Origin: OM182 bacterium
GTDB lineage: Bacteria; Pseudomonadota; Gammaproteobacteria; Pseudomonadales; Azotimanducaceae
Assembly: GCA_004213835.1 (NCBI GenBank)
Contig: SHAE01000002.1
Coordinates: 1 to 62,670, forward strand
Length of the DNA: 62,670 bases
Direction: 5' to 3'
In this document: positions 1-62,670 of the stretch, one piece after another
How positions within the stretch are numbered: the first letter of the stretch is position 1
Layout of the letters: each line of letters begins with the position of its first letter
Position numbers and translations under genes: made by a program
The notes under the pieces: model-generated
What the model saw: the letters and a program-made list of their open reading frames with translations, nothing else
Told to the model about the DNA's origin: nothing
Database searches by the model: none

Positions 1-274
1 CCACACCGGCGTCCAGCAAGGCCGTCTCAATAGCCTCAGCGATGGCGTCATCGCCGACAAAACCCACCACTGTTGTCGTCAGTCCCGCACCGGCTAAGCC
101 AAGCGCCAAGCCAGCGGCGCTATTATGCTGCAAGTACTGAGGTTGGACAGCGTCGGCATTGACCAACAGTGAATGATCAATCCAGATGTCACCCACCACC
201 AAGACATGGCCGTCCGCAGGCGTGAGCGACTGAACGTTTAACAGGGATTGCAGCACGGCTACCTCGTTCGACAA
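1..274 (-). CDS. hldE: PfkB-family sugar kinase, probably HldE kinase domain (partial, N-terminus only)
   Basis: About 91 N-terminal residues are in the window; the rest runs off the left edge. The reading frame contains VLVVGDIWID near residue 20 and TTTVVGFVGDD further on, the arrangement of the heptose-7-phosphate kinase domain of HldE, which makes the ADP-heptose precursor of LPS core. An in-frame stop at 284-286 limits the start to TTG 274 or GTG 256. The usual Gly-Gly-Ala-Ala-Asn motif after the first strand reads N-S-A-A-G here, so the assignment within the PfkB superfamily is tentative. It is divergent from lpxL, another lipid A/LPS gene, which supports an LPS role. Rival reading: another ribokinase-type enzyme. 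Confidence 0.6.
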   Translation of the reverse strand, partial: MSNEVAVLQSLLNVQSLTPADGHVLVVGDIWIDHSLLVNADAVQPQYLQHNSAAGLALGLAGAGLTTTVVGFVGDDAIAEAIETALLDAGV

Positions 275-327
275 TGCTGCATGTTACTACTGGGCATCCT
301 GAATCCGGAAGCTGCTACCATTTGACC

Positions 328-1254
328 ATGCTCGACCCAACACCTGTGCGCCCTTCCTTGCTGCAGCCAAGACTTTGGCCTGTTTGGTGTGCGGTGGGTT
401 TTATGTGGGTGCTCGCGCGTTTACCGATGGCGTGGATCCTTGCCATTGGCCAAGCCGTTGGCTGGCTGGGCTATCACCTAGCGCGCTCTCGGCGCCACAT
501 TACCGAGGTCAATATCGCCCAATGTTTCCCGCAGTTGGATGCGCGCCAACAGCGCAAGCTGGTACGGGACAACTTCAGGCATACCGGCATAGGCGCAGTG
601 GAGATTGCGCTGCCGTGGCTGAATCCCCAGCGCGATTTGTCCCAGCATTATGTCGTCGAAGGTCTAGAACACTTAAAGGCAGCCCATGATTTGGGGCGCG
701 GTGTGGTGCTGGTGGGCGCCCACTACACCACCATTGATATCACCAGCCAGTTCTTGAGTACCCTTGGGTTCGTCGACGTGATGTATCGCCGCAACAAGAA
801 CCCGGTCTGGGAGTGGCTACAAACCCACGGCCGAGGGCATCACTTTGACGGGGTTGTAGAGCGCAGCGATATGCGCCAGATCATCAAGCGACTGAAGGCC
901 GGGCGCGCCATGTGGTACGCGGCGGATCAAGACTACGGACCCAAGCATTCGGTGTTCGCGCCATTCTTTGGCTTGGCTACAGCCACCATCACGGTGAGTT
1001 CACGCTTGGCTCAGCGCAATAACTCACCAGTGCTGATGCTGCATCAACTTCGCGATATCGACAGCCGTACTTGGACACTCCGCTTCAGCCCTGTGCTCGA
1101 CGATTTTGCCCAAGGCGATTTGCAAACCGATGCCACTCGGCTCAACCAACTGCTGGAGACTTCGCTGCGCCAAGTGCCCGACCAGTATTTGTGGATGCAC
1201 CGTCGCTTCAAAACTCGCCCAAACGGCGAGGACTCGTTTTACCGCAAGGGTTAG
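328..1254 (+). CDS. lpxL: Lipid A biosynthesis acyltransferase (LpxL/HtrB family)
   Basis: Predicted inner-membrane acyltransferase that adds a secondary acyl chain to Kdo2-lipid A. The 308-residue product has a hydrophobic N-terminal segment (about residues 21-48) followed by the HX4D catalytic motif, H132-YTTI-D137. The blocks YRRNKNP and YAADQDYGP, and the C-terminal MHRRFKTRP, are typical of LpxL/LpxM proteins. The start chosen is ATG 328. An upstream in-frame TTG at 274 would add 18 residues with no homology and would overlap the divergent kinase start. LpxL, LpxM and LpxP cannot be separated with certainty by eye; LpxL is the best guess. Confidence 0.88.
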   Translation: MLDPTPVRPSLLQPRLWPVWCAVGFMWVLARLPMAWILAIGQAVGWLGYHLARSRRHITEVNIAQCFPQLDARQQRKLVRDNFRHTGIGAVEIALPWLNPQRDLSQHYVVEGLEHLKAAHDLGRGVVLVGAHYTTIDITSQFLSTLGFVDVMYRRNKNPVWEWLQTHGRGHHFDGVVERSDMRQIIKRLKAGRAMWYAADQDYGPKHSVFAPFFGLATATITVSSRLAQRNNSPVLMLHQLRDIDSRTWTLRFSPVLDDFAQGDLQTDATRLNQLLETSLRQVPDQYLWMHRRFKTRPNGEDSFYRKG

Positions 1255-1290
1255 GCATACAATAGCCGGCTGTTTTAACAGGACATTTCC

Positions 1291-2448
1291 GTGCTCCCAT
1301 CGTTTCCCGACATGCTCACCCAATTGGTGGCAGAGCCTTCTGTCAGCTCGACATCGCCTGATATCGACCGCAGCAATCTGCGCGTGATCGAACATCTGGC
1401 AAACTGGCTGAACGATCTGGGTTTTCGCACAGAAATCATGCCGCTGCCGAACCGTCCTGATAAGGCCAATTTGATCGCAACCCTTGGCGGTGAAATAAAT
1501 GATGGCATGGGGGGCTTGGTGCTGGCGGGCCATACCGACACAGTGCCCTTTGATGAAGCACTGTGGCAGTCAGACCCGTTTACGATCAAAGATCATCAAG
1601 ACCGCTACTACGGCCTTGGCAGTTGCGACATGAAGGGCTTTTTCCCCGTCGCCATCGAGGCCGCGGCCACCTTTGCCAAGCAACAACTCAGCGCACCGCT
1701 GACCATTGTGGCGACGTCGGATGAGGAGTCATCCATGGCTGGCAGCCGTTACCTGTTGGAATGTGGCAGACCCAAGGCCGACTACGCCATTATTGGCGAG
1801 CCAACGGCCATGCAGCCGATTTTTGCCCATAAGGGCATCAGCATGATGACGATCAAGCTTGAAGGCGCATCCGGGCATTCTTCTGACCCAAGCCTAGGTG
1901 CCAACGCGCTGGATGCCATGCACTGTGTCATGAGCGAGCTAATCGCTCTACGAGAAGAACTGGCCGCGAGCCACCAAAACGATGCCTTTGCGGTGAGCGT
2001 GCCCACCATGAACCTTGGCTGCATGCGTGCTGGCGATAATCCCAATCGCATTTGCGGCCACGCGGCACTGCAAATCGACCTGCGCTTACTGCCCGGTATG
2101 GACAGCGAAGCCATTCACGAGGCGCTGGAGCGCCGCATTAAGGCCGTGGTTGCGAATACCGGCGTGAGCCTGCAGCTACACAAAGCCTACCCCCCTATTC
2201 CGCCGTTTCAATCAAATCCAGACGGCGAGTTGCTGGGCACGCTGAGCCGTTTGAGCGGCAACCAACCCGGCACCGTCGCATTCGGTACCGAGGCGCACTT
2301 CATGCAAACCCTGGGTATGGAGACCGTGGTGTGGGGGCCAGGCAGCATCGACCAAGCACACCAGCCCAATGAATATCTCGACAAGGCGCAGTTGGCACCA
2401 GCAACCGATGCCCTGCGACACGTCATTCAGAAATTCTGCCTAGGCTGA
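1291..2448 (+). CDS. argE: Acetylornithine deacetylase
   Basis: M20 zinc metallopeptidase-family enzyme that hydrolyses N-acetylornithine to ornithine in arginine synthesis, in the cytoplasm. 385 residues, the usual length. Metal-binding and catalytic motifs are visible: GHTDTVPF (H81, D83), CDMKGFF (D113) and TSDEESS (E145/E146), with a dimerisation-domain stretch around residues 180-290. The start is GTG 1291, preceded by AGGACA at a suitable distance; ATG 1312 is a shorter alternative. A TACAAT hexamer at 1258-1263 could be a -10 element. argA follows after 2 bases, so the first and fifth arginine steps appear to be co-transcribed. Confidence 0.93.
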   Translation: MLPSFPDMLTQLVAEPSVSSTSPDIDRSNLRVIEHLANWLNDLGFRTEIMPLPNRPDKANLIATLGGEINDGMGGLVLAGHTDTVPFDEALWQSDPFTIKDHQDRYYGLGSCDMKGFFPVAIEAAATFAKQQLSAPLTIVATSDEESSMAGSRYLLECGRPKADYAIIGEPTAMQPIFAHKGISMMTIKLEGASGHSSDPSLGANALDAMHCVMSELIALREELAASHQNDAFAVSVPTMNLGCMRAGDNPNRICGHAALQIDLRLLPGMDSEAIHEALERRIKAVVANTGVSLQLHKAYPPIPPFQSNPDGELLGTLSRLSGNQPGTVAFGTEAHFMQTLGMETVVWGPGSIDQAHQPNEYLDKAQLAPATDALRHVIQKFCLG

Positions 2449-2450
2449 TT

Positions 2451-3749
2451 ATGAATACCAACGATTATTCTCAGTGGTTTCGTGGGTCTACGCCCTACAT
2501 CAGCGCGCATCGCGGCAAAACCTTTGTGGTGTTTCTGGGTGGCGATGCATTGGCGCATACCAATGTGACCAACATCGTGCACGACTTAGCCCTACTGCAC
2601 GTGCTTGGCGTGCAGTTGGTACTGGTGCACGGCGGCCGGCCACAGCTCGATGAGGCCCTGCCGGAGTCTAAAATTCACAATCATCGGCGCATCACCGAAC
2701 CGCATGATATGCCCAAGGTGACGGGTGTTTACGGTTTGCTGCGCAGCCAGATCGAAGGGCTGTTCTCCACCGGACTGCCGAATACGCCGCTGCATAATGT
2801 GGACATCAGCGTGGTGTCGGGCAACTTTGTTACCGCCAAGCCCCTGGGCGTACTCGATGGCATTGACCATCTGCTGACCGGCCAGCTGCGTAGCTTAGAC
2901 AGCCCGCGCATCGCTAACCTGCTCAGCGCCCATAACTTGGTGCTGCAGTCACCGCTGGGATTTTCCAATTCTGGACAGGCCTTTAATTTGGCATCCGAAG
3001 AACTGGCGGCCGATATCAGCATCGCCTTGCAGGCCGACAAGCTCATCTTCTTTGATGAGATAGAGCATCTGCAAAACACCCAAGGCCAACGCGAAAGCAC
3101 CGTGACGCCAAGCACACTGGAAGACTATCTGGGCGATCTGTCCCAAGGTTCCGCCCAGCGCTTTCTCGCCATGGCACGTGCAGTTCGCGCTGGAGTCACG
3201 AAGGCGCATCAAATCTCCTTTGCCACCGATGGCGGGCTGCTGCAGGAACTCTTCACCGCCGAAGGTGTAGGCACTCAGCTTGTAGAGGAGCAACGCCATC
3301 CGGTGCGTGCTGCGACGCTCACCGACGTCGGTGACATCGTGGAAATCATCCGGCCGCTGGAGGAAAGCGGCGCACTGGTCAGGCGCTCTCGGGATCGACT
3401 CGAGCAAGAGATTGAACACTTTTTGGTTGCCGAGGTGGACGGCGTCGTTGTCGGTTGTTGCGCCGTCTACCCCCATGATCTGCAGGCCGAACTGGCCTGT
3501 GTGGCGGTGAGCGATTTGTATCGTCGCGGCAATGCTGGTGTGGCCATTGGCGCCAAGCTGCTCGATGCCGCGCAAGCCAAGGCTGCGCAGTTGGGGGCCA
3601 AGACTCTGTTTGCACTGACCACTCAAACTAAGGAATGGTTTATTGAGCGAGGGTTTGCCGATGCCAACGTCGAAGATCTGCCGAACACCAAACAATCGCT
3701 TTACAACTGGCAGCGCGGTTCTAAAGTGCTGCTGAAATCGCTGGGCTGA
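2451..3749 (+). CDS. argA: Amino-acid N-acetyltransferase (N-acetylglutamate synthase)
   Basis: Transfers acetyl from acetyl-CoA to glutamate, the committed step of arginine synthesis. The 432-residue product has the classical ArgA fusion. An N-terminal amino-acid-kinase-like domain (about 1-290, with VFLGGDALAH and LVHGGRPQ) is the likely arginine feedback site. A C-terminal GNAT domain (about 295-432, with ACVAVSDLYRRG and ending YNWQRGSKVL) carries catalysis. The length is close to the E. coli enzyme (443). It sits 2 bases after argE, and ilvD follows after 41 bases. Confidence 0.95.
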   Translation: MNTNDYSQWFRGSTPYISAHRGKTFVVFLGGDALAHTNVTNIVHDLALLHVLGVQLVLVHGGRPQLDEALPESKIHNHRRITEPHDMPKVTGVYGLLRSQIEGLFSTGLPNTPLHNVDISVVSGNFVTAKPLGVLDGIDHLLTGQLRSLDSPRIANLLSAHNLVLQSPLGFSNSGQAFNLASEELAADISIALQADKLIFFDEIEHLQNTQGQRESTVTPSTLEDYLGDLSQGSAQRFLAMARAVRAGVTKAHQISFATDGGLLQELFTAEGVGTQLVEEQRHPVRAATLTDVGDIVEIIRPLEESGALVRRSRDRLEQEIEHFLVAEVDGVVVGCCAVYPHDLQAELACVAVSDLYRRGNAGVAIGAKLLDAAQAKAAQLGAKTLFALTTQTKEWFIERGFADANVEDLPNTKQSLYNWQRGSKVLLKSLG

Positions 3750-3790
3750 TCGCCTTTTGGAATTTTTCCCTCGTCATCTAAGGAAAGGAA

Positions 3791-5467
3791 ATGGCTAACG
3801 AACGTCCCTATAGCTCCATTGTCGTCGACGGAGTTGAACAAGCCCCAAGTCGGGCCATGCTGTATCCCACGGGATTCAAGCCCGAGGATTTCAGTAAGCC
3901 GCAAGTGGGCATCGCCTCCACGTGGAGCATGGTGACCCCCTGCAACATGCACATTAACGAGCTCGCCGAGGCTGCGGCCATGGGCGCAGATGAGGCCGGC
4001 GCGAAGTCTGTACTGTTCAACACCATCACGGTATCGGACGGCATTTCCATGGGCACACCGGGTATGCGCTACTCGCTGGTGTCTCGTGAGGTGATCGCAG
4101 ACTCCATTGAAACCGTCGTCGGTGCCCAGGGCTTTGATGGTTTTGTGGCCATCGGCGGCTGCGACAAGAATATGCCCGCCTGCGGCATCGCCATGGCGCG
4201 CATGGATCGGCCCAGCGTCTTCGTTTACGGCGGCACCATATTGCCCGGCAAAGAACGACGCGACATTGTCTCGGTGTTCGAGGCCGTGGGCGGTCATGCG
4301 GCGGGCAACGTCTCAGATATTGAATTGAAGGATGTTGAAGCCACCGCCATCCCCGGTCCGGGTTCATGCGGCGGCATGTATACCGCCAACACCATGGCCT
4401 CTTCCATGGAAGCACTGGGCCTCTCGCTGCCGGGCAGCTCCGCACAAAACGCTGTCAGCCAAGACAAAAAACAGGACAGCTATAACGCGGGTGCTGCGGT
4501 GCGCAACCTCATCAAGCTGGGCCTGAAGCCCAGCGACATCTTGAGCCGCGAGGCTTTCGAAAACGCCATTACCCTCACCATTGCGCTTGAAGGTTCCACC
4601 AACGCAGTACTGCACCTACTGGCCATCGCCCATGCGGCGAACATCCCGCTGAGCATTGATGACTTTAGCCGCGTGGGCCAGCGCGTACCGGTGCTCGCCG
4701 ACATGCGGCCCGCGGGCGTGTACGCCATGAGCGAGTTGATTGAAATTGGCGGCATCTTGCCGCTGATGAAAACCCTGCTGAACGAAGGACTACTGCACGG
4801 CGACTGCATGACGGTCACCGGCAAGACCATGGCGGAAAACCTAGCCGACGTCGCCGACTACCCAGAGGGTCAGAAGATCATTCGACCACTGTCGAACCCC
4901 ATTAAGAAAGACAGCCACCTAGTGGTATTGCGCGGCAATCTTGCACCAGAGGGCGCGGTGGCCAAAATTACCGGCCACGAAGGTCTGACGTTTACTGGCT
5001 CCGCCCGCTGCTTCCACGGGGAAGAAGCTGCCATGGCAGCGATCATGGATGGCACGGTGGTCAAGGGCGACGTAGTCATTGTGCGGTATGAGGGACCCAA
5101 GGGCGGTCCGGGCATGCGCGAAATGCTCAGCCCCACTAGTGCCATTAACGGTCGCGGTCTGTCGCAAGACGTGGCCTTGCTCACCGACGGCAGGTTCTCC
5201 GGCGGCTCCCACGGTTTTGTGATCGGTCATGTGACCCCAGAGGCACACCTAGGCGGCCCCATCGCCTTGGTGCAAGACGGTGACACCATTACGGTGGATG
5301 CCGATAATGCAGAAGTGAATCTACACGTGAGCGATGAAGAACTCGCCGCCCGCAAGGCCAAGTGGCAGGCACCTGATGCCTACACCCAGCGCGGCACGCT
5401 GGCAAAATATGCGACCCTGGTCAGCTCTGCTAGCGAAGGCGCGGTCACCGACAAATATCTAGGCTAG
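3791..5467 (+). CDS. ilvD: Dihydroxy-acid dehydratase, short [2Fe-2S]-type
   Basis: Dehydrates 2,3-dihydroxy-isovalerate and its isoleucine homologue in branched-chain amino acid synthesis. 558 residues. Three cysteines fit cluster ligands: C51 in TPCNMH, C124 in GGCDKNMPA and C193 in GSCGGMY. The C-terminal block GRFSGGSHGF is also present. The length and the CNMHINELAE context fit the shorter plant/archaeal-like class with a [2Fe-2S] cluster, rather than the 616-residue oxygen-labile [4Fe-4S] enzyme of E. coli. A strong AAGGAAAGGAA ribosome-binding site precedes ATG 3791. The cluster type is inferred from sequence class. Confidence 0.95.
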   Translation: MANERPYSSIVVDGVEQAPSRAMLYPTGFKPEDFSKPQVGIASTWSMVTPCNMHINELAEAAAMGADEAGAKSVLFNTITVSDGISMGTPGMRYSLVSREVIADSIETVVGAQGFDGFVAIGGCDKNMPACGIAMARMDRPSVFVYGGTILPGKERRDIVSVFEAVGGHAAGNVSDIELKDVEATAIPGPGSCGGMYTANTMASSMEALGLSLPGSSAQNAVSQDKKQDSYNAGAAVRNLIKLGLKPSDILSREAFENAITLTIALEGSTNAVLHLLAIAHAANIPLSIDDFSRVGQRVPVLADMRPAGVYAMSELIEIGGILPLMKTLLNEGLLHGDCMTVTGKTMAENLADVADYPEGQKIIRPLSNPIKKDSHLVVLRGNLAPEGAVAKITGHEGLTFTGSARCFHGEEAAMAAIMDGTVVKGDVVIVRYEGPKGGPGMREMLSPTSAINGRGLSQDVALLTDGRFSGGSHGFVIGHVTPEAHLGGPIALVQDGDTITVDADNAEVNLHVSDEELAARKAKWQAPDAYTQRGTLAKYATLVSSASEGAVTDKYLG

Positions 5468-5475
5468 ACCTCGCT

Positions 5476-5706
5476 GTGGACGCTACCTGCGCCCTATGTG
5501 AACAAGCCGACGCGCGTCGCCTAGTGGCGGCCTATCGCATCAAGGTCTGCGCGACATGCTGGGATTTGGCCGCAGAAGGCTGGCCGATCTCAGCAGAGCC
5601 GGTACTGTTTAAAGCACTAGCCAAGCAAGGCCTGTTGATTGCAGATCGTAATGAGAAAAACCGTCTGCCTCGGGATTACGCACCACCGGCGGACTTTGCG
5701 CTGTAA
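5476..5706 (+). CDS. Small double-CxxC protein, function unknown
   Basis: A 76-residue protein starting at GTG 5476, 8 bases after ilvD, so probably translated from the same mRNA. Two CxxC pairs (C5/C8 and C25/C28) spaced 17 residues apart suggest a treble-clef or zinc-ribbon-like metal site. A short helical region follows, then a basic stretch NEKNRLPRDY. There is no signal peptide. The 3' end overlaps the convergent ATPase gene by 31 bases. I do not recognise a named family. The regular Cys spacing and the close coupling to ilvD argue that it is a real gene. Confidence 0.6.
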   Translation: MDATCALCEQADARRLVAAYRIKVCATCWDLAAEGWPISAEPVLFKALAKQGLLIADRNEKNRLPRDYAPPADFAL

Positions 5707-6884
5707 GACTCGAGCTGTAGTTTCGCCATTAACTTGCTTAATGAAATGACGGTCGTGTTCTGCCCGACGGTAAATTCATCGTCGCCGCCATACACCACAT
5801 ATTTATGCGTTGCCCCAATGTCTGAACACGCGCGATCAAAGTGTTTGCTCAGCGTTGGTGTATGACCATGTTTGATCTCAACAGCCCAAACCTGGGTCGA
5901 CGACAGCTTCAACACCAAATCAACCTCCGCCCCGGCGGCTGTTCGATAAAAGTAACTCGCAGTGCGCTGCGGCAAAACCGAATGAATGTTCTCTATGACA
6001 AAGCCTTCCCAGCTTTTGCCCAATACTGGGTTAGAGAGCAGATCGTCATGAGTTTCGATGGCCAGTAATCGATGCTGAAGTCCGCTGTCGCGTACGTAGT
6101 AGCGAGGCGCTTTAACCAACCGTTTCTTAACGTTCGCGTGCCATGGCGGAAGCCGCCGAACCAAAAGTAGTTGCACCAAAATATCGAGATACTGATTTAC
6201 CGCAGCGCGCTGCACCTCAAGGTTTGCCGCTAACGTGCTTACATTGACCGGCTCACCTTGCAGATGGGCAAGCATCGTCCACAGGCGACGCAAGCGAGCG
6301 GCTGGCACCCTAAAACCCAACAGTGGGACATCGCGCTCTAGATAGCTTCGAATCAAATTTTCCAGCCAGTCCATGGCGGCATCATCACTGCCCGCAAGGT
6401 AGCTACCGGGAAAACCGCCACGAAGCCAAAGGCCCTGCTGCGGCGTTTGGCCACCACCAACCTCCAGCACATTCAAACCCGTCATCTCAAGATAGCCGAT
6501 GCGCCCAGCCAGACTCTGTGAAGACTGTTGCAACAATTGCATCGACGCAGAACCGAGCAACAAAAACTGGCCATTGGCCTGCTGCGTTAAAGATTGGCGC
6601 CGCCCCTCATCAATGACTCCGCGCAACACAGCAAAAATTTCTGGGGCGCGCTGAATTTCGTCGAGTACTACCAGCTTCCCTGATTGAGCGCGCAAATAGG
6701 CGCCCGCATCTGACAGCTTGAGCAGGTCTTCTTGGGATTCCAGGTCTAAGTAGGTGGCGTCAAGGGATTCCACCAAGGATCGAGCGAGTGTGGTTTTACC
6801 CACTTGCCGAGCACCCAGTAGGGCCACTGCCGGTGCCCGCGAGAGGCTCTGTTTTAGGCGTTGTAGGAGCTGGCGCTGGATCAT
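5676..6884 (-). CDS. ATP-binding protein, AAA+ domain plus DUF4143
   Basis: A solitary ATPase of about 402 residues. Residues about 21-32 form a Walker A motif (GARQVGKTT), a Walker B-like LVVLDEIQ lies near residue 75, and an LLLGSAS sensor segment follows. The C-terminal half matches the DUF4143 layout (AVEIKHG near the end, a nuclease-fold-like strand). The biological role of this family is unsettled, and members are scattered across bacteria. ATG 6884 is preferred to TTG 6893. The start codon lies inside an inverted repeat (6883-6925), so autoregulation is possible. The gene is unconnected to its neighbours and could be an acquired singleton. Confidence 0.85.
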   Translation of the reverse strand: MIQRQLLQRLKQSLSRAPAVALLGARQVGKTTLARSLVESLDATYLDLESQEDLLKLSDAGAYLRAQSGKLVVLDEIQRAPEIFAVLRGVIDEGRRQSLTQQANGQFLLLGSASMQLLQQSSQSLAGRIGYLEMTGLNVLEVGGGQTPQQGLWLRGGFPGSYLAGSDDAAMDWLENLIRSYLERDVPLLGFRVPAARLRRLWTMLAHLQGEPVNVSTLAANLEVQRAAVNQYLDILVQLLLVRRLPPWHANVKKRLVKAPRYYVRDSGLQHRLLAIETHDDLLSNPVLGKSWEGFVIENIHSVLPQRTASYFYRTAAGAEVDLVLKLSSTQVWAVEIKHGHTPTLSKHFDRACSDIGATHKYVVYGGDDEFTVGQNTTVISLSKLMAKLQLESYSAKSAGGA

Positions 6885-6925
6885 ACCTTGCAAATTGTAC
6901 TATTATTGTACAAATTGCAAGGTAT
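6883..6925. promoter_or_regulatory. 18-bp imperfect inverted repeat over the ATPase start codon
   Basis: The left arm ATACCTTGCAAATTGTAC (6883-6900) and the right arm GTACAAATTGCAAGGTAT (6908-6925) are inverted copies with one mismatch, separated by TATTATT. On the minus strand the repeat contains TACAAT hexamers that could serve as -10 elements, and its end includes the first two bases of the ATG of the DUF4143 gene. A repressor operator or an mRNA hairpin that blocks translation are both possible. The AT-rich composition stands out from the surroundings. Confidence 0.6.
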
Positions 6926-6971
6926 TCGACGAGAAGGTCGCTACTCTACCGGTGAGCGATATCCGTGGTGG

Positions 6972-7394
6972 TCAGTCGATGAGTTGCACTTTGACCGCTA
7001 TACCGGTTGCCGATGCACCGCCACCCAGTGCGCCAACAATGGTGTCACCAAGCCCGTATTTACTTGCCATCAACGTGTCGAGGGTTTTGACCATCTCGGG
7101 GTAAGAGGTGCTCGTTATCAAGTATGTCGCATCGCCACGCAGCAAAGTCGCGGGCCGCTGCGCATCGTGCTGCACCAAGCGCTGATACCACCCGGAACCC
7201 AAGTCTGCCCGTAGCCACATAGCACCGTCATGATCGGCAACCCAGAGGCGTGTGGTGACTTGCTCACCGTTGGCGTCTTGGGTGATGAGTTCGACCACCT
7301 CACCGCTCTCCGAGGCACCGAACATTAGGGCCAGATAGACAACGATTAATGCAAAGAAGGCGCCTAAGCCTCGAATCAGCCAACTCATCATCAT
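6972..7394 (-). CDS. Membrane-anchored DDN/nitroreductase-like (deazaflavin-dependent type) protein
   Basis: 140 residues. An N-terminal transmembrane segment (about residues 5-27) is followed by a small split-barrel-like domain: VVELITQD, then TTRLWVADHDG, then GSGWYQRLV and a later ATYLITST strand. That strand pattern resembles the 'nitroreductase/quinone reductase' or DUF385-like proteins found in marine gammaproteobacteria. No substrate can be named. It is the last gene of a minus-strand series, 64 bases after hemE. The family call rests on pattern memory and is moderate. Confidence 0.55.
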   Translation of the reverse strand: MMMSWLIRGLGAFFALIVVYLALMFGASESGEVVELITQDANGEQVTTRLWVADHDGAMWLRADLGSGWYQRLVQHDAQRPATLLRGDATYLITSTSYPEMVKTLDTLMASKYGLGDTIVGALGGGASATGIAVKVQLID

Positions 7395-7458
7395 CCCTCC
7401 CAGTCCTTACCGAACAATCTGGCAGCGCCCTGTAGCCTACCGATTTCTGGCGGGCTAC

Positions 7459-8481
7459 CTAACGGCTGCTTTGCTCATGCACAAAGTCGACGAGGAACTT
7501 AACATTATCGACAGGGGTTTCGGGAATGATGCCGTGGCCTAAGTTAAAGATGTGACCGGGTCGACCATCCACTTGATCGAGCAGCCATTGGGACTGAGAG
7601 GCGACTGCTGCTTGGTCAGCGCACAGCACGATGGGGTCGAGATTACCCTGCACCGCTGTGCAGCCTAGCTGATCCCACGTGGGTTTCAGCGGCGTGCGCC
7701 AGTCAAAGGCGAGCACGTCGATATTCAGCTGCGACACTGCGGGCAACAGATGATAGTTGCCGGTGCCAAAGTAGATTACCGGCACCGTACCAGCGAGGGC
7801 ATCAACCAGTGTCTTTAAGTGCGGCTCGACATAGGTGCGGTAGTCGTAGATCGATAGATTGCCGACCCATGTGTCGAACAGTTGCACAGCTTCGACTCCA
7901 GCGCTGATTTGCAGCTGCAAATAGCTAGCAAGCTGGCCCGTAAGCTTAGTCATGAGTGCGTGCCAAAGCTCGGGGGCTTCGTACATCATCTTCTTCACGA
8001 ACACATAGTTGCGCGAGCCCTTACCTTCGATGGCATAGGACGCCAAGGTAAAGGGCGCCCCCGCAAAACCAATCAGCGCGATATCGTTCGGTAAGCCTTC
8101 ATTGATGCACCGCACGGTATCGGCAATGTATGGGGTGTGCTCGATGGCCGGCGCGGTCGCCAAGTTGGCCACATCTGCTGCGCTGCGAATGGGGTTGGCA
8201 AATACCGGGCCTTGGCCCACGACGTATTCCAGCTCAAGACCCATGGGCTCCAAAATGGGTAGCAGGTCAGCGAACATGATGGCCGCGTCAACGCCAAGAA
8301 TGCGCTGGGCATCGAGCGTGGCTTTCGCCGCTCGCTCGGGGTTTTTGAAAAAGTCCAAGCTTGGCAAGTCGCCTTTCACTTGGTGATATTCGGGCATATA
8401 GCGCCCCGCCTGACGATTCAGCCATATGGGTGTATGCGAGGTTTGTTCACCTCGGCAGGCTTGCAAGAAGACTTTTTCCAT
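7459..8481 (-). CDS. hemE: Uroporphyrinogen decarboxylase
   Basis: Decarboxylates uroporphyrinogen III to coproporphyrinogen III in haem synthesis, in the cytoplasm. 340 residues, slightly shorter than E. coli HemE (354). The N-terminal signature PIWLNRQAGRYMPEY is clear. The middle contains LIGFAGAPFTLASYAIEG, and the C-terminus has FNLGHGIIPETPVDNV. The start MEKVFLQAC is directly at ATG 8481. It is 32 bases downstream of fabV in a same-strand run that starts at lgt. Confidence 0.97.
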   Translation of the reverse strand: MEKVFLQACRGEQTSHTPIWLNRQAGRYMPEYHQVKGDLPSLDFFKNPERAAKATLDAQRILGVDAAIMFADLLPILEPMGLELEYVVGQGPVFANPIRSAADVANLATAPAIEHTPYIADTVRCINEGLPNDIALIGFAGAPFTLASYAIEGKGSRNYVFVKKMMYEAPELWHALMTKLTGQLASYLQLQISAGVEAVQLFDTWVGNLSIYDYRTYVEPHLKTLVDALAGTVPVIYFGTGNYHLLPAVSQLNIDVLAFDWRTPLKPTWDQLGCTAVQGNLDPIVLCADQAAVASQSQWLLDQVDGRPGHIFNLGHGIIPETPVDNVKFLVDFVHEQSSR

Positions 8482-8513
8482 CTGCTTCCTTAACAGTAAT
8501 GCGGCGGCGCAGC

Positions 8514-9698
8514 TCAGCTAATGCGTTGGGGGTCGACGTCGGCGTCGTAGTCGACGCCATCAATCCCGAAACCGAATATCTTCAGAAAATCAGCGCGAAA
8601 TCCGGCGAGGTCGCCCAACTGCGGTAGGTTTTCGGTGTCTACCAGGGGCCAGCGTCGTTTTACCTCTGCTTGCACGGGTTCTGCGAGTTCTAAATCATCG
8701 ACGCGAATGCGACCGCTATCATCCAGACGCATGCTGGTGCCAGTGAGCAGCTGTGACACAAAGAGTCGGTCAATATGCTCGATGCATTCTTCGTGACTGC
8801 CCTGCTCTTTCATTACTTGAAACAGCAACGCTGCATAAAGCGGCACAACGGGAATGGCGGCACTGGCCTGACTGACAATGGCTTTAAGCACCGCTACCCG
8901 CGCGTCACCACCAATGCTCTGGAGTTTTTGTTGAATTTCACCGCTGGCTCGGTCGAGGTCTGCCTTGGCCTTACCCAACGTGCCTTCCCAATAAATGGGC
9001 CAGGTCAATTCGCTGCCAATGTAGGTATAGGCGACGGTTTTGGCCTTGGGTGCAAGCAAGTCCGCCGCCAGCAGCGCGTCGATCCAATACTGCCAATCTT
9101 CGCCGCCCATGACTGTGACGGTGTCAGCGATTTCTTGCTCTGTGGCCGGCTCTAGGGCCACATTAGAGACTTCGCCTTTTTCCACATGCACTGTCTTGAT
9201 TTCTAGCACTTCACCCAGTGGTTTGATGCTGGAGCGGTGCAGCACCTCGGTTTTAGGATGCTGGCGTACCGGTGAGGCGAGGCTGTAAACCACCAGATCG
9301 ATTTGGCCGAGGTCAGCCTTGATGGTCTCCAACACCTGCTCACGCATGGCGTCAGAAAAAGCATCGCCGTCGAGGGTTTTGGCATAAAGACCTTGCTGCA
9401 TGGCGCGTGCCTCAAAGGCTTTGTTGTTGTACCAACCTGCAGAGGCGGTCTTGCTTTGTGTCGGTGCTTTTTCAAAGGACACCCCGAGGGTAGCTGCCCC
9501 ACAACCAAAGCCCGCGACGATCCTGCTGGCGAGGCCATAACCACCCGAGCATCCAAGCACCAAAACGTTTTGAAAAGCGCCGCTGCTGGCTTCACTGTGC
9601 TCAGTGACATAGTCGATTTGTTGGTCAACGTGGGCGGCGCAGCCTAGGGGGTGGGCTGTCGTGCATATGAAGCCGCGGATACGGGGTTTTACGATCAT
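8514..9698 (-). CDS. fabV: Enoyl-[ACP]/trans-2-enoyl-CoA reductase FabV
   Basis: NADH-dependent reductase for the last step of fatty-acid elongation, in the cytoplasm. It is the triclosan-resistant FabV class rather than FabI. 394 residues. The cofactor-binding glycine motif GCSGGYGLASR lies at 49-59. The FabV-specific active site Y-X8-K is Y236...K245 (an SDR would have a shorter spacing). The N-terminus MIVKPRIRGFICTTAHPLGC is diagnostic. No fabI is in the window, so whether FabV is the only enoyl reductase is unknown. Confidence 0.96.
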   Translation of the reverse strand: MIVKPRIRGFICTTAHPLGCAAHVDQQIDYVTEHSEASSGAFQNVLVLGCSGGYGLASRIVAGFGCGAATLGVSFEKAPTQSKTASAGWYNNKAFEARAMQQGLYAKTLDGDAFSDAMREQVLETIKADLGQIDLVVYSLASPVRQHPKTEVLHRSSIKPLGEVLEIKTVHVEKGEVSNVALEPATEQEIADTVTVMGGEDWQYWIDALLAADLLAPKAKTVAYTYIGSELTWPIYWEGTLGKAKADLDRASGEIQQKLQSIGGDARVAVLKAIVSQASAAIPVVPLYAALLFQVMKEQGSHEECIEHIDRLFVSQLLTGTSMRLDDSGRIRVDDLELAEPVQAEVKRRWPLVDTENLPQLGDLAGFRADFLKIFGFGIDGVDYDADVDPQRIS

Positions 9699-9728
9699 CT
9701 GGTCACCTTCGGATAACGCTCATACCGT

Positions 9729-10748
9729 TTAAGGGTCGGCATTTGCGGCGGACGCCATCATACCCGCTCCCACTGCCCAACGCATGATGCCCTCAACATC
9801 GAGGATGCGAGGGCCATCACGACGCAGAGTCACTGATGCTTGCTCGCCTGCCTGTAGGCTGTGGTCTCGATCACCGTCCAGAGCGATCACACCCGGTCCG
9901 TAGAAAGTATGAGTTTCGTCAAAGGCGGTGCGTTGAGTCTGCCGCACGAAGACGTCGCGAAAGTGCCCGGGGGAGAGCGGCGCTCGAACTTGTTGTCCTT
10001 GGCCGCCCATTTGTACCCACAAACCGCAGTCGTCTTCGGCATAAACCGGGGCGATAAAGCCGCCGATGGGGGACATGCCTACTGAATTGGGTTCTGCACG
10101 GGTTAGCAACATGCTATCGAGGCGATCAGCGTCAAAGGGCAGCATATTGCCCACATGGTCGTTGCGCAGCAGCACTACGTCGATGAGTCCAATGTCGGTT
10201 TGCGTCGGTGTTTGCAGATGCAGGACCTTGGCTCGCGCTCGCAACTCCTCGGGCATGTTGGCGGTTTTTCCCAAGGCGTTGAGACCGGCCACCATGCCGC
10301 CTAACGTCGGCTCCATAAGCGCAGGAAACACATTATTGGTGCCAGTAGAAATCGGTACCAGATCAATGTCGCTGTCGGCGCTGACCAAGGCCCGATTGGT
10401 GCCATCGCCTCCCAGCGACACCACCGTATGACAACCTGCGGCTTTGAACCGCTGCATGGCTTGAGCGGTGTCTTGGGCAGTATTGGTGAGCGGTATATCG
10501 ATGATGTGTACGTTGGCCTGCAGCTGCATCAGCTCCAGCGCACCCTCGGCAATGCGAAATGGCTCGCGGGCAATATAGATGTCTGTCACGCCTACCGCGT
10601 CGGCACCGGCGGCCACTCTCGCTACGATGTCGCGTTTGGCCTCGTGGGTCATGTTGGTGGCCCGGGCGGCTAACCGACGCACATCGCGCCCGGACATTGG
10701 GTTCACGCACAGTGCCAGTTTGCCGTTAGCAATCGACTCAGCAGACAT
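9729..10748 (-). CDS. ATP-NAD kinase-family protein (AcoX-like)
   Basis: 339 residues. The NAD-kinase/diacylglycerol-kinase-type nucleotide motif GGDGT lies at 113-117, after LALCVNPMSGRDVRR at the N-terminus, and ISTGTNN follows. The family includes the acetoin-cluster protein AcoX and other stand-alone kinases of unknown substrate. It differs in length and C-terminus from the housekeeping NAD kinase NadK. There are no acetoin genes nearby. It lies 14 bases after folA and 30 bases before fabV on the same strand, so is likely co-transcribed. Confidence 0.8.
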   Translation of the reverse strand: MSAESIANGKLALCVNPMSGRDVRRLAARATNMTHEAKRDIVARVAAGADAVGVTDIYIAREPFRIAEGALELMQLQANVHIIDIPLTNTAQDTAQAMQRFKAAGCHTVVSLGGDGTNRALVSADSDIDLVPISTGTNNVFPALMEPTLGGMVAGLNALGKTANMPEELRARAKVLHLQTPTQTDIGLIDVVLLRNDHVGNMLPFDADRLDSMLLTRAEPNSVGMSPIGGFIAPVYAEDDCGLWVQMGGQGQQVRAPLSPGHFRDVFVRQTQRTAFDETHTFYGPGVIALDGDRDHSLQAGEQASVTLRRDGPRILDVEGIMRWAVGAGMMASAANADP

Positions 10749-10762
10749 GGCGTTTGAGCCTG

Positions 10763-11269
10763 TTAAGACCCGCGCTCGAGGGTTTGAAACGTGTAGGCGC
10801 TACTGTGGCGCTCATCGGCCTCACATCGCTCTTCGGCGACAACACGCCAAGGCTGCAGGTCGAAACGCGGGAAGAAGACATCCCCTGCGGGTTCCGCGTG
10901 CACCGTGGTCACGTACAGTCGATCCGCAATGGGCAGGGCTAGCGCATAAATTTGCGCGCCACCAATGATCATCACCTCATCCACGCCGTCGATGACGCAT
11001 TGGCTCTCTGCCAGTGCAATGGCTTCGTCAAGCGTGGTGACAACCTGCACGCCTTCACGCTGCCACTGAGCATTTTGCGTGAGCACGATGTTCGTTCGGC
11101 CCGGCAACGGCGCCTTCATCGACTCGAAGGTTTTGCGGCCCATGATTACCGGACGACCCATGGTCGTTTTCATAAAGTGGCGCATGTCATTGGGTAGCCG
11201 CCAAGGCAGTGAGTTATCGCGACCGATGACTCGATTTTCAGCCATGGCCCATATCAGTGATAGCTGCAT
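10763..11269 (-). CDS. folA: Dihydrofolate reductase
   Basis: NADPH-dependent reduction of dihydrofolate to tetrahydrofolate. It regenerates the cofactor oxidised by the adjacent thyA product. 168 residues from ATG 11269; this start fits the family N-terminus (QLSLIWAMAENRVIG) and has AGGA 7 bases upstream. Active-site features: W23, the acidic D28 in LPNDMRHF (equivalent to D27 of E. coli), IMGRKTFES for NADPH, and IIGGAQIYA. It begins 14 bases after thyA, a classical pairing. Confidence 0.96.
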   Translation of the reverse strand: MQLSLIWAMAENRVIGRDNSLPWRLPNDMRHFMKTTMGRPVIMGRKTFESMKAPLPGRTNIVLTQNAQWQREGVQVVTTLDEAIALAESQCVIDGVDEVMIIGGAQIYALALPIADRLYVTTVHAEPAGDVFFPRFDLQPWRVVAEERCEADERHSSAYTFQTLERGS

Positions 11270-11283
11270 GTCTTTGTCCTGAT

Positions 11284-12078
11284 TCAGACCGCGATGGGTG
11301 CCTTGATACCGCTGTGGCACTCATAGCCGACGAGTTCAAAATCTTCATAGGCAAAGCCGAAGATGTCTTTCACCGTGGGGTTCAGGCGAATTTGCGGCAG
11401 CGGCAGTGGACTGCGCGAGAGCTGTAAATCTGTCTGTTCCAGATGGTTCGTGTAGAGGTGAGCATCGCCCATGGTGTGCACAAAGTCGCCCAGCTCCAAG
11501 TCGCAGACTTGGGCGATCATCATGGTGAGCAGCGCGTAAGAGGCGATGTTAAACGGCACCCCAAGAAATATGTCGGCGCTGCGCTGATACAGCTGGCAGG
11601 ACAGCTTGCCGTCGGCAACGTAGAACTGAAACAGCGTATGGCAGGGCGGCAGTGCCATATTGTTCACCTCGGCAACATTCCAAGCGCTGACAATATGCCG
11701 ACGACTGTCGGGGTTGCTGCGTATGCCTGCGACCAGCGTCTCGATTTGATCAATCGTACTGCCATCAGGGCCAGGCCAAGAGCGCCACTGCGAACCATAA
11801 ACAGGGCCCAACTCGCCGTGCTCGTCTGCCCACTCATCCCAGATATGCACGTTGTGATCGGTGAGGTAGGAGATGTTGGTGGAGCCAGACAAAAACCACA
11901 GCAGCTCGTGAATGATGCCCTTCAGAAACATCTTTTTACTGGTAACCAAGGGAAACCCGGCGGCAAGGTCGAAACGCATTTGATGACCAAAAACGCTGTA
12001 GGTACCGGTGCCCGTGCGGTCGGCTTTGAAGGTACCGTTGTCGCGAACGTGGCGCATCAGGTCCAGATACTGTTGCAT
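11284..12078 (-). CDS. thyA: Thymidylate synthase
   Basis: Converts dUMP to dTMP using methylene-tetrahydrofolate and yields dihydrofolate for FolA. The start at ATG 12078 gives 264 residues, exactly the E. coli length, beginning [11 protein letters not shown]; upstream in-frame ATGs would add unlike residues. Motifs: DRTGTGT near residue 21, the catalytic Cys in [10 protein letters not shown], and the dUMP-binding RRHIVSAWN block. It lies between lgt and folA, the order known in Pseudomonas. Confidence 0.97.
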
Positions 12079-12156
12079 GTCCATTGCCTTCACTGTGCAG
12101 CAGACAATGTTACCAGTCATGTTTTGGCTGAGCGATGAGATCTTGTTGGCTTGCGC

Positions 12157-13005
12157 TTAACCCACTGTTTTCGCGGTGTTGGCTTGGGCGCTGGCCCAAT
12201 AAAGCAGCCACAGACCAGCGATGATCATGGGCAGCGACAGCAACTGGCCCATGCTGATAAATTCGAACAGCACGAACCCAATATGTGCATCTGGCGAGCG
12301 CAAAAATTCCGTAGAAAATCGAAAGCAGCCATAGCCCAGTAAGAAGGCTCCCGACAGCACGCCCTTGCCTCGCGGTTTCATGGACAGCCACCAAAGCAGC
12401 ACGAACAGCAGGGCCCCCTCGGTGGCCGCTTGGTACAAAGACGAAGGATGCCTTGCGACATTTTCCCAAGCTCCAAAGCACATGGGATTTAACTCACGCA
12501 CCGCTTGGCACTGAAAGACCAGACCGAAACTACTCTCGGTTACTCGGCCCGGCAGCTCCATATTGATGAAGTTGCCGATGCGCACAGAACCCAAACCGAT
12601 GGGACACAGCGGGGCCAGAAAATCGGTAACGGTGAGGAAGTCTTTGTCGTACCGCCGACCGAATATCACCATGGCGACCAGCACGCCAAGAAAACCGCCG
12701 TGGAATGACATGCCGCCTTCCCAAATACGGAACAAGTACAGGGGGTCTGCGGCTAATCGTTCGAATCCGTAGAAAAAGGCGTAACCGATGCGACCGCCCA
12801 GCACCGCACCCATGGCACCGTAAAACACCAAGTCCGATAGCTGTTGTGCATCCCAGCGCGCGTTAAGCAAGTCTGGCCGGTTGTTGATACGCCATTGACC
12901 GAGCAGGTATACAGCGGCAAACCCAATCAACCAGGTAAGACCATACCAACGCAACGCCAGCGGGCCGATGGAGACAATGATGGGATCGATGATCGGGTAG
13001 TGCAT
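12157..13005 (-). CDS. lgt: Prolipoprotein diacylglyceryl transferase
   Basis: Inner-membrane enzyme that moves diacylglycerol from phosphatidylglycerol to the lipobox cysteine of prolipoproteins. 282 residues with about seven hydrophobic segments. Signature blocks: IRWYGL-like LALRWYGLTW, GGMSFHGGFLG (essential His) and the VRIGNFINMELPGR signature. The C-terminal block around residue 240 (RFSTEFLRSPD) is also typical. It is the first gene of the minus-strand run lgt-thyA-folA; the gap to the divergent NRDE gene is 87 bases. Confidence 0.97.
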   Translation of the reverse strand: MHYPIIDPIIVSIGPLALRWYGLTWLIGFAAVYLLGQWRINNRPDLLNARWDAQQLSDLVFYGAMGAVLGGRIGYAFFYGFERLAADPLYLFRIWEGGMSFHGGFLGVLVAMVIFGRRYDKDFLTVTDFLAPLCPIGLGSVRIGNFINMELPGRVTESSFGLVFQCQAVRELNPMCFGAWENVARHPSSLYQAATEGALLFVLLWWLSMKPRGKGVLSGAFLLGYGCFRFSTEFLRSPDAHIGFVLFEFISMGQLLSLPMIIAGLWLLYWASAQANTAKTVG

Positions 13006-13092
13006 GGCTGCTGGCGACTGGAAACTTGGGCCGCAGGATAACGCAAAGTCCTGCTACACTCGCCGGCTTCTTTGTCAGCCAGTTCGCGTTTT

Positions 13093-13878
13093 ATGTGCTT
13101 GATCCTGTTTCGTTTTCGGCCCCAGACCGCCGAGCCCTTGCTGGTCGCGGCCAATCGCGATGAATTTCATCAGCGGGCAAGCGGCGGTGCGCAGTTTTGG
13201 GCAGACCAACCCAATATTTTAGCCGGCCAAGACTTGGTCGCCGGTGGTACTTGGCTTGGCTGTTCTCGCCAAGGGCGCTTTGCGGCGCTGACCAATTTCA
13301 CCCAAGACGGCGCAGCGACGTGGCCAAAATCGCGCGGCGGACTGGTGCTCGGTTTTTTGGCCGGCAGCCAGTCGGTGAAGGATTATGCGCTGAGCATCAA
13401 GGCGGATCAGTACGCGGGATACAACTTACTGCTGTTTGATGGCGCGCGTCTGCTCTACACCACCAATGTCTCCCAGCCCGATCAGCCGCGCAGTCGCTTA
13501 CTGCCCGCAGGCGACTATGGCCTCAGCAATGCCGAACTGGGCGCAGCGTGGCCGAAATGTGTGGATGGCGCCCGTCGGTTAGGAGAGCTCGCTGACGGCG
13601 GTCACGACAACGTTGAATTCATCAACCTGCTCAACGACCAAGCAAAGCCCGATGATCAACGCCTGCCTGATCGCGGCAAACCGGTAGAGGTCGAGCGCCA
13701 CCTAAGCTCGTGCTTTATCTGCGACAGCAACTATGGGACTCGCGCCAGCACGGTTGTGCGCATGGGCCGCGAGCAGATCTACTTTGCGGAACAAACCTAT
13801 TTACCCGATGGGGTCAGCGGCCCGAGGGTCGAATACGATTTCGCGGTTGAAGCAATCGACACTTCTGCACAAAGCTAA
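13093..13878 (+). CDS. NRDE-family protein (Ntn-hydrolase-like, TANGO2 relative)
   Basis: 261 residues from ATG 13093, chosen because the family begins Met-Cys-x-x-x-F; here MCLILFRF, with Cys2 a possible Ntn-type nucleophile after Met removal. The name-giving motif AANRDEF follows near residue 20, then GGTWLG and AALTNF. The family is widespread from bacteria to mitochondria; human TANGO2 has been linked to haem and lipid handling, but the bacterial function is not settled. An upstream in-frame codon at 13072 is judged not to be the start. Confidence 0.88.
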   Translation: MCLILFRFRPQTAEPLLVAANRDEFHQRASGGAQFWADQPNILAGQDLVAGGTWLGCSRQGRFAALTNFTQDGAATWPKSRGGLVLGFLAGSQSVKDYALSIKADQYAGYNLLLFDGARLLYTTNVSQPDQPRSRLLPAGDYGLSNAELGAAWPKCVDGARRLGELADGGHDNVEFINLLNDQAKPDDQRLPDRGKPVEVERHLSSCFICDSNYGTRASTVVRMGREQIYFAEQTYLPDGVSGPRVEYDFAVEAIDTSAQS

Positions 13879-13951
13879 CCGTCGCCAAGGGTATCGGCGC
13901 CCAGGCGGACATCTGCCAGCGTAAAGTCCGCTCCTGCTCTGGAGAGACACG

Positions 13952-15223
13952 ATGGCTTCGAATCATATCGCCCAAGGCTTGCGCCTGCTGAAAAGCCCCA
14001 ACGTCAATCGACTGTTCGTCGCTTACTTGGTGACCTATACCGGCACCGCCATGGCGCCCATTGCCATGGCCTTTGGCGTACTCGAATTAACCGGCTCCGC
14101 AGCGGACGCTGCCTTTGTCATCGCCGCCCCCACGGCTGCGGCCATCGTCGTGCTTTTGCTCGGCGGTGTGATCGCCGACCGCACGTCACGGCAGAGGGTT
14201 ATCGTCCTCGCTGAACTCACCGCCATGGCGGCCCAATGCACCATCGCCTGGTTGTTCTTATCGGGTAACGCCACGGTGCCACTACTCACGCTGGGCATGC
14301 TGGTCAACGGTATGGCCATGGCCCTGCACGCGCCGGCGGCCATGGGAATGATTACCCAGTTGGTGCCCAAGGCAGAGCTGCAGTCCACCAACGCCTTGCT
14401 GGGCATCGCGCGCAACAGCGCCTTTGCCGGTGGCGCTGCCTTAGGCGGCGTGCTGGTGGCAACTCTTGGCGCGGGATTCACCTTATTGATCGACGGCTTG
14501 AGTTTCGGCCTGTCTGCACTGTTGATCTTGAGCTTGCGGCCAGTGGCACAAGAAAAGACCGAGCCGCAATCGGTGCTGCAGGATCTGCGTTTAGGCTGGC
14601 GAGAATTTACGCGACATACTTGGCTTTGGGCCATGGTCCTGCAGTTCTCACTGATCGTCGCGGCGGGAGAGGCGGTCTTTGGCCTGCTTGGCCCGGCGGT
14701 GTCACGAAACCATATGGGAGGTGCGACAGATTGGGGCTTTATTGCCTCCGCACATGGCATCGGCACGTTGCTTGGTGGATTGATTGGCATGCAGCTGCGG
14801 CCACGACACCCCATGTATGTGGCCACTTTCTGCGTATTGTTTTTTGCCTTGGTGCCCCTTGCGCTAGCCGTACCACTGACCGTGGCCCTTGTCGCGATTG
14901 CCGCCGTCATCACTGGGCTCACTGGGCAAATTTTCGGCGTGTTTTGGTACACGACGCTGCAGCAAAAGGTGCCCGCGAACATGCTCTCTCGCGTCGCGGC
15001 CTACGATCATCTGGGGTCTATCGCCTTGGCCCCCTTGGGGATCGTGATATTCGGCATGCTGTACGAAACGCTGGGGCATCGCTCGACCCTATTGATCGCC
15101 GCGGCTTTAGTTATTGTGCCAACCCTGCTGGTTTTAACCGTGCGCGACGTGCGGCAGATGACGCTGGATTATGAGAGCGACAACATCGAGCAAACTAGCT
15201 CGCCTACCAAAGACGCTCCTTAG
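13952..15223 (+). CDS. MFS transporter, EntS/DHA3-like
   Basis: 423 residues with about twelve hydrophobic segments. The loop between TM2 and TM3 carries the MFS motif A variant GGVIADRTSRQRV (near residue 75). The layout resembles the MFS_3/EntS exporters, with a second half starting around residue 220 after a charged linker (RPVAQEKTEPQ). The substrate cannot be inferred: no siderophore or resistance genes are nearby. A good GGAGAG site precedes ATG 13952. The last 20 bases overlap the convergent flavoprotein gene. Confidence 0.85.
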   Translation: MASNHIAQGLRLLKSPNVNRLFVAYLVTYTGTAMAPIAMAFGVLELTGSAADAAFVIAAPTAAAIVVLLLGGVIADRTSRQRVIVLAELTAMAAQCTIAWLFLSGNATVPLLTLGMLVNGMAMALHAPAAMGMITQLVPKAELQSTNALLGIARNSAFAGGAALGGVLVATLGAGFTLLIDGLSFGLSALLILSLRPVAQEKTEPQSVLQDLRLGWREFTRHTWLWAMVLQFSLIVAAGEAVFGLLGPAVSRNHMGGATDWGFIASAHGIGTLLGGLIGMQLRPRHPMYVATFCVLFFALVPLALAVPLTVALVAIAAVITGLTGQIFGVFWYTTLQQKVPANMLSRVAAYDHLGSIALAPLGIVIFGMLYETLGHRSTLLIAAALVIVPTLLVLTVRDVRQMTLDYESDNIEQTSSPTKDAP

Positions 15224-15806
15224 CGTATTGTGGATAGCCGTCGTCATAACTTGCGGCTGCAAATTCTGGCGCTTGCTCCTGCAAAAACTCGCCTGCGGTG
15301 GGCAGTGCCGCGCTGGCATCACCTGCCTGCCACAGGCCTGAACGCATCAGTGCCTTGGCACACTGGAAATACACCTCCCCCACCGTGATTACCGTCACCG
15401 TGCAGGACAACTTGCCGTCGCGCTCAAATGCGCCGGTGACGACATCGTCTGCGGTGACGATGGCTTCGCCATTGATGCGTACCACGGTGTCAGAGCCGGA
15501 CACCATGAACATCGCACTAACGCGGCCGTCTTCGACAATGTTTTTGAGGGAATCGAGGCGGTTGTTGCCTTTCCAGTCCGGCAGCCAAAGGGTTTTTGCG
15601 TCGACAATACGCACCACCTCATCGCTGTCGCCGCGGGGGCTGGCTTCGGTGCCACTGGGCCCGACCGTCGATAAGATCATAAAGCGTGAGGCGTCAATCC
15701 AGCGCTGATAAAGCGGTGTGATGTGCTCACACACCTTGCTTATGGCCAGTGGTGAGACTTTTCCGTAGTGGGCCTCGAGCGCTTCAATCGACTTGATGGC
15801 CTGCAT
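15204..15806 (-). CDS. Pyridoxamine 5'-phosphate oxidase-family FMN protein
   Basis: 200 residues. The split-barrel FMN-binding core is visible: RFMILSTVGPSGTEASPRGD (start of the barrel), then LWLPDWKGNNRLDSLKNI and SAMFMVSGSDTVVRINGEA. This pattern matches the 'MSMEG_1061-type' PPOX-class flavoproteins, not the vitamin B6 enzyme PdxH, so a role in B6 synthesis is unlikely. The substrate is unknown. It is convergent with, and overlaps, the MFS gene; the GST gene upstream lies on the same strand 44 bases away. Confidence 0.82.
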   Translation of the reverse strand: MQAIKSIEALEAHYGKVSPLAISKVCEHITPLYQRWIDASRFMILSTVGPSGTEASPRGDSDEVVRIVDAKTLWLPDWKGNNRLDSLKNIVEDGRVSAMFMVSGSDTVVRINGEAIVTADDVVTGAFERDGKLSCTVTVITVGEVYFQCAKALMRSGLWQAGDASAALPTAGEFLQEQAPEFAAASYDDGYPQYAKERLW

Positions 15807-15850
15807 GAATTTCCCCCAATAGAAGTTATTAGACGGTTAAGCGCAGGCTA

Positions 15851-16591
15851 TCACGACTCGAGACCGCCTGTTTGCGGCGCTGGTCTCGCCCGCTGGTTGT
15901 AGAGCAGCGCGCGCAGTGCGGCGATCTCTTCCTTGGGCAGTTTGGCGTAGTCGTTCTGCATCTGCGCACCCACTGCCATACCACGCTGCACGGCCGGTCG
16001 CTGGCCCAGTTCATCAAACCAACGTTTGAAGTATTTGAATTCGCCTATGTCTTGGCCCTGCCCCTCCCAGTTGATGGTCCACGGATAGCAGATCATGTCG
16101 GCGATGGTGTATTCGTCTCCGCACAGGTAGCGCTGGTTATAGAGCTTGTTGTTGAGGACCCCATAGAAGCGGTTCACCTCATCGGTAAAGCGCGTAATGG
16201 CGTAGGTTTGGTCGCCAGCATCGTCACCGAGGCGACGAAAGTGTCCGCACTCGCCACTCTTCGGCCCTTGATTGGCCATCTGCCACATGACCCACTGTAC
16301 GACCTCATATTTGCCTCTTGGATCGCTTGGCATGAACTGACCGGTTTTTTCTGCGATGTAGAGCATGATGGCGCCGGACTCAAAAACCGACAGAGGCCCC
16401 TGGCCATCGGCTGGGGCGTGATCTACCAAGGCCGGCATCCGCGTGTTGGGGTTGATCGCTAAAAACTCCTCAGTGAATTGATCACCCTTGCCGATGTTGC
16501 ATTCGATCACGTTGTAATCGAGACCACATTCCTCGAGCTGAATGGTGACTTTCTTACCATTGGGCGTTGGCCAGTAGTGAAGGTCGAGCAT
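15851..16591 (-). CDS. yfcG: Glutathione S-transferase family, YfcG-like disulfide-bond oxidoreductase
   Basis: 246 residues. The thioredoxin-like N-terminal domain begins MLDLHYWPTPNGKKVTIQLE; the PTPNG segment corresponds to the glutathione-binding Thr/Asn site of E. coli YfcG, which lacks the usual Tyr/Ser/Cys. PALVDH and FESGAIMLYIAEKTG (cis-Pro and glutathione-binding helix) follow, then an all-helical C-terminal domain with IADMICYPW. YfcG-type enzymes reduce disulfides with glutathione; that activity is inferred from family membership. Confidence 0.85.
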   Translation of the reverse strand: MLDLHYWPTPNGKKVTIQLEECGLDYNVIECNIGKGDQFTEEFLAINPNTRMPALVDHAPADGQGPLSVFESGAIMLYIAEKTGQFMPSDPRGKYEVVQWVMWQMANQGPKSGECGHFRRLGDDAGDQTYAITRFTDEVNRFYGVLNNKLYNQRYLCGDEYTIADMICYPWTINWEGQGQDIGEFKYFKRWFDELGQRPAVQRGMAVGAQMQNDYAKLPKEEIAALRALLYNQRARPAPQTGGLES

Positions 16592-16666
16592 GGTGAATCC
16601 CCTGATGTTTGTTCTCGTTGGGGCTATTCTGTCATCGCGGTATTGGCCATGACTAGGGAGAACATT

Positions 16667-17470
16667 TTGGATACATCACTGAACGGACGCGTCGCACTGA
16701 TCACCGGCGGCAGTAAGGGTTTGGGGCTGGCGATGGCGAAGGCCTATGTCAGCCACGGCGCCAAGGTTGCGCTACTGGCCCGAGGCGCTGACGATTTGCA
16801 TGAGGCGGAAGCGCAAATCCGCGCCATGGCGCTTGCGAATGAGTACGCGGCCAGCGCAGCGGTCGCCAGCTTCGTCTGTGATGTCACCGATCCAGCCGCG
16901 ATCCAAACCACTCATGCCCAAGTGGTTGAGACCCTTGGTAGCGTCGACATACTGGTGAATAACGCCGGCCAATCGGCGGCCAAACCCTTCCTGAAGATTA
17001 CCGACGACGAGTGGCAGGCAGATCTAGATTTGAAACTGATGGCCGCGGTACGGCTGACGCGCTTGGTATGGCCAGCCATGGCAGAGCAAAAGTGGGGCCG
17101 AGTGATTAACCTGCTCAACGTCTATGCCAAGCTGCCCGACGCAGGCACCGCGCCAACGTCGATTTCCCGGGCGGCGGGCATGGCGCTGACCAAGGTGCTC
17201 AGCGCCGAAGGTGCCGCCGACAACATTTTGGTGAACGCCATGCTTATTGGCTTTATTGAGAGCGATCAGATTCGGCGCCAACACGCCGCCAGCGACAGTG
17301 AGTTATCACTCGAGCAGTTCATTACCAAGGCAGGCGCCCGCCTGCCCATGCAGCGCATGGGGCGAGCGGCAGAAGCCGCAGACTTGGCGTTATTCTTGGC
17401 CAGTGAACGCGCTTCTTATCTGACCGGCTGTGCGATCAATATGGATGGCGGTCTATCGAAGGCCGTGTAG
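16667..17470 (+). CDS. SDR-family protein with degenerate catalytic residues
   Basis: 267 residues from TTG 16667. The start is chosen because AGGGAG (16655-16660) sits 6 bases upstream; ATG 16649 would lie upstream of that site. The Rossmann motif ALITGGSKGLG and the NNAG motif are intact, so NAD(P) binding is expected. The usual Ser...Tyr-x3-Lys catalytic set is not present: the YxxxK position reads T-S-I-S-R and the Ser strand reads INLLNVY. The C-terminus MDGGLSKAV is typical. This resembles a known divergent FabG-like subfamily (SRAAG...LTK). The substrate is unknown. Confidence 0.82.
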   Translation: MDTSLNGRVALITGGSKGLGLAMAKAYVSHGAKVALLARGADDLHEAEAQIRAMALANEYAASAAVASFVCDVTDPAAIQTTHAQVVETLGSVDILVNNAGQSAAKPFLKITDDEWQADLDLKLMAAVRLTRLVWPAMAEQKWGRVINLLNVYAKLPDAGTAPTSISRAAGMALTKVLSAEGAADNILVNAMLIGFIESDQIRRQHAASDSELSLEQFITKAGARLPMQRMGRAAEAADLALFLASERASYLTGCAINMDGGLSKAV

Positions 17471-17475
17471 GCGGT

Positions 17476-19761
17476 TTAGAGCGACTGGGTGGTTGAACGC
17501 GCGGGCATCACCTTGCTCAGCCCTAGGCGAACCATTTCTTTGTTGAGAAAGGGCGCAACCTCTTCTGCGGTATCCATGCGCAGCACCCGCGCGAGCATGC
17601 GGCGGGCATCACTGCGTTTGATGTTGCGTATAACCCATTTCACGCGCAGCAAGTGCGTGGCGTTCATGGAAAGTACATGATAGCCCATGGCCATAAGCAA
17701 AATCGCCCCGGCTGGTGTACCTGCCAGTTCGCCACAAATACCTAACGGTTTCTCTTCGGCGTGTACGGCTCGCGCAACTTCGCGAAGGGCCATAATGACC
17801 GCCGGGTGCACTTCTTGGTAGAGGTCGGCCACTCGGGGATTGTTGCGATCTACCGCCAGCAAGTATTGGGTGAGGTCATTGGACCCCACCGCCATGAAGT
17901 CGGCTTCCCTGGCCAGCAGCCGCGCTTGATACACCGCCGCGGGCACTTCGATCAGCACGCCTATTTGCGGCCGCTTAACCTGCACGCCCTCCTCGATGAC
18001 CTCGGCATACGCCTGATCGATCAGCCCCTTGGCGCGACGAAACTCTGTAAGACTCGAAATCATCGGCAGCATGATGCGCAAATCGCCGCGCAGACCTTCG
18101 TTGGCCTTTAGCATGGCGCGCACCTGCACCAAAAAGATTTCCGGGTGATCTAAGGTCACGCGTATGCCGCGCCAGCCCAAAAACGGGTTTTCTTCTTGAA
18201 TGGGGAAATAAGACAGCGCTTTGTCGCCGCCGATGTCGAGCGTGCGCATGGTCACCGGCCGAGGCTCGAAGGCTTCCATATGCTCTCGATACAGGGCTCT
18301 TTGTTCCAACTCCGTCGGGAATCGATCTTGGCTCATGAAGGGTACTTCGGTACGGAACAGGCCAATACCCTCGGCGCCACGATCCAGCGACCGCGTTATG
18401 TCGCCGGTCAGGCCGATATTCACCCAGAGATGCACTTGCCATCCGTCTCGGGTCACACCGGGCAGCTCCTTCAGGTCGTTGAGCTCTTCAGCGAAAACCT
18501 GTTCCTGCTGCAGCAGGAGTTTGTTCTCGGTGAGGCGCTCTGCGCTGGGGCGGGTGTAGACGTCGCCGTAGTGGCCATCAACGATCAGGCCAGCGCCTTC
18601 TAGTTCATAGGTGGGTAAATCCAGTGCACCCATCACCGCAGGGACACCCATGGCTCGCGCCAGTATCGCGACATGAGAGTTGCCTGAACCACCCACCGAA
18701 ACCACGCCACCCAGCTGTTCTGCGGGGATGGCGCCGAGCATTGCCGGGGTTATTTCTTCGCCAACCAAGATCGTGTTGTCGGGAAACTGGGTGCGCTGCT
18801 CGCGGATGCGCTGCATATAGGCCAGCACTCTGACGCCGAGATCTTTGACGTCGGTACCGCGCTCTCGTAAGTAAGGGTCGTCCATGACTTCAAAGCGACG
18901 AGTGTGCTGACGTATGACCTTGCGCAGCGCGCCTTGGGCCCATTCGCCACGATGAATCTCTTCCCGCACGTCCCCGGCCAAGGCACCGTCGTCGAGCATG
19001 TGTAAGTAGGCATCAAAGAGCGCGAGTTCTTCTTGGGGCAGGCTTGCTTGCAGGCTTTCGATGAGGCCACGTATGTCGCTGCGAACCGCTTCGATGGCAC
19101 GATCTAGCTGGGCCAGTTCGCTGGCCATATCTTCGGCAGGACGACTGGGCACGGCATCTAAATCTGCAATCGGGTGCATGACTACACCGGTGCCGATACC
19201 GATGCCCGGCGCGCCGGCGAAGCCTTTGAAATGGCCGTCTTCAATCGGGCTGATCGATGGGTCCGCCACCATGGAACTTCCCACCGCCTCGGCATGAGCA
19301 ACACTGGTGGCTAGCTGGGCGGACAGAGTGACCAAAAAGGCTTCTTCAGACTCATCGAACTTGCGCGGCTCTCGCTGCTGCACGACCAGCACGCCCAAAA
19401 CTCGGCCTTGATGGAGAATGGGCACACCGAGAAACGCGTTGAAAGGTTCCTCACCAATTTCTGGCACAAAATGAAAGTTGGGATGGCTTGGCGCAGACTC
19501 GAGGTTCAGCGGTTCGGCCCGGCGGCCAACCAGACCTACTAGGCCTTGATCCCGGGCCAACAACACTTCGCCTACTTGCTGGGTATTCAATCCATCTGTT
19601 GCTGCGAGCCGATAGCCCGCATCAGCGAAGGAGGCCAGATAAATCGAACACACCTCGGTGCCCAGGGCGTCCTTAATCTGCGCAACCAACCGCTTCACTG
19701 AGACTGCGAAGTCGCCCTCTTGGACAACGTCTTGGACGATATTTCGCAGCGTGTTCAGCAT
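17476..19761 (-). CDS. ptsP: Phosphoenolpyruvate-protein phosphotransferase PtsP (EI-Ntr)
   Basis: First enzyme of the nitrogen-related PTS; it takes phosphate from PEP and passes it to NPr (PtsO). 761 residues: an N-terminal GAF sensor domain (about 1-160), an EI-type N domain (about 175-300), the phospho-histidine domain with GGSGNSHVAI (H363), and a PEP-binding TIM barrel (about 420-740, with RTEVPFM and FLGWRGIR). The cytoplasmic GAF domain is thought to bind glutamine. It starts 6 bases after rppH, a conserved gammaproteobacterial pair. PtsO/PtsN are not in the window. Confidence 0.96.
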   Translation of the reverse strand: MLNTLRNIVQDVVQEGDFAVSVKRLVAQIKDALGTEVCSIYLASFADAGYRLAATDGLNTQQVGEVLLARDQGLVGLVGRRAEPLNLESAPSHPNFHFVPEIGEEPFNAFLGVPILHQGRVLGVLVVQQREPRKFDESEEAFLVTLSAQLATSVAHAEAVGSSMVADPSISPIEDGHFKGFAGAPGIGIGTGVVMHPIADLDAVPSRPAEDMASELAQLDRAIEAVRSDIRGLIESLQASLPQEELALFDAYLHMLDDGALAGDVREEIHRGEWAQGALRKVIRQHTRRFEVMDDPYLRERGTDVKDLGVRVLAYMQRIREQRTQFPDNTILVGEEITPAMLGAIPAEQLGGVVSVGGSGNSHVAILARAMGVPAVMGALDLPTYELEGAGLIVDGHYGDVYTRPSAERLTENKLLLQQEQVFAEELNDLKELPGVTRDGWQVHLWVNIGLTGDITRSLDRGAEGIGLFRTEVPFMSQDRFPTELEQRALYREHMEAFEPRPVTMRTLDIGGDKALSYFPIQEENPFLGWRGIRVTLDHPEIFLVQVRAMLKANEGLRGDLRIMLPMISSLTEFRRAKGLIDQAYAEVIEEGVQVKRPQIGVLIEVPAAVYQARLLAREADFMAVGSNDLTQYLLAVDRNNPRVADLYQEVHPAVIMALREVARAVHAEEKPLGICGELAGTPAGAILLMAMGYHVLSMNATHLLRVKWVIRNIKRSDARRMLARVLRMDTAEEVAPFLNKEMVRLGLSKVMPARSTTQSL

Positions 19762-19767
19762 GGCAGG

Positions 19768-20316
19768 CTATCCCGTGTTCGCCTGATTTACCGACTGTCC
19801 CGCGCTGCGCGATGCGTTGGGTAGGTATTGAACAAGCTCGACCAGCGCCCTGCGATACACCTCCTGCTTGAACTCCACCACCTGGCCGATGGGGTAGTAG
19901 TAGCTCACCCACTGCCAGTCATCGAATTCGGGCTTGGCATGCAAATCCAGCCGCACCGCATCATCGGGTGCGTGCAGCTGCAGCAAAAACCACTTTTGTT
20001 TTTGGCCCACAAAGCCAGGCGTCGAGTTGTTGCGGCGCATATGCTTAGGCAGACGATAGCGCAGCCAATCGCTGGTTTGACCCAATATGGTTACCTCATC
20101 AGCGGCGACGCCTATCTCCTCGTGCAGCTCTCGGTAGACCGCATCCTCGGCCGATTCACCAACATGAATGCCGCCCTGAGGGAATTGCCAGGCGTTGTAG
20201 CCGCCAATACGTCGGGCCCACAGCACTCGGCTAGCCGCTGTTGGTGTTGGCGGCGTTTGCAGCAGCACGATGCCCACGTTGGGCCTAAATCCGTGCTTGT
20301 CGATTATCGAATCCAT
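19768..20316 (-). CDS. rppH: RNA pyrophosphohydrolase RppH
   Basis: Removes pyrophosphate from 5'-triphosphate mRNA and so triggers RNase E-dependent decay. 182 residues from ATG 20316 ([19 protein letters not shown]); the longer upstream frame has no family similarity. The Nudix box is complete: [20 protein letters not shown] fits GX5EX7[16 protein letters not shown] and [14 protein letters not shown] are RppH-specific. Translationally close to ptsP downstream. Confidence 0.96.
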
Positions 20317-20467
20317 AACGTTGTCCTCTGCGCCTACTCTACAACAATACGCATGAGCACCCTGAGCTTTCTTGCCGGTGGGTAGGTTACTCACATCGTA
20401 TTGCAATCATGCGAACATAGGCACCTCGCCCACAGCCGTGACGCCACTAGTAAGACCACTGACAAAC

Positions 20468-22531
20468 ATGCAAAACAATCTGCAGCAGGCGAGTAGCCTG
20501 TATCTCAAACAACATGCGCAGCAGCCCGTACACTGGCAACCTTGGAGCGACAGCACCCTGGCAGAGGCCGCCGCAGCGGATCGGCCGATATTTCTCTCCA
20601 TTGGCTACGCGGGATCGCACTGGTGCCAAATTATGTCACGGGAGTCTTTCAACGACGCAGTGACGGCCGATGTGCTTAACCAGCACTTTTGCTGCATCAA
20701 GGTTGACCGCGAGGAACGGCCCGATCTGGACAAAGTCTATCTCAGCGCCATGCAGTTACTCACGCAGCATGGCGGTGGTTGGCCGCTCAACTTGTTTCTA
20801 GACCCGCATACCCTGCTGCCGTTTTTTGCCGGCACCTACTTCCCAGCACAGACCCAAAACGGCCAGCCAGGGTTCGCAGATTTGCTCATGCGCCTGTTCG
20901 AGGCGTATGACAAAAAACGCGAAGAACTGACCAGCCAAGCGGACAAGTTGTCCAATACCCTCAAGCAGCTGTCGTCGCCAGTGCTCGACCCTGAGTTGAC
21001 CGACGCGGCTCTCATCAGCGCCTGCCGAGATGGCCTTGCCGAGCGGTTTGACTCTGCCGAAGGCGGCTTCGGTCAAAGCATGAAGTTCGCCATGCCCGGC
21101 AGCATTGATCGTCTGTTGAAACATTGGGCCCACGTGCGGCGCGACAATGGTGTGGACAAAGACACGCTGGAAATGGTGATGACGACGCTGACCCAAATCG
21201 CTCGAGGCGGTGTCTTCGATCACATTGGCGGTGGCTTCTTTCGCTATGCACAAGACCGCCAGTGGCGGATTCCGCATTTTGAAAAAGTACTCTACGACAA
21301 CGCACAGCTACTGAGCCTTTATGCCCAGGCCATGAAACTCGGCGGCGATGTGCTGTTTGCAGATGCACTGACCACGACGCTAGCTTGGCTGATGCGAGAA
21401 ATGCGCGACCCGCAGGGCGGGTTCTATGCCGGTCAAGACGGGGCAAGCCTTGGTCAACGCGGCCGCCACTATCTATGGCGACGCGAGCAGGCAAAGAAGC
21501 TGCTCGACGCGGATGCTTACCTGTTAATCGAGACACTTTATGCACTGGATAAACCCGCCAACGTGGACAACCACTGGGTGCTGCATCGGCGCGACTCCTA
21601 TCGGTCGGTAATCGAGCGCCTATCGATGACGCAGCAGAGTGCTGATGCCCTACTCAGCGATGCGCGAGAACGATTATTCGAGGAGCGTGCCAAGCGCACG
21701 CCACCGATTACCGACAAGAAGATACTCAGCGGCTGGAATGGTCTGCTGATCACCGGTCTGTGCGATGCCTTTGACGCGCTTTGCAACGACGCATGGCTGC
21801 AAACGGCACAAGAGGTCGCCGACTTCTTGCGTACCCATTGTTGGGACGGCCAGCACCTCAGCGTGTGCTGGCAGGACGGACAGACGACCGGACCGGCCTA
21901 TTTGGACGACTATGCCGCCGTGCTGCAGGGACTGCTCACACTGCTCAGCCATCGCTGGCGGGACACCGATGCCGCCTTCGCCAAGGCGCTTGCCGATACC
22001 GTGGTGGCGTTGTTTTACGACAACGACAACGGCGGTTTCTATTTCATCGGCACAGACCAGCCAGCTCTGATCTTCAACCCCAAGCCCAGCTTCGATGAGG
22101 CATTACCGCCGGGCAATGCCGTGATTACCCAGGCTCTGCATCAGCTCGGCCAACTGCTGGGAGACACCACGTATTTGGATGCGGCGACCAACACCTTGCG
22201 CTGGGCCAGAGCGGCCATGGAGCGCTACCCGGCCAATCACTGTGGATTGATCAGCGCGCTGCAATCCAGCGAAAACGATTTCACCGTGATATTGCGCGGC
22301 CCAATGGATGAGATAGCCCAGTGGCGGGATGCATTGACCAAGGGCTACAACCCTTGGCTGAAGATCTATTGCCTGCCCTACGACATTGGCGGGCCAGTCC
22401 CCGATTACCTGCCAGGGCTGGTGAGCGCTGCCACCCGCGCCAACGTCAGCGCCTTCGTGTTCACCGACGGCCAAGCATCGCAACCGATTGGCGAACTAGC
22501 GGCGCTGCGGCAAGCGCTAGGACTCACTTAG
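20468..22531 (+). CDS. YyaL/SSP411-type protein: thioredoxin-like domain plus (alpha/alpha)6-like region
   Basis: 687 residues from ATG 20468. The N-terminal DUF255/thioredoxin-like domain (about 1-165) begins [16 protein letters not shown], and residues 41-61 match the family strand that normally carries CHWC. Here the pair reads S50-H-W-C53, so a redox-active disulfide is unlikely. The rest resembles a six-hairpin glycosidase-like toroid ([34 protein letters not shown]). The function of the family is unclear; it is often called spermatogenesis-associated protein 20-like. It ends in a 4-base shared stop with gcvPB. Confidence 0.85.
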
Positions 22532-24075
22532 CCCGCGCTGATATCGCTCCAGGTCAAATCCAGCTCGCGAGCGGCTTTGACATCGTCCAACCGGCGTACC
22601 GGCGTGGTGTATGGGGCCTGCTTGACGAAGTCGGCATCCTGCAGCGCCTCTTCGCGCACCGCGATCATGGCATCCACAAAGGCGTCGAGTTCTTGCTTGC
22701 TCTCGGTTTCTGTTGGCTCGACCAAGAAGCACTCGGGCACCAGCAGTGGAAAATACGTGGTGGGTGAGTGCACGCCGTAGTCGAGTAGGCGCTTGGCCAT
22801 GTCCATGGCGTTCACACCCAGTTCTTTGTTCTCTTTTTGGTAGGTCACAATAAATTCATGGGTGGCACGACGAGACGGGTAGGCTAACTGGAAACCTGCT
22901 TGGGCGAGGCGGGCTGCCATGTAGTTGGCATTGAGGGTGGCGTATTGGCCAACCCGATGCATACCTTCGCGACCGAGCATGAGCGCGTAGGACAATGCCC
23001 GCAGCAAAATGCCTGCGTTGCCGGCGAACCCGGACAAGGTGCCGATGCTGCCTGGCAGATCATCGATGCCCATCCAGCGATATCGCGCGCCGTTGGGCTC
23101 TTCTAGCTTCTCCACCACGGGCAACGGCAGGTGCGGCAGCAGCCGTTCACACACACCCACAGGACCGGCACCGGGGCCGCCACCACCATGAGGTGTGGCG
23201 AAGGTTTTGTGCAGGTTCATATGCAGTACGTCGAAACCCATATCGCCAGGCTTCACCTTGCCAAGAATGGCGTTCAAGTTGGCACCGTCGTAATACAGCA
23301 GGCCACCGGCATCGTGCAGGGTAGTGGCAATGGCCTGTATCTGACGCTCGAATACTCCACAGGTGGACGGATTGGTCATCATCAATCCAGCGGTTTGCGG
23401 CCCAACTTTTTCTTTCAGTGCCTCAAGATCTACATCGCCTTCGTCGTTGACAGGCACCTCGGTGACCTTATATCCACACATCACCGCGGTGGCAGGATTG
23501 GTGCCATGGGCCGCTGTGGGCACGATGATCTCGGTGCGCGCGTCATCCCCACGGGCCTCGTGGTAGGCACGGATCATCGCAACTCCAGCAAACTCGCCTT
23601 GGGCACCAGCCATGGGGGCAAGGGATACACCCTGCATGCCTGTAACGTCTTTAAGGATTTCCTGTAGGTCGTGCATGCAGGCCAAATGACCCTGACTGGC
23701 GGCTTCCGGTGTCAATGGATGACGGCCCAAGAAACCCGGCAGGCTGGCGGCTTTGTGCGCACCCCGTGGGTTGTACTTCATGGTGCAGGAGCCCAATGGA
23801 TAGAACATGGTGTCAATCGCATAGTTCTGCCGCGACAAATTTGTGAAGTGGCGCACCGCCTGCAGCTCGGACACTTCCGGCAGGCCCGGCGGGGTCACAC
23901 GCAGCAGCGCCTCGGGAATGTCTGCCAGACACTCGTCATGCGTCTCGTCGACGCGCTGGGCGCTCGCGCGACGCCCGGCAAGGCTCAGCTCGAAAATGGA
24001 CTCGCCCTGTTGCTTTGCGCCAACCGCTTTGTTCAGCGGCGCAGTGTCTGTGTTGACGATCTCGACTTGGCTCAC
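22528..24075 (-). CDS. gcvPB: Glycine dehydrogenase (decarboxylating) subunit 2
   Basis: C-terminal half of the glycine cleavage P-protein. It carries the PLP lysine: K290 in NLHKTF, followed by the glycine-rich loop [10 protein letters not shown]. 515 residues. With GcvPA it decarboxylates glycine and loads the aminomethyl group onto lipoyl-GcvH. The start overlaps the gcvPA stop by 4 bases, so translation is coupled. The two-subunit type is usual in Gram-positives, archaea and some proteobacteria; E. coli has one fused GcvP in the same operon place. Confidence 0.96.
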
Positions 24076-25463
24076 GTGTTTGCTCCTGCTGTAGCGGCGA
24101 TGGCTTGGGTAAAGGCCGCGACGTATTGATCCATTTCTGTCTCGGTGCGTTTTTCAGTCACAGCGACCAGCAACCCCTGCTCTGCCGCAACCTGCATGCC
24201 ACCGGCGAAGTCCGCCAAGTTCAGGCCCGCCAATATGCCTTGCTGCATCATTTGCTCAACGACCCCGGCCGCCGGTACCGGCAGCTTGAGGGCAAACTCA
24301 TGAAAGGTTGGCCCTGCAAAGAGCTCACTCACACCTTCGACTTGAAGCAGCCGCTGACGCAGGGCATTGGCTTTGCGATGACAGTCCAGTGCAGTCTCGC
24401 GAATGCCCTGTGGCCCCATCAAGCTCATGTAGATGGTGCCTGCGGTAACCAGCAAGCCTTGATTCGTGCAAATGTTAGAGGTCGCCTTGCCGCGCCGAAT
24501 ATGCTGCTCCCGCGCCTGCAAGGTCAGCGCGTATCCGACCCGACCTTCCAAATCTTCCGTTCGCCCGATGATGCGTCCGGGCAGTTGACGCATTAACGTG
24601 CCTCGGGCGCAGATAAACCCAAAGGACGGGCCGCCCGATGCCATGGGCACACCGAAGGGCTGACCATCGCCCACGGCGATATCCGCTCCTTGTTCACCCC
24701 ATGCTCCCGGCGGCTGCAAAATGCCCAAGCTCATCGGGTTTACTACCGCAATGACCAAGGCGCCCTGTGCATGGGCCCAATCGGTGATGGCGTCAACGGC
24801 CTCTAGGCCGCCGAAGAAGTTTGGCTGCTGGATGATCAGTGCGCTGGGCGGCGTGTCAGTGATCATGGCATCAAGGCTTGCCGGGTCAATGCGGCCATTG
24901 GCATCGCAGGCGATGGACGCAATATCGACATTTTGATTGCGCACGATGTTGCGCGTGGTTTGCGTGTAGTGCGGGTGCACAGACTCCGCCACCAGCACCC
25001 GGCCGGCTTTGTTTTTCTTGTTGGCGCGTACCGCCATCAGCACGGCTTCCGCCAATCCGCTGGCGCCGTCGTATACCGAGGCGTTGGAGACGTCCATGCC
25101 GGTAAGCGACGCCATCATGGATTGGTACTCGTAAATAAGCTGCAGCGTGCCCTGACTGGCTTCCGCCTGATAGGGCGTATAGGCCGTCATGAATTCACCG
25201 CGAGCGGTGAGATCCCATACCGCCGAGGGAATGTGATGATCGTAGCTGCCGCCGCCTAAAAAGCAGGTGTAGCCCTGATCTTGCTCTGCGCGCTGCGCCA
25301 TGTACTGCAACATGGCCATCTCACTCATACCTTCGGGCACATGATCGAGCCGGTCGCTGATGAGCTCGGCTGGAATTTCATCGAATAAGGCATCGAGTTG
25401 TTCAATACCGATGACGCTCATCATGTCGTCGACATCGGCTTGGGTATGGGGAATAAACGGCAT
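24072..25463 (-). CDS. gcvPA: Glycine dehydrogenase (decarboxylating) subunit 1
   Basis: N-terminal half of the P-protein; pairs with GcvPB to form the active dimer. 463 residues. The start [19 protein letters not shown] and the block [18 protein letters not shown] are characteristic of the free-standing subunit, as are [15 protein letters not shown] and [12 protein letters not shown]. It follows gcvH by 83 bases on the same strand. It is a complete independent protein with its own start, not a broken gcvP. Confidence 0.96.
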
Positions 25464-25546
25464 ACGTTCTCCAGCTTTTTCTTATTCGATGGCTAGGCCA
25501 CCGCGAGTCGCGCCGTTAGGGCCGCGTCATTGTTGTCGACGTTCGA

Positions 25547-25939
25547 TCACTCTTCGTCGGCGCAAACCTCGGCATAGGCTTCAGCGTCGAGTAGATCATC
25601 AAGATCTGCCGCGTCGGTTGGCGTCAGTTTGAAGAACCAGCCATCGCCGTAGGGATCTTGATTCACCGTTTCCGGCGCATCTGTCAGTGCATCGTTCACC
25701 GCGCAAATGGTTCCGCCCACTGGCGCATAAATGTCCGATGCGGCCTTCACGGATTCCACCACGCCAGCCTCTTCTTGTGCGCCGACCGTCAGACCAATTT
25801 CTGGGGCCTCAATGTAAACCACGTCGCCTAGTGCGCTTTGCGCGTGATCACTAATCCCTACGGTGACCGTGCCGTCTTCTTCCAGCTTGGCCCATTCGTG
25901 CGTTGCCGCGTACTTTAGCTCTGCAGGGATATCGCTCAT
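25547..25939 (-). CDS. gcvH: Glycine cleavage system H protein
   Basis: Lipoyl carrier that shuttles the aminomethyl intermediate between P- and T-proteins. 130 residues from ATG 25939 ([16 protein letters not shown]). Upstream in-frame codons would add a basic tail without homology. The lipoylated lysine is K65 in VESVKAASD, with the usual PVGG downstream. The C-terminus is acidic. It lies 117 bases after gcvT; that gap contains a small GGCGC/GCGCC hairpin. Confidence 0.97.
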
Positions 25940-25997
25940 TGATGGTTTGCTCCTTGATCCAAAACGCGCAGGCCGCTCTTTCACGACTGCATTTTTT

Positions 25998-26010
25998 GGC
26001 GCTTCGCGCC
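25998..26010. other. Small hairpin in the gcvT-gcvH gap
   Basis: GGCGC-TTC-GCGCC forms a 5-bp stem with a 3-base loop, flanked by T/A tracts on both sides (six T before it, TTATTTT after it on the plus strand). In the mRNA direction (minus) the U tract precedes the stem rather than follows it, so it is not a good terminator for gcvT. It may instead stabilise or process the operon mRNA. Only the sequence symmetry is seen. Confidence 0.4.
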
Positions 26011-26056
26011 TTATTTTCTGTCAAACATCTGGCCACACCCAGACATTATTTGTTCT

Positions 26057-27115
26057 TTAGTTGGCCAGAATCTTACCCTTTCGCACGAAGGGGGGTTTAA
26101 CCAATCGCGCCTTCTTCAGCGACCCTCGGATATCTACCGAACAATCATCGCCCGCCTGCGCAGGTACGCGGACTAACCCGATACTGCGCTGCATTGTTGG
26201 CGAGTAGGTGCCGCTGGTCACCACACCCGGACCGGCGTCAGTGACAACGCTCTGGTCGTGCCGCAGTACGCCCTTGTCTCCTAAGATGATGCCGGTGAGC
26301 TTGTGGGTCGGCGCCAGTCGCACATCTTGCAGGGCGTGACGGCCGATAAATCCGCGATCTGCAGGCTCCCAGGCCACCGTCCAGCCGATATTGCTGACAT
26401 AGGGCGAGGTGGCCTCACTCATGTCTTGACCATAGAGATTCAGACCAGCCTCTAGTCTTAACGTATCGCGCGCCCCCAGACCCGCAGGTTTCACACCTGC
26501 TGCCAGCAAGGACTGCCAGAGCGCGAGGCCTTGCTCCACAGGCAACATGACTTCTACGCCATCCTCCCCTGTGTAGCCGGTGCGTCCAATAAGCCAGTCG
26601 CCATGGGCAGCGGCAAAAAAAGGTTTGATGCTCAGCTCAGGCAGGTCTGTGGCCGCGAGCAGTTTGTTGATCGCCTCAGGGCCTTGCACCGCCAACATGA
26701 TTTGGGGTTTGTGTTCGATACGCATGTTGGTCATGGCTTGGGCGTCAAACCAGTCGAGCATTTTTTCTCGCGTGGAGGCGTTGACGACGACGCGAAAACC
26801 CTTGGGCAGGCGATAGACGATGAGATCGTCGAGAATGCCGCCGTGGGCATTGAGCGCTGCACCGTAGAGTGCCTGATATTCCGCCAGCGTCGTCACATCG
26901 TTGGCGATGACCTTGCGCAGAAAGTCTTCGGCGTCCGGGCCGTCGATATCGACAATGGTCATATGCGATACGTCGAACATGCCAGCATCGCTGCGCACCG
27001 CCGTATGCTCTTCGATCTGCGAGCCATAATTGACTGGCATCATCCAACCAGCGAAGTCGACCATTTTGCCGCCAGCCGCAACGTGTGCATCGAAAAGCGG
27101 GGTTTTATCTGCCAT
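26057..27115 (-). CDS. gcvT: Glycine cleavage system T protein (aminomethyltransferase)
   Basis: Releases ammonia from aminomethyl-GcvH and transfers the C1 unit to tetrahydrofolate, giving methylene-THF for ThyA and MetF. 352 residues. The N-terminal FAGWMMPVNYGSQIEEH is diagnostic, with FDVSHM and the GRTGYTGEDGVE folate-binding block near residue 180. RLEAGLNLYG is in the C-terminal half. The gene follows the ubi hydroxylase by 87 bases. I looked for a glycine riboswitch in that gap and saw none. Confidence 0.97.
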   Translation of the reverse strand: MADKTPLFDAHVAAGGKMVDFAGWMMPVNYGSQIEEHTAVRSDAGMFDVSHMTIVDIDGPDAEDFLRKVIANDVTTLAEYQALYGAALNAHGGILDDLIVYRLPKGFRVVVNASTREKMLDWFDAQAMTNMRIEHKPQIMLAVQGPEAINKLLAATDLPELSIKPFFAAAHGDWLIGRTGYTGEDGVEVMLPVEQGLALWQSLLAAGVKPAGLGARDTLRLEAGLNLYGQDMSEATSPYVSNIGWTVAWEPADRGFIGRHALQDVRLAPTHKLTGIILGDKGVLRHDQSVVTDAGPGVVTSGTYSPTMQRSIGLVRVPAQAGDDCSVDIRGSLKKARLVKPPFVRKGKILAN

Positions 27116-27202
27116 GTGTTATCGCCCATTCGTTCGCCGTTAATCTTACCGTAGCGTCAGCCAATTACCCTGAACTGCGTTCAACCCAAGATTGCAGTCG
27201 AC

Positions 27203-28420
27203 TCAGGCCGACAGGTCACGCAACCCGGTCGCTTCTTCTATGGCTTTGCGCTGCAGCCATTGCCTACGGCCAAACCAACCGACACCTGCGTTACGCAACC
27301 AGCCCACCCAAGGGTTGTCTTGGGCGTAGAGGCGTCGCAGCCCGTCGAGGCTGCGCAACACCAATTCTGAGCGCAGAAGCCGCTGGCGTGCGTACTTATC
27401 CCACCGGCCCGCAGTGCCAAGATCGGTATCCGGCGGCAAAAAATCGAGTAACGCCTGCAAATCTTCAAAGCCCAGATTCACCCCTAGCCCGGCAAGCGGA
27501 TGGATGACGCGCAGCGCATCACCCAGCAACAGCGCCCGCGCATGTGGATATGCCGTTGCCGCCAACTGTTGGTGCAGGGCAAACGCTTGTCGTGGCCCCA
27601 CTGCCTGCACCTCGCCCAGACAGCCTTCGCTGGCTCGCGTCAGCACGCGACAAAAGTCGACATCATCAAGCGCGAGGCGCGCACGCGCCTTATCCTCAGA
27701 CTGCGACCAAACAATGGAGCACAAATGTGGGTCTTTGCTGGGTAGCAAGGCCAAGGGGCCATCGAGCAAAAAGCGCTGCCATGCGGTATGACCGTGGGGG
27801 TGTTGCGTTCGCACCACCGTCGTGAGCGCCATCTGTCCCGTGCGCCAATGACGCAGGGGTACGCCGAGGTTCTCGCGCACCGCAGAGCTTGCGCCATCGC
27901 AAGCAATCAAAAAATCTGCGGACAAATCAACCGGCGCCGCCTGATGTGCGTCAGCCCCTGCTTGGGCCTGCTGCAGCGTTAGCACGACGCCGTGTTGGCC
28001 GGGGGTGACGCGCTGGGTTGCACCCAGCACGATCTGCACCTTGGGGTGTGCCTCAAGGCGTTGCCACAAACGCTCCAGCAAGGGCCAAACTTCCACCAGC
28101 CAACCCAGCTCCTGCCGATTAACGCTTGCCGCAGCAAAATCCAGTGCGCTGCTGCCGCGCTCCTCCCAAACCCGCATGCTGCGATATGCCGCCGCTTGCC
28201 GAGGCCAGGCGTCAATGTTTTGCAGTAATGCGGCGGAACGCGGTGATAGCGCGACATTACGAACATCCATACCAAAGGCTGCGGCTCCCGGCTGGGGTGG
28301 TGCGCGATCAACCAAAATGACTTGGTAGCCACGCTCAGCCAAACTCAAAGCAGCTGCAGCGCCGACAGGACCTGCGCCAACGACGAGTATCGAACTTGTG
28401 TCTTGAGTGTTTGGCTTCAC
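27203..28420 (-). CDS. FAD-dependent ubiquinone-biosynthesis hydroxylase (UbiH/UbiI family)
   Basis: 405 residues from GTG 28420, which overlaps the pepP stop by 4 bases (GTGA). FAD-binding motifs: GAGPVG (15-20), RNVALSPRS-type middle segment, and the family GD motif LLLGDALRVIHPLAGLGVNLG. These proteins hydroxylate the ubiquinone ring. In E. coli both ubiH and ubiI follow pepP; here only one is present, so it cannot be assigned to UbiH (C6) or UbiI (C5) by eye, and it may cover more than one position. Confidence 0.88.
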   Translation of the reverse strand: MKPNTQDTSSILVVGAGPVGAAAALSLAERGYQVILVDRAPPQPGAAAFGMDVRNVALSPRSAALLQNIDAWPRQAAAYRSMRVWEERGSSALDFAAASVNRQELGWLVEVWPLLERLWQRLEAHPKVQIVLGATQRVTPGQHGVVLTLQQAQAGADAHQAAPVDLSADFLIACDGASSAVRENLGVPLRHWRTGQMALTTVVRTQHPHGHTAWQRFLLDGPLALLPSKDPHLCSIVWSQSEDKARARLALDDVDFCRVLTRASEGCLGEVQAVGPRQAFALHQQLAATAYPHARALLLGDALRVIHPLAGLGVNLGFEDLQALLDFLPPDTDLGTAGRWDKYARQRLLRSELVLRSLDGLRRLYAQDNPWVGWLRNAGVGWFGRRQWLQRKAIEEATGLRDLSA

Positions 28421-29793
28421 GCCACAACCTCTTTGAGGCCTTGCGCGCTTTGCCCCACAGACCCCTTGGTCGCCATCCACCGTTCGATCTCGTCTGGATC
28501 CTTGAGCAGATCCTCGGTCAGCACTTGGCAGCCCTGAGGTGTAATCAATACGCTGTCTTCCACACGAATACCGATGCCGCGAAAGGCTTCGGGAACATCC
28601 GCTGTGGTCGAATCACGCGGTATGTAAATGCCCGGCTCGACGGTCAGCACCATGCCAGGCATCAGATCGCGCCACTGCTCGCCAAGCCGGTAGTCGCCCA
28701 CATCGTGTACGTCTAGGCCCAGCCAATGGGAGGTTTTATGCGGGCAAAATTTCTCATGGGCGCAGCTTGCGATCAGTGCTTGAGCAGCGCCGCGCAGCAG
28801 GCCCAGAGCGATCAGCCCATCTACCAGTATCTGGGTGGCGACGTCATGGGGTTGGTTGAAGGCAACGCCAGGACGGCAGGCGGCTATGGCACCGCGGTTG
28901 GCTTTGAGCACGAGATCGTATAGCGCGCGCTGGGCTTGGCTATACCTGCCGCTGGCCGGATAGGTGCGAGTGACGTCAGCAGCGTAGTATGCAAATTCGC
29001 AGCCCGCGTCGATGAGCACCAGATCCCCCGCGGCAATGAGGCTTTCATTGCGGGTGTAATGCAGCACGCAGGCGTTGTCGCCTGCAGCGACGATGCTGGG
29101 GTACGCCTCAAAGCGAGCGCCCTGCTTGCGAAAGCTGTACAGCAGCTCTGCCTCGAGGTCAGCCTCGCTGACGTCAGGCCGAAGCTGCGCCAGCGCCGCA
29201 TATTGTGCTGCAACGCTGATCTGGGCCGCCCTCGCCATGAGCACTTGTTCCTTGCGCTCCTTGATCAAGCGCTGCTCGTGCAGCAGATGACCCAGTGCTG
29301 TGACCTGCTGCACTGTGGCAACCACTGCCGGCCGCCGACTGACGAGTTCATCCAACCACGCCAGCACCCGCTCGTCCCAAACCGCATGTTCGCCAAGATT
29401 CATGTAGATCTGGCTGCGGGCCTCCAACAGTCCAGGCAGAATCTCATCCACGTCGCTGATCGGGAAGGCGTCGTCCACACCGAGCACGCTTTGACACTGA
29501 TCCGGACCCAAAATCGCACCGTCGCGGCGCTCCAAGTGCGGATCGCGTTCGCGACAAAACAAAATGGACTCACCCTGTGTTCGTCCGGGAATCAGTATTA
29601 AGAGTGCGTCCGGCTCGGCAAAGCCGGTCAGATAGTAAAAGTCACTGTCTTGGCGAAAGGGGAAACAGATGTCGTTGCTGCGACGCTGTTGCGCGGCTCC
29701 GGGAATGACCGCAATCGACCCGGGATGCATATGATTGAGCAAAAGCCGGCGGCGGCGGGCAAAGTCTTCGTGCCCGAGGGCAGCCCTAGTCAA
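28417..29793 (-). CDS. pepP: Xaa-Pro aminopeptidase (aminopeptidase P)
   Basis: Dinuclear-metal pita-bread peptidase that removes an N-terminal residue preceding proline. 458 residues. The N-terminal domain matches PepP (FARRRRLLLNHMHPGS, then FPFRQDSDFYYLTGF). C-terminal metal ligands are in LIDAGCEFAYYAADVTR, HWLGLDVHD, VEPGIYIP and GIRVEDSVL. The start is TTG 29793, inside the end of ygfB (8-base overlap). GGAG lies 7 bases upstream, and homology begins right after it. Part of the ygfB-pepP-ubi-gcv run. Confidence 0.95.
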   Translation of the reverse strand: MTRAALGHEDFARRRRLLLNHMHPGSIAVIPGAAQQRRSNDICFPFRQDSDFYYLTGFAEPDALLILIPGRTQGESILFCRERDPHLERRDGAILGPDQCQSVLGVDDAFPISDVDEILPGLLEARSQIYMNLGEHAVWDERVLAWLDELVSRRPAVVATVQQVTALGHLLHEQRLIKERKEQVLMARAAQISVAAQYAALAQLRPDVSEADLEAELLYSFRKQGARFEAYPSIVAAGDNACVLHYTRNESLIAAGDLVLIDAGCEFAYYAADVTRTYPASGRYSQAQRALYDLVLKANRGAIAACRPGVAFNQPHDVATQILVDGLIALGLLRGAAQALIASCAHEKFCPHKTSHWLGLDVHDVGDYRLGEQWRDLMPGMVLTVEPGIYIPRDSTTADVPEAFRGIGIRVEDSVLITPQGCQVLTEDLLKDPDEIERWMATKGSVGQSAQGLKEVVA

Positions 29794-30331
29794 TGGCAGA
29801 CTCCACTGCGACGTGTTCGTCCATGAGCGCCAATATCAACATGGTGCTTACGCGCACGTACTCGTGAACCTCGGCTAGGGACGCCTCATGTTCTTCCATC
29901 TCGCCCGGCTCAAACTCCGCTTCGCGATAGTCGTCAGGGTCCAGCGACGAGAGCGCCACCAAGTCTTTGATGATTTCCTGCACATCGACCGGCAGATCGG
30001 CATGCTCGCCATCAAGGCCAGCAGCAAAGCCCGCAAGAAAGCCCCCGGCCCAATTAGCGATGGTTTCCACGCGCTTGGTAATCGGGTCTTCGTCATCTGC
30101 GACCAATGGCTGAAAGATCATATTTTGATCGTGCAGTTCATCTAGGGCCGCGTTGACAAAGGTGCCGAGGGATTCTTGATCCGATAGCGCGTCAATACCG
30201 ACGAAGTCGATAAAATCGCTGAGTACAAACTCATGGTTACCATTTACTGCCATGCCGCAGACCATGCCATGCAGTTCTTCAGGCTCAATAGAATAGGCGG
30301 CCATTTCAGCGTGAATACGCAGTTCAGACAT
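29786..30331 (-). CDS. ygfB: UPF0149/YgfB-family protein
   Basis: 181 residues from ATG 30331, an acidic helical protein with EELHGMVCGM near the N-terminus, GFLAGFAAGL in the middle and the segment EYVRVSTMLILALM at the C-terminus. All are hallmarks of YgfB. In Pseudomonas aeruginosa YgfB has been tied to control of ampDh3 expression and beta-lactam resistance; whether that holds here is unknown. It is the first gene of the seven-gene minus-strand series and is divergent from the zapB-like gene. Confidence 0.92.
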   Translation of the reverse strand: MSELRIHAEMAAYSIEPEELHGMVCGMAVNGNHEFVLSDFIDFVGIDALSDQESLGTFVNAALDELHDQNMIFQPLVADDEDPITKRVETIANWAGGFLAGFAAGLDGEHADLPVDVQEIIKDLVALSSLDPDDYREAEFEPGEMEEHEASLAEVHEYVRVSTMLILALMDEHVAVESAID

Positions 30332-30496
30332 GGATTCGTCCAATTGGAGAGCAGGAATTGTTGGCAGCAGACTATCGCCCACTGGCCAAACAATTACCAC
30401 CTGCGTGGGCGGCGTTATCGCGTTGAAAGATTGAATTTTGCGCCGCAGCCGCGCAGCATGAGGTGCATTACTACTCTGCGCCGAAGCCTGCCCGTT

Positions 30497-30730
30497 ATGA
30501 GCGACATAAATTCTCAGAAAAATCCTCCGATGGAAGAAATGGATGTTCTGGAACGTCGCGTTAGCGAGCTTATTTCCCTTACCGAACAGCTGTCCCGCGA
30601 GAACAAGGCGCTACGTACGCAGCAGGAAAATTGGTCTGTTGAGCGCGCTAAGTTGATCGAGAAAAATGAGCTGGCGAAGAGCCGAGTGGAATCTATGATC
30701 GGGCGCCTGCGCGCGCTGGAAAACGGTTAA
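30497..30730 (+). CDS. ZapB-like coiled-coil protein (TIGR02449 family)
   Basis: 77 residues from ATG 30497. Nearly the whole length is a predicted coiled coil with heptad leucines (VLERRVSELISLTEQLSRENKALR), ending in IGRLRALENG. Small coiled-coil proteins of this type precede zapA in Pseudomonas-like genomes and are thought to act with ZapA at the division ring. A longer reading frame runs upstream to 30233 but crosses the ygfB start region and looks non-coding. zapA follows 14 bases later. Confidence 0.85.
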   Translation: MSDINSQKNPPMEEMDVLERRVSELISLTEQLSRENKALRTQQENWSVERAKLIEKNELAKSRVESMIGRLRALENG

Positions 30731-30744
30731 CGCGAGTCATCACC

Positions 30745-31050
30745 ATGAGCAAAACCCTCAGCATCTCAATCATGAACAAAGAGTTTCAGGTCGCTTGTCC
30801 TGACGGCGAAGAGCAAGCCCTGCAGCGTGCTGCGCATTATCTGAGCGAGCAGATGGAGGATATCCGCAAGGGTGGCAAAGTTGTCGGTATGGATCGCATC
30901 GCGATCATGGCGGCGCTGAACATGTCCCATGAACTACTCAACGGTCAGTCCAAGGTTCAAACAAGCCAAGACTATGCCAAGCTTCGCATACGCGCCTTAA
31001 ATGATCGGTTAGAACACGCCATAGCCGATGGCAAGCAGCTGAAGATCTAG
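30745..31050 (+). CDS. zapA: Cell division protein ZapA
   Basis: Bundles FtsZ filaments at the division septum. 101 residues. The globular head holds ISIMNKEFQVACPDGEEQALQ and RIAIMAALNMSHELL; a short coiled coil follows. Its place between the zapB-like gene and the 6S RNA gene is the conserved gammaproteobacterial arrangement, which supports both calls. Confidence 0.94.
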   Translation: MSKTLSISIMNKEFQVACPDGEEQALQRAAHYLSEQMEDIRKGGKVVGMDRIAIMAALNMSHELLNGQSKVQTSQDYAKLRIRALNDRLEHAIADGKQLKI

Positions 31051-31165
31051 CTCAACGGCTCACCTGCCATCTCTTGCGGTTGTCGCCGTTTTTGCGGCAT
31101 TCATCATGTCCAGTTTTGGTCTGCGGTTACCACTCAATGCCCCTATTGCCCCGCGCAAAAATCGC

Positions 31166-31171
31166 TATACT
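31166..31171 (+). promoter_or_regulatory. Candidate -10 element of the 6S RNA gene
   Basis: TATACT, about 7 bases before the inferred 6S RNA 5' end. No strong -35 is seen; CTATTG at 31143-31148 has the right 17-base spacing but fits poorly. Confidence 0.5.
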
Positions 31172-31177
31172 GCGGCC

Positions 31178-31354
31178 ATCTCCTGGGATGTTAGCCAGTG
31201 GTCGCGTCCTTGAGCCGTTATAAAAACGTCAGGAAACTTTTCGTTAGCTCTGTGTGCTTACCCAATCTGATGGGCCGCCTTCGAGTTAGCTGAGGTTTCC
31301 GCCTTGAATCTCAACGGTTCAGGGCAAACCAACAGCGGCATTGCCGGGAGTCTT
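31178..31354 (+). ncRNA. ssrS: 6S RNA
   Basis: About 177 bases between zapA and fau, the conserved place of this gene. The 5' segment (CTCCTGGGATGTT, later GTCCTTGAGCCG) and the 3' segment (GCGGCATTGCCGGGAG) can pair to close the molecule, as in 6S RNAs. The 5' part resembles the E. coli CTGAGATGTT...CCCCTGAGCCG sequence. The central part would form the open bubble that mimics a promoter and traps sigma-70 polymerase in stationary phase. TTATTTTT after the 3' stem could end or process the transcript. Ends are approximate. The rest of the 342-base zapA-fau gap holds only the upstream promoter zone. Confidence 0.9.
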
Positions 31355-31392
31355 ATTTTTCCTGCCACGAGCCCATCGTGGGAGCCGAGCAC

Positions 31393-32022
31393 ATGAGTGA
31401 AGAGCCTGACGCTGAACTGTTGATCACGCGCAAAGCGCAACTGCGCAGGGTGTTCAAAGACAGGCGCGGCGGCCTTGATGACCTTCAGCGCCAAACCTGC
31501 CACGAGTCCATCGCCCGCCATCTTGAAGCGCTAATCGCTAAGGCAGACGTTGCCGGCATCGCCGTTTATTTTGCTACTCCCCATGAAGTCGACTTGGCCG
31601 GATGGATGGCGCGTGCCTGGTCCGCTGGCAAACGACTCTATGCGCCAGTGGTAACTGAGGTAGCAGGCGCCATGCACTTTTACGCCATCACGCCGGACAC
31701 GCCGATTCAGCAGGGTCGTTTTAATCTGCGTACACCCGTGCTTGCGGCCAACGCGGATCCCGCGGCGCTGCAGGCGCTGGACGCGGTACTGCTGCCACTG
31801 GTGAGTTTCGATGGCGTTGGTGGCCGTCTCGGGATGGGCGGCGGGTTTTACGATCGCTACTTTGCCGATGCCGGAACCCGACCAAGGATGATCGGTGTAG
31901 CCTACGACGTGCAAGAGTGCCCAGAACCGCTGCCAACCCAGCCCTGGGATATTCCCCTAGACGGGGTGGTCACCGAATCTGGCTATCGGCTCTTTGACCG
32001 AGCACCATCACAACAGCATTGA
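31393..32022 (+). CDS. fau: 5-formyltetrahydrofolate cyclo-ligase
   Basis: ATP-dependent conversion of 5-formyl-THF to methenyl-THF, recovering folate from a dead-end form that arises with glycine cleavage/serine turnover. 209 residues from ATG 31393, with GGAG 8 bases upstream (GTG 31378 is less likely). The C-terminal motif GGRLGMGGGFYDRYF is diagnostic; ITRKAQLRRVFKDRR is the N-terminal nucleotide/folate region. Linkage to 6S RNA (the ssrS-fau dicistron) is conserved with E. coli. Confidence 0.93.
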   Translation: MSEEPDAELLITRKAQLRRVFKDRRGGLDDLQRQTCHESIARHLEALIAKADVAGIAVYFATPHEVDLAGWMARAWSAGKRLYAPVVTEVAGAMHFYAITPDTPIQQGRFNLRTPVLAANADPAALQALDAVLLPLVSFDGVGGRLGMGGGFYDRYFADAGTRPRMIGVAYDVQECPEPLPTQPWDIPLDGVVTESGYRLFDRAPSQQH

Positions 32023-32034
32023 GGAGAGGTCTGC

Positions 32035-32571
32035 GTGAGTATTCATCCGATCGTTAAAATGGGGCATCCAACCCTGCGCAAGGTCGCCTCGCCTGTGACG
32101 CCATCGGATCTCGACCACCCAGAGATGCATACCCTGATCGCCGACATGGTGGAGACCCTGCATGACGCCGGTGGCATAGGGTTAGCGGCGCCGCAGATTG
32201 ATCGACCAATCCAGTTGGCCATTATTGAGGTACCCGGCGGGCCAAGTCGCTACGGCGACATTGAACCCATACCGTTAACGGTTTTCTTCAACCCCGTACT
32301 GACGGTGCTCGATCCGGCAGAAGCGGGCTATTGGGAGGGTTGTTTATCAGTGCCGGGGCTGCGCGGCTTCGTGCACCGTCCGCAGCATGTACTCGTGGAC
32401 TACATGGACATTACAGGTAAACCGGCAGCTCTCGAACTTAAGGGATTTTTGGCTACGGTTGTGCAGCATGAGTTTGATCACCTAGCGGGCAAACTCTACG
32501 TTGATCACATACGCGATATGACCCAGCTGGTGTTTGAGGATGAGTGGCTGGCCCACCAGCCGAAACAGTGA
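32035..32571 (+). CDS. def: Peptide deformylase
   Basis: Metal enzyme that removes the formyl group from nascent proteins. 178 residues with the three hallmark motifs: GIGLAAPQ, EGCLSVPG (metal Cys) and QHEFDHLAG (HEXXH-type). The start is GTG 32035 after GAGGAGAGG. It is a stand-alone second type, not the usual def-fmt pair: no fmt is adjacent. Another def copy elsewhere in the genome is therefore plausible. 12 bases after fau. Confidence 0.94.
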   Translation: MSIHPIVKMGHPTLRKVASPVTPSDLDHPEMHTLIADMVETLHDAGGIGLAAPQIDRPIQLAIIEVPGGPSRYGDIEPIPLTVFFNPVLTVLDPAEAGYWEGCLSVPGLRGFVHRPQHVLVDYMDITGKPAALELKGFLATVVQHEFDHLAGKLYVDHIRDMTQLVFEDEWLAHQPKQ

Positions 32572-32598
32572 CGGGCACCGCCTCAGGCACCCAAACGT

Positions 32599-34113
32599 TT
32601 AACGCAGAAACAAGTCGTAGGCCGGGTTGTCTTGTTCAGACCAAAAACGATAGCCAATACGCTGCAAATAACTTTGCAGCTGCTTGCGCTCAGAGGCATT
32701 CGCGTCAAAGCCTACGAGCACCCGCCCCCAGGCCGATCCGTGATTGCGGTAGTGAAATAGCGAAATGTTCCAGTGGGCACCGAGACCTGACAAAAACTGC
32801 AGCAAGGCGCCGGGGCGCTCAGGAAATTCAAAACGAAACAGCATCTCGGATGCAGGGCGACCGCGATGACCACCTACCATGTGGCGCACATGCACCTTGG
32901 CAGCTTCGTTTTCGGTCATGTCGAAAACCCGATAGCCCTTAGACTCAAGCTGCGCAATCAGTGCCATACGATCTTCTTTCGACTTCACGCCAATACCGAC
33001 GTAAATATGCGCCTGCTCGGAATCTGCACTGCGGTAGTTGAATTCCGTGATGGCGCGTTTGCCGAGAGCCCGACAGAACTTTAAAAAACTGCCCTTGGCT
33101 TCATCGATGGTGACCGCCAGCACCGCTTCTCGCGCTTCACCGACTTCTGCCCGCTCAGAAATGTGACGCAAGCGGTCGAAGTTTACGTTGGCACCGCTGA
33201 CGATGGACACCACATGGGACATGCCGGGGTGCGCATCGACATAGCGCTTCATGCCCGCAATGGCCAGGGCACCGGCAGGCTCGGCCACACAGCGCGTATC
33301 TTCAAAGACGTCCTTAATGGCCGCGCAGATTTCATCCACGTTTACCACCACAACGTCGTCGACATATTTCTTAGCAACCTTGAACGTCTCCTTACCAATT
33401 TGCGCCACGCTGACGCCATCGGCGAACAGATCCAGCTGGTCAATGGGCAGCCGCACCCGTCGCCCGGCCTTCATCGCAACGTCCAGACAATTTGAGCCTT
33501 GGGCTTCCACGCCAATGATTTTGGTATTCGGGCGTAAGTACTTCACGTAAGCGGCAACGCCGGCGACAAGGCCGCCCCCGCCGACGGGCACAAAAATCGC
33601 ATCAAGCGGCTGGCTATGCTGATTGACGATTTCCATGCCAATGGTGCCTTGGCCGGCAATCACATCCACGTCGTCATAGGGGGGGATATAAACCAAGCCC
33701 TGTGCCTGACAAAGCGCCTTGGCGTGCTGGGAGGCCTCATCATAATTATCGCCGTGCAAAACAACCTTGGCGCCACGGTCGCGCACCGCGTTCACTTTGA
33801 TGCTTGGGGTGTTTTGACCCATAACGATCGTGGCGCGAATGCCAAGCTTTTGTGCCGAAATGGCCACACCTTGGGCATGGTTGCCGGCGGATGCAGTGAT
33901 CACGCCGGTGGCTTTTTGCTCGTCGCTCAACTGCGCCATTTTGTTGTAGGCCCCACGCAGCTTAAAGCTGTAGACCGACTGCATGTCTTCGCGTTTTAGG
34001 CTGACGTTAACGCCTAGGCGTCTGCTCAACAGTGGCGCGTCAGACAAGGGGCTCTCAACCGCCAAGTCATAGACCTTGGAGCCTAGAATTTTCTTTACAT
34101 AGCTTTCTAACAT
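32599..34113 (-). CDS. ilvA: Threonine dehydratase, biosynthetic
   Basis: PLP enzyme converting threonine to 2-oxobutanoate, the first isoleucine step. 504 residues. The catalytic domain (about 1-320) has the PLP lysine in [14 protein letters not shown] (K51) and [10 protein letters not shown]. Two ACT-like regulatory domains follow (about 325-504), so it is the feedback-inhibited form. Together with ilvD elsewhere in the window it serves branched-chain synthesis. It faces def with a 27-base gap and is divergent from rpiA. Confidence 0.96.
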
Positions 34114-34122
34114 GCCAACAAT
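34094..34122 (+). promoter_or_regulatory. Candidate sigma-70 promoter for rpiA
   Basis: TTTACA (34094-34099) and AACAAT (34117-34122) are 17 bases apart and would start transcription near 34129, inside the ilvA 5' end on the other strand. This would leave a leader of about 56 bases before the likely rpiA start. Weak -10 match. Confidence 0.35.
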
Positions 34123-34184
34123 TTCTCGCTCATTTGCCGGACATCGCTGTCCGCCTTTGTACCACTTCGCAAACGAGGCGCTTT

Positions 34185-34871
34185 ATCAGTCATTCTCAAG
34201 ACGAACTCAAGCAAAAAGCCGCAGAAGCGGCCATTTCATACATTGGCCCTAAGTTAGATCGCAAAAGCATCGTCGGGGTTGGCACCGGCTCAACGGCCAA
34301 TTGCTTTATCGATGAACTGGCAAAAATCCAGCACACCTTCGATGCCACCGTCGCGTCCAGCGAGGCGACGCAACAACGGCTCGCCGCACACGGCATCACC
34401 GTACTCGACCTAAACGCAACCCCCCATCTGGATGTCTATGTGGATGGCGCTGACGAAATCGATGGCCTGGGCAACATGATCAAGGGGGGCGGTGCAGCGT
34501 TAACCCGCGAGAAAATCGTTGCCAGCGCCGCCAATGAATTCGTCTGCATTGCCGATGATAGCAAGTTGGTGAAAACCCTTGGCGCCTTTCCGCTACCTGT
34601 CGAGGTTATTCCCATGGCGCGCAGTCTGGTTGCACGAGCCTTGGTGAGTCTAGGCGGGCAGCCCATTTGGCGCGAAGGGGTAACAACCGACAACGGCAAC
34701 ATCATTCTCGATGTATATAACCTTAAAATTGACCGGCCCCTAGACCTTGAGCGACGTATTAACGATGTCCCGGGGGTTGTGTGCAACGGCATCTTCGCCC
34801 AGCAAGCTGCCCATGTCGCTTTCTTAGCCGGCGACAATGGCGTCACCACCTTGGATGCTTCAAACCCTTAG
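34185..34871 (+). CDS. rpiA: Ribose-5-phosphate isomerase A
   Basis: Interconverts ribulose-5-P and ribose-5-P in the pentose phosphate pathway. Motifs: [33 protein letters not shown] and [12 protein letters not shown]. The conserved N-terminus ([13 protein letters not shown]) begins at about 34185, but no ATG, GTG or TTG lies there. A GAGG site (34175-34178) ends 6 bases before an in-frame ATC at 34185, given here as the provisional start (228 residues). The alternative is TTG 34134, which adds 17 residues and has no visible ribosome-binding site. The gene identity is firm; the start is not. Confidence 0.93.
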
Positions 34872-35001
34872 TTACGGCGGTAACGCGCTCTAACTTTGAG
34901 CCACTCGACATATATGCGCAGCGCCGCTCAGGACTGGCCTGCAGGATTCGCATACCATTTGTCCCTCAACGCTAACCGATGGTCTAAGTAGAGGGTGAAT
35001 C

Positions 35002-35796
35002 ATGCGCTGTCACGAAGTTGATTACGAAATTCTTGGGAACTCCATGCAGATTGTCGAGGTGGAGCTAGACCCTGGCGAAACCGTGATCGCCGAAGCAGGC
35101 GCCATGACCTACATGGAAGATGGCATTACCTTTGAAACCAAGATGGGCGACGGCTCTGACGCTGACGAGGGCGTGATGAGTAAGCTCTTTGGTGCGGGCA
35201 AGCGCATGATCATGGGCGAATCCATTTTCACCACGCACTTTTCCAATGCTGGTAGTAGCAAAAGACGGGTGGCTTTCTCCGCCCCTTTCCCAGGCGACAT
35301 CATCGCTGTCGACATGGCAGAAATTGGCGAGCAGATCATTTGTCAAAAAGATGCCTTTTTGTGCGCTGCGCTGGGGACAAAACTCGACATCGCTCTGAAC
35401 CGCAAGCTGGGCGCAGGTTTGTTTGGCGGCGAGGGTTTTATTTTGCAGCGTCTTGAGGGCAACGGGCTCGCCTTCGTGCAGGCTGGCGGCACGATCATCA
35501 AGAAAGAACTGAAGAATGAGACGCTGCGCGTCGATACCGGCTGCCTGGTCGCCTTCACCCCAAGCGTGGACTACGACATAGAACGGGCGGGCGGTCTCAA
35601 ATCCATGGTATTTGGCGGCGAGGGCCTCTTTCTCGCAACCTTGCAAGGCACAGGTACCGTGTGGCTGCAAAGTTTGCCGTTCTCACGCATGGCAGACCGC
35701 ATCATCTCTGCAGCACCTCAATTAGGTGGCGATGATAAGGGCGAAGGTTCAGTGCTGGGCGGTATTGGGCGGTTGCTGGATGGTGACAACCGCTAG
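35002..35796 (+). CDS. TIGR00266/AIM24-family protein
   Basis: 264 residues. Beta-rich protein with the family pattern [24 protein letters not shown] at the start, then [25 protein letters not shown] and a C-terminal [30 protein letters not shown]. This belongs to the AIM24 superfamily (a mitochondrial biogenesis protein in yeast); the bacterial role is unknown. A 130-base gap separates it from rpiA; it has its own AGAGGGTG ribosome-binding site. No membrane segment or signal peptide is visible. Confidence 0.9.
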
Positions 35797-35809
35797 CGGT
35801 GACAAGTGC

Positions 35810-37180
35810 TTAGGCGTCAGCAAGCGGCAGTAGTTTGTCGGGATTGAGAATTTGATCTGGGTCAAACACTTGCTTTAAGCCGCGCATGAGGGCGATCTCT
35901 TCATCGCTGCGGCTATAACCTAGAAAATCGCGTTTCAGCAGGCCCACCCCATGTTCCGCGGATATGCTGCCGCGCCGTGCTTGCACCAGTTCAAAGATCT
36001 TCGGGCTCATGGTGTGGCCGACATGAAAAAACTCATCAACGCTCATCGACTCCGGCCGCAAGATGTTCAAATGCAAATTGCCGTCGCCAATGTGACCGTA
36101 CCAACACACCTCAAAGTCGGGATAGCCCTCTTGAACATAGCGATCGACATCGGCGAGAAAAGCCGGCACTTCGCTGATGCGCACCGACAAATCGTTCTTA
36201 TATGGCGTGTGGGGCGCCAGGCTCTCGGAGATGCCTTCCCGCAGCTGCCACAATGACGCCGCCTGGGCCTGAGATTGGCTGACAACGCCATCGACCAACC
36301 AACCTTGGTCCATGCAGTAAGCAAAAGCCTCCTCGGCCATAGGCAGATCGGACTCATCAAATTCCAACAGGGCATAGTTCTCTACACGGTTTTCCAGCGG
36401 CGCGGGCAATTGTCGGTGCGCCTGCACCTTTTGCAGCGCCAGGTCCGAGAAAAACTCAAACGCAGAAAGCGTCAGGCGGTCATTGAAACCGTTCAATATG
36501 TTGAGCAGGTCGGTGACTTCTGGCACGCCAACAACCATGACAACCTGTGGTTGGGGCTGGGGTGCTAGGTACATGTCTAGCTCGCCGATCAGGCCCAGTG
36601 TCCCCTCGGAACCGATCATCAGGTGGCGGAAATCGTAGCCGGTGGCGTTCTTGATCAGCCCCGCATTGCAGTCAAGGAGTGCACCGCTACCGGTCACCAC
36701 CTTCATCCCCGCTACCCAGTCTCGGGTCAGGCCATAGCGTATGACCTTAATGCCACCCGCATTGGTCGCCACGTTGCCGCCGATTTGCGAGGAACCCGAG
36801 GAGGCAAAGTCCACGGGGTAGAACAAACCCTGCTCTGCTGCAAAAGCCTGCAAATTCGCCGTAATCAGACCAGGCTGGCAGGTCACAATGCGGTCTTTAG
36901 CGGAGAAATCGAGGATCTGGTTCATGCGATCAAACGACACGACAACCTCACCCTGACTTGCCACGGCGCCCCCAGACAGGCCGGTTCGACCACCGGACGG
37001 CACGAGCTTCACGTGATTGCTGCGGGCATGTGCGACCAAGTCCTTTAGCTGCTCAATGCTCTCTGGAAATACGATAGCGCTGGGCGCTACAACAAACCCG
37101 TTAGTCCAATCCTTGCCCCAGATCTGCAAACTCTCGGCGTCTTCCTTGATCTGTTTGGGCGCCAAAACCTCAGACAGCAT
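35810..37180 (-). CDS. FAD-linked 2-hydroxyacid dehydrogenase, GlcD/D-2-hydroxyglutarate dehydrogenase type
   Basis: 456 residues from ATG 37180, which has the strong AAGGAGA site; the longer upstream frame overlaps the previous gene. The FAD-binding PCMH domain shows VPSGGRTGLSGGAV and QIGGNVATNAGGIKVIRYG; the C-terminal domain contains GHIGDGNLHLNI and ISAEHGVGLLK. The family covers D-lactate, glycolate and D-2-hydroxyglutarate dehydrogenases. Pseudomonas carries a D-2-hydroxyglutarate enzyme next to serA in the ilvA/rpiA neighbourhood, so that activity is the best guess, but no serA is here. It overlaps the hydrolase gene by 11 bases. Confidence 0.85.
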   Translation of the reverse strand: MLSEVLAPKQIKEDAESLQIWGKDWTNGFVVAPSAIVFPESIEQLKDLVAHARSNHVKLVPSGGRTGLSGGAVASQGEVVVSFDRMNQILDFSAKDRIVTCQPGLITANLQAFAAEQGLFYPVDFASSGSSQIGGNVATNAGGIKVIRYGLTRDWVAGMKVVTGSGALLDCNAGLIKNATGYDFRHLMIGSEGTLGLIGELDMYLAPQPQPQVVMVVGVPEVTDLLNILNGFNDRLTLSAFEFFSDLALQKVQAHRQLPAPLENRVENYALLEFDESDLPMAEEAFAYCMDQGWLVDGVVSQSQAQAASLWQLREGISESLAPHTPYKNDLSVRISEVPAFLADVDRYVQEGYPDFEVCWYGHIGDGNLHLNILRPESMSVDEFFHVGHTMSPKIFELVQARRGSISAEHGVGLLKRDFLGYSRSDEEIALMRGLKQVFDPDQILNPDKLLPLADA

Positions 37181-38204
37181 GAGCTTCTCCTTGCAGGCTG
37201 CTCCAGTCACAGGCCACATCGAGTCGCTCCCAGATGGCGGCCTGTATTTGCGGTGTTTCGTTAACCAAGTGATGGCGTGCGGTAGGCACCACGTGAATCT
37301 GGCCTTGGGGATAAATCTGCTTAAGCACGGGCAAATTGTGGCGATAGCTGACCGTGCGATCTCCGTAGCCGTGAATGATGACGGGTTTTAGCACCGACGG
37401 ATGAGATGACTCAAAGTGCTTGAACCAATTCACCATGGCATTGGCCCATGCCACCGGCAGTACCCGCGCCTGCAGCGGATCTCGGCCAAGTAAGGAGACA
37501 AACTCGGGATTGTCGATATTGGTCGACACATCTCTGGGCCGCGACTGCACGGTGCGCTTGGCTAACTCAAAGACCCAGCGCAGTCCCGGCCATGCGTAGG
37601 GCCGCACCAGCGGGGCGAGTAACACCATTTCGCCGCTTGGCCGATTGTTCGCAGTGAAGCGTTGCTGCTGCCAATACTCCATGGTGAGGGCGCCGCCCAT
37701 GCTTTGACCAAACCAATGCAGGGGCAGACCGTTGGCCAAGCGCTGCGCGATCTTATAGGCAACCTCGATGACCTGAATGTATCGCTGAAAATCTTCGATG
37801 GTGGCTTGCGCACCTGTCGATAGGCCGTGGCCGATTTGATCGAAACCAACGACGGCTATGTTGCGCTGCAAAAGCTCGTTAACCAGGTGACCATAGAGCC
37901 CCATATGATCGTAATAGCCATGACAAACCAGCGCCCAGGCCACGGGTTTTTGCGCTTGGGGCGTGAAGGTTTGCGCGAAAATACGCTCTTGCCTCACGGC
38001 AAAGACACCGTAGGCACGTTTTGCCTTGAGCGCCTCAAAGTCCAAGCTGTAGTAGGCGTTGTACTGCTCGAACAGCGCTGGCTCAATTTCAAACCAAGTG
38101 CCTTCGTCCACCGGCGGCGCGGCCAAGGCTTGAATCAGCGCCGCATCATCGAAGGGGCTTTGGCCGCGTTTCGCTAGCTCTGACAAGGTAAGTCGCCTAG
38201 GCAA
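37170..38204 (-). CDS. Alpha/beta hydrolase, monoacylglycerol-lipase-like
   Basis: 344 residues. Catalytic parts: the oxyanion/strand segment [15 protein letters not shown], the nucleophile elbow GQSMGG, an Asp candidate in HGYGDRTV and a His in ARHHLVNE. The layout resembles the Hydrolase_4 (lysophospholipase/monoacylglycerol lipase) family. The substrate is unknown. The start is TTG 38204, overlapping the fba stop by 8 bases; TTG 38186 is an alternative. Position downstream of fba on the same strand implies co-transcription. Confidence 0.82.
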
Positions 38205-39261
38205 TCAGCGGCGTGAGTTCGCCAGCAGCATAGTGCATGAACATAGACTCTAATGACTTAGCATGAATTTTTTCCGCATTGCCTGCTGTGCCAAAGGCCT
38301 CGTAACGGGCAACGACAACATCCTTCATGGCCTTCTGGGATACCGCCAAATATTTGCGCGGATCGAACTCCGCAGGATTCTCCGCGAGGAATTTACGAAT
38401 CGAGGCCGTGGACGCCAAACGCAGGTCGGTATCAATGTTGACCTTGCGCACACCGTGTTTGATGCCCTGCTGGATTTCCTGCACCGGCACCCCGTAGGTT
38501 TCTGCGATCTCACCGCCGTACTCGTTGATCTCGCGCAGCAGGTCTTGAGGCACCGACGAGCTGCCGTGCATGACGAGGTGGGTATTGGGCAGGCGTTCAT
38601 GAATGGCCTTGATGCGGTCAATGGCCAATATGTCACCGGACGGCGGGCGGCTGAATTTGTAGGCGCCATGGGAGGTACCGATGGCGATGGCCAATGCATC
38701 GACTTCTGTTTTGGCGACAAAGTCTGCTGCTTCTTCAGGGTCTGTCAGTAGTTGATCCATATTCAACACACCTTCGGCGCCCACGCCATCCTCTTCACCC
38801 GCGGTGCCGGTTTCTAAGGAACCTAGGCACCCCAGTTCGCCTTCCACAGAGACGCCACATGCATGGGCCATCTCCACCACCCGTCGCGTAACGTCGACGT
38901 TGTAGCCATAGTCCGCGGGTGTTTTTTGATCCTCGAGCAAGGATCCATCCATCATCACTGAGGTGAAGCCCATTTGCATGGAGCGTTGGCAAACATCGGC
39001 AGAGGCGCCGTGATCCTGATGCATCACCACGGGTATGTGCGGGAATTCCTCTACCGCAGCCAACATCAAGTGCCGCAAAAAGTTTGGTCCCGCGTACTTT
39101 CGAGCACCCGCAGATGCCTGCACGATCACCGGGCTGTTGGTCTCGTCGGCACCTTCCATGATGGCGCGCATTTGCTCCAAATTGTTGACGTTAAAGGCAG
39201 GCACGCCGTAGTCGTTTTCGGCGGCATGATCCAAAAGCTGCCGCATACTGATAAGAGCCAT
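38197..39261 (-). CDS. fba: Fructose-bisphosphate aldolase, class II (Calvin-type)
   Basis: Zinc enzyme that interconverts fructose-1,6-bisphosphate and triose phosphates. 354 residues from ATG 39261 ([13 protein letters not shown]); upstream in-frame codons lack homology. Zinc and substrate motifs: [19 protein letters not shown] and HGSSSVP. The length and motifs place it with the class IIB enzymes found in Pseudomonas. It follows pgk by 34 bases. Confidence 0.96.
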
Positions 39262-39295
39262 ACTGTTCTCCGGTAAATTTTCTTTCGCGTTTAAT

Positions 39296-40471
39296 TCAAT
39301 CTGCTGTACTGCGCTCGCCCAATACCGCAACCGCCGGTAGCGTTTTGCCCTCGACTAATTCGAGAAATGCACCGCCACCCGTCGAGATGTAAGAGATGCC
39401 CTCGGCAAGCCCATATTGTTCGACCGCTGCCAAGGTGTCTCCGCCACCGGCGATGGAATAAGCACTGCTCGCGGCAATCGCCTCACCCAGCACCTTGGTG
39501 CCTTGTCCAAACTGCGGGAACTCAAAGACACCGACGGGACCATTCCACATGATGGTTTGCGCATCGATCAAACTTGCCGCCCAGGCTCGTGCGGTTACTG
39601 GGCCAATGTCGAGAATCATCTCATCATCCGCAACATCGTCGATGGTTTTCACTACACCCACTGCGTCGGCGGCAAATTTCTGAGCAACCATGACATCGAC
39701 CGGGATGGGAATATCGACGCGCTCGGCAATCTGGCGTGCGGTCTGCAACAATTCCGCCTCGTAGAGCGAGGCACCGACACGGTAGCCTGCCGCCGCAATA
39801 AAGGTATTGGCGATACCGCCGCCGACAATAATACGGTCCGCGACCGTTGCCAGCGAACCAAGAACCTCCAGCTTTGTCGACACCTTGGCGCCACCGATGA
39901 TTGCAACCATGGGGCGGGCAGGCTGCGCCAGTACCTGCTGAAAGGCTTGAAGTTCGGCGTCCAGCAACAGCCCAGCGCATACCTGTGGAGCATATCTGGC
40001 CACTCCGTGGGTAGAGGCTTGGGCCCTATGGGCCGTGCCAAAGGCATCCATAACAAATACATCGCAGATGGCCGCCATACGCTGGGCAAGCTCGTCATCG
40101 TCTGCTTTTTCTCCGCCGAAAAAGCGTACGTTTTCCAACAGGGCAACCGCGCCCGAGGCCACATCCGCTGCCTGTTCGAGTTCTGCCAATAGCGGTACTG
40201 GCATTGCCAGCAGTTCTGCCAGCCTTGCCGCGACCGGTGCCAAGGAGGCGTCGGGATCGAATTGGCCCTCGCTGGGGCGGCCCAAATGCGACATGACGAC
40301 CACGCTCGCACCCTGCTCAACCGCTCGTAATATGGTTGGCACCGAGGCGCGAATACGGGTATCACTGCTTACCGAGCCGCCACTCAAGGGCACGTTAAGA
40401 TCGGCTCTGATCAAGACCCGCTTGCCACTCAGGTCTAGCTCAGACATCGCCGTAATAGGCGGTAAATTCAT
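39296..40471 (-). CDS. pgk: Phosphoglycerate kinase
   Basis: Transfers phosphate between 1,3-bisphosphoglycerate and ADP. 391 residues. N-terminal substrate domain [12 protein letters not shown] and the SHLGRPSEG motif; the C-terminal nucleotide motifs are GGAKVSTK and [16 protein letters not shown] 40471 begins the reading frame; the second Met ([10 protein letters not shown]) is also possible. A 141-base gap with tandem repeats separates it from tkt, where related genomes usually have epd/gap. Confidence 0.96.
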
Positions 40472-40483
40472 GCTGTTTCTCGT

Positions 40484-40570
40484 CCGTCCTTGCCGTCTTT
40501 ACTTGCCATCTTTTATTCCCGTCTTTCTTAGCCGTCTTGGCCTAGCCGTCTTGGCCTGGCGTCTGGGCTT
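40484..40570. repeat. Degenerate 13-14-bp tandem repeat between tkt and pgk
   Basis: The core GCCGTCTT recurs at about 40492, 40505 (GCCATCTT), 40518 (CCCGTCTT), 40531, 40545 and 40558 (GGCGTCTG), a spacing of 13-14 bases. Two neighbouring units, TAGCCGTCTTGGCC at 40529-40542 and 40543-40556, are identical. On the mRNA strand this is an AAGACGGC-rich leader upstream of pgk. The rest of the gap shows no gene. Confidence 0.75.
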
Positions 40571-40612
40571 GGTATTGGTTGTATTTGCGCGACTTCCTGC
40601 GCGTATCTGGCT

Positions 40613-42592
40613 TTATTTGCCCGCCACCGCCAACGCACTGGCGACAATGCGCTGGGTCGTCATACCCAAGGTTTCCAGGGCCTGAGCGCCTGGTGCCGAC
40701 ATACCAAAGCGGTCGATTCCCACCACGGCGCCGTCTAACCCCACATACTTAAACCATGTGTCTGGATGACCTGCTTCCACCGCGACTCTGGCACGTACTG
40801 CGGCAGGCAATACTGCCTCTTTGTACATGGCATCCTGCATCTCAAACACTTCTACACAGGGCATCGACACCACCCGTGCGGCAACCCCTTGTGCTGACAG
40901 GGTCTGCGCCGCCGCCATGGTAATGGCCACTTCTGAGCCGGTCGCGATCAGCAGCACCTGCGGCGCTTGATCTGGCTCAAAGAGCACATAGCCGCCGCGC
41001 TCTACGTTTGCAAAGGCCTCTTCGGAGCGCACTTGGGCCGCGACTTTTTGACGCGTAAACACCAAGGCCGTGGGCATGCTGCGGCTCGCCACCGCTGACT
41101 TCCAAGCCACCGCGGTTTCAACCGTGTCGCAAGGACGCCAGGTCGCCAGATTGGGCGTGGTGCGCAAATTAGCCAGCTGCTCCACTGGCTGGTGAGTGGG
41201 TCCGTCCTCACCGACGGCAACTGAATCGTGGGTATACACAAAGATGTTGGGCAACTGCATCAATGCCGCCAAGCGCACCGCGTTACGCGCATACTCCATA
41301 AAGATCAGGAACGTGCCGGTAAACGGCCGATAACCACCATGTAGCTGCACGCCATTGCTGATCGCGGTCATGCCGAACTCGCGGACACCAAAGCTCATAT
41401 ATTGCTCGTCTTGTGCGTCGCTCCATCGGGTGTTGTTGGAGCCGGTCAGGTCGGCGGAGCCGCCGAAGAACTCGGGCACCCCTTGCGCCACTGCTCCAAT
41501 GGCAGCCTGCGATGACTTTCGGGTTTCCAGATCAACAGGGTTCGCCTGTTGATCCTTGGCAAACGTGTCGATGGCGTCGGACCAATCTGGGGCGAGCTCG
41601 CCGTTCATGCGTCGCTCAAATTCTGCCGCCTTAGCCGCATCGCTCGCGCGATAAGCGTCAAGTTTCGCCTGCCATGCTTGTTGCTTTTGCGCACCCGCAT
41701 CGCGCTGGTTCCACGCATCCATTATGTCAGCGGGAATTTCCCAAGCTGGCGCAGTCCAACCCAGCTCTGCCTTGGTTAATGCGATTTCTTCCTCGCCCAG
41801 TACAGAACCATGAGCACCAGCGGTGCCGCGTTTATTAGGCGATCCGAAACCAATCACAGTCTTGCAGCACACGAGGGTAGGTCGCCCATCAGACTCCGCA
41901 GCGTTGCCTAGGGCATCGCTGATGTCCTGGGCATCGTGACCGTTGACGTTGCGAATCACGCGCCAGCCGTAAGCTTCAAAACGCGCGGGTACATCCTCAC
42001 TGAACCATGCCTGCACCTCGCCATCGATAGAAATGCCATTGTCGTCATAGAGACAAATGAGCTTCGATAGCCCCAGCGTACCCGCCAGTGACGCTGCCTC
42101 GTGAGAGATGCCTTCCATCAAACAGCCGTCACCTGCAACCACCCAAGTACGGTGATCGACCAGATCGATTTCATCCGTATTGAACTCGTTAGCGAGCTTT
42201 TGCTCAGCAAGGGCCATGCCCACCGCCATGGCGAAGCCTTGGCCGAGTGGTCCTGTGGTGGTCTCTACCCCTGGGCATTCACCAAACTCAGGATGACCCG
42301 CAGTTTTAGAGTGCAGCTGCCTGAAATCCTTTAGATCCTGAAGGCTAACGTCGTAGCCAGTGAGATGCAGCAGGGCATAGAGCAGCATCGAACCATGACC
42401 GTTGGACAATACGAAACGATCTCGGTCATGCCACAGGGGATCGCTTGGGTTGTGCTTGAGAAAATCTCGCCAAAGAACTTCAGCAACATCAGCAAGTCCC
42501 ATGGGGGCTCCCGGGTGACCGCTGTTCGCCGCTTGCACAGCATCCATGGCCAATACCCGGATGGCATTAGCGAGCTCAAAACGTGAGGACAT
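40613..42592 (-). CDS. tkt: Transketolase
   Basis: Thiamine-diphosphate enzyme of the pentose phosphate pathway; works with RpiA, also in this window. 659 residues. The ThDP-binding motif GDGCLMEGISHEAAS...NGISIDG lies near residues 150-190. The N-terminal substrate His region is NSGHPGAPMG, and the middle domain has FVYTHDSVAVGEDGPTHQP. It is the first gene of the minus-strand run tkt-pgk-fba-hydrolase-FAD dehydrogenase and is divergent from metK. Confidence 0.97.
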   Translation of the reverse strand: MSSRFELANAIRVLAMDAVQAANSGHPGAPMGLADVAEVLWRDFLKHNPSDPLWHDRDRFVLSNGHGSMLLYALLHLTGYDVSLQDLKDFRQLHSKTAGHPEFGECPGVETTTGPLGQGFAMAVGMALAEQKLANEFNTDEIDLVDHRTWVVAGDGCLMEGISHEAASLAGTLGLSKLICLYDDNGISIDGEVQAWFSEDVPARFEAYGWRVIRNVNGHDAQDISDALGNAAESDGRPTLVCCKTVIGFGSPNKRGTAGAHGSVLGEEEIALTKAELGWTAPAWEIPADIMDAWNQRDAGAQKQQAWQAKLDAYRASDAAKAAEFERRMNGELAPDWSDAIDTFAKDQQANPVDLETRKSSQAAIGAVAQGVPEFFGGSADLTGSNNTRWSDAQDEQYMSFGVREFGMTAISNGVQLHGGYRPFTGTFLIFMEYARNAVRLAALMQLPNIFVYTHDSVAVGEDGPTHQPVEQLANLRTTPNLATWRPCDTVETAVAWKSAVASRSMPTALVFTRQKVAAQVRSEEAFANVERGGYVLFEPDQAPQVLLIATGSEVAITMAAAQTLSAQGVAARVVSMPCVEVFEMQDAMYKEAVLPAAVRARVAVEAGHPDTWFKYVGLDGAVVGIDRFGMSAPGAQALETLGMTTQRIVASALAVAGK

Positions 42593-42705
42593 AGTAATTC
42601 TCTGTGACGTGAGCGCGCATTGTCCGTGTTTTGCCGCCCTCGCTGCAAATATTCTGCAATTTAAATCAAGTATTCGTCACTTAAACCCGCTTTTAATATC
42701 CAGTA

Positions 42706-42744
42706 GCATCCGCGCCTCGACAAATTGCATCCGCGCCTCGACAA
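42706..42744. repeat. Two 18-bp direct repeats in the metK leader
   Basis: GCATCCGCGCCTCGACAA occurs at 42706-42723 and again at 42727-42744, with ATT between them. TAATAT at 42694-42699 could be a -10 element placing the transcript start at the first repeat. The 194-base tkt-metK gap otherwise shows no gene and no recognisable SAM riboswitch. Confidence 0.8.
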
Positions 42745-42786
42745 GAGGGACCGCCAGAAACGGCCAAGGAAACACAGGGAACTCAC

Positions 42787-43944
42787 ATGCCAACACAATC
42801 TTTATTTACTTCCGAATCCGTTTCTGAAGGCCACCCAGACAAAGTTGCTGATCAGGTATCCGATGCCGTGGTCGACGCCATGCTGGCGCAAGACAGCGAA
42901 TCTCGGGTCGCCTGCGAGACCATGATCAAGACCGGCATCGTCATGCTCGCTGGAGAAATTCGCAGCGAAGCCGTGGTCGACTTTGACAAGCTGGCTCGCT
43001 CGGTGATTGAACAAATCGGTTATGACGGTCCAGAAATCGGCTTTGATCCTGAAGCCTGTACGGTCGTCAACGCGTTGGGACAACAAAGCCAAGACATCGC
43101 CATGGGTGTTGATGAATCTGCGGATCACGAACAAGGCGCCGGCGACCAAGGTTTGATGTTTGGCTACGCCACAAACGAGACCGACGTGCTGATGCCCGCG
43201 CCGATTGTCTACTCGCATCGTTTGGTAGAGCAGCAAGCCAAGGCACGGCGCAGTTCCCTGTCGTTTTTGCGGCCCGACGCCAAGAGCCAGCTCACATTTC
43301 GCTACGATGAAACCGGCAAGCCCATCGGCATCGATGCCGTAGTACTTTCCACCCAGCACTCTCCTGACGTCGATCAAGCGACCTTGCGAGAGGCGGTCAT
43401 GGAAGAAATCATCAAGCCCATATTGCCGCAGAACTGGGTGACTCCTGACACACAGTTTCATATCAACCCCACCGGACAGTTCATCATCGGTGGTCCCGTG
43501 GGCGACTGTGGATTGACCGGACGCAAAATCATTGTCGACACCTATGGCGGTATGGCGCGCCACGGTGGTGGGGCTTTTTCCGGTAAGGATCCGTCAAAGG
43601 TAGACCGATCTGCCGCCTACGCAGGCCGTTACGTGGCAAAAAATATCGTCGCAGCCGGCCTCGCCGAGCGCTGCGAGATTCAGGTGAGCTATGCCATCGG
43701 CGTTGCCGAACCCACATCAATCGGTGTGGAGACTTATGGCACAGGAAAGATCAGCGACAGCGAAATCATTCAACTTGTCCGTGAGCACTTTGATTTGAGG
43801 CCCAAGGGACTAATCGCGATGCTGGATCTCAAGCGCCCCATTTATCAACAGACTGCTGCCTACGGCCACTTCGGCCGCATTGGCGACGACTTCACTTGGG
43901 AGCGTACAGATAAGGCAGAAGCGCTCGCCGCCGCTATCGCCTAA
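42787..43944 (+). CDS. metK: S-adenosylmethionine synthase
   Basis: Makes SAM from methionine and ATP. 385 residues. The N-terminus [17 protein letters not shown], the signature [12 protein letters not shown] and the glycine-rich [19 protein letters not shown] are all present. The product feeds the methyltransferases in this window (RsmE, TrmB, RsmD, MetW-type). metF follows after 39 bases, and a palindrome fills that gap. Confidence 0.97.
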
Positions 43945-43958
43945 CAGTTGGAACTCGC

Positions 43959-43986
43959 CATGATGAGTTCCTAGGAACTCATCATG
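43959..43986. promoter_or_regulatory. Perfect 28-bp palindrome covering the metF ribosome-binding site and start codon
   Basis: CATGATGAGTTCCT at 43959-43972 is followed immediately by its exact reverse complement through 43986. As RNA it would give a 12-bp stem with a CTAG loop. The metF ATG (43984-43986) is the last triplet, and the candidate AGGA ribosome-binding site (43973-43976) is inside. The left half encodes a four-codon frame, Met-Met-Ser-Ser-stop (43960-43974). No T tract follows, so it is not an intrinsic terminator. Confidence 0.8.
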
Positions 43987-44841
43987 AGCCAGACAGACCC
44001 TGCAAACACCCAACCGTCGCTAAGCTTCGAATTTTTCCCGCCCCGGGATGAAGACGGCATGGCTAAGCTGCTGGATGGCGCCATAACCAAACTCGCCGCC
44101 TTTAACCCCGACTACTGTTCTGTGACCTATGGTGCGGGGGGCTCGACTCGACAAGGCACCCAAGATCTTGTTCAGGCCATGTTAGCGACAAAGATCCAAG
44201 CCGTACCGCATCTCTCAATTGGCGGTAGCTCCGATGCCGCCTTATACCAACTTGTCGAGTACTACCAAGAGATTGGCGTGACCAAAATTCTCTGCCTGCG
44301 TGGCGATCAGCCCTCCGGTGATGCGAGCAAGCCAGCCTACGCCAAAGATTTAGTCGAGCGCCTGCAGCAACGTTATCCAAAGCAATTTGAGCTGGCAGTA
44401 GCCGCCTATCCTGAGGTGCATCCAGATGCATCGTGCGCCACAGACGACTTGGCCCACTTTGCCGCCAAGGTAAATGCCGGTGCGAACTCTGCCATTACCC
44501 AGTATTTCTACAATCCTGAGGCCTACGGTTATTTTATCGATCGCTGTGCTCAGGCGGGACTGTCCATACCCATCACCCCAGGCATCATGCCGATTACCAA
44601 TATTGACGCACTGCAGCGCTTTAGCGCCAAGGCCGGCGCCGACATCCCGCGATGGCTCGCAAAATCGATGTCCAGCTATGCCAACGACGATAAGGGTCTG
44701 ATTGCCTTTGGCGTCGAGGTGGTCACCAAGCTATGCGAAAGGTTGTTAGAACTGGGGGCTCCCGGGCTACACTTCTATACGCTTAACCGATGGGGAGCGA
44801 GTAGCCAACTTTGTCGCAATTTGGGCTTCCTCGAACGCTGA
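43984..44841 (+). CDS. metF: 5,10-Methylenetetrahydrofolate reductase
   Basis: FAD enzyme that reduces methylene-THF to methyl-THF, the methyl donor for methionine. 285 residues, similar in length to E. coli MetF (296). Motifs: FEFFPPRDEDG with the catalytic Glu, VTYGAGGSTRQGT, LRGDQP and the C-terminal HFYTLNRW. The start codon and ribosome-binding site lie in a perfect palindrome. Co-directional with metK upstream; rsmE starts 1 base after its stop. Confidence 0.96.
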   Translation: MSQTDPANTQPSLSFEFFPPRDEDGMAKLLDGAITKLAAFNPDYCSVTYGAGGSTRQGTQDLVQAMLATKIQAVPHLSIGGSSDAALYQLVEYYQEIGVTKILCLRGDQPSGDASKPAYAKDLVERLQQRYPKQFELAVAAYPEVHPDASCATDDLAHFAAKVNAGANSAITQYFYNPEAYGYFIDRCAQAGLSIPITPGIMPITNIDALQRFSAKAGADIPRWLAKSMSSYANDDKGLIAFGVEVVTKLCERLLELGAPGLHFYTLNRWGASSQLCRNLGFLER

Positions 44842-44842
44842 T

Positions 44843-45571
44843 TTGTCACGCTTAAATCGATTTTTCTTTGCCGGTACACACGGTCTTGGCGATCTTTTGC
44901 AGCTCGATGCCGAACGTTCTAACTATCTTTGCCGCGTGCTGCGCCTTCGCGAAGAAGACACGATAGATATTTTCGACGGTCAGGGCGGGCTATACCGCTG
45001 TCGGATCAGCAAAGCTCATCAGCGCCGCGCCCAAATACAAGTTGTCGAGCAACTCGCTGACGTCGACAGACCCGAGCAGGCACCATCCCTGGCCATGGCC
45101 TTGCTCAAAGGCCAGGCCATGGATCGCGCCATCGCTCAGGCGACAGAGCTGGGAGCGCAACACATTTGGTTGCTGCAGGCAGATCGCAGCAACCTCCCCA
45201 TTGCGGCAGAGCGCCTAGAACAAAAAATGAACCATTGGCGACGCGTCATTGCTTCTGCCTGCGAGCAGTGCGGCCAGCCTTGGTTGCCGATACTGCACCC
45301 GCCGATGTCGGTGAGGGCCTGCTTGGCCCAGCAGACACACGCAATGCCTGTGGTTTTTGATCCTGATGGCGACCCCTTGCCCAGCCGCGCAGACATAACC
45401 CAGCCCTTGGTATTCATCGGCCCTGAGGGCGGTTGGAGTGACGAGGAGGCAACGCTATTTGCAGCGCAAGGCACGGCTCGGTATCGGTTGGGGAGCACCA
45501 TTTTGCGAGCGGAGACCATGCCCGCTGTTGCCTTGGCGTTGATCCAGCAAATGCGCGGCTGGCCGCACTAG
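44843..45571 (+). CDS. rsmE: 16S rRNA (uracil-1498-N3)-methyltransferase
   Basis: SPOUT-class SAM methyltransferase acting on the 30S subunit. 242 residues. An N-terminal PUA-like domain (about 1-70, NRFFFAG, YLCRVLRL) is followed by the knotted domain: KGQAMDRAIAQATELG, FIGPEGGWSDEE and LGSTILRAETM. The start is TTG 44843, one base after the metF stop; no better start exists. The stop is shared as a 4-base overlap with the convergent unknown gene. Confidence 0.94.
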   Translation: MSRLNRFFFAGTHGLGDLLQLDAERSNYLCRVLRLREEDTIDIFDGQGGLYRCRISKAHQRRAQIQVVEQLADVDRPEQAPSLAMALLKGQAMDRAIAQATELGAQHIWLLQADRSNLPIAAERLEQKMNHWRRVIASACEQCGQPWLPILHPPMSVRACLAQQTHAMPVVFDPDGDPLPSRADITQPLVFIGPEGGWSDEEATLFAAQGTARYRLGSTILRAETMPAVALALIQQMRGWPH

Positions 45572-46557
45572 GTCAAGTCAGCTAGCTTTCCTCGCAGGCG
45601 CTCAGCCGCTCTTGCGACTGCCTGCAGGTCTGCCTCAAGCTCAAGCTGTACAGGCCTTTCTTCTACCTGTTTTCGTTCGACCTGTTCTCGTTCGACCTGC
45701 TCTCGATAGGCTTCGAGTAAGTCAGGCAGCATGTCTAGCACCGTGGCAAGCTGCACTTGCACAAGGGCATCTTCGGCGTTCTCCGGGGCTTCGTCATCCA
45801 AGGCGAACTCGCCACCAGATGCCAGCACATCGGCCCGCTCAATCACCCGCTCGTATTGTTTATCGTCAATTTGTGTCTCATTTGCCTGGGTAACCGGTAA
45901 TTTCAGTCCGACCAGCAACGTCTTCGCGTCGCCAAACACCTCAACATGCTCTGGGGCCTTGGTCAGCGTGCCGTCCAGCAAACGGTCCAGCAGATTTGTT
46001 TGTGCACCACTGATTTCAATGGCGTCGCGCCAGTTCAGCGCTGCCGCAAACTCGGCAACCCGGGCGAAGGCTGCCCGCAGTTCTTCCATCTGCGTCGTCG
46101 TTTGCAGCTGATGCAGCAGCTTTGACCACTCAGCCGCGTCGACCTCGGCTGTAGCGTCGCTGTCTTGCAGGGCCGCGCTCAGGGGCGCCACCAGAAAGGC
46201 GACGTCTAGCGGCATCAATTGATCTGCTTCGGGCGTTTGCTGGGCTTGGCGATCGAGGTTCTTCAAGGTCTTGCCAACCTGCCGAAGCAGTTCAAGGCTC
46301 TCACTGGTCAGCACTAACCGCTGCGATGCCAGAGCGCTCAACCAACGGGCCAGCAGAGCCCAGGCACTGCTCGGTGGCAACACAGCACCGATCGTCTGTG
46401 CCACGCGCCCCATCCGCTCAAAACCTGAGCGGCGACCTTGATCCAAGATCACCGCTAACAGACCACGCTCGAAATCTTGCCGCTGCTGGAAAATTTGTGT
46501 TGGGGTGAGTCCGCTTGACACGTTCAAGTACCTTTTAGGCTGCTGCCGTCTAGACAT
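45568..46557 (-). CDS. Unrecognised soluble helical protein with a pentapeptide-repeat tail
   Basis: 329 residues from ATG 46557 (18 bases further upstream is possible). Rich in Ala, Leu, Gln and Glu, with no signal peptide or membrane segment. The N-terminal third (QIFQQRQDFERGLLAVILDQG) and centre look all-helical. Near the C-terminus three tandem five-residue units, REQVE-REQVE-RKQVE, are encoded by a 15-bp repeat (about 45665-45712), followed by a last helix. I do not recognise a family. It lies alone between rsmE (4-base overlap) and the divergent gshB. Codon usage looks ordinary, so it is probably a real lineage-specific gene. Confidence 0.65.
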   Translation of the reverse strand: MSRRQQPKRYLNVSSGLTPTQIFQQRQDFERGLLAVILDQGRRSGFERMGRVAQTIGAVLPPSSAWALLARWLSALASQRLVLTSESLELLRQVGKTLKNLDRQAQQTPEADQLMPLDVAFLVAPLSAALQDSDATAEVDAAEWSKLLHQLQTTTQMEELRAAFARVAEFAAALNWRDAIEISGAQTNLLDRLLDGTLTKAPEHVEVFGDAKTLLVGLKLPVTQANETQIDDKQYERVIERADVLASGGEFALDDEAPENAEDALVQVQLATVLDMLPDLLEAYREQVEREQVERKQVEERPVQLELEADLQAVARAAERLRGKLADLT

Positions 46558-46686
46558 TCGATCATAGCCCGCCAAGTCCGCTAGGTGCAGGAAGAATCAA
46601 GCCTGCTCTGCCAGTGGCGTTGGCATTTGCGTCCATGCCACAACAATCGTTACCTTACCGCCCTATATTTTTCAGTGGATATTTCC

Positions 46687-47661
46687 ATGACCAAGATTGC
46701 CTTTCTGATGGACCCCATCGAAACCGTCGCGATCAAGAAAGATTCGACCCTGGCCATGATTCGAGCAGCCCAGGTTCGAGGCATGGAGCCTTACTACTGT
46801 CGACAAGAAGACTTGGTGATTACCGAGACGCGTGTTTGTGCCTACTTACGTCCTTTGTCCTTAGTCGAACATTTTGCCGAGGCGCTGGATCCCGCTAGCG
46901 TGAACAACGGTGATGATCCTTGGTTCACGCTGGGATCAGCAGAGCTCTTGCCGTTATCCAACATGGACATCGTCATGATGCGCAAGGATCCCCCTTTCGA
47001 CATGGAATATATCTATACCACCTACCTCCTTGAGCGCGCCGAGACCGAGGGTGTGCGGGTGGTTAATCGCCCAGGTTCGCTGCGAGACTGCAACGAAAAA
47101 CTCTTCGCTACCGCCTTCCCCCAATGCTGCCCGCCGCTGGTTGTCAGTCGCCGCATGGATGTACTCAAAGCCTTTCACGCCGAACACAAAAATGTGGTCT
47201 TCAAGAAACTCGACGGCATGGGTGGGGCGTCAATCTTCCGCGTCATGGAATCCGACCCCAATCTGTCGGTGGTATTAGAAACCCTCACAAATAGCGGCCA
47301 AGAACAAATTATGGGCCAAGTCTATTTGCCGGAAATTGTCGACGGGGATAAGCGGATTTTGATTGTGAATGGTGAACCCGTGCCCTACGCCTTGGCGCGA
47401 ATTCCATCAGCCGGCGAAACCCGGGGCAATTTAGCCGCCGGCGGGCGCGGCGAAGGCCGTCCGCTCACCGACCGCGATCGATGGATCGCACAACAGGTTG
47501 GGCCAGAGCTGGTAAAACGTGGGCTGAACTTTGTCGGCATCGATGTCATTGGCGATTACCTAACCGAGATCAACGTCACCTGTCCGACCTGCATTCGAGA
47601 ACTGGATGCGCAATTTGGATTGGACATTGCTGGAGACCTTATGGACTCCCTCGTCAGCTAG
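46687..47661 (+). CDS. gshB: Glutathione synthetase
   Basis: ATP-grasp enzyme joining gamma-glutamylcysteine and glycine. 324 residues from ATG 46687 (MTKIAFLMDPIETV). The upstream extension to 46585 has no homology. Motifs: VMMRKDPPFDMEYI, RNxPxSLRDCNEKL-type segment, KKLDGMGGASIF, and NVTCPTCIRELD at the C-terminus. Supplies glutathione for the YfcG-like enzyme. Head of a 12-gene plus-strand run. Confidence 0.96.
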   Translation: MTKIAFLMDPIETVAIKKDSTLAMIRAAQVRGMEPYYCRQEDLVITETRVCAYLRPLSLVEHFAEALDPASVNNGDDPWFTLGSAELLPLSNMDIVMMRKDPPFDMEYIYTTYLLERAETEGVRVVNRPGSLRDCNEKLFATAFPQCCPPLVVSRRMDVLKAFHAEHKNVVFKKLDGMGGASIFRVMESDPNLSVVLETLTNSGQEQIMGQVYLPEIVDGDKRILIVNGEPVPYALARIPSAGETRGNLAAGGRGEGRPLTDRDRWIAQQVGPELVKRGLNFVGIDVIGDYLTEINVTCPTCIRELDAQFGLDIAGDLMDSLVS

Positions 47662-47673
47662 CCTTTGCCATCT

Positions 47674-48459
47674 ATGTTTGCAGCTCTACCTAGGGATCGA
47701 TTCTATTTCACCACGCTGCTGGCGGCGGGTATTCACGCAGTACTGCTGCTGGGTTTCTCATTCAATCAAGCACCGCAGCAAATCACCGCCGCGGCCGTCG
47801 CGATTGAACTCAAACAAGGCGGTGATGCGATCACGCAAGACGGGGTCCCAGAGCAGACCTCAGAGCACACCCCAGAGCATACAAAGGCGCTGACAGAACC
47901 CAAAAGCGATCCGCGGCAATCTGTCCAAGCGCCCCCGAACCCAGCCAATAGGCAAACACTCCAGCGCCGCAGCCCAACCTCCAAGGCCTCTCGTGCCACC
48001 TCGGCACTCACACCGAAACCACTCAGCCCATCGCGCGCTAGAACTTTGGACACGAGACAACTGGCAGAGCAAATCCTTCTTTTCGACCAGCGCGCAGCAC
48101 AAGCGCAGGGCGATGCACGTCGCAGAGATCTGTCGACAGCCGGGGCGCCCAGCACTGCAGAATCCGCCTACCTAGCCATGTGGCGACGCAAATGCGAGCG
48201 CCTGGGTGGCAACAACTATCCGGCCGGCAGGCTGCAGGGCGAGCTCACGCTACGGGTGTCCATTCATCACACCGGGCGATTACTCGACGTTACCTTGCTA
48301 CGATCCTCCGGACACGAGGCGCTTGATGCAGCGGCATTGAAAACCGTCAGGCAGGCCGCACCATACCAACCCTTCAACGTCGACATGCGCAAGCGGTATG
48401 ATGAGTTGACCTTTACCCGCACATGGCAGTTTAGCCGCAGCGGTTCATTCATCAATTGA
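47674..48459 (+). CDS. TonB-family energy-transducing protein
   Basis: 261 residues from ATG 47674 (TTG 47665 is an alternative). An N-terminal membrane anchor (FYFTTLLAAGIHAVLLLGF) is followed by a long low-complexity periplasmic linker rich in Pro, Thr, Ser and Gln. The C-terminal TonB-like domain (about residues 165-261) contains YPAGRLQGELTLRVSIHHTGRLLDV and LRSSGHEALDAAAL. No exbB/exbD or receptor genes lie nearby. Its position between gshB and yqgE is the same as the TonB3-type gene in Pseudomonas, where it is linked to motility rather than iron; the role here is open. Confidence 0.85.
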   Translation: MFAALPRDRFYFTTLLAAGIHAVLLLGFSFNQAPQQITAAAVAIELKQGGDAITQDGVPEQTSEHTPEHTKALTEPKSDPRQSVQAPPNPANRQTLQRRSPTSKASRATSALTPKPLSPSRARTLDTRQLAEQILLFDQRAAQAQGDARRRDLSTAGAPSTAESAYLAMWRRKCERLGGNNYPAGRLQGELTLRVSIHHTGRLLDVTLLRSSGHEALDAAALKTVRQAAPYQPFNVDMRKRYDELTFTRTWQFSRSGSFIN

Positions 48460-48498
48460 TGGGCTAAAACGCGGCAGTGAGGATAGTCTCGTAACACC

Positions 48499-49047
48499 AT
48501 GAACCTGACGAACCACTTTTTGCTGGCCTTGCCGACGCTGCACGAAGACTATTTTGCTGCGTCCCTCACCTACATTTGTGAGCACAGCGACGATGGCGCC
48601 ATGGGCATCGTCGTGAACCGCCCCTGTGATATCAGTGTTTTGGAACTGCTCAACCAACTGAATTTGAATCCACAAAGACACTGGGTCGATCACCCAGTGA
48701 TTGCCGGCGGGCCTGTTTCCACAGATCGGGGCTTCATGTTATTCGCTGGCGCCGAGGCCTATGAATCCTCGTTGACCGTGGCCGATGGCGTGCATCTCAC
48801 CAGCGCGTTTGACTCACTGCGGGCCGTGGCCAACGACGAAGGCCCAGAGCAATTCATGATTGCGCTGGGCTACGCTGGCTGGGGCGGCGGCCAGTTGGAG
48901 GATGAGATCGCGCGCAACGTTTGGCTCACGGTTGAAGCAGACCCGCAGATCTTATTTGACCAGCCCTATGAGAACCGTTTGGATGCTGCCGCCAGCCTGC
49001 TTGGCATTGATTTAAACCTCGTTTCCCCAGACGCCGGATACAGCTGA
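48499..49047 (+). CDS. yqgE: YqgE/AlgH-family protein
   Basis: 182 residues, beginning MNLTNHFLLALPTLHEDYFAASL. The family block GAMGIVVNRP lies near residue 35, followed by VIAGGPVSTDRGFMLF and ALGYAGWGGGQLE. The protein was first tied to alginate control (AlgH), but its biochemical function is unknown. It is nearly always next to ruvX, as here: its TGA overlaps the ruvX ATG by one base. Confidence 0.95.
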   Translation: MNLTNHFLLALPTLHEDYFAASLTYICEHSDDGAMGIVVNRPCDISVLELLNQLNLNPQRHWVDHPVIAGGPVSTDRGFMLFAGAEAYESSLTVADGVHLTSAFDSLRAVANDEGPEQFMIALGYAGWGGGQLEDEIARNVWLTVEADPQILFDQPYENRLDAAASLLGIDLNLVSPDAGYS

Positions 49048-49496
49048 TGGCGGCCCGTGACGGTTATGTTCTGGGCATCGACTTTGGACTCAAGCACATT
49101 GGAATCGCCGTGGGCCAAACCGTGACCAGAACCGCCAGTGGGCTAACAACTTTGCAAGCCCACAACGGCAGGCCTAACTGGTCCGAGGTCGATCAACTGG
49201 TGGCCCAGTACCGCCCAATCGCCTTAGTGGTCGGGCTGCCGCTGAATATGGATGGCAGTGGCTCGGACATGTCGGAGCGCGCGGACACATTCGCAAGGCA
49301 TGTTGCACGTCATACCTTGCTGCCTACTTATTTGGCGGATGAACGTTTGAGCTCTTGGGCAGTGAAAGACGATGAAGGCCTCAGCGGAGACATCCACGCT
49401 CGGTCTGCTTGTCTTATCGCTCAGGCTTACTTAAGCGACCCCAGCGTCTGCCAGCGCGTTGAGCGAGAGTCGGATTTGCCGGTGCAACCCCTATGA
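49047..49496 (+). CDS. ruvX: RuvX/YqgF, RNase H-fold nuclease for pre-16S rRNA maturation
   Basis: 149 residues. The RNase H-like first strand YVLGIDFGLKHIGIAVG carries the catalytic Asp; VVGLPLNMDGSGSDMSERA and YLADERLSSW follow. YqgF is needed for 5' processing of 16S rRNA. Coupled to yqgE (1-base overlap) and to yggS (4-base overlap). Confidence 0.95.
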   Translation: MAARDGYVLGIDFGLKHIGIAVGQTVTRTASGLTTLQAHNGRPNWSEVDQLVAQYRPIALVVGLPLNMDGSGSDMSERADTFARHVARHTLLPTYLADERLSSWAVKDDEGLSGDIHARSACLIAQAYLSDPSVCQRVERESDLPVQPL

Positions 49497-50194
49497 ATTC
49501 AACCCCTGCCGACAATCTTGCTGGGCGTCTTGCCTTATTGAATGAGCGCATCCTGCGCGCCTGCGCAGCCAGTGACAGATCTCGTGACGAGATCACGCTG
49601 ATTGGAGTGAGCAAAACCAAGCCTGCAGCGGATGTGACCGCAGCCCATGAGCTTGGACTGCAAGACTTTGGGGAGAACTATTTACAGGAAGCCACCGGCA
49701 AAATTGATGCCCTGCAGAGTATTGCGGCCACCTGGCACTACGTCGGTAACATCCAGTCCAATAAAACCAGGGAAGTCGCCAAGTACTTTGACTGGGTGCA
49801 TACCGTAGATCGCAGCAAAATCGGGCAACGACTCAGCGCGCAGTGTCCTGCAGGCAAAACCATTCAGGTGCTGATTCAGGTCAACATCGATGACGATCCC
49901 AACAAGGGTGGCTGCAGCCCAGCTCAAGCGTTGGATCTGACCCAACAACTGACAGCCTTACCCAATCTACAGATACGAGGCTTGATGACCATTCTCAGTA
50001 AAGACTCGATACCTAGGGACAGCTACGAAAGCGTGGCACAATTGTTTGCTCAGATTGCCGCTGCACTGCCGACGGCTCAGCAAGCGTGCTGGGATACCCT
50101 TTCTATGGGCATGACCGACGATCTTGAGCAAGCGATCGCCGCAGGCGCCACGCATATTCGTATTGGCACGGCCCTATTCGGCGCCCGCGGATGA
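49493..50194 (+). CDS. yggS: PLP homeostasis protein YggS
   Basis: 233 residues, alanine-racemase-like single TIM barrel. The PLP lysine is in IGVSKTKPAADV. HYVGNIQSNKTREVAKYFDWVHTVD and GLMTI are family hallmarks, with a C-terminal LSMGMTDDLEQAI block. The protein buffers pyridoxal phosphate; it is not a racemase. The start overlaps ruvX by 4 bases, and proC follows (43 bases), a conserved pair. Confidence 0.95.
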   Translation: MNSTPADNLAGRLALLNERILRACAASDRSRDEITLIGVSKTKPAADVTAAHELGLQDFGENYLQEATGKIDALQSIAATWHYVGNIQSNKTREVAKYFDWVHTVDRSKIGQRLSAQCPAGKTIQVLIQVNIDDDPNKGGCSPAQALDLTQQLTALPNLQIRGLMTILSKDSIPRDSYESVAQLFAQIAAALPTAQQACWDTLSMGMTDDLEQAIAAGATHIRIGTALFGARG

Positions 50195-50237
50195 TGCAAA
50201 GCACTGACCAACCCATGCACAATTTAGGAACGCCGCA

Positions 50238-51050
50238 ATGACCATCGCATTTATCGGTGCAGGCAATATGGCAGGCAGCCTGATCCGCGGCCTGCAGGCC
50301 AGCGGCTATTTGCCCGGCGAAATCGTCGCGGCAGATCCGGCAAAATCGCAGTTAGATGTGCTCTCTGCGCTTGGCATCAAGACCACCACGGATAACGACC
50401 AAGCCGTCGTCGACGCAGACGTGGTCGTGCTCGCGATCAAACCGCAAATTACCGGTGACGTTTTACAGGCACTGCCCGCACTCAAACCAGATCAGTTAGT
50501 GATTTCAATCGTCGCTGGCATTGACACCCATAGCCTCGGCGACTGGCTACCAGACCAACAACCCATCGTGCGCTGCATGCCAAACACACCGGCACTGCTA
50601 GGCGCAGGAATCACTGGTCTTTACGCCAATGCATCCGTGAATGACGCACAGCGAGTTCAGGCTGAAACCCTACTCAACGGTGTGGGCAGCAGCGTGTGGG
50701 TCAACGATGAAGACCAACTTGATGCCGTTACTGCGGTATCAGGCAGCGGTCCTGCCTACTACTTTTTGCTTATGGAAAGCATGATCGAGAGCGCTCAAGC
50801 ACTTGGCCTTGATGCACAGGCAAGTCGTCAACTCGTGGTGGAGACCGCGCGGGGCGCCGCCTTGATGGCCTGCGAACCCGACACCGATCCCGCAACGCTT
50901 CGTCGCAATGTCACCTCTCCGGGTGGCACCACGGAAGCTGCCCTGAACGTGATGCAGGCAGAAAACTTAGGTCACATTGTCGACCGCGCCCTGCTTGCGG
51001 CTAAACAACGCGCTGCAACTCTGGCCACCGAATTTGGAAGCAAGACATGA
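50238..51050 (+). CDS. proC: Pyrroline-5-carboxylate reductase
   Basis: NAD(P)H reduction of pyrroline-5-carboxylate to proline. 270 residues. The Rossmann motif IAFIGAGNMAGSLI is at the N-terminus. The C-terminal signature TAVSGSGPAYYFLLMESMIE and NVTSPGGTTEAAL are present. 4-base overlap with yggT. Confidence 0.97.
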   Translation: MTIAFIGAGNMAGSLIRGLQASGYLPGEIVAADPAKSQLDVLSALGIKTTTDNDQAVVDADVVVLAIKPQITGDVLQALPALKPDQLVISIVAGIDTHSLGDWLPDQQPIVRCMPNTPALLGAGITGLYANASVNDAQRVQAETLLNGVGSSVWVNDEDQLDAVTAVSGSGPAYYFLLMESMIESAQALGLDAQASRQLVVETARGAALMACEPDTDPATLRRNVTSPGGTTEAALNVMQAENLGHIVDRALLAAKQRAATLATEFGSKT

Positions 51051-51583
51051 ATCCAACCCTCTTCATGGTCGTCGATCTGATCTTTCGACTGGCAACCCTG
51101 TTGTTTCTGGTACGTTTTTTACTGCAAGCCTGTAAGGCAGATTTTTACAACCCGATCAGTCAGGCCATCGTCAAAGGCAGCAACGGCTTGGCAGCGCCAC
51201 TGCGCAAACTGCTGCCGAAAACTGGCCGCTACGATCTTGCCACGCTGCTGTTGGCTTGGCTCATGGGCGTCATTTTTATGGTGCTGGTTACCCAGGGCAG
51301 TTTGGGTGCCATCTCGTATCTCGGCGCTGGATTTATACGCTTGGTATCGATTCTCGTGGATTTTTACTGGTGGTCAACACTGCTACTGGTGATCGCCAGC
51401 TTTGTCAGTCAAGGCAACTATCATCCTGCGCTGTCGCTGCTCGATGAATTGCTCTCGCCACTGATGACCCCACTGCGCAATATTTTACCTACCGCAGGTC
51501 CGCTGGATTTTTCACCCATGGTGCTGATCTTGATGTTGTCCATTTTGCAGCAAGCGCTACCAAGCGCTTACAGTTTGGTCTAG
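51047..51583 (+). CDS. yggT: YggT-family membrane protein
   Basis: 178 residues with two YGGT repeats, each with a pair of hydrophobic helices. The first begins [29 protein letters not shown]; the second ends [28 protein letters not shown]. The arginine-proline-loop arrangement after each first helix is typical. A role in osmotic or K+ stress has been suggested for some members. Coupled to proC by a 4-base overlap; metX follows in 4 bases. Confidence 0.93.
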
Positions 51584-51587
51584 GCCA

Positions 51588-52739
51588 ATGCCCACCGGCA
51601 GCGCTACCGTTGGCAAGATCACTCCCCAACACTTTCAGTGTGCGGAGCCTTTAACGCTGCAAAACGGCGCGGTATTGCCAGCGTATGAGCTGGTTTATGA
51701 AACCTATGGCACCCTCAACGACAACAAGTCCAATGCGCTCCTAATTTGCCATGCGCTATCTGGACACCATCATGCCGCCGGGGTGCACTCTGACGATGAC
51801 CCAAAACCCGGTTGGTGGGATGCCTGCATTGGCCCGGGCAAGGCCATGGATACCAATCGCTTCTTCGTCGTCAGCCTCAACAATCTTGGCGGCTGTCACG
51901 GCAGCACCGGACCGCGCAGCATCAATCCCGATACCGGCAAGATTTATGGCCCTGATTTCCCCAACGTCGTGGTGCGAGACTGGGTACGTTCTCAGGCGGC
52001 TCTGGCCGATCATCTTGGCATCGAAACCTTCGCTGCGGTCGTTGGTGGCAGTCTTGGCGGCATGCAGGCGCTACAGTGGGCTATTGATTATCCGCAGCGC
52101 GTTGGAGCCTGTGTGGCCATCGCATCCGCGGCGAAGCTCTCTGCGCAAAATATCGCCTTCAATGAAATCGCCCGCCAGGCCATTGGTAGCGATCAAGATT
52201 TTGCCGAGGGTCGCTATGCGGATGAGGGCATCAATCCAGATCGAGGGCTGGGCTTAGCGCGCATGATCGGTCACGTTACCTACTTATCCGACGACGGCAT
52301 GGGCACCAAGTTTGGTCGCGAAATTAAATCCGGTGATTTCGACGAAGGCGACGAGGTTGAGTTTCAAGTTGAGAGTTATCTGAACTATCAGGGGCAGGCA
52401 TTCACGCGTTATTTTGACGCCAATACCTACTTACTCATGACCAAGGCACTCGATCACTTTGACCCAGCCAGGGATACCGATGGTGACCTGGTCGAAGCCT
52501 TTCGCAGCGCTACCTGCAAGTTTTTGATTTTGTCCTTCAGTTCGGACTGGCGATTTTCGGCTCAGCGCTCTCAAGAGATTGTCGATGCCTTAGTGAAGGC
52601 GAAAAAGAACGTGGCCAGTGCAGTGATCGAATCCGAGCACGGCCACGACTCGTTCTTGTTGCCCATCGAACGATATACAGCCGCCCTAGGCACGTTTTTA
52701 AACCGCTGCCTAGACGAGCGCTCGGGAACCTTGTCATGA
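51588..52739 (+). CDS. metX: Homoserine O-acyltransferase (MetX)
   Basis: 383 residues, alpha/beta hydrolase fold. [15 protein letters not shown] (oxyanion strand), nucleophile S155 in [10 protein letters not shown], then Asp and His near [13 protein letters not shown] and ESEHGHDSF. It activates homoserine for methionine synthesis. In Pseudomonas the related enzymes use succinyl-CoA despite the MetX fold, so acetyl or succinyl donor cannot be fixed by eye. Linked to metW by a 4-base overlap, the usual partner. Confidence 0.95.
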
Positions 52740-53338
52740 CCCTGCGTGGCGATCTGGCGCTGATTAGCCATCTGATCAATCCGCATGCGCGGGTGCTTGA
52801 TTTAGGCTGCGGCACCGGCGAGCTGCTGGCCGCTCTGCAGGCTGAAAAAAACGTCAACGGTTATGGACTTGATCGAGATCCGGCAAACATACAGGTCTGT
52901 CTGAGCAAGGGTGTCAACGTCATTGAGCAGGATTTGGATGCTGGCATCAGCAATTTTGCCAACGATAATTTCGATATGGTCATCATGGCCGATGCACTGC
53001 AGGCGGTTAGAGACCCACGAGAACTGCTGCGGCAAATGCTGAGAATCGGCGAGGAATGTGTGGTGACCTTTCCCAACTTTGGTCATTGGCGCTGCCGTTT
53101 GCAGCTGGGTTTTAGAGGCCATATGCCTGTCTCAAAACATTTGCCCCACGACTGGCATAACACGCCAAATATCCACCTGTGTACGACCATGGACTTCGAA
53201 AAAATGTGCGCGGAAGAAAACATCAAGATCATTCAACGGCGGGTCGTCGATACGCGCTACCAAGAACATTGGGCGATTCAACTCGCCCCCAATTTAATGG
53301 CCAGTCACGCTTTTTATCGCCTTGGGAGACCCTCATGA
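52736..53338 (+). CDS. metW: MetW methyltransferase-like partner of MetX
   Basis: 200 residues. The class I SAM-binding motif [15 protein letters not shown] lies near residues 20-34, and the [24 protein letters not shown] and [19 protein letters not shown] segments are typical of MetW. The protein is required together with MetX for methionine synthesis in several proteobacteria, where it activates the acyltransferase; methylation is not clearly its role. 4-base overlaps with metX and with the next gene. Confidence 0.95.
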
Positions 53339-53793
53339 GAACCATCACTTATCGTGCAACGGCGTGGTCCTTGGCGCTGCTGGCCTGCCTAACAGCGGCA
53401 GTGAGCCACGCCCAGCAAATGCAGCGTTTTGGCGAGTTTGAACTCCATTACATCGTCATACCAACGACAACCCTGCAGCCAGATATCGCTGCTCGGTACG
53501 ACATTTCTCGGGGCAAGGACAAAGCCCTGTGCAATATTTCGGTGATCGACGCCAACGGCAAGGGCGTGTCAGCAGTGCTTGAGGGGTCCACGCAGAACTT
53601 GCTCGGCCAGCGCCAAGACCTTTCGTTTCGTGAGGTGGTCGATGGTGACGCCATTTACTACTTGGCCACCATTCGGCACGCCAACGAAGAAGTACATCGC
53701 ATCAATATCGATGCGCGGGTGCAGGCAAGCTCTGGGGTCAAGGCGGCGAGCACGAACCTGAAGATCACACAAAAACTGTACTGGTCTGAGTAA
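53335..53793 (+). CDS. DUF4426 family secreted protein
   Basis: 152 residues from ATG 53335 (4-base overlap with metW). A Sec signal peptide is clear: basic start, hydrophobic core WSLALLACLTAAVSHA, probable cleavage after SHA. The mature part is a beta-rich domain (FGEFELHYIVIPTTTLQPDIAARYDI). DUF4426 genes sit between metW and rdgB in Pseudomonas too. The function is unknown; it is probably periplasmic. Confidence 0.85.
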   Translation: MRTITYRATAWSLALLACLTAAVSHAQQMQRFGEFELHYIVIPTTTLQPDIAARYDISRGKDKALCNISVIDANGKGVSAVLEGSTQNLLGQRQDLSFREVVDGDAIYYLATIRHANEEVHRINIDARVQASSGVKAASTNLKITQKLYWSE

Positions 53794-54386
53794 TGGATCT
53801 GGTGCTTGCCACGCGCAATCAAGGCAAGGTTGAGGAAATGCGGCCCATGCTCGCTGGGATCGGTTTCAACCTGATCAATCAAACCGATACTGATATCCCC
53901 AGCGCTGTCGAAGACGGTGCAACCTTTGTGGAAAACGCGCTGATTAAGGCACGCTCGGTGGCCGAGGCTACAGGCCTTCCCTGCATTGCAGACGACAGTG
54001 GCCTCGTCGTTCAGGCACTCAATGGAGCGCCAGGCATTTACAGCGCGCGCTACGCTGGCGAGGACGCATCGGATGCCGACAACAACCGCCGACTGCTCGA
54101 GGCATTGAGCGAGCAAACCGATCGCCGTGCGTTTTTTTTCTGCTGCATGGTTTTTCTACGCTCGGCGCAGGATCCCACGCCCTTAATCGCAACGGCGCAG
54201 TGGCACGGCGAAATATTGCAGGCACCTCGCGGCGACGGCGGTTTTGGCTACGACCCATTGTTTTACTTGCCTGAACATGAACAAAGTGCCGCGCAGCTGC
54301 CGAAGGCAACCAAGAACACGATCAGTCATCGCGGACAGGCCTGCGCTAAACTCGTTGCAGCGCTCCATGTCCACGCAAACGCTTAG
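53793..54386 (+). CDS. rdgB: XTP/dITP diphosphatase
   Basis: Cleanses the nucleotide pool of ITP, dITP and XTP. 197 residues. The N-terminus LVLATRNQGKVEEM, the substrate loop IADDSGLVVQALNGAPGIYSARYAGEDA and the C-terminal GDGGFGYDPLFYLPE are diagnostic, with AQLPKATKNTISHRGQA near the end. The start shares one base with the previous stop. Confidence 0.96.
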   Translation: MDLVLATRNQGKVEEMRPMLAGIGFNLINQTDTDIPSAVEDGATFVENALIKARSVAEATGLPCIADDSGLVVQALNGAPGIYSARYAGEDASDADNNRRLLEALSEQTDRRAFFFCCMVFLRSAQDPTPLIATAQWHGEILQAPRGDGGFGYDPLFYLPEHEQSAAQLPKATKNTISHRGQACAKLVAALHVHANA

Positions 54387-54389
54387 CGC

Positions 54390-55538
54390 ATGATCGAAGT
54401 GCCCTCGGACACCAGCGCACTTGGGCTCTATGTGCACTTTCCGTGGTGCATCAAGAAGTGCCCTTACTGCGATTTTAACTCTCACCCGCTCAAAGCAAGC
54501 ACCGACCAAGAGGTGTATCTCGACGCCCTGCTGCGTGACTGGCACCAGCAGTATGAGTCCTTTGGCAAGGCGCGTATCGCACAGACCCATGGCGGACAGA
54601 TCGCATCAATTTTTTTTGGTGGCGGTACCCCAAGTTTATTCAAACCCCAGCATCTGGCGCGCCTGCTTGAGGAGGTGCCCCACCAAGGCGCCGAGATCAC
54701 CCTCGAGGTGAACCCCGGCACGGCGGAGTATCACCGCTTCGAGGATTACAAAGACGCCGGAATCAATCGGCTGTCGATTGGAGCCCAGAGCTTTTCCAAT
54801 GCGCAGCTTGCGCGGCTCGGCCGAGTGCATCAGCAAGAAGAAACCGTCAGTGCCATGGCAAAGGCAAGGCAGGCGGGCTTTAGCAATATCAATCTGGACA
54901 TTATGTGGGGACTGCCCGGCCAGAGTGTGGCGCAGGCGCTCGAAGATTTGCGGCAAGCTATCGAACTGCAGCCACAACACATGTCTTGGTATCAATTAAC
55001 CATCGAGCCTAAAACCGAGTTTGCAGGCCGCCCCCCCATTTTGCCCGTCGACCGAGTACTACAAGAGATTGAGCAAGCTGGGCTAGCACTGCTCGCCGAG
55101 GCGGGCTTTCAGCGCTACGAGGTGTCGGCCTTTGCAAGACCAGGGTATGCGTGCCAGCACAATCTCATGTACTGGAGCTTTGGCGACTACATGGGCATCG
55201 GCGCAGGTGCCCACGGCAAAATCACTCAAGGGCGCAACATTTACCGTACCCAGCGACCCTCCCAGCCGCGCCTGTATCAACAGGGTAGTCAGATCACCGA
55301 GCTAACGGCGATTCCGCAGACCCAACGTCCCATCGAATTCATGATGAACGCCCTGCGTTTGCTGGACGGCGTTACGCAGCAATCCTTTGCTGAGCGCACC
55401 CAACTGCCGTGGCAAACGGTCAGTCAGGTTTGGCAGGAGCTTGTCGACCTTGACTTGGTTCGCCACGACCGTTGCGCCACCACTGGCCTGGGACTGCGCT
55501 ATTTGGATAGCGTGCTTGAGCGATTTCTCGACGCCTGA
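54390..55538 (+). CDS. hemW: HemW, radical-SAM haem chaperone-like protein
   Basis: 382 residues. The radical SAM cluster motif C20-IKK-C24-PY-C27 is followed directly by DFNSH, the HemN/HemW layout. FFGGGTPSLF and EVNPGT follow. The absence of the longer N-terminal part and the CxxxCxxC-D/F arrangement fit HemW (haem trafficking) rather than HemN (oxygen-independent coproporphyrinogen oxidase). Next to rdgB as in Pseudomonas. Its stop directly abuts the stop of convergent trmB. Confidence 0.93.
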   Translation: MIEVPSDTSALGLYVHFPWCIKKCPYCDFNSHPLKASTDQEVYLDALLRDWHQQYESFGKARIAQTHGGQIASIFFGGGTPSLFKPQHLARLLEEVPHQGAEITLEVNPGTAEYHRFEDYKDAGINRLSIGAQSFSNAQLARLGRVHQQEETVSAMAKARQAGFSNINLDIMWGLPGQSVAQALEDLRQAIELQPQHMSWYQLTIEPKTEFAGRPPILPVDRVLQEIEQAGLALLAEAGFQRYEVSAFARPGYACQHNLMYWSFGDYMGIGAGAHGKITQGRNIYRTQRPSQPRLYQQGSQITELTAIPQTQRPIEFMMNALRLLDGVTQQSFAERTQLPWQTVSQVWQELVDLDLVRHDRCATTGLGLRYLDSVLERFLDA

Positions 55539-56234
55539 CTAGTTGACGCGCTGATACTGCAGGTCGCGAATTTCGTGCCCAAGGCGCTCGCCGCGGGCTT
55601 CAAATTTCGTCACATTGCGAACCTCATCAGCGACACTTGCAGGCGACGTTTGAGTCGCTGCGCGAATATCGTCCTGCAGAAGTTCAAAGTCAGGGTTTGC
55701 GGCGAAGTGTTCGACCATCCACTGGGCATAGGGTGCCCAGTCTGTGGCCAGCCTGACGATGCCAGCAGGTATCAGTTTTTGCTGCAGCAACCGCAAAAAT
55801 TCCGGTTGAATCAAACGCCGCTTGTGGTGGCGTTTTTTCGGCCAAGGGTCCGGAAAAAAAATACGCACTTCCGCCAAGCTGTCGTCGTCGACCTGCGCCA
55901 AGATTAGCTGCGCCGGTTGATCGACAAGACGCACGTTGGATAACTGATTTTTCGCCAAGCGCGACAGCATCGAACCAATACCCGGCTGGTAGAGCTCCAC
56001 ACCCAACAACCGCCAGTTGGGTTGCTGTTCGGCCCATGCGATAAGCTCTAAGCCCATGCCAAAACCAATCTCCATGCCGAGGGGGCGATGCTGCAGGTCC
56101 TCGGCCTGCCAGCGATATTGATCCGATAATGCTTGCAGAGCGCTGGCCTGAGCCTTGGTAAATCGGCCGCGCCGACGGATGTAGTTGAACGCTGTATCGA
56201 GGTCGTCGGTTGATGGTGATTGTGAATCGGACAT
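55539..56234 (-). CDS. trmB: tRNA (guanine-46-N7)-methyltransferase
   Basis: 231 residues. The SAM motif EIGFGMGLELIAWAEQQPNW is followed by VELYQPGIGSML. The TrmB-specific RIFFPDPWPKKRHHKRRLIQ is present, as are TDWAPYAQWM and the C-terminal TKFEARGERLGHEI. The middle of a normal TrmB is complete. Seven bases downstream of the DUF423 gene on the same strand. Confidence 0.96.
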   Translation of the reverse strand: MSDSQSPSTDDLDTAFNYIRRRGRFTKAQASALQALSDQYRWQAEDLQHRPLGMEIGFGMGLELIAWAEQQPNWRLLGVELYQPGIGSMLSRLAKNQLSNVRLVDQPAQLILAQVDDDSLAEVRIFFPDPWPKKRHHKRRLIQPEFLRLLQQKLIPAGIVRLATDWAPYAQWMVEHFAANPDFELLQDDIRAATQTSPASVADEVRNVTKFEARGERLGHEIRDLQYQRVN

Positions 56235-56241
56235 CGCCGCG

Positions 56242-56640
56242 CTACCGGTCTCGCTCTTGAGCCGAATCCTTCGACCGCAGGATTGCCACGCAAAGGCATA
56301 GCCAACCTGCTATCAGGCTCAGCCCGCCCAGCGGGGTGATGGGCCCCAACCAAGCCACCTGCATCAGCACCAAGAGGTAAATACTGCCGCTAAATGCCAG
56401 CACACCCATCGAGAACAGCCAGCCAGCAACGCCAAGCAGGCGCGGCCCGCCAAAATGCCGCCACAAACCGGTGAAGAGCAGGACTAAGGCGTGGGACATT
56501 TGGTAAGTAACGGCGGTTTGCCAACTCGACAAGCTATCGTCGGGGATCACATCACGAAGACCGTGGGCGGCAAAGGCCCCTAGCAAAACCGCGAGGAGGC
56601 CATAAAGGCCTCCTAACAACATGATCGCCTTGGCGGGCAT
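56242..56640 (-). CDS. DUF423 family membrane protein
   Basis: 132 residues, four hydrophobic helices. The N-terminal block LYGLLAVLLGAFAAHGLRD and the centre YQMSHALVLLFTG are typical, with ITPLGGLSLIAGWLCL at the end. The function is unknown; the family is conserved in bacteria and often accompanies RNA-modification genes. It starts 32 bases after rpoH. Confidence 0.9.
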   Translation of the reverse strand: MPAKAIMLLGGLYGLLAVLLGAFAAHGLRDVIPDDSLSSWQTAVTYQMSHALVLLFTGLWRHFGGPRLLGVAGWLFSMGVLAFSGSIYLLVLMQVAWLGPITPLGGLSLIAGWLCLCVAILRSKDSAQERDR

Positions 56641-56672
56641 GATGGTTTTACGAATGGCGTTGGGTAGTTTTC

Positions 56673-57524
56673 TTAGGCGCCTGCGATGGCCGTTTTGAGC
56701 TTGTTCATCGCATTTTTTTCGAGCTGCCGAATACGCTCGGCGGAGACACCGTATTCCTGTGCAAGCTCGTGCAGGGTTGATTTGTCATCGCTCAACCAGC
56801 GTTGCTGCAAAATATCCCGACTGCGCTCATCGAGTGCAGCAAGGCCAGAACTCAAGCGCAGGTGCATATCTTTGTCGCTGCTGGCATCTGCGACCAAGTC
56901 CGCAGGGTCTGGTGCCGCAGACGGCAGGTAATGTACCGGCGCCGTCGCAGCTTCGTCATCGCTGCCGTAACCATCAAAGGCCATATCGCTGGCGCTGAGG
57001 CGACTCTCCATGCGCGTCACTTCGACGCTGGGTACGCCCAATTCGTTCGCGATCGCATCGGTCTCTTCAACGCTTAGCCAGTTCGACGTTTTCTTCGCAC
57101 CGCGCAAATTAAAGAAGAGTTTGCGCTGAGCCTTAGTCGTCGCCACTTTCACGATGCGCCAGTTACGCAAGATATACTCGTGCATCTCGGCCTTGATCCA
57201 GTGCACGGCGAAGGAAATCAAACGCACGCCGACGCTTGGATCGAAACGTTTCACCGCCTTCATCAGGCCAACATTGCCTTCTTGAATCAGGTCAGCTTGG
57301 GAAAGGCCGTAGCCTTTGTAGGAGCGCGCTAGGTGTACGACGAAGCGCAGGTGACACATGACCAATTCGCGCGCTGCATCTAGATCACCGTGATCTTGCA
57401 GTCTCTGAGCCAATGATTTTTCTTGTTCTGGGCTGAGAATGGGGAACTGACTGATCGTGCGCAGATAGGCGTCAAGATCGGCCCCAGGGGCCATGCTTGG
57501 CATCTTCATTACATCTGTTGTCAT
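56673..57524 (-). CDS. rpoH: Heat-shock sigma factor sigma-32
   Basis: 283 residues. Region 2 contains [20 protein letters not shown] and [19 protein letters not shown]. The RpoH box QRKLFFNLR follows region 2, distinguishing it from sigma-70. Region 4 includes [27 protein letters not shown]. It directs the chaperone and protease regulon. It follows ftsYEX, the classical order. A CIRCE element sits in its promoter region, so HrcA control is likely in addition to the post-translational control known for sigma-32. Confidence 0.97.
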
Positions 57525-57613
57525 TGTTTAAAGCCTTCTCATGGGTTCGTTCAATCATTCCTACCGGCCAAAAAAACCGACCGATAGTGCTACCTGTGGT
57601 AACAACGGCAAAA

Positions 57614-57622
57614 ATACTAGCA
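57614..57622 (-). promoter_or_regulatory. Candidate extended -10 promoter of rpoH
   Basis: On the minus strand TGCTAGTAT reads as an extended -10 (TGn-TAGTAT). It overlaps the right arm of the CIRCE element and would start transcription about 83 bases before the rpoH ATG. No convincing -35 is seen. Confidence 0.45.
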
Positions 57623-57643
57623 CTCACAAAGAGAGAGTGCTAA
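57617..57643. promoter_or_regulatory. CIRCE element (HrcA operator) upstream of rpoH
   Basis: On the minus strand the arms are TTAGCACTC and GAGTGCTAG with nine bases between them. The CIRCE consensus is TTAGCACTC-N9-GAGTGCTAA, so 17 of 18 arm positions match. It lies between the ftsX stop and the rpoH start, centred about 106 bases upstream of rpoH, and touches a possible -10. HrcA normally uses this operator to repress groE/dnaK. Its place before rpoH would link the two heat-shock systems. Confidence 0.9.
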
Positions 57644-57705
57644 TTCAATTTATGACCAAGGATTCTCAGTGCGAGGCAAAAAACGCACAAAACGGAGCCT
57701 GACTG

Positions 57706-58704
57706 TTAAGTGGCGATCTGCGCCTCCAAACGTTGGCTTAGGGCGATCAGGGCGCCGCCAACCCCCAGCGACCAACCCGCCACCAGTACCGTAAGCACCA
57801 TTTGCGGGGTAAACCCACCAAGCACCAGCGTGTTGCGATAGGAAATCAGCAGAGATTCCAGCGGCGCTTCAATTTCATTTAGGAATACCGCCATCAAAAC
57901 GATGGCCATGATCCCACCACCAAGGCCATAGGCGGAACCAAAGTACAAAAACGGGCGACGTAGCTGAGATCGAGTTGCGCCAATGAGTGCCAGCACCCGC
58001 AGTTCGGCAAGGCGCGCGTCAATGGCAAGGCGAATGGCGGCAAAGGTGACTAGGACCGCCGCTACCAGCAGCATGGCCGATAGCGCGCTACCACCGCGAT
58101 TGGCCAGCCTCGATAAGTCACGCAACCGCTCCAGCCATGTGGACTCAATAACCACCTCGTCAACCCCTGCCTGGGCCGCCAGCCGACGACTCAGAGTTTC
58201 CAGAGCCAGAAACGGTTGGGTGCTATCGAGCGCCACTGCAAAGGATGTGGGCAGCGGATTTGTTTCAACCTCAGCAATAGCCTGCTGCAAGAATTGCGAA
58301 TCAGCGCTCTGGGCCAATAGTTCTTCCAGCGCTTGTTGTGGCGTCGTGGGTTGAACCGCTGCAACTGCCGGCTCGCGTTGCAGGGTCGCGGCCATATCGG
58401 CAATGGATTGCTCGGAAGCCTCAAGCGCCATATAGACCGTCAGACCGGTACTGCCCTGCCACTGCTGGCTTAGGCTGTGCATATTGCTCTGCAAAACCCA
58501 AAGCAAGCCCGGCAAGGCCAACGCGACACCGATCATGAGCCAAACCAAGAAGCTGCTGACGATACGCTGGCTAATAAAGAGCGTGGTTTCCGACGCCACA
58601 CGACGATGATCGGCCAACCAAGCGCGCGTGCGCCCGCCCTTGGGCTGCCACTTGCTCTGACTGCTCTTAGCGCCGTGCATGGTATCGGCTTTGTTTGCAC
58701 TCAT
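57706..58704 (-). CDS. ftsX: Cell division protein FtsX
   Basis: Membrane half of the FtsEX ABC complex that activates septal peptidoglycan hydrolases. 332 residues. A basic N-terminal cytoplasmic tail (about 1-45), TM1 near residues 50-70, a periplasmic domain (about 75-200), then three more helices (SALSAMLLVAAVLVTF, GGGIMAIVLMAVFLN and MVLTVLVAGWSLGVGGALIAL). Start overlaps the ftsE stop by 4 bases. Confidence 0.93.
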   Translation of the reverse strand: MSANKADTMHGAKSSQSKWQPKGGRTRAWLADHRRVASETTLFISQRIVSSFLVWLMIGVALALPGLLWVLQSNMHSLSQQWQGSTGLTVYMALEASEQSIADMAATLQREPAVAAVQPTTPQQALEELLAQSADSQFLQQAIAEVETNPLPTSFAVALDSTQPFLALETLSRRLAAQAGVDEVVIESTWLERLRDLSRLANRGGSALSAMLLVAAVLVTFAAIRLAIDARLAELRVLALIGATRSQLRRPFLYFGSAYGLGGGIMAIVLMAVFLNEIEAPLESLLISYRNTLVLGGFTPQMVLTVLVAGWSLGVGGALIALSQRLEAQIAT

Positions 58705-59396
58705 GTTTGTTCTGCCGTAGCGCTTGGTGCCTGAGTGTCTTGCACCAGCGCACCTTGGGACAGATGTAAAATGCGACAGCCTTGATCCTTGATGAGATCA
58801 ATATCGTGGCTGGCGACCAGTACCGTAGAGCCCAGATCTTTGAATTGATGAAACAGCGCCATAACCTGTCGTGACAAATAGGGATCTAAGTTCCCCGTGG
58901 GTTCATCGGCAAGAATAATCTGCGGCCTGTTCACCACCGCCCGAGCGATACCAACCCGCTGTTGCTCACCAGTCGACAAATGCCGAGGGTACAAGTGTCC
59001 ACGGTCGCTGAGATCGACCGTTGCCAAGGCGCCTCGTACTCGCCGAGCAATCTCTTTCGCTGCCAGGTGGGTGACTCGCAACGGCAGCGCAACGTTGTCG
59101 AAGACCGTTCGATCATTAAGCAAATTATGATCCTGCAGCACGATGCCCAGTTGCCGCCGATACCACGGCAAGGCACCAGGTCCCAGCTGAGCGATGTCGC
59201 TGCCATCCACGACGACGCGACCACTGGTCGGCATTTGTGCGCCAATCAACAGTTTCAACAGGGTGCTCTTGCCGGCACCCGAATGGCCGGTCAAAAAGAC
59301 CATGGAGCCTTGCTCGATGTCCAGCGACACATCGGATAACCCTTCGGAACCGTTATCGAACCGTCGAGTCACTCGCTGGAGCTGCAAAAACGACAC
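58701..59396 (-). CDS. ftsE: Cell division ATP-binding protein FtsE
   Basis: 231 residues, an ABC ATPase. Walker A GHSGAGKST, the signature LSTGEQQRVGIARA and Walker B IILADEPTGNLD are all intact, with the H-loop His in VASHDIDL. It drives FtsX at the septum. Located between ftsY (2-base gap) and ftsX. Confidence 0.96.
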   Translation of the reverse strand: MSFLQLQRVTRRFDNGSEGLSDVSLDIEQGSMVFLTGHSGAGKSTLLKLLIGAQMPTSGRVVVDGSDIAQLGPGALPWYRRQLGIVLQDHNLLNDRTVFDNVALPLRVTHLAAKEIARRVRGALATVDLSDRGHLYPRHLSTGEQQRVGIARAVVNRPQIILADEPTGNLDPYLSRQVMALFHQFKDLGSTVLVASHDIDLIKDQGCRILHLSQGALVQDTQAPSATAEQT

Positions 59397-59398
59397 GG

Positions 59399-60400
59399 TT
59401 AGGCAGGCTCCTCAGCTTGCAGCAGTGCAGACACAAAGGCCTCGGGTTCGAAGGTACGTAGATCTTCTATGCCTTCGCCGACGCCGATAAAACGCACGGG
59501 GATACGCTGCGTACCCAAGGACTGGGACGCCAGCGCAAACAGCACACCGGCCTTCGCCGTGCCGTCTAATTTGGTCACCACTAAGCCTGTGAGCGGTATG
59601 GTTTCGTTGAACAGTTTGACCTGACTCAGCGCGTTTTGGCCAACACCGCCATCGAGCACTAAGATCACCTCGTGGGGGGCTTGCTCGTCTAAGCGCTTGA
59701 CCACGCGCTGGATCTTGGCCAATTCATCCATCAGCTGGCTCTTGGCCTGCAGTCGGCCCGCCGTATCCACCAACAGTACATCTACACCCTTGGCATGGGC
59801 GCTTTGCACGGCGTCAAAGGCAACGGACGCGCTATCCGATCCCTGTGCTTGGGCGATGACGGGAATATCCTCGCGTTGTCCCCAGGACTGCAGCTGCTCT
59901 ACCGCCGCCGCACGAAACGTGTCGCCAGCGGCCAACATCACGCTCAGACCTTGGTTTTTGAAACGCTTTGCTAACTTGCCGATGGTCGTGGTCTTACCGA
60001 CACCGTTCACACCCACGAAGAAAATCACCTTGGGCAATGCATCAGCCGCCCTGGGCTCAACCACCAAGGGCTGCGCCACACCTGCTAAACGCTGCACCAG
60101 TAGCTCTTCTAGCGCTTGGTACAACGCACCCATGTTCGCCAACTCGCGGCGGCCCGCGCGCTCGGTAAGCTCGGTAATAATGGCCTGGGTCGTTTCCATG
60201 CCAACGTCGGTCATGAGCAACGCCGCCTCAAGATCTTCCAGGGCGGATTCATCGATCTCTTTCTCACCAAGCAGCAGGTTGCCAAGCCCTTGGGCAAGCT
60301 GCTCACGGGTTTTCGACAAGCCACTGCGCAGCCTGCCGAAAAAGCCATCGGCGGTGGCTGATGATTCATCAGAAGTGAGGGATTCGTTCTGCTCAGTCAT
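59399..60400 (-). CDS. ftsY: Signal recognition particle receptor FtsY
   Basis: 333 residues from ATG 60400; TTG 60418 is a longer option. An acidic N-terminus (TSDESSATADG) precedes the NG domain: FFGRLRSGLSKTREQL (N), GVNGVGKTTTIGKLA (G1), DTFRAAAVEQL, DTAGR and TKLDGTAKAG. It docks ribosome-SRP complexes at the membrane. The acidic A domain is short compared with E. coli (497 residues), as is usual in many bacteria. Head of the ftsY-ftsE-ftsX-rpoH series. Confidence 0.96.
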   Translation of the reverse strand: MTEQNESLTSDESSATADGFFGRLRSGLSKTREQLAQGLGNLLLGEKEIDESALEDLEAALLMTDVGMETTQAIITELTERAGRRELANMGALYQALEELLVQRLAGVAQPLVVEPRAADALPKVIFFVGVNGVGKTTTIGKLAKRFKNQGLSVMLAAGDTFRAAAVEQLQSWGQREDIPVIAQAQGSDSASVAFDAVQSAHAKGVDVLLVDTAGRLQAKSQLMDELAKIQRVVKRLDEQAPHEVILVLDGGVGQNALSQVKLFNETIPLTGLVVTKLDGTAKAGVLFALASQSLGTQRIPVRFIGVGEGIEDLRTFEPEAFVSALLQAEEPA

Positions 60401-60509
60401 GCTTGGATTCTCTTGCAAACACTACGAGGGATACTCATGGCTGCCCATCGTCTGCGGTGGATCGATTCTATAGCATTCGTTCTTCAGCTTAGCGCGCGGG
60501 TTACCTGCT

Positions 60510-61115
60510 TTGAAAAAAAAAGTTCGGCAAGGCAAAAGTCAGGAGGTACGTATCAACAGCGGCACTCTGCGAGGGCGCAAGCTGACCTTTCCCGACATAG
60601 AGGGCCTGCGCCCCACACTTGGGCGCACCCGGGAGACTCTGTTCAACTGGATACGTCCGACACTCCCTGATGCGCGGTGCCTCGATCTGTTCGCAGGCTC
60701 AGGGGTTCTTGGCCTGGAGGCAGCCTCCATTGGCGCCAGCGAAGTCGTGTTTGTAGAAAATCACGGCGCGGCGGCCAAGCATATTGCCGCGGCGCTCGAG
60801 AGCTTTCATTTATTAACGCGGTGCAGCCTGCACAGTGACGATGCCCTGAGTTTTCTCAGCAGGCCTTTACCTTTAGCACCCTTCGACTTTGTTTTTATCG
60901 ACCCACCATTTGCCAGCACTCAGCTGCTGACAAATGCCGTCACCCTGCTGGTCGAACAAAACCTTGTGCAACAGGCGATGTATCTGGAATTCGAGCAACA
61001 GCAAGAGGCCGCCGTCGAGGCGCTGATGCAGCAACACGGGCTTAAGCAGCTAAGGTCAACAAAGGCCGGCAACACCCGAAGCTGGCTAATTGCGCCGAAC
61101 CTAACGCAAGGTTAG
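60510..61115 (+). CDS. rsmD: 16S rRNA (guanine-966-N2)-methyltransferase
   Basis: 201 residues. SAM motif CLDLFAGSGVLGLEA and the catalytic DFVFIDPPF (DPPF for N2-guanine) are clear; the GRTRETLFNWI block is typical of RsmD. The start is TTG 60510, supported because the N-terminal KKKVRQGKSQEVRINSG aligns in length with E. coli RsmD; nine consecutive A follow the TTG. Divergent from ftsY, the conserved arrangement. Confidence 0.94.
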   Translation: MKKKVRQGKSQEVRINSGTLRGRKLTFPDIEGLRPTLGRTRETLFNWIRPTLPDARCLDLFAGSGVLGLEAASIGASEVVFVENHGAAAKHIAAALESFHLLTRCSLHSDDALSFLSRPLPLAPFDFVFIDPPFASTQLLTNAVTLLVEQNLVQQAMYLEFEQQQEAAVEALMQQHGLKQLRSTKAGNTRSWLIAPNLTQG

Positions 61116-61166
61116 CATCCGCTGACCTCGCAATAACGCGCTACGGATTGGTAAGGAAATCACGGC

Positions 61167-61646
61167 ATGGCTGAACGCATCGTCGTCTATCCGGGTTCAT
61201 TTAACCCGATCACTAACGGTCATACCGACCTTGTCGAGCGGGCATTAACGCTCTTTGATCATGTGGTGCTTGCCATCGGTACGTCAGCGCAAAAAGACCC
61301 CGCGGTGGCGCTAAAAGATCGTATGGAGCTTTGCCGTGAGGTGCTGGCGCCCTACGGTGATCGCGTATCTGTAGAGGGCTTCAACAGTTTGTTGGTGGAC
61401 TTTGTGCGAGCGAAAAACACGCGCTTTGTGCTGCGCGGGCTGCGCACGGTGACAGATTTCGACTACGAGTTTCAGATGGCGGAGATGAATCGCTCCTTGG
61501 ACCCGCAGCTTGAATACGTCTTCCTACCGACCTCTCGTGACTGCTCGTTCATCTCATCCACGCTGGTGCGAGAGATTTCAGCCTTGGGTGGCGATATCTC
61601 TCAGTTTGTCGATCCAGCCGTGATGGCAGCACTGGCCAAGGACTAA
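61167..61646 (+). CDS. coaD: Phosphopantetheine adenylyltransferase
   Basis: Fourth step of coenzyme A synthesis. 159 residues, exactly the family size. The nucleotidyltransferase motif [15 protein letters not shown] holds H19; [17 protein letters not shown] and [10 protein letters not shown] complete the site. Follows rsmD by 51 bases and shares a 4-base stop overlap with convergent mutM. Confidence 0.97.
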
Positions 61647-62479
61647 CAGACCGGTCGCTTCCAGCCTGAGAATGTCTGACAGGTTGGGCAGTACACGGTA
61701 CTGCGCTGGCCCAAAATCTGTAGCTTCAACTGTGCCTGACAGACATTGCAGGCCTCGCCTTGGCGGCCATACACATTGAGGCTTTGCTTGAAATAGCCGG
61801 GCTGGCCGTCAGACCCGACAAAGTCCCTAAGGGTTGTGCCGCCGACGTTTATGGCATTGGCCAAGATTTCTCGAATCGCCTCCGCGAGAAAGCGATAAGC
61901 CAGCCGACTTACCTTATAGGCCGGCGTAGACGGTCGGATACCGGCTCGAAAGAGTGATTCGGCAGCGTAGATGTTGCCCACGCCCACCACTACCTTACCG
62001 TCCATGATGTGGTTCTTCACCGCCACCTTGCGCTTGCGCGAGGTGGCAAACAGATAGTCGCCGGAGAATTCATTACCCAACGGTTCCGGCCCCAAATTCT
62101 TGAGCAACCAGTGTTGCGCACTGGGGTGTTCGACAAAGTGGAAACTGCCGAAGCGGCGAGGGTCGTTGTAACGCAGCCATTGGCCATGCTTGACCTCGAT
62201 GTCGATATGATCGTGCAGCCGCGGTGCGTCATTAGGCGCCACCACACGCAAGCTGCCGGACATACCCAAGTGCACGATGAGCGCCCCGGTTGCTGTTTCA
62301 ATCAAGATATATTTCGCGCGTCGAGCGACGCTTTTGACGACGCTACCCGACAGATGATCGGGTAGCTCTACCGGCCATCGAAGACGACTTTCGCGAACGT
62401 TGACTCGCGCAATCGTCTGGCCGCTGAGAAAGGGTTCGATTCCCCGTCGAGTCGTTTCGACTTCCGGGAGTTCAGGCAT
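61643..62479 (-). CDS. mutM: Formamidopyrimidine-DNA glycosylase
   Basis: Removes 8-oxoguanine and ring-opened purines. 278 residues starting [16 protein letters not shown]: after Met removal P2 is the Schiff-base nucleophile and E3 the general acid. The helix-two-turn-helix region has [18 protein letters not shown]-terminal zinc finger is built by CNVC and CPTC. It starts 3 bases after the rpmG stop, so is translated from the rpmG message. Confidence 0.97.
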
Positions 62480-62482
62480 CTG

Positions 62483-62638
62483 CTACTTGATTTTGCCTTC
62501 TTTGTAGATCACATGCTTGCGCACCACGGGATCGTACTTTTTGATCTCCATTTTATCCGGCGTGTTCTTCTTGTTCTTGTCGGTGGTGTAGTAGTGGCCG
62601 GTACCGGCACTTGAAACCAACTTGATCTTATCTCGCAT
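62483..62638 (-). CDS. rpmG: 50S ribosomal protein L33
   Basis: 51 residues beginning [20 protein letters not shown] and ending VIYKEGKIK, almost the E. coli L33 pattern. It carries no CxxC pair, so it is the zinc-independent form. GGGAG lies 8 bases before ATG 62638. An rpmB gene would be expected just beyond the right edge. Confidence 0.97.
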
Positions 62639-62670
62639 GATTTAGCTCCCTATATCTGTCGGCGAAGGCT

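Follow-up and report, generated by a model that had tools for sequence, protein, structure and literature searches.

The HrcA/CIRCE regulon comprises groESL and hrcA-grpE-dnaKJ. HrcA activity is GroEL dependent in other bacteria, and autoregulation of the hrcA operon is common, although not universal. In Escherichia coli, sigma-32 is controlled mostly after transcription, and to our knowledge the heat-shock circuit of this organism includes no HrcA. We take the sigmaE-dependent promoter of E. coli rpoH to be P3; rpoH is a known RpoE-dependent target in this species (PMC5493296). For Geobacter sulfurreducens, a perfect CIRCE before rpoH, at position -51, was predicted in 2004 (PMC545781, Table 8), together with CIRCE elements at groESL and at hrcA-grpE-dnaK-dnaJ (PMC545781).

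The window, that is, the whole stretch of 62,670 nucleotides analyzed here, comes from the genome of an OM182 bacterium (G000 in our sets) and carries genes in the order ftsE-ftsX-rpoH. The features relevant to this work are the following.

56673-57524, minus strand: rpoH, encoding sigma-32, 283 aa (TIGR02392 rpoH_proteo, 392.9 bits, cut-off 323.1)
57588-57604, minus strand: rpoH leader, imperfect inverted repeat TGTTACC-ACA-GGTAGCA, the motif of which is conserved in the genus
57614-57622, minus strand: extended -10-like element TGCTAGTAT, hexamer at 57619-57614, formed by the operator right arm plus 3 bases
57617-57643, minus strand: CIRCE, predicted HrcA operator, TTAGCACTC-N9-GAGTGCTAG, found by pattern match and kept in the genus
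57638-57643, minus strand: putative weak -35-like element TTAGCA in the operator left arm, 18 bp before the -10 and matching 4/6 positions of the -35 consensus TTGACA
57706-58704, minus strand: ftsX-like gene, 5' of rpoH (best model FtsX_Gneg, 219.4 bits, below the cut-off of 255)
58701-59396, minus strand: ftsE (TIGR02673, 269 bits, cut-off 264.85)

The predicted operator is located within the 181-bp gap between the ftsX-like gene and rpoH. Read on the minus strand, positions 57643 to 57617 give TTAGCACTC-TCTCTTTGT-GAGTGCTAG, an inverted repeat whose arms match the CIRCE consensus TTAGCACTC-N9-GAGTGCTAA at 17 of 18 positions, with a spacer of exactly 9 bases. Its end is separated from the rpoH ATG by 92 nt, and its center lies about 106 nt upstream of the gene. 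The initial annotation had described a minus-strand CIRCE with 17 of 18 matches, about 106 bases from the sigma-32 gene and overlapping a possible extended -10; pattern scanning bore out all of this, the overlapping element being TGCTAGTAT (57622-57614). No other match with three or fewer mismatches was found in the window, and shuffled versions of it contained 0.01 matches on average, a match being present in 1 shuffle out of 100.

We then looked at the rest of the genome. It encodes a full-length HrcA (TIGR00331, 302 bits against a cut-off of 197.2; PF01628, 195.7 bits, over the cut-off), the DNA-binding domain of which (PF03444) scored just above its cut-off, 25 versus 21 bits, and the gene following hrcA looks like grpE on inspection. 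Scanning the whole 1.6-Mb assembly with up to three mismatches gave two CIRCE sites, compared to none for a reversed control pattern. The second site, G000:C39:5052-5078, is placed 109 nt upstream of groES and directly follows a sigma-32-type promoter, CTTGAA-N14-CTCTAT, bringing groESL under CIRCE. Around hrcA there was no CIRCE (best match, 7 mismatches), nor was there one anywhere else in the assembly, and the autoregulated hrcA operon of the HrcA regulon was not seen in this genome. No sigma-32 promoter was detected at hrcA, and the best match at rpoH reached only 8 of 12 positions. The predicted HrcA regulon visible in this assembly is groESL plus rpoH; since the assembly is 70% complete, it may lack an RpoE or additional CIRCE sites. 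The initial annotation had made its reading depend on the presence of an hrcA gene, and both this gene and one additional CIRCE, at groESL, were present.

The site is conserved among close relatives, as the initial annotation had expected of a genuine operator. A CIRCE with 0 to 3 mismatches was found upstream of rpoH at all 34 genus loci with a readable rpoH start, the genus set consisting of 37 genomes, including the window's own, of which G012, G019, and G021 have no rpoH or a truncated one. Of the 37, 33 gave an HrcA match, and the remaining four assemblies are 58 to 91% complete. In other families of the order (21 genomes), the rpoH CIRCE was present in 6/6 HrcA+ genomes versus 2/15 HrcA- genomes. 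Among 80 named genomes it was seen in 21, including records of Haliea, Halioglobus, Luminiphilus, Sediminihaliea, Alcanivorax, and Ketobacter, and no Pseudomonas or Halomonas record of this set has it. The search for HrcA covered 50 of these 80 genomes, and that for RpoE 19; 19 of the 21 genomes with the CIRCE were HrcA+, compared to 1 of the 29 without, and this single exception has an rpoH site with 4 mismatches. Three of the named loci (L032, L033, and L034) are very likely the genus genomes G024, G017, and G026, already counted, and six (L039, L048, L085, L087, L092, and L096) yielded no rpoH frame, L039 and L096 being counted as CIRCE+ all the same. In G039, the contig that carries hrcA also has, about 10 kb away, a second rpoH-like gene (G039:C22:351237-352028, 48% identity); the upstream stretch read for it (L169) contains no CIRCE.

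The distance from operator to rpoH is 89 to 222 nt in the window's close relatives (L002 to L010) and about 30 nt in most other genus members. The extra stretch, 57525-57616 in the window, contains a predicted hairpin (57587-57561), and as a whole it folds no better than shuffled sequences. Downstream of the rpoH promoter, 33/34 genus loci have an imperfect inverted repeat, GTTAC-N3-6-GTAnCA, and in relatives with a short leader a Shine-Dalgarno-like GGAGG or GGAAG is found inside it. This repeat could form a hairpin acting on the Shine-Dalgarno sequence or be the site of another protein, and it is too invariant to decide between the two; it hardly varies and gave no covariation evidence, one pair being mismatched in 23/33 loci. 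A structured leader RNA was considered as well and discarded, the 113-nt stretch from promoter to rpoH folding no better than shuffles (z = -0.63).

The CIRCE inverted repeat is followed in the window by TATTTTT between ftsX and rpoH, and it could in principle act in RNA, either as an attenuator or terminator after ftsX or as a leader stem controlling the rpoH mRNA. The run of T residues, however, is not kept in 11 aligned relatives, and the repeat overlaps the -10, so that it should be missing from transcripts of that promoter. We consider an RNA element very improbable.

We analyzed the distribution of the site across the class in 132 genomes, one per family. An rpoH was found in 122 of them, including the window's genome, which was excluded from the class counts; with the locus of G176 dropped, 121 rpoH upstream regions of 120 genomes were compared. 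An rpoH CIRCE with at most three mismatches was present in 82/89 HrcA+ genomes versus 5/31 HrcA- genomes. Counted by region, 82 HrcA+ regions had the site and 8 did not, compared to 5 and 26 HrcA- regions, respectively (Fisher, 1e-14, uncorrected for the tree, the genomes compared for this codistribution not being independent). One of the 8 regions belongs to a second rpoH in a genome whose first rpoH has a CIRCE, leaving 7 HrcA+ genomes without the site. Permuting the arms (40 permutations) gave a match in at most 1 of the 121 regions, with a mean of 0.025, and spacers of 7, 8, 10, and 11 bases gave 0, 1, 0, and 0 sites, compared to 87 for a spacer of 9. A chance palindrome at rpoH was ruled out by the shuffles, the reversed-pattern scan of the assembly, and these permuted arms. 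Outside the class but within the phylum, none of 13 loci, taken regardless of their HrcA content, had an rpoH CIRCE (best, 4 mismatches).

As judged from these sites, a predicted rpoH CIRCE is the rule among the sampled HrcA-bearing members of the class. The initial annotation had regarded rpoH as an unusual place for this operator, groE or dnaK being its normal targets, and the frequency among HrcA+ family representatives contradicts that view: the rpoH CIRCE is probably ancestral in Gammaproteobacteria and not an oddity. Over all sets, 13 HrcA- genomes have an rpoH CIRCE with 0 to 3 mismatches, namely, G121, G172, G188, G218, and G225 in the class; G038 and G052 in the order; G028, G032, G033, and G035 in the genus (58 to 91% complete); and L042 and L053 among the named genomes. 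Recent loss of HrcA, assembly gaps, or use of the site by another protein could account for these.

Alignment of the class sites indicated that the operator is nested with promoter elements. The three bases that follow the right arm are A/T, A, and T, the last of them being T in 77/87 sites, and together with the right arm these bases form an extended -10, TGnTAA(A/T)AT. Its final T was found in 33/34 genus rpoH sites versus 0/20 genus groES CIRCE sites (G in 13/20; the groES sites come from 20 of 31 scanned loci, all of them from the genus). Since this T is common at rpoH sites and absent from groES sites, it is a property of rpoH rather than of CIRCE.

In view of this coincidence with promoter motifs, the palindrome might be nothing more than an extended -10 preceded by a -35 in the left arm, a promoter whose resemblance to CIRCE is accidental, or else a relic that HrcA has ceased to bind, and the 13 HrcA- genomes that keep the site, some of them incomplete assemblies, could be read in the same way. 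However, a promoter needs neither 18 symmetric bases nor an exact N9, the signal was seen at spacer 9 only, CIRCE presence tracks HrcA, and many HrcA- regions keep sigmaE elements but match CIRCE poorly. We therefore regard a promoter or relic without a bound repressor as improbable and favor an operator recognized by HrcA.

A second type of promoter appeared upstream of the class sites. The sigmaE consensus is GGAACTT-N16-TCnnA. A GAACC or GAACT (GAACY) starts exactly at -15 upstream of the rpoH CIRCE in 47/87 class sites and at -14 to -16 in 58/87, and, combined with the TC in which the left arm ends, it fits a predicted sigmaE-type promoter, GAACTT-N16-TCnnA. The fixed A of TCnnA was present in 54/58 sites with GAACY versus 13/29 of the others (p = 1e-6); the extended -10 T, by contrast, was equally common with and without GAACY (51/58 and 26/29). 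In the CIRCE+ class genomes, GAACY was seen in 0/11 genomes without an RpoE over the cut-off, compared to 58/76 genomes with RpoE (p = 1e-6); one of the 11, G219, has an RpoE match below the cut-off. The sigmaE signature is not universal, GAACY being absent from -14 to -16 in 18 of the 76 RpoE+ CIRCE+ class genomes, and none was found in the 25 upstream bases of the named RpoE+ loci L035, L042, L051, and L075.

In the window's genome, no match to the RpoE model TIGR02939 exceeded the cut-off (best, 65.4 versus 236.15 bits, in an assembly that is 70% complete), and the sigmaE-type GGAACTT-N16-TCnnA is absent upstream of rpoH, while it is present in most RpoE+ relatives. With the CIRCE in place, the GAACTT gone, and RpoE not found, rpoH appears here to be left with HrcA plus the extended -10. 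The promoter picture of the initial annotation thus stood as far as the extended -10 is concerned, to which a sigmaE-type promoter under the operator has to be added for most RpoE+ relatives, but not for this genome. The same partition was observed within the genus: GAACY occurs at -14 to -16 in 9/11 RpoE+ genomes, the two remaining ones having it at -13, while in the 23 RpoE- genomes, including that of the window, it occurs at -14 to -16 in none and at -13 in one.

The RpoE+ members of the genus also differ in the operator itself. The left arm is altered (TTAGCAGTC or TTAGCAGAC, for example) in 10 of the 11 (L023 to L026, L028 to L031, L144, and L147), and CIRCE mismatches average 1.9 over these 11 members versus 0.13 in the 23 RpoE- members. 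Perhaps the altered arms are a compromise with the sigmaE -10. If each group forms a clade, as may be the case, the difference in the arm may date from a single event.

We also searched for vestiges of CIRCE in 71 HrcA- regions (15 from the order, 31 from the class, 1 from E. coli, and 24 from the named set, which has 30 HrcA- loci; L042, L046, L048, L053, L092, and L098 of that set and the 4 HrcA- genus loci were left out). In the 32 of the 71 regions that have a sigmaE-like promoter, CIRCE mismatches at the anchored position averaged 9.16 versus 11.82 expected (0/4,000 permutations), a signal that rests mostly on six sites with at most 5 mismatches and is weak without them (93/4,000). A CIRCE may thus have decayed, in part, in HrcA- regions with a sigmaE-like promoter. 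E. coli rpoH, with 12 mismatches at the anchored position, showed no such vestige.

We consider it highly likely, on the evidence of sequence comparison, that the site is a genuine HrcA operator repressing rpoH transcription and that GroEL-HrcA gates sigma-32 synthesis. This is what the initial annotation had proposed in making sigma-32 synthesis answer to the GroEL-HrcA folding sensor, and the presence of hrcA, the CIRCE at groESL, and the conservation of the site over promoter elements all support it. HrcA, kept active by free GroEL, would occupy the rpoH CIRCE and cover the extended -10, as well as the sigmaE -10 and spacer in those relatives that have them. Opening of the rpoH promoter by RNA polymerase would then be blocked, amounting to repression by occlusion. 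Unfolded protein would occupy GroEL, HrcA activity would be lost, and rpoH and groESL would be derepressed together; new sigma-32 would drive groESL from its own promoter, forming a coherent feed-forward loop, and new GroEL would restore HrcA, providing negative feedback. HrcA binding, repression, and the start sites at rpoH are inferred here.

In E. coli, RpoE, an mRNA thermosensor, and DnaK/FtsH are the main determinants of the sigma-32 level. HrcA could likewise bind here with only a minor effect while such inputs dominate, a reading that overlaps the one that we prefer. It would accommodate the 58/87 CIRCE+ class regions that also have the sigmaE signature, and E. coli, which keeps a sigmaE promoter without CIRCE. 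Nitrogen starvation of Xylella fastidiosa was reported to raise hrcA fourfold and rpoH twofold and to lower groESL (PMC3224663). Provided that rpoH has a CIRCE in this species, this expression set does not fit HrcA repression of rpoH in a simple way (PMC3224663), and the rise of rpoH despite that of hrcA (PMC3224663) would agree better with a minor role. Yet the window's genome and 22 relatives of the genus have neither an RpoE over the cut-off nor GAACY at -14 to -16, and their CIRCE is nearly perfect (0.13 mismatches). We hold a minor role of HrcA to be possible but rather unlikely, and we retain direct gating of rpoH by HrcA as the preferred reading.

Compared to the HrcA/CIRCE regulon, the system described here shares the operator consensus, the N9 spacer, the repressor family, and the groESL target; unlike it, its targets are groESL and rpoH with none at hrcA, and the rpoH operator is embedded in a promoter. 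The G. sulfurreducens rpoH CIRCE concerns one delta-proteobacterial species, and groESL is said there to be the only constant member of the regulon (PMC545781); the part of that account available to us includes neither a sigmaE overlap nor a gammaproteobacterial distribution (PMC545781). A gammaproteobacterial rpoH operator is absent from the titles and opening abstract lines of open-access papers mentioning CIRCE, rpoH, and HrcA, and excerpts of PMC10490939 contain no mention of CIRCE. We found no report of a class-wide, promoter-nested rpoH CIRCE in the open-access literature; some of this may already be covered by RegPrecise and by Permina and Gelfand (2003), whose account may include rpoH sites. 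From these partial sources, the operator is known and its target has been known once, by prediction, while the nested promoter layout and the class-wide range were not found described.

The E. coli rpoH region resembles these loci in its sigmaE-dependent promoter, GAACTT-N16-TCTGA (one E. coli genome), and differs from them by its 12 CIRCE mismatches at the anchored position and by the lack of an HrcA match in the E. coli control genome. We think it reasonably likely that an HrcA-gated sigmaE/extended -10 rpoH promoter, joining signals of cytosolic folding (GroEL-HrcA) and of envelope stress (RpoE) within about 45 bp, is the ancestral gammaproteobacterial heat-shock switch. E. coli, Pseudomonas, and similar models would be derived from it by losing HrcA and keeping the sigmaE half, while in the marine lineage of the window RpoE would have disappeared and the HrcA half remained. 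If most HrcA-bearing Gammaproteobacteria gate rpoH transcription by a GroEL-sensing repressor placed over a sigmaE-type promoter, the textbook systems sigma-32 and HrcA/CIRCE would be one hierarchical circuit and not alternatives, and the lineages retaining a single arm would constitute a natural experiment.
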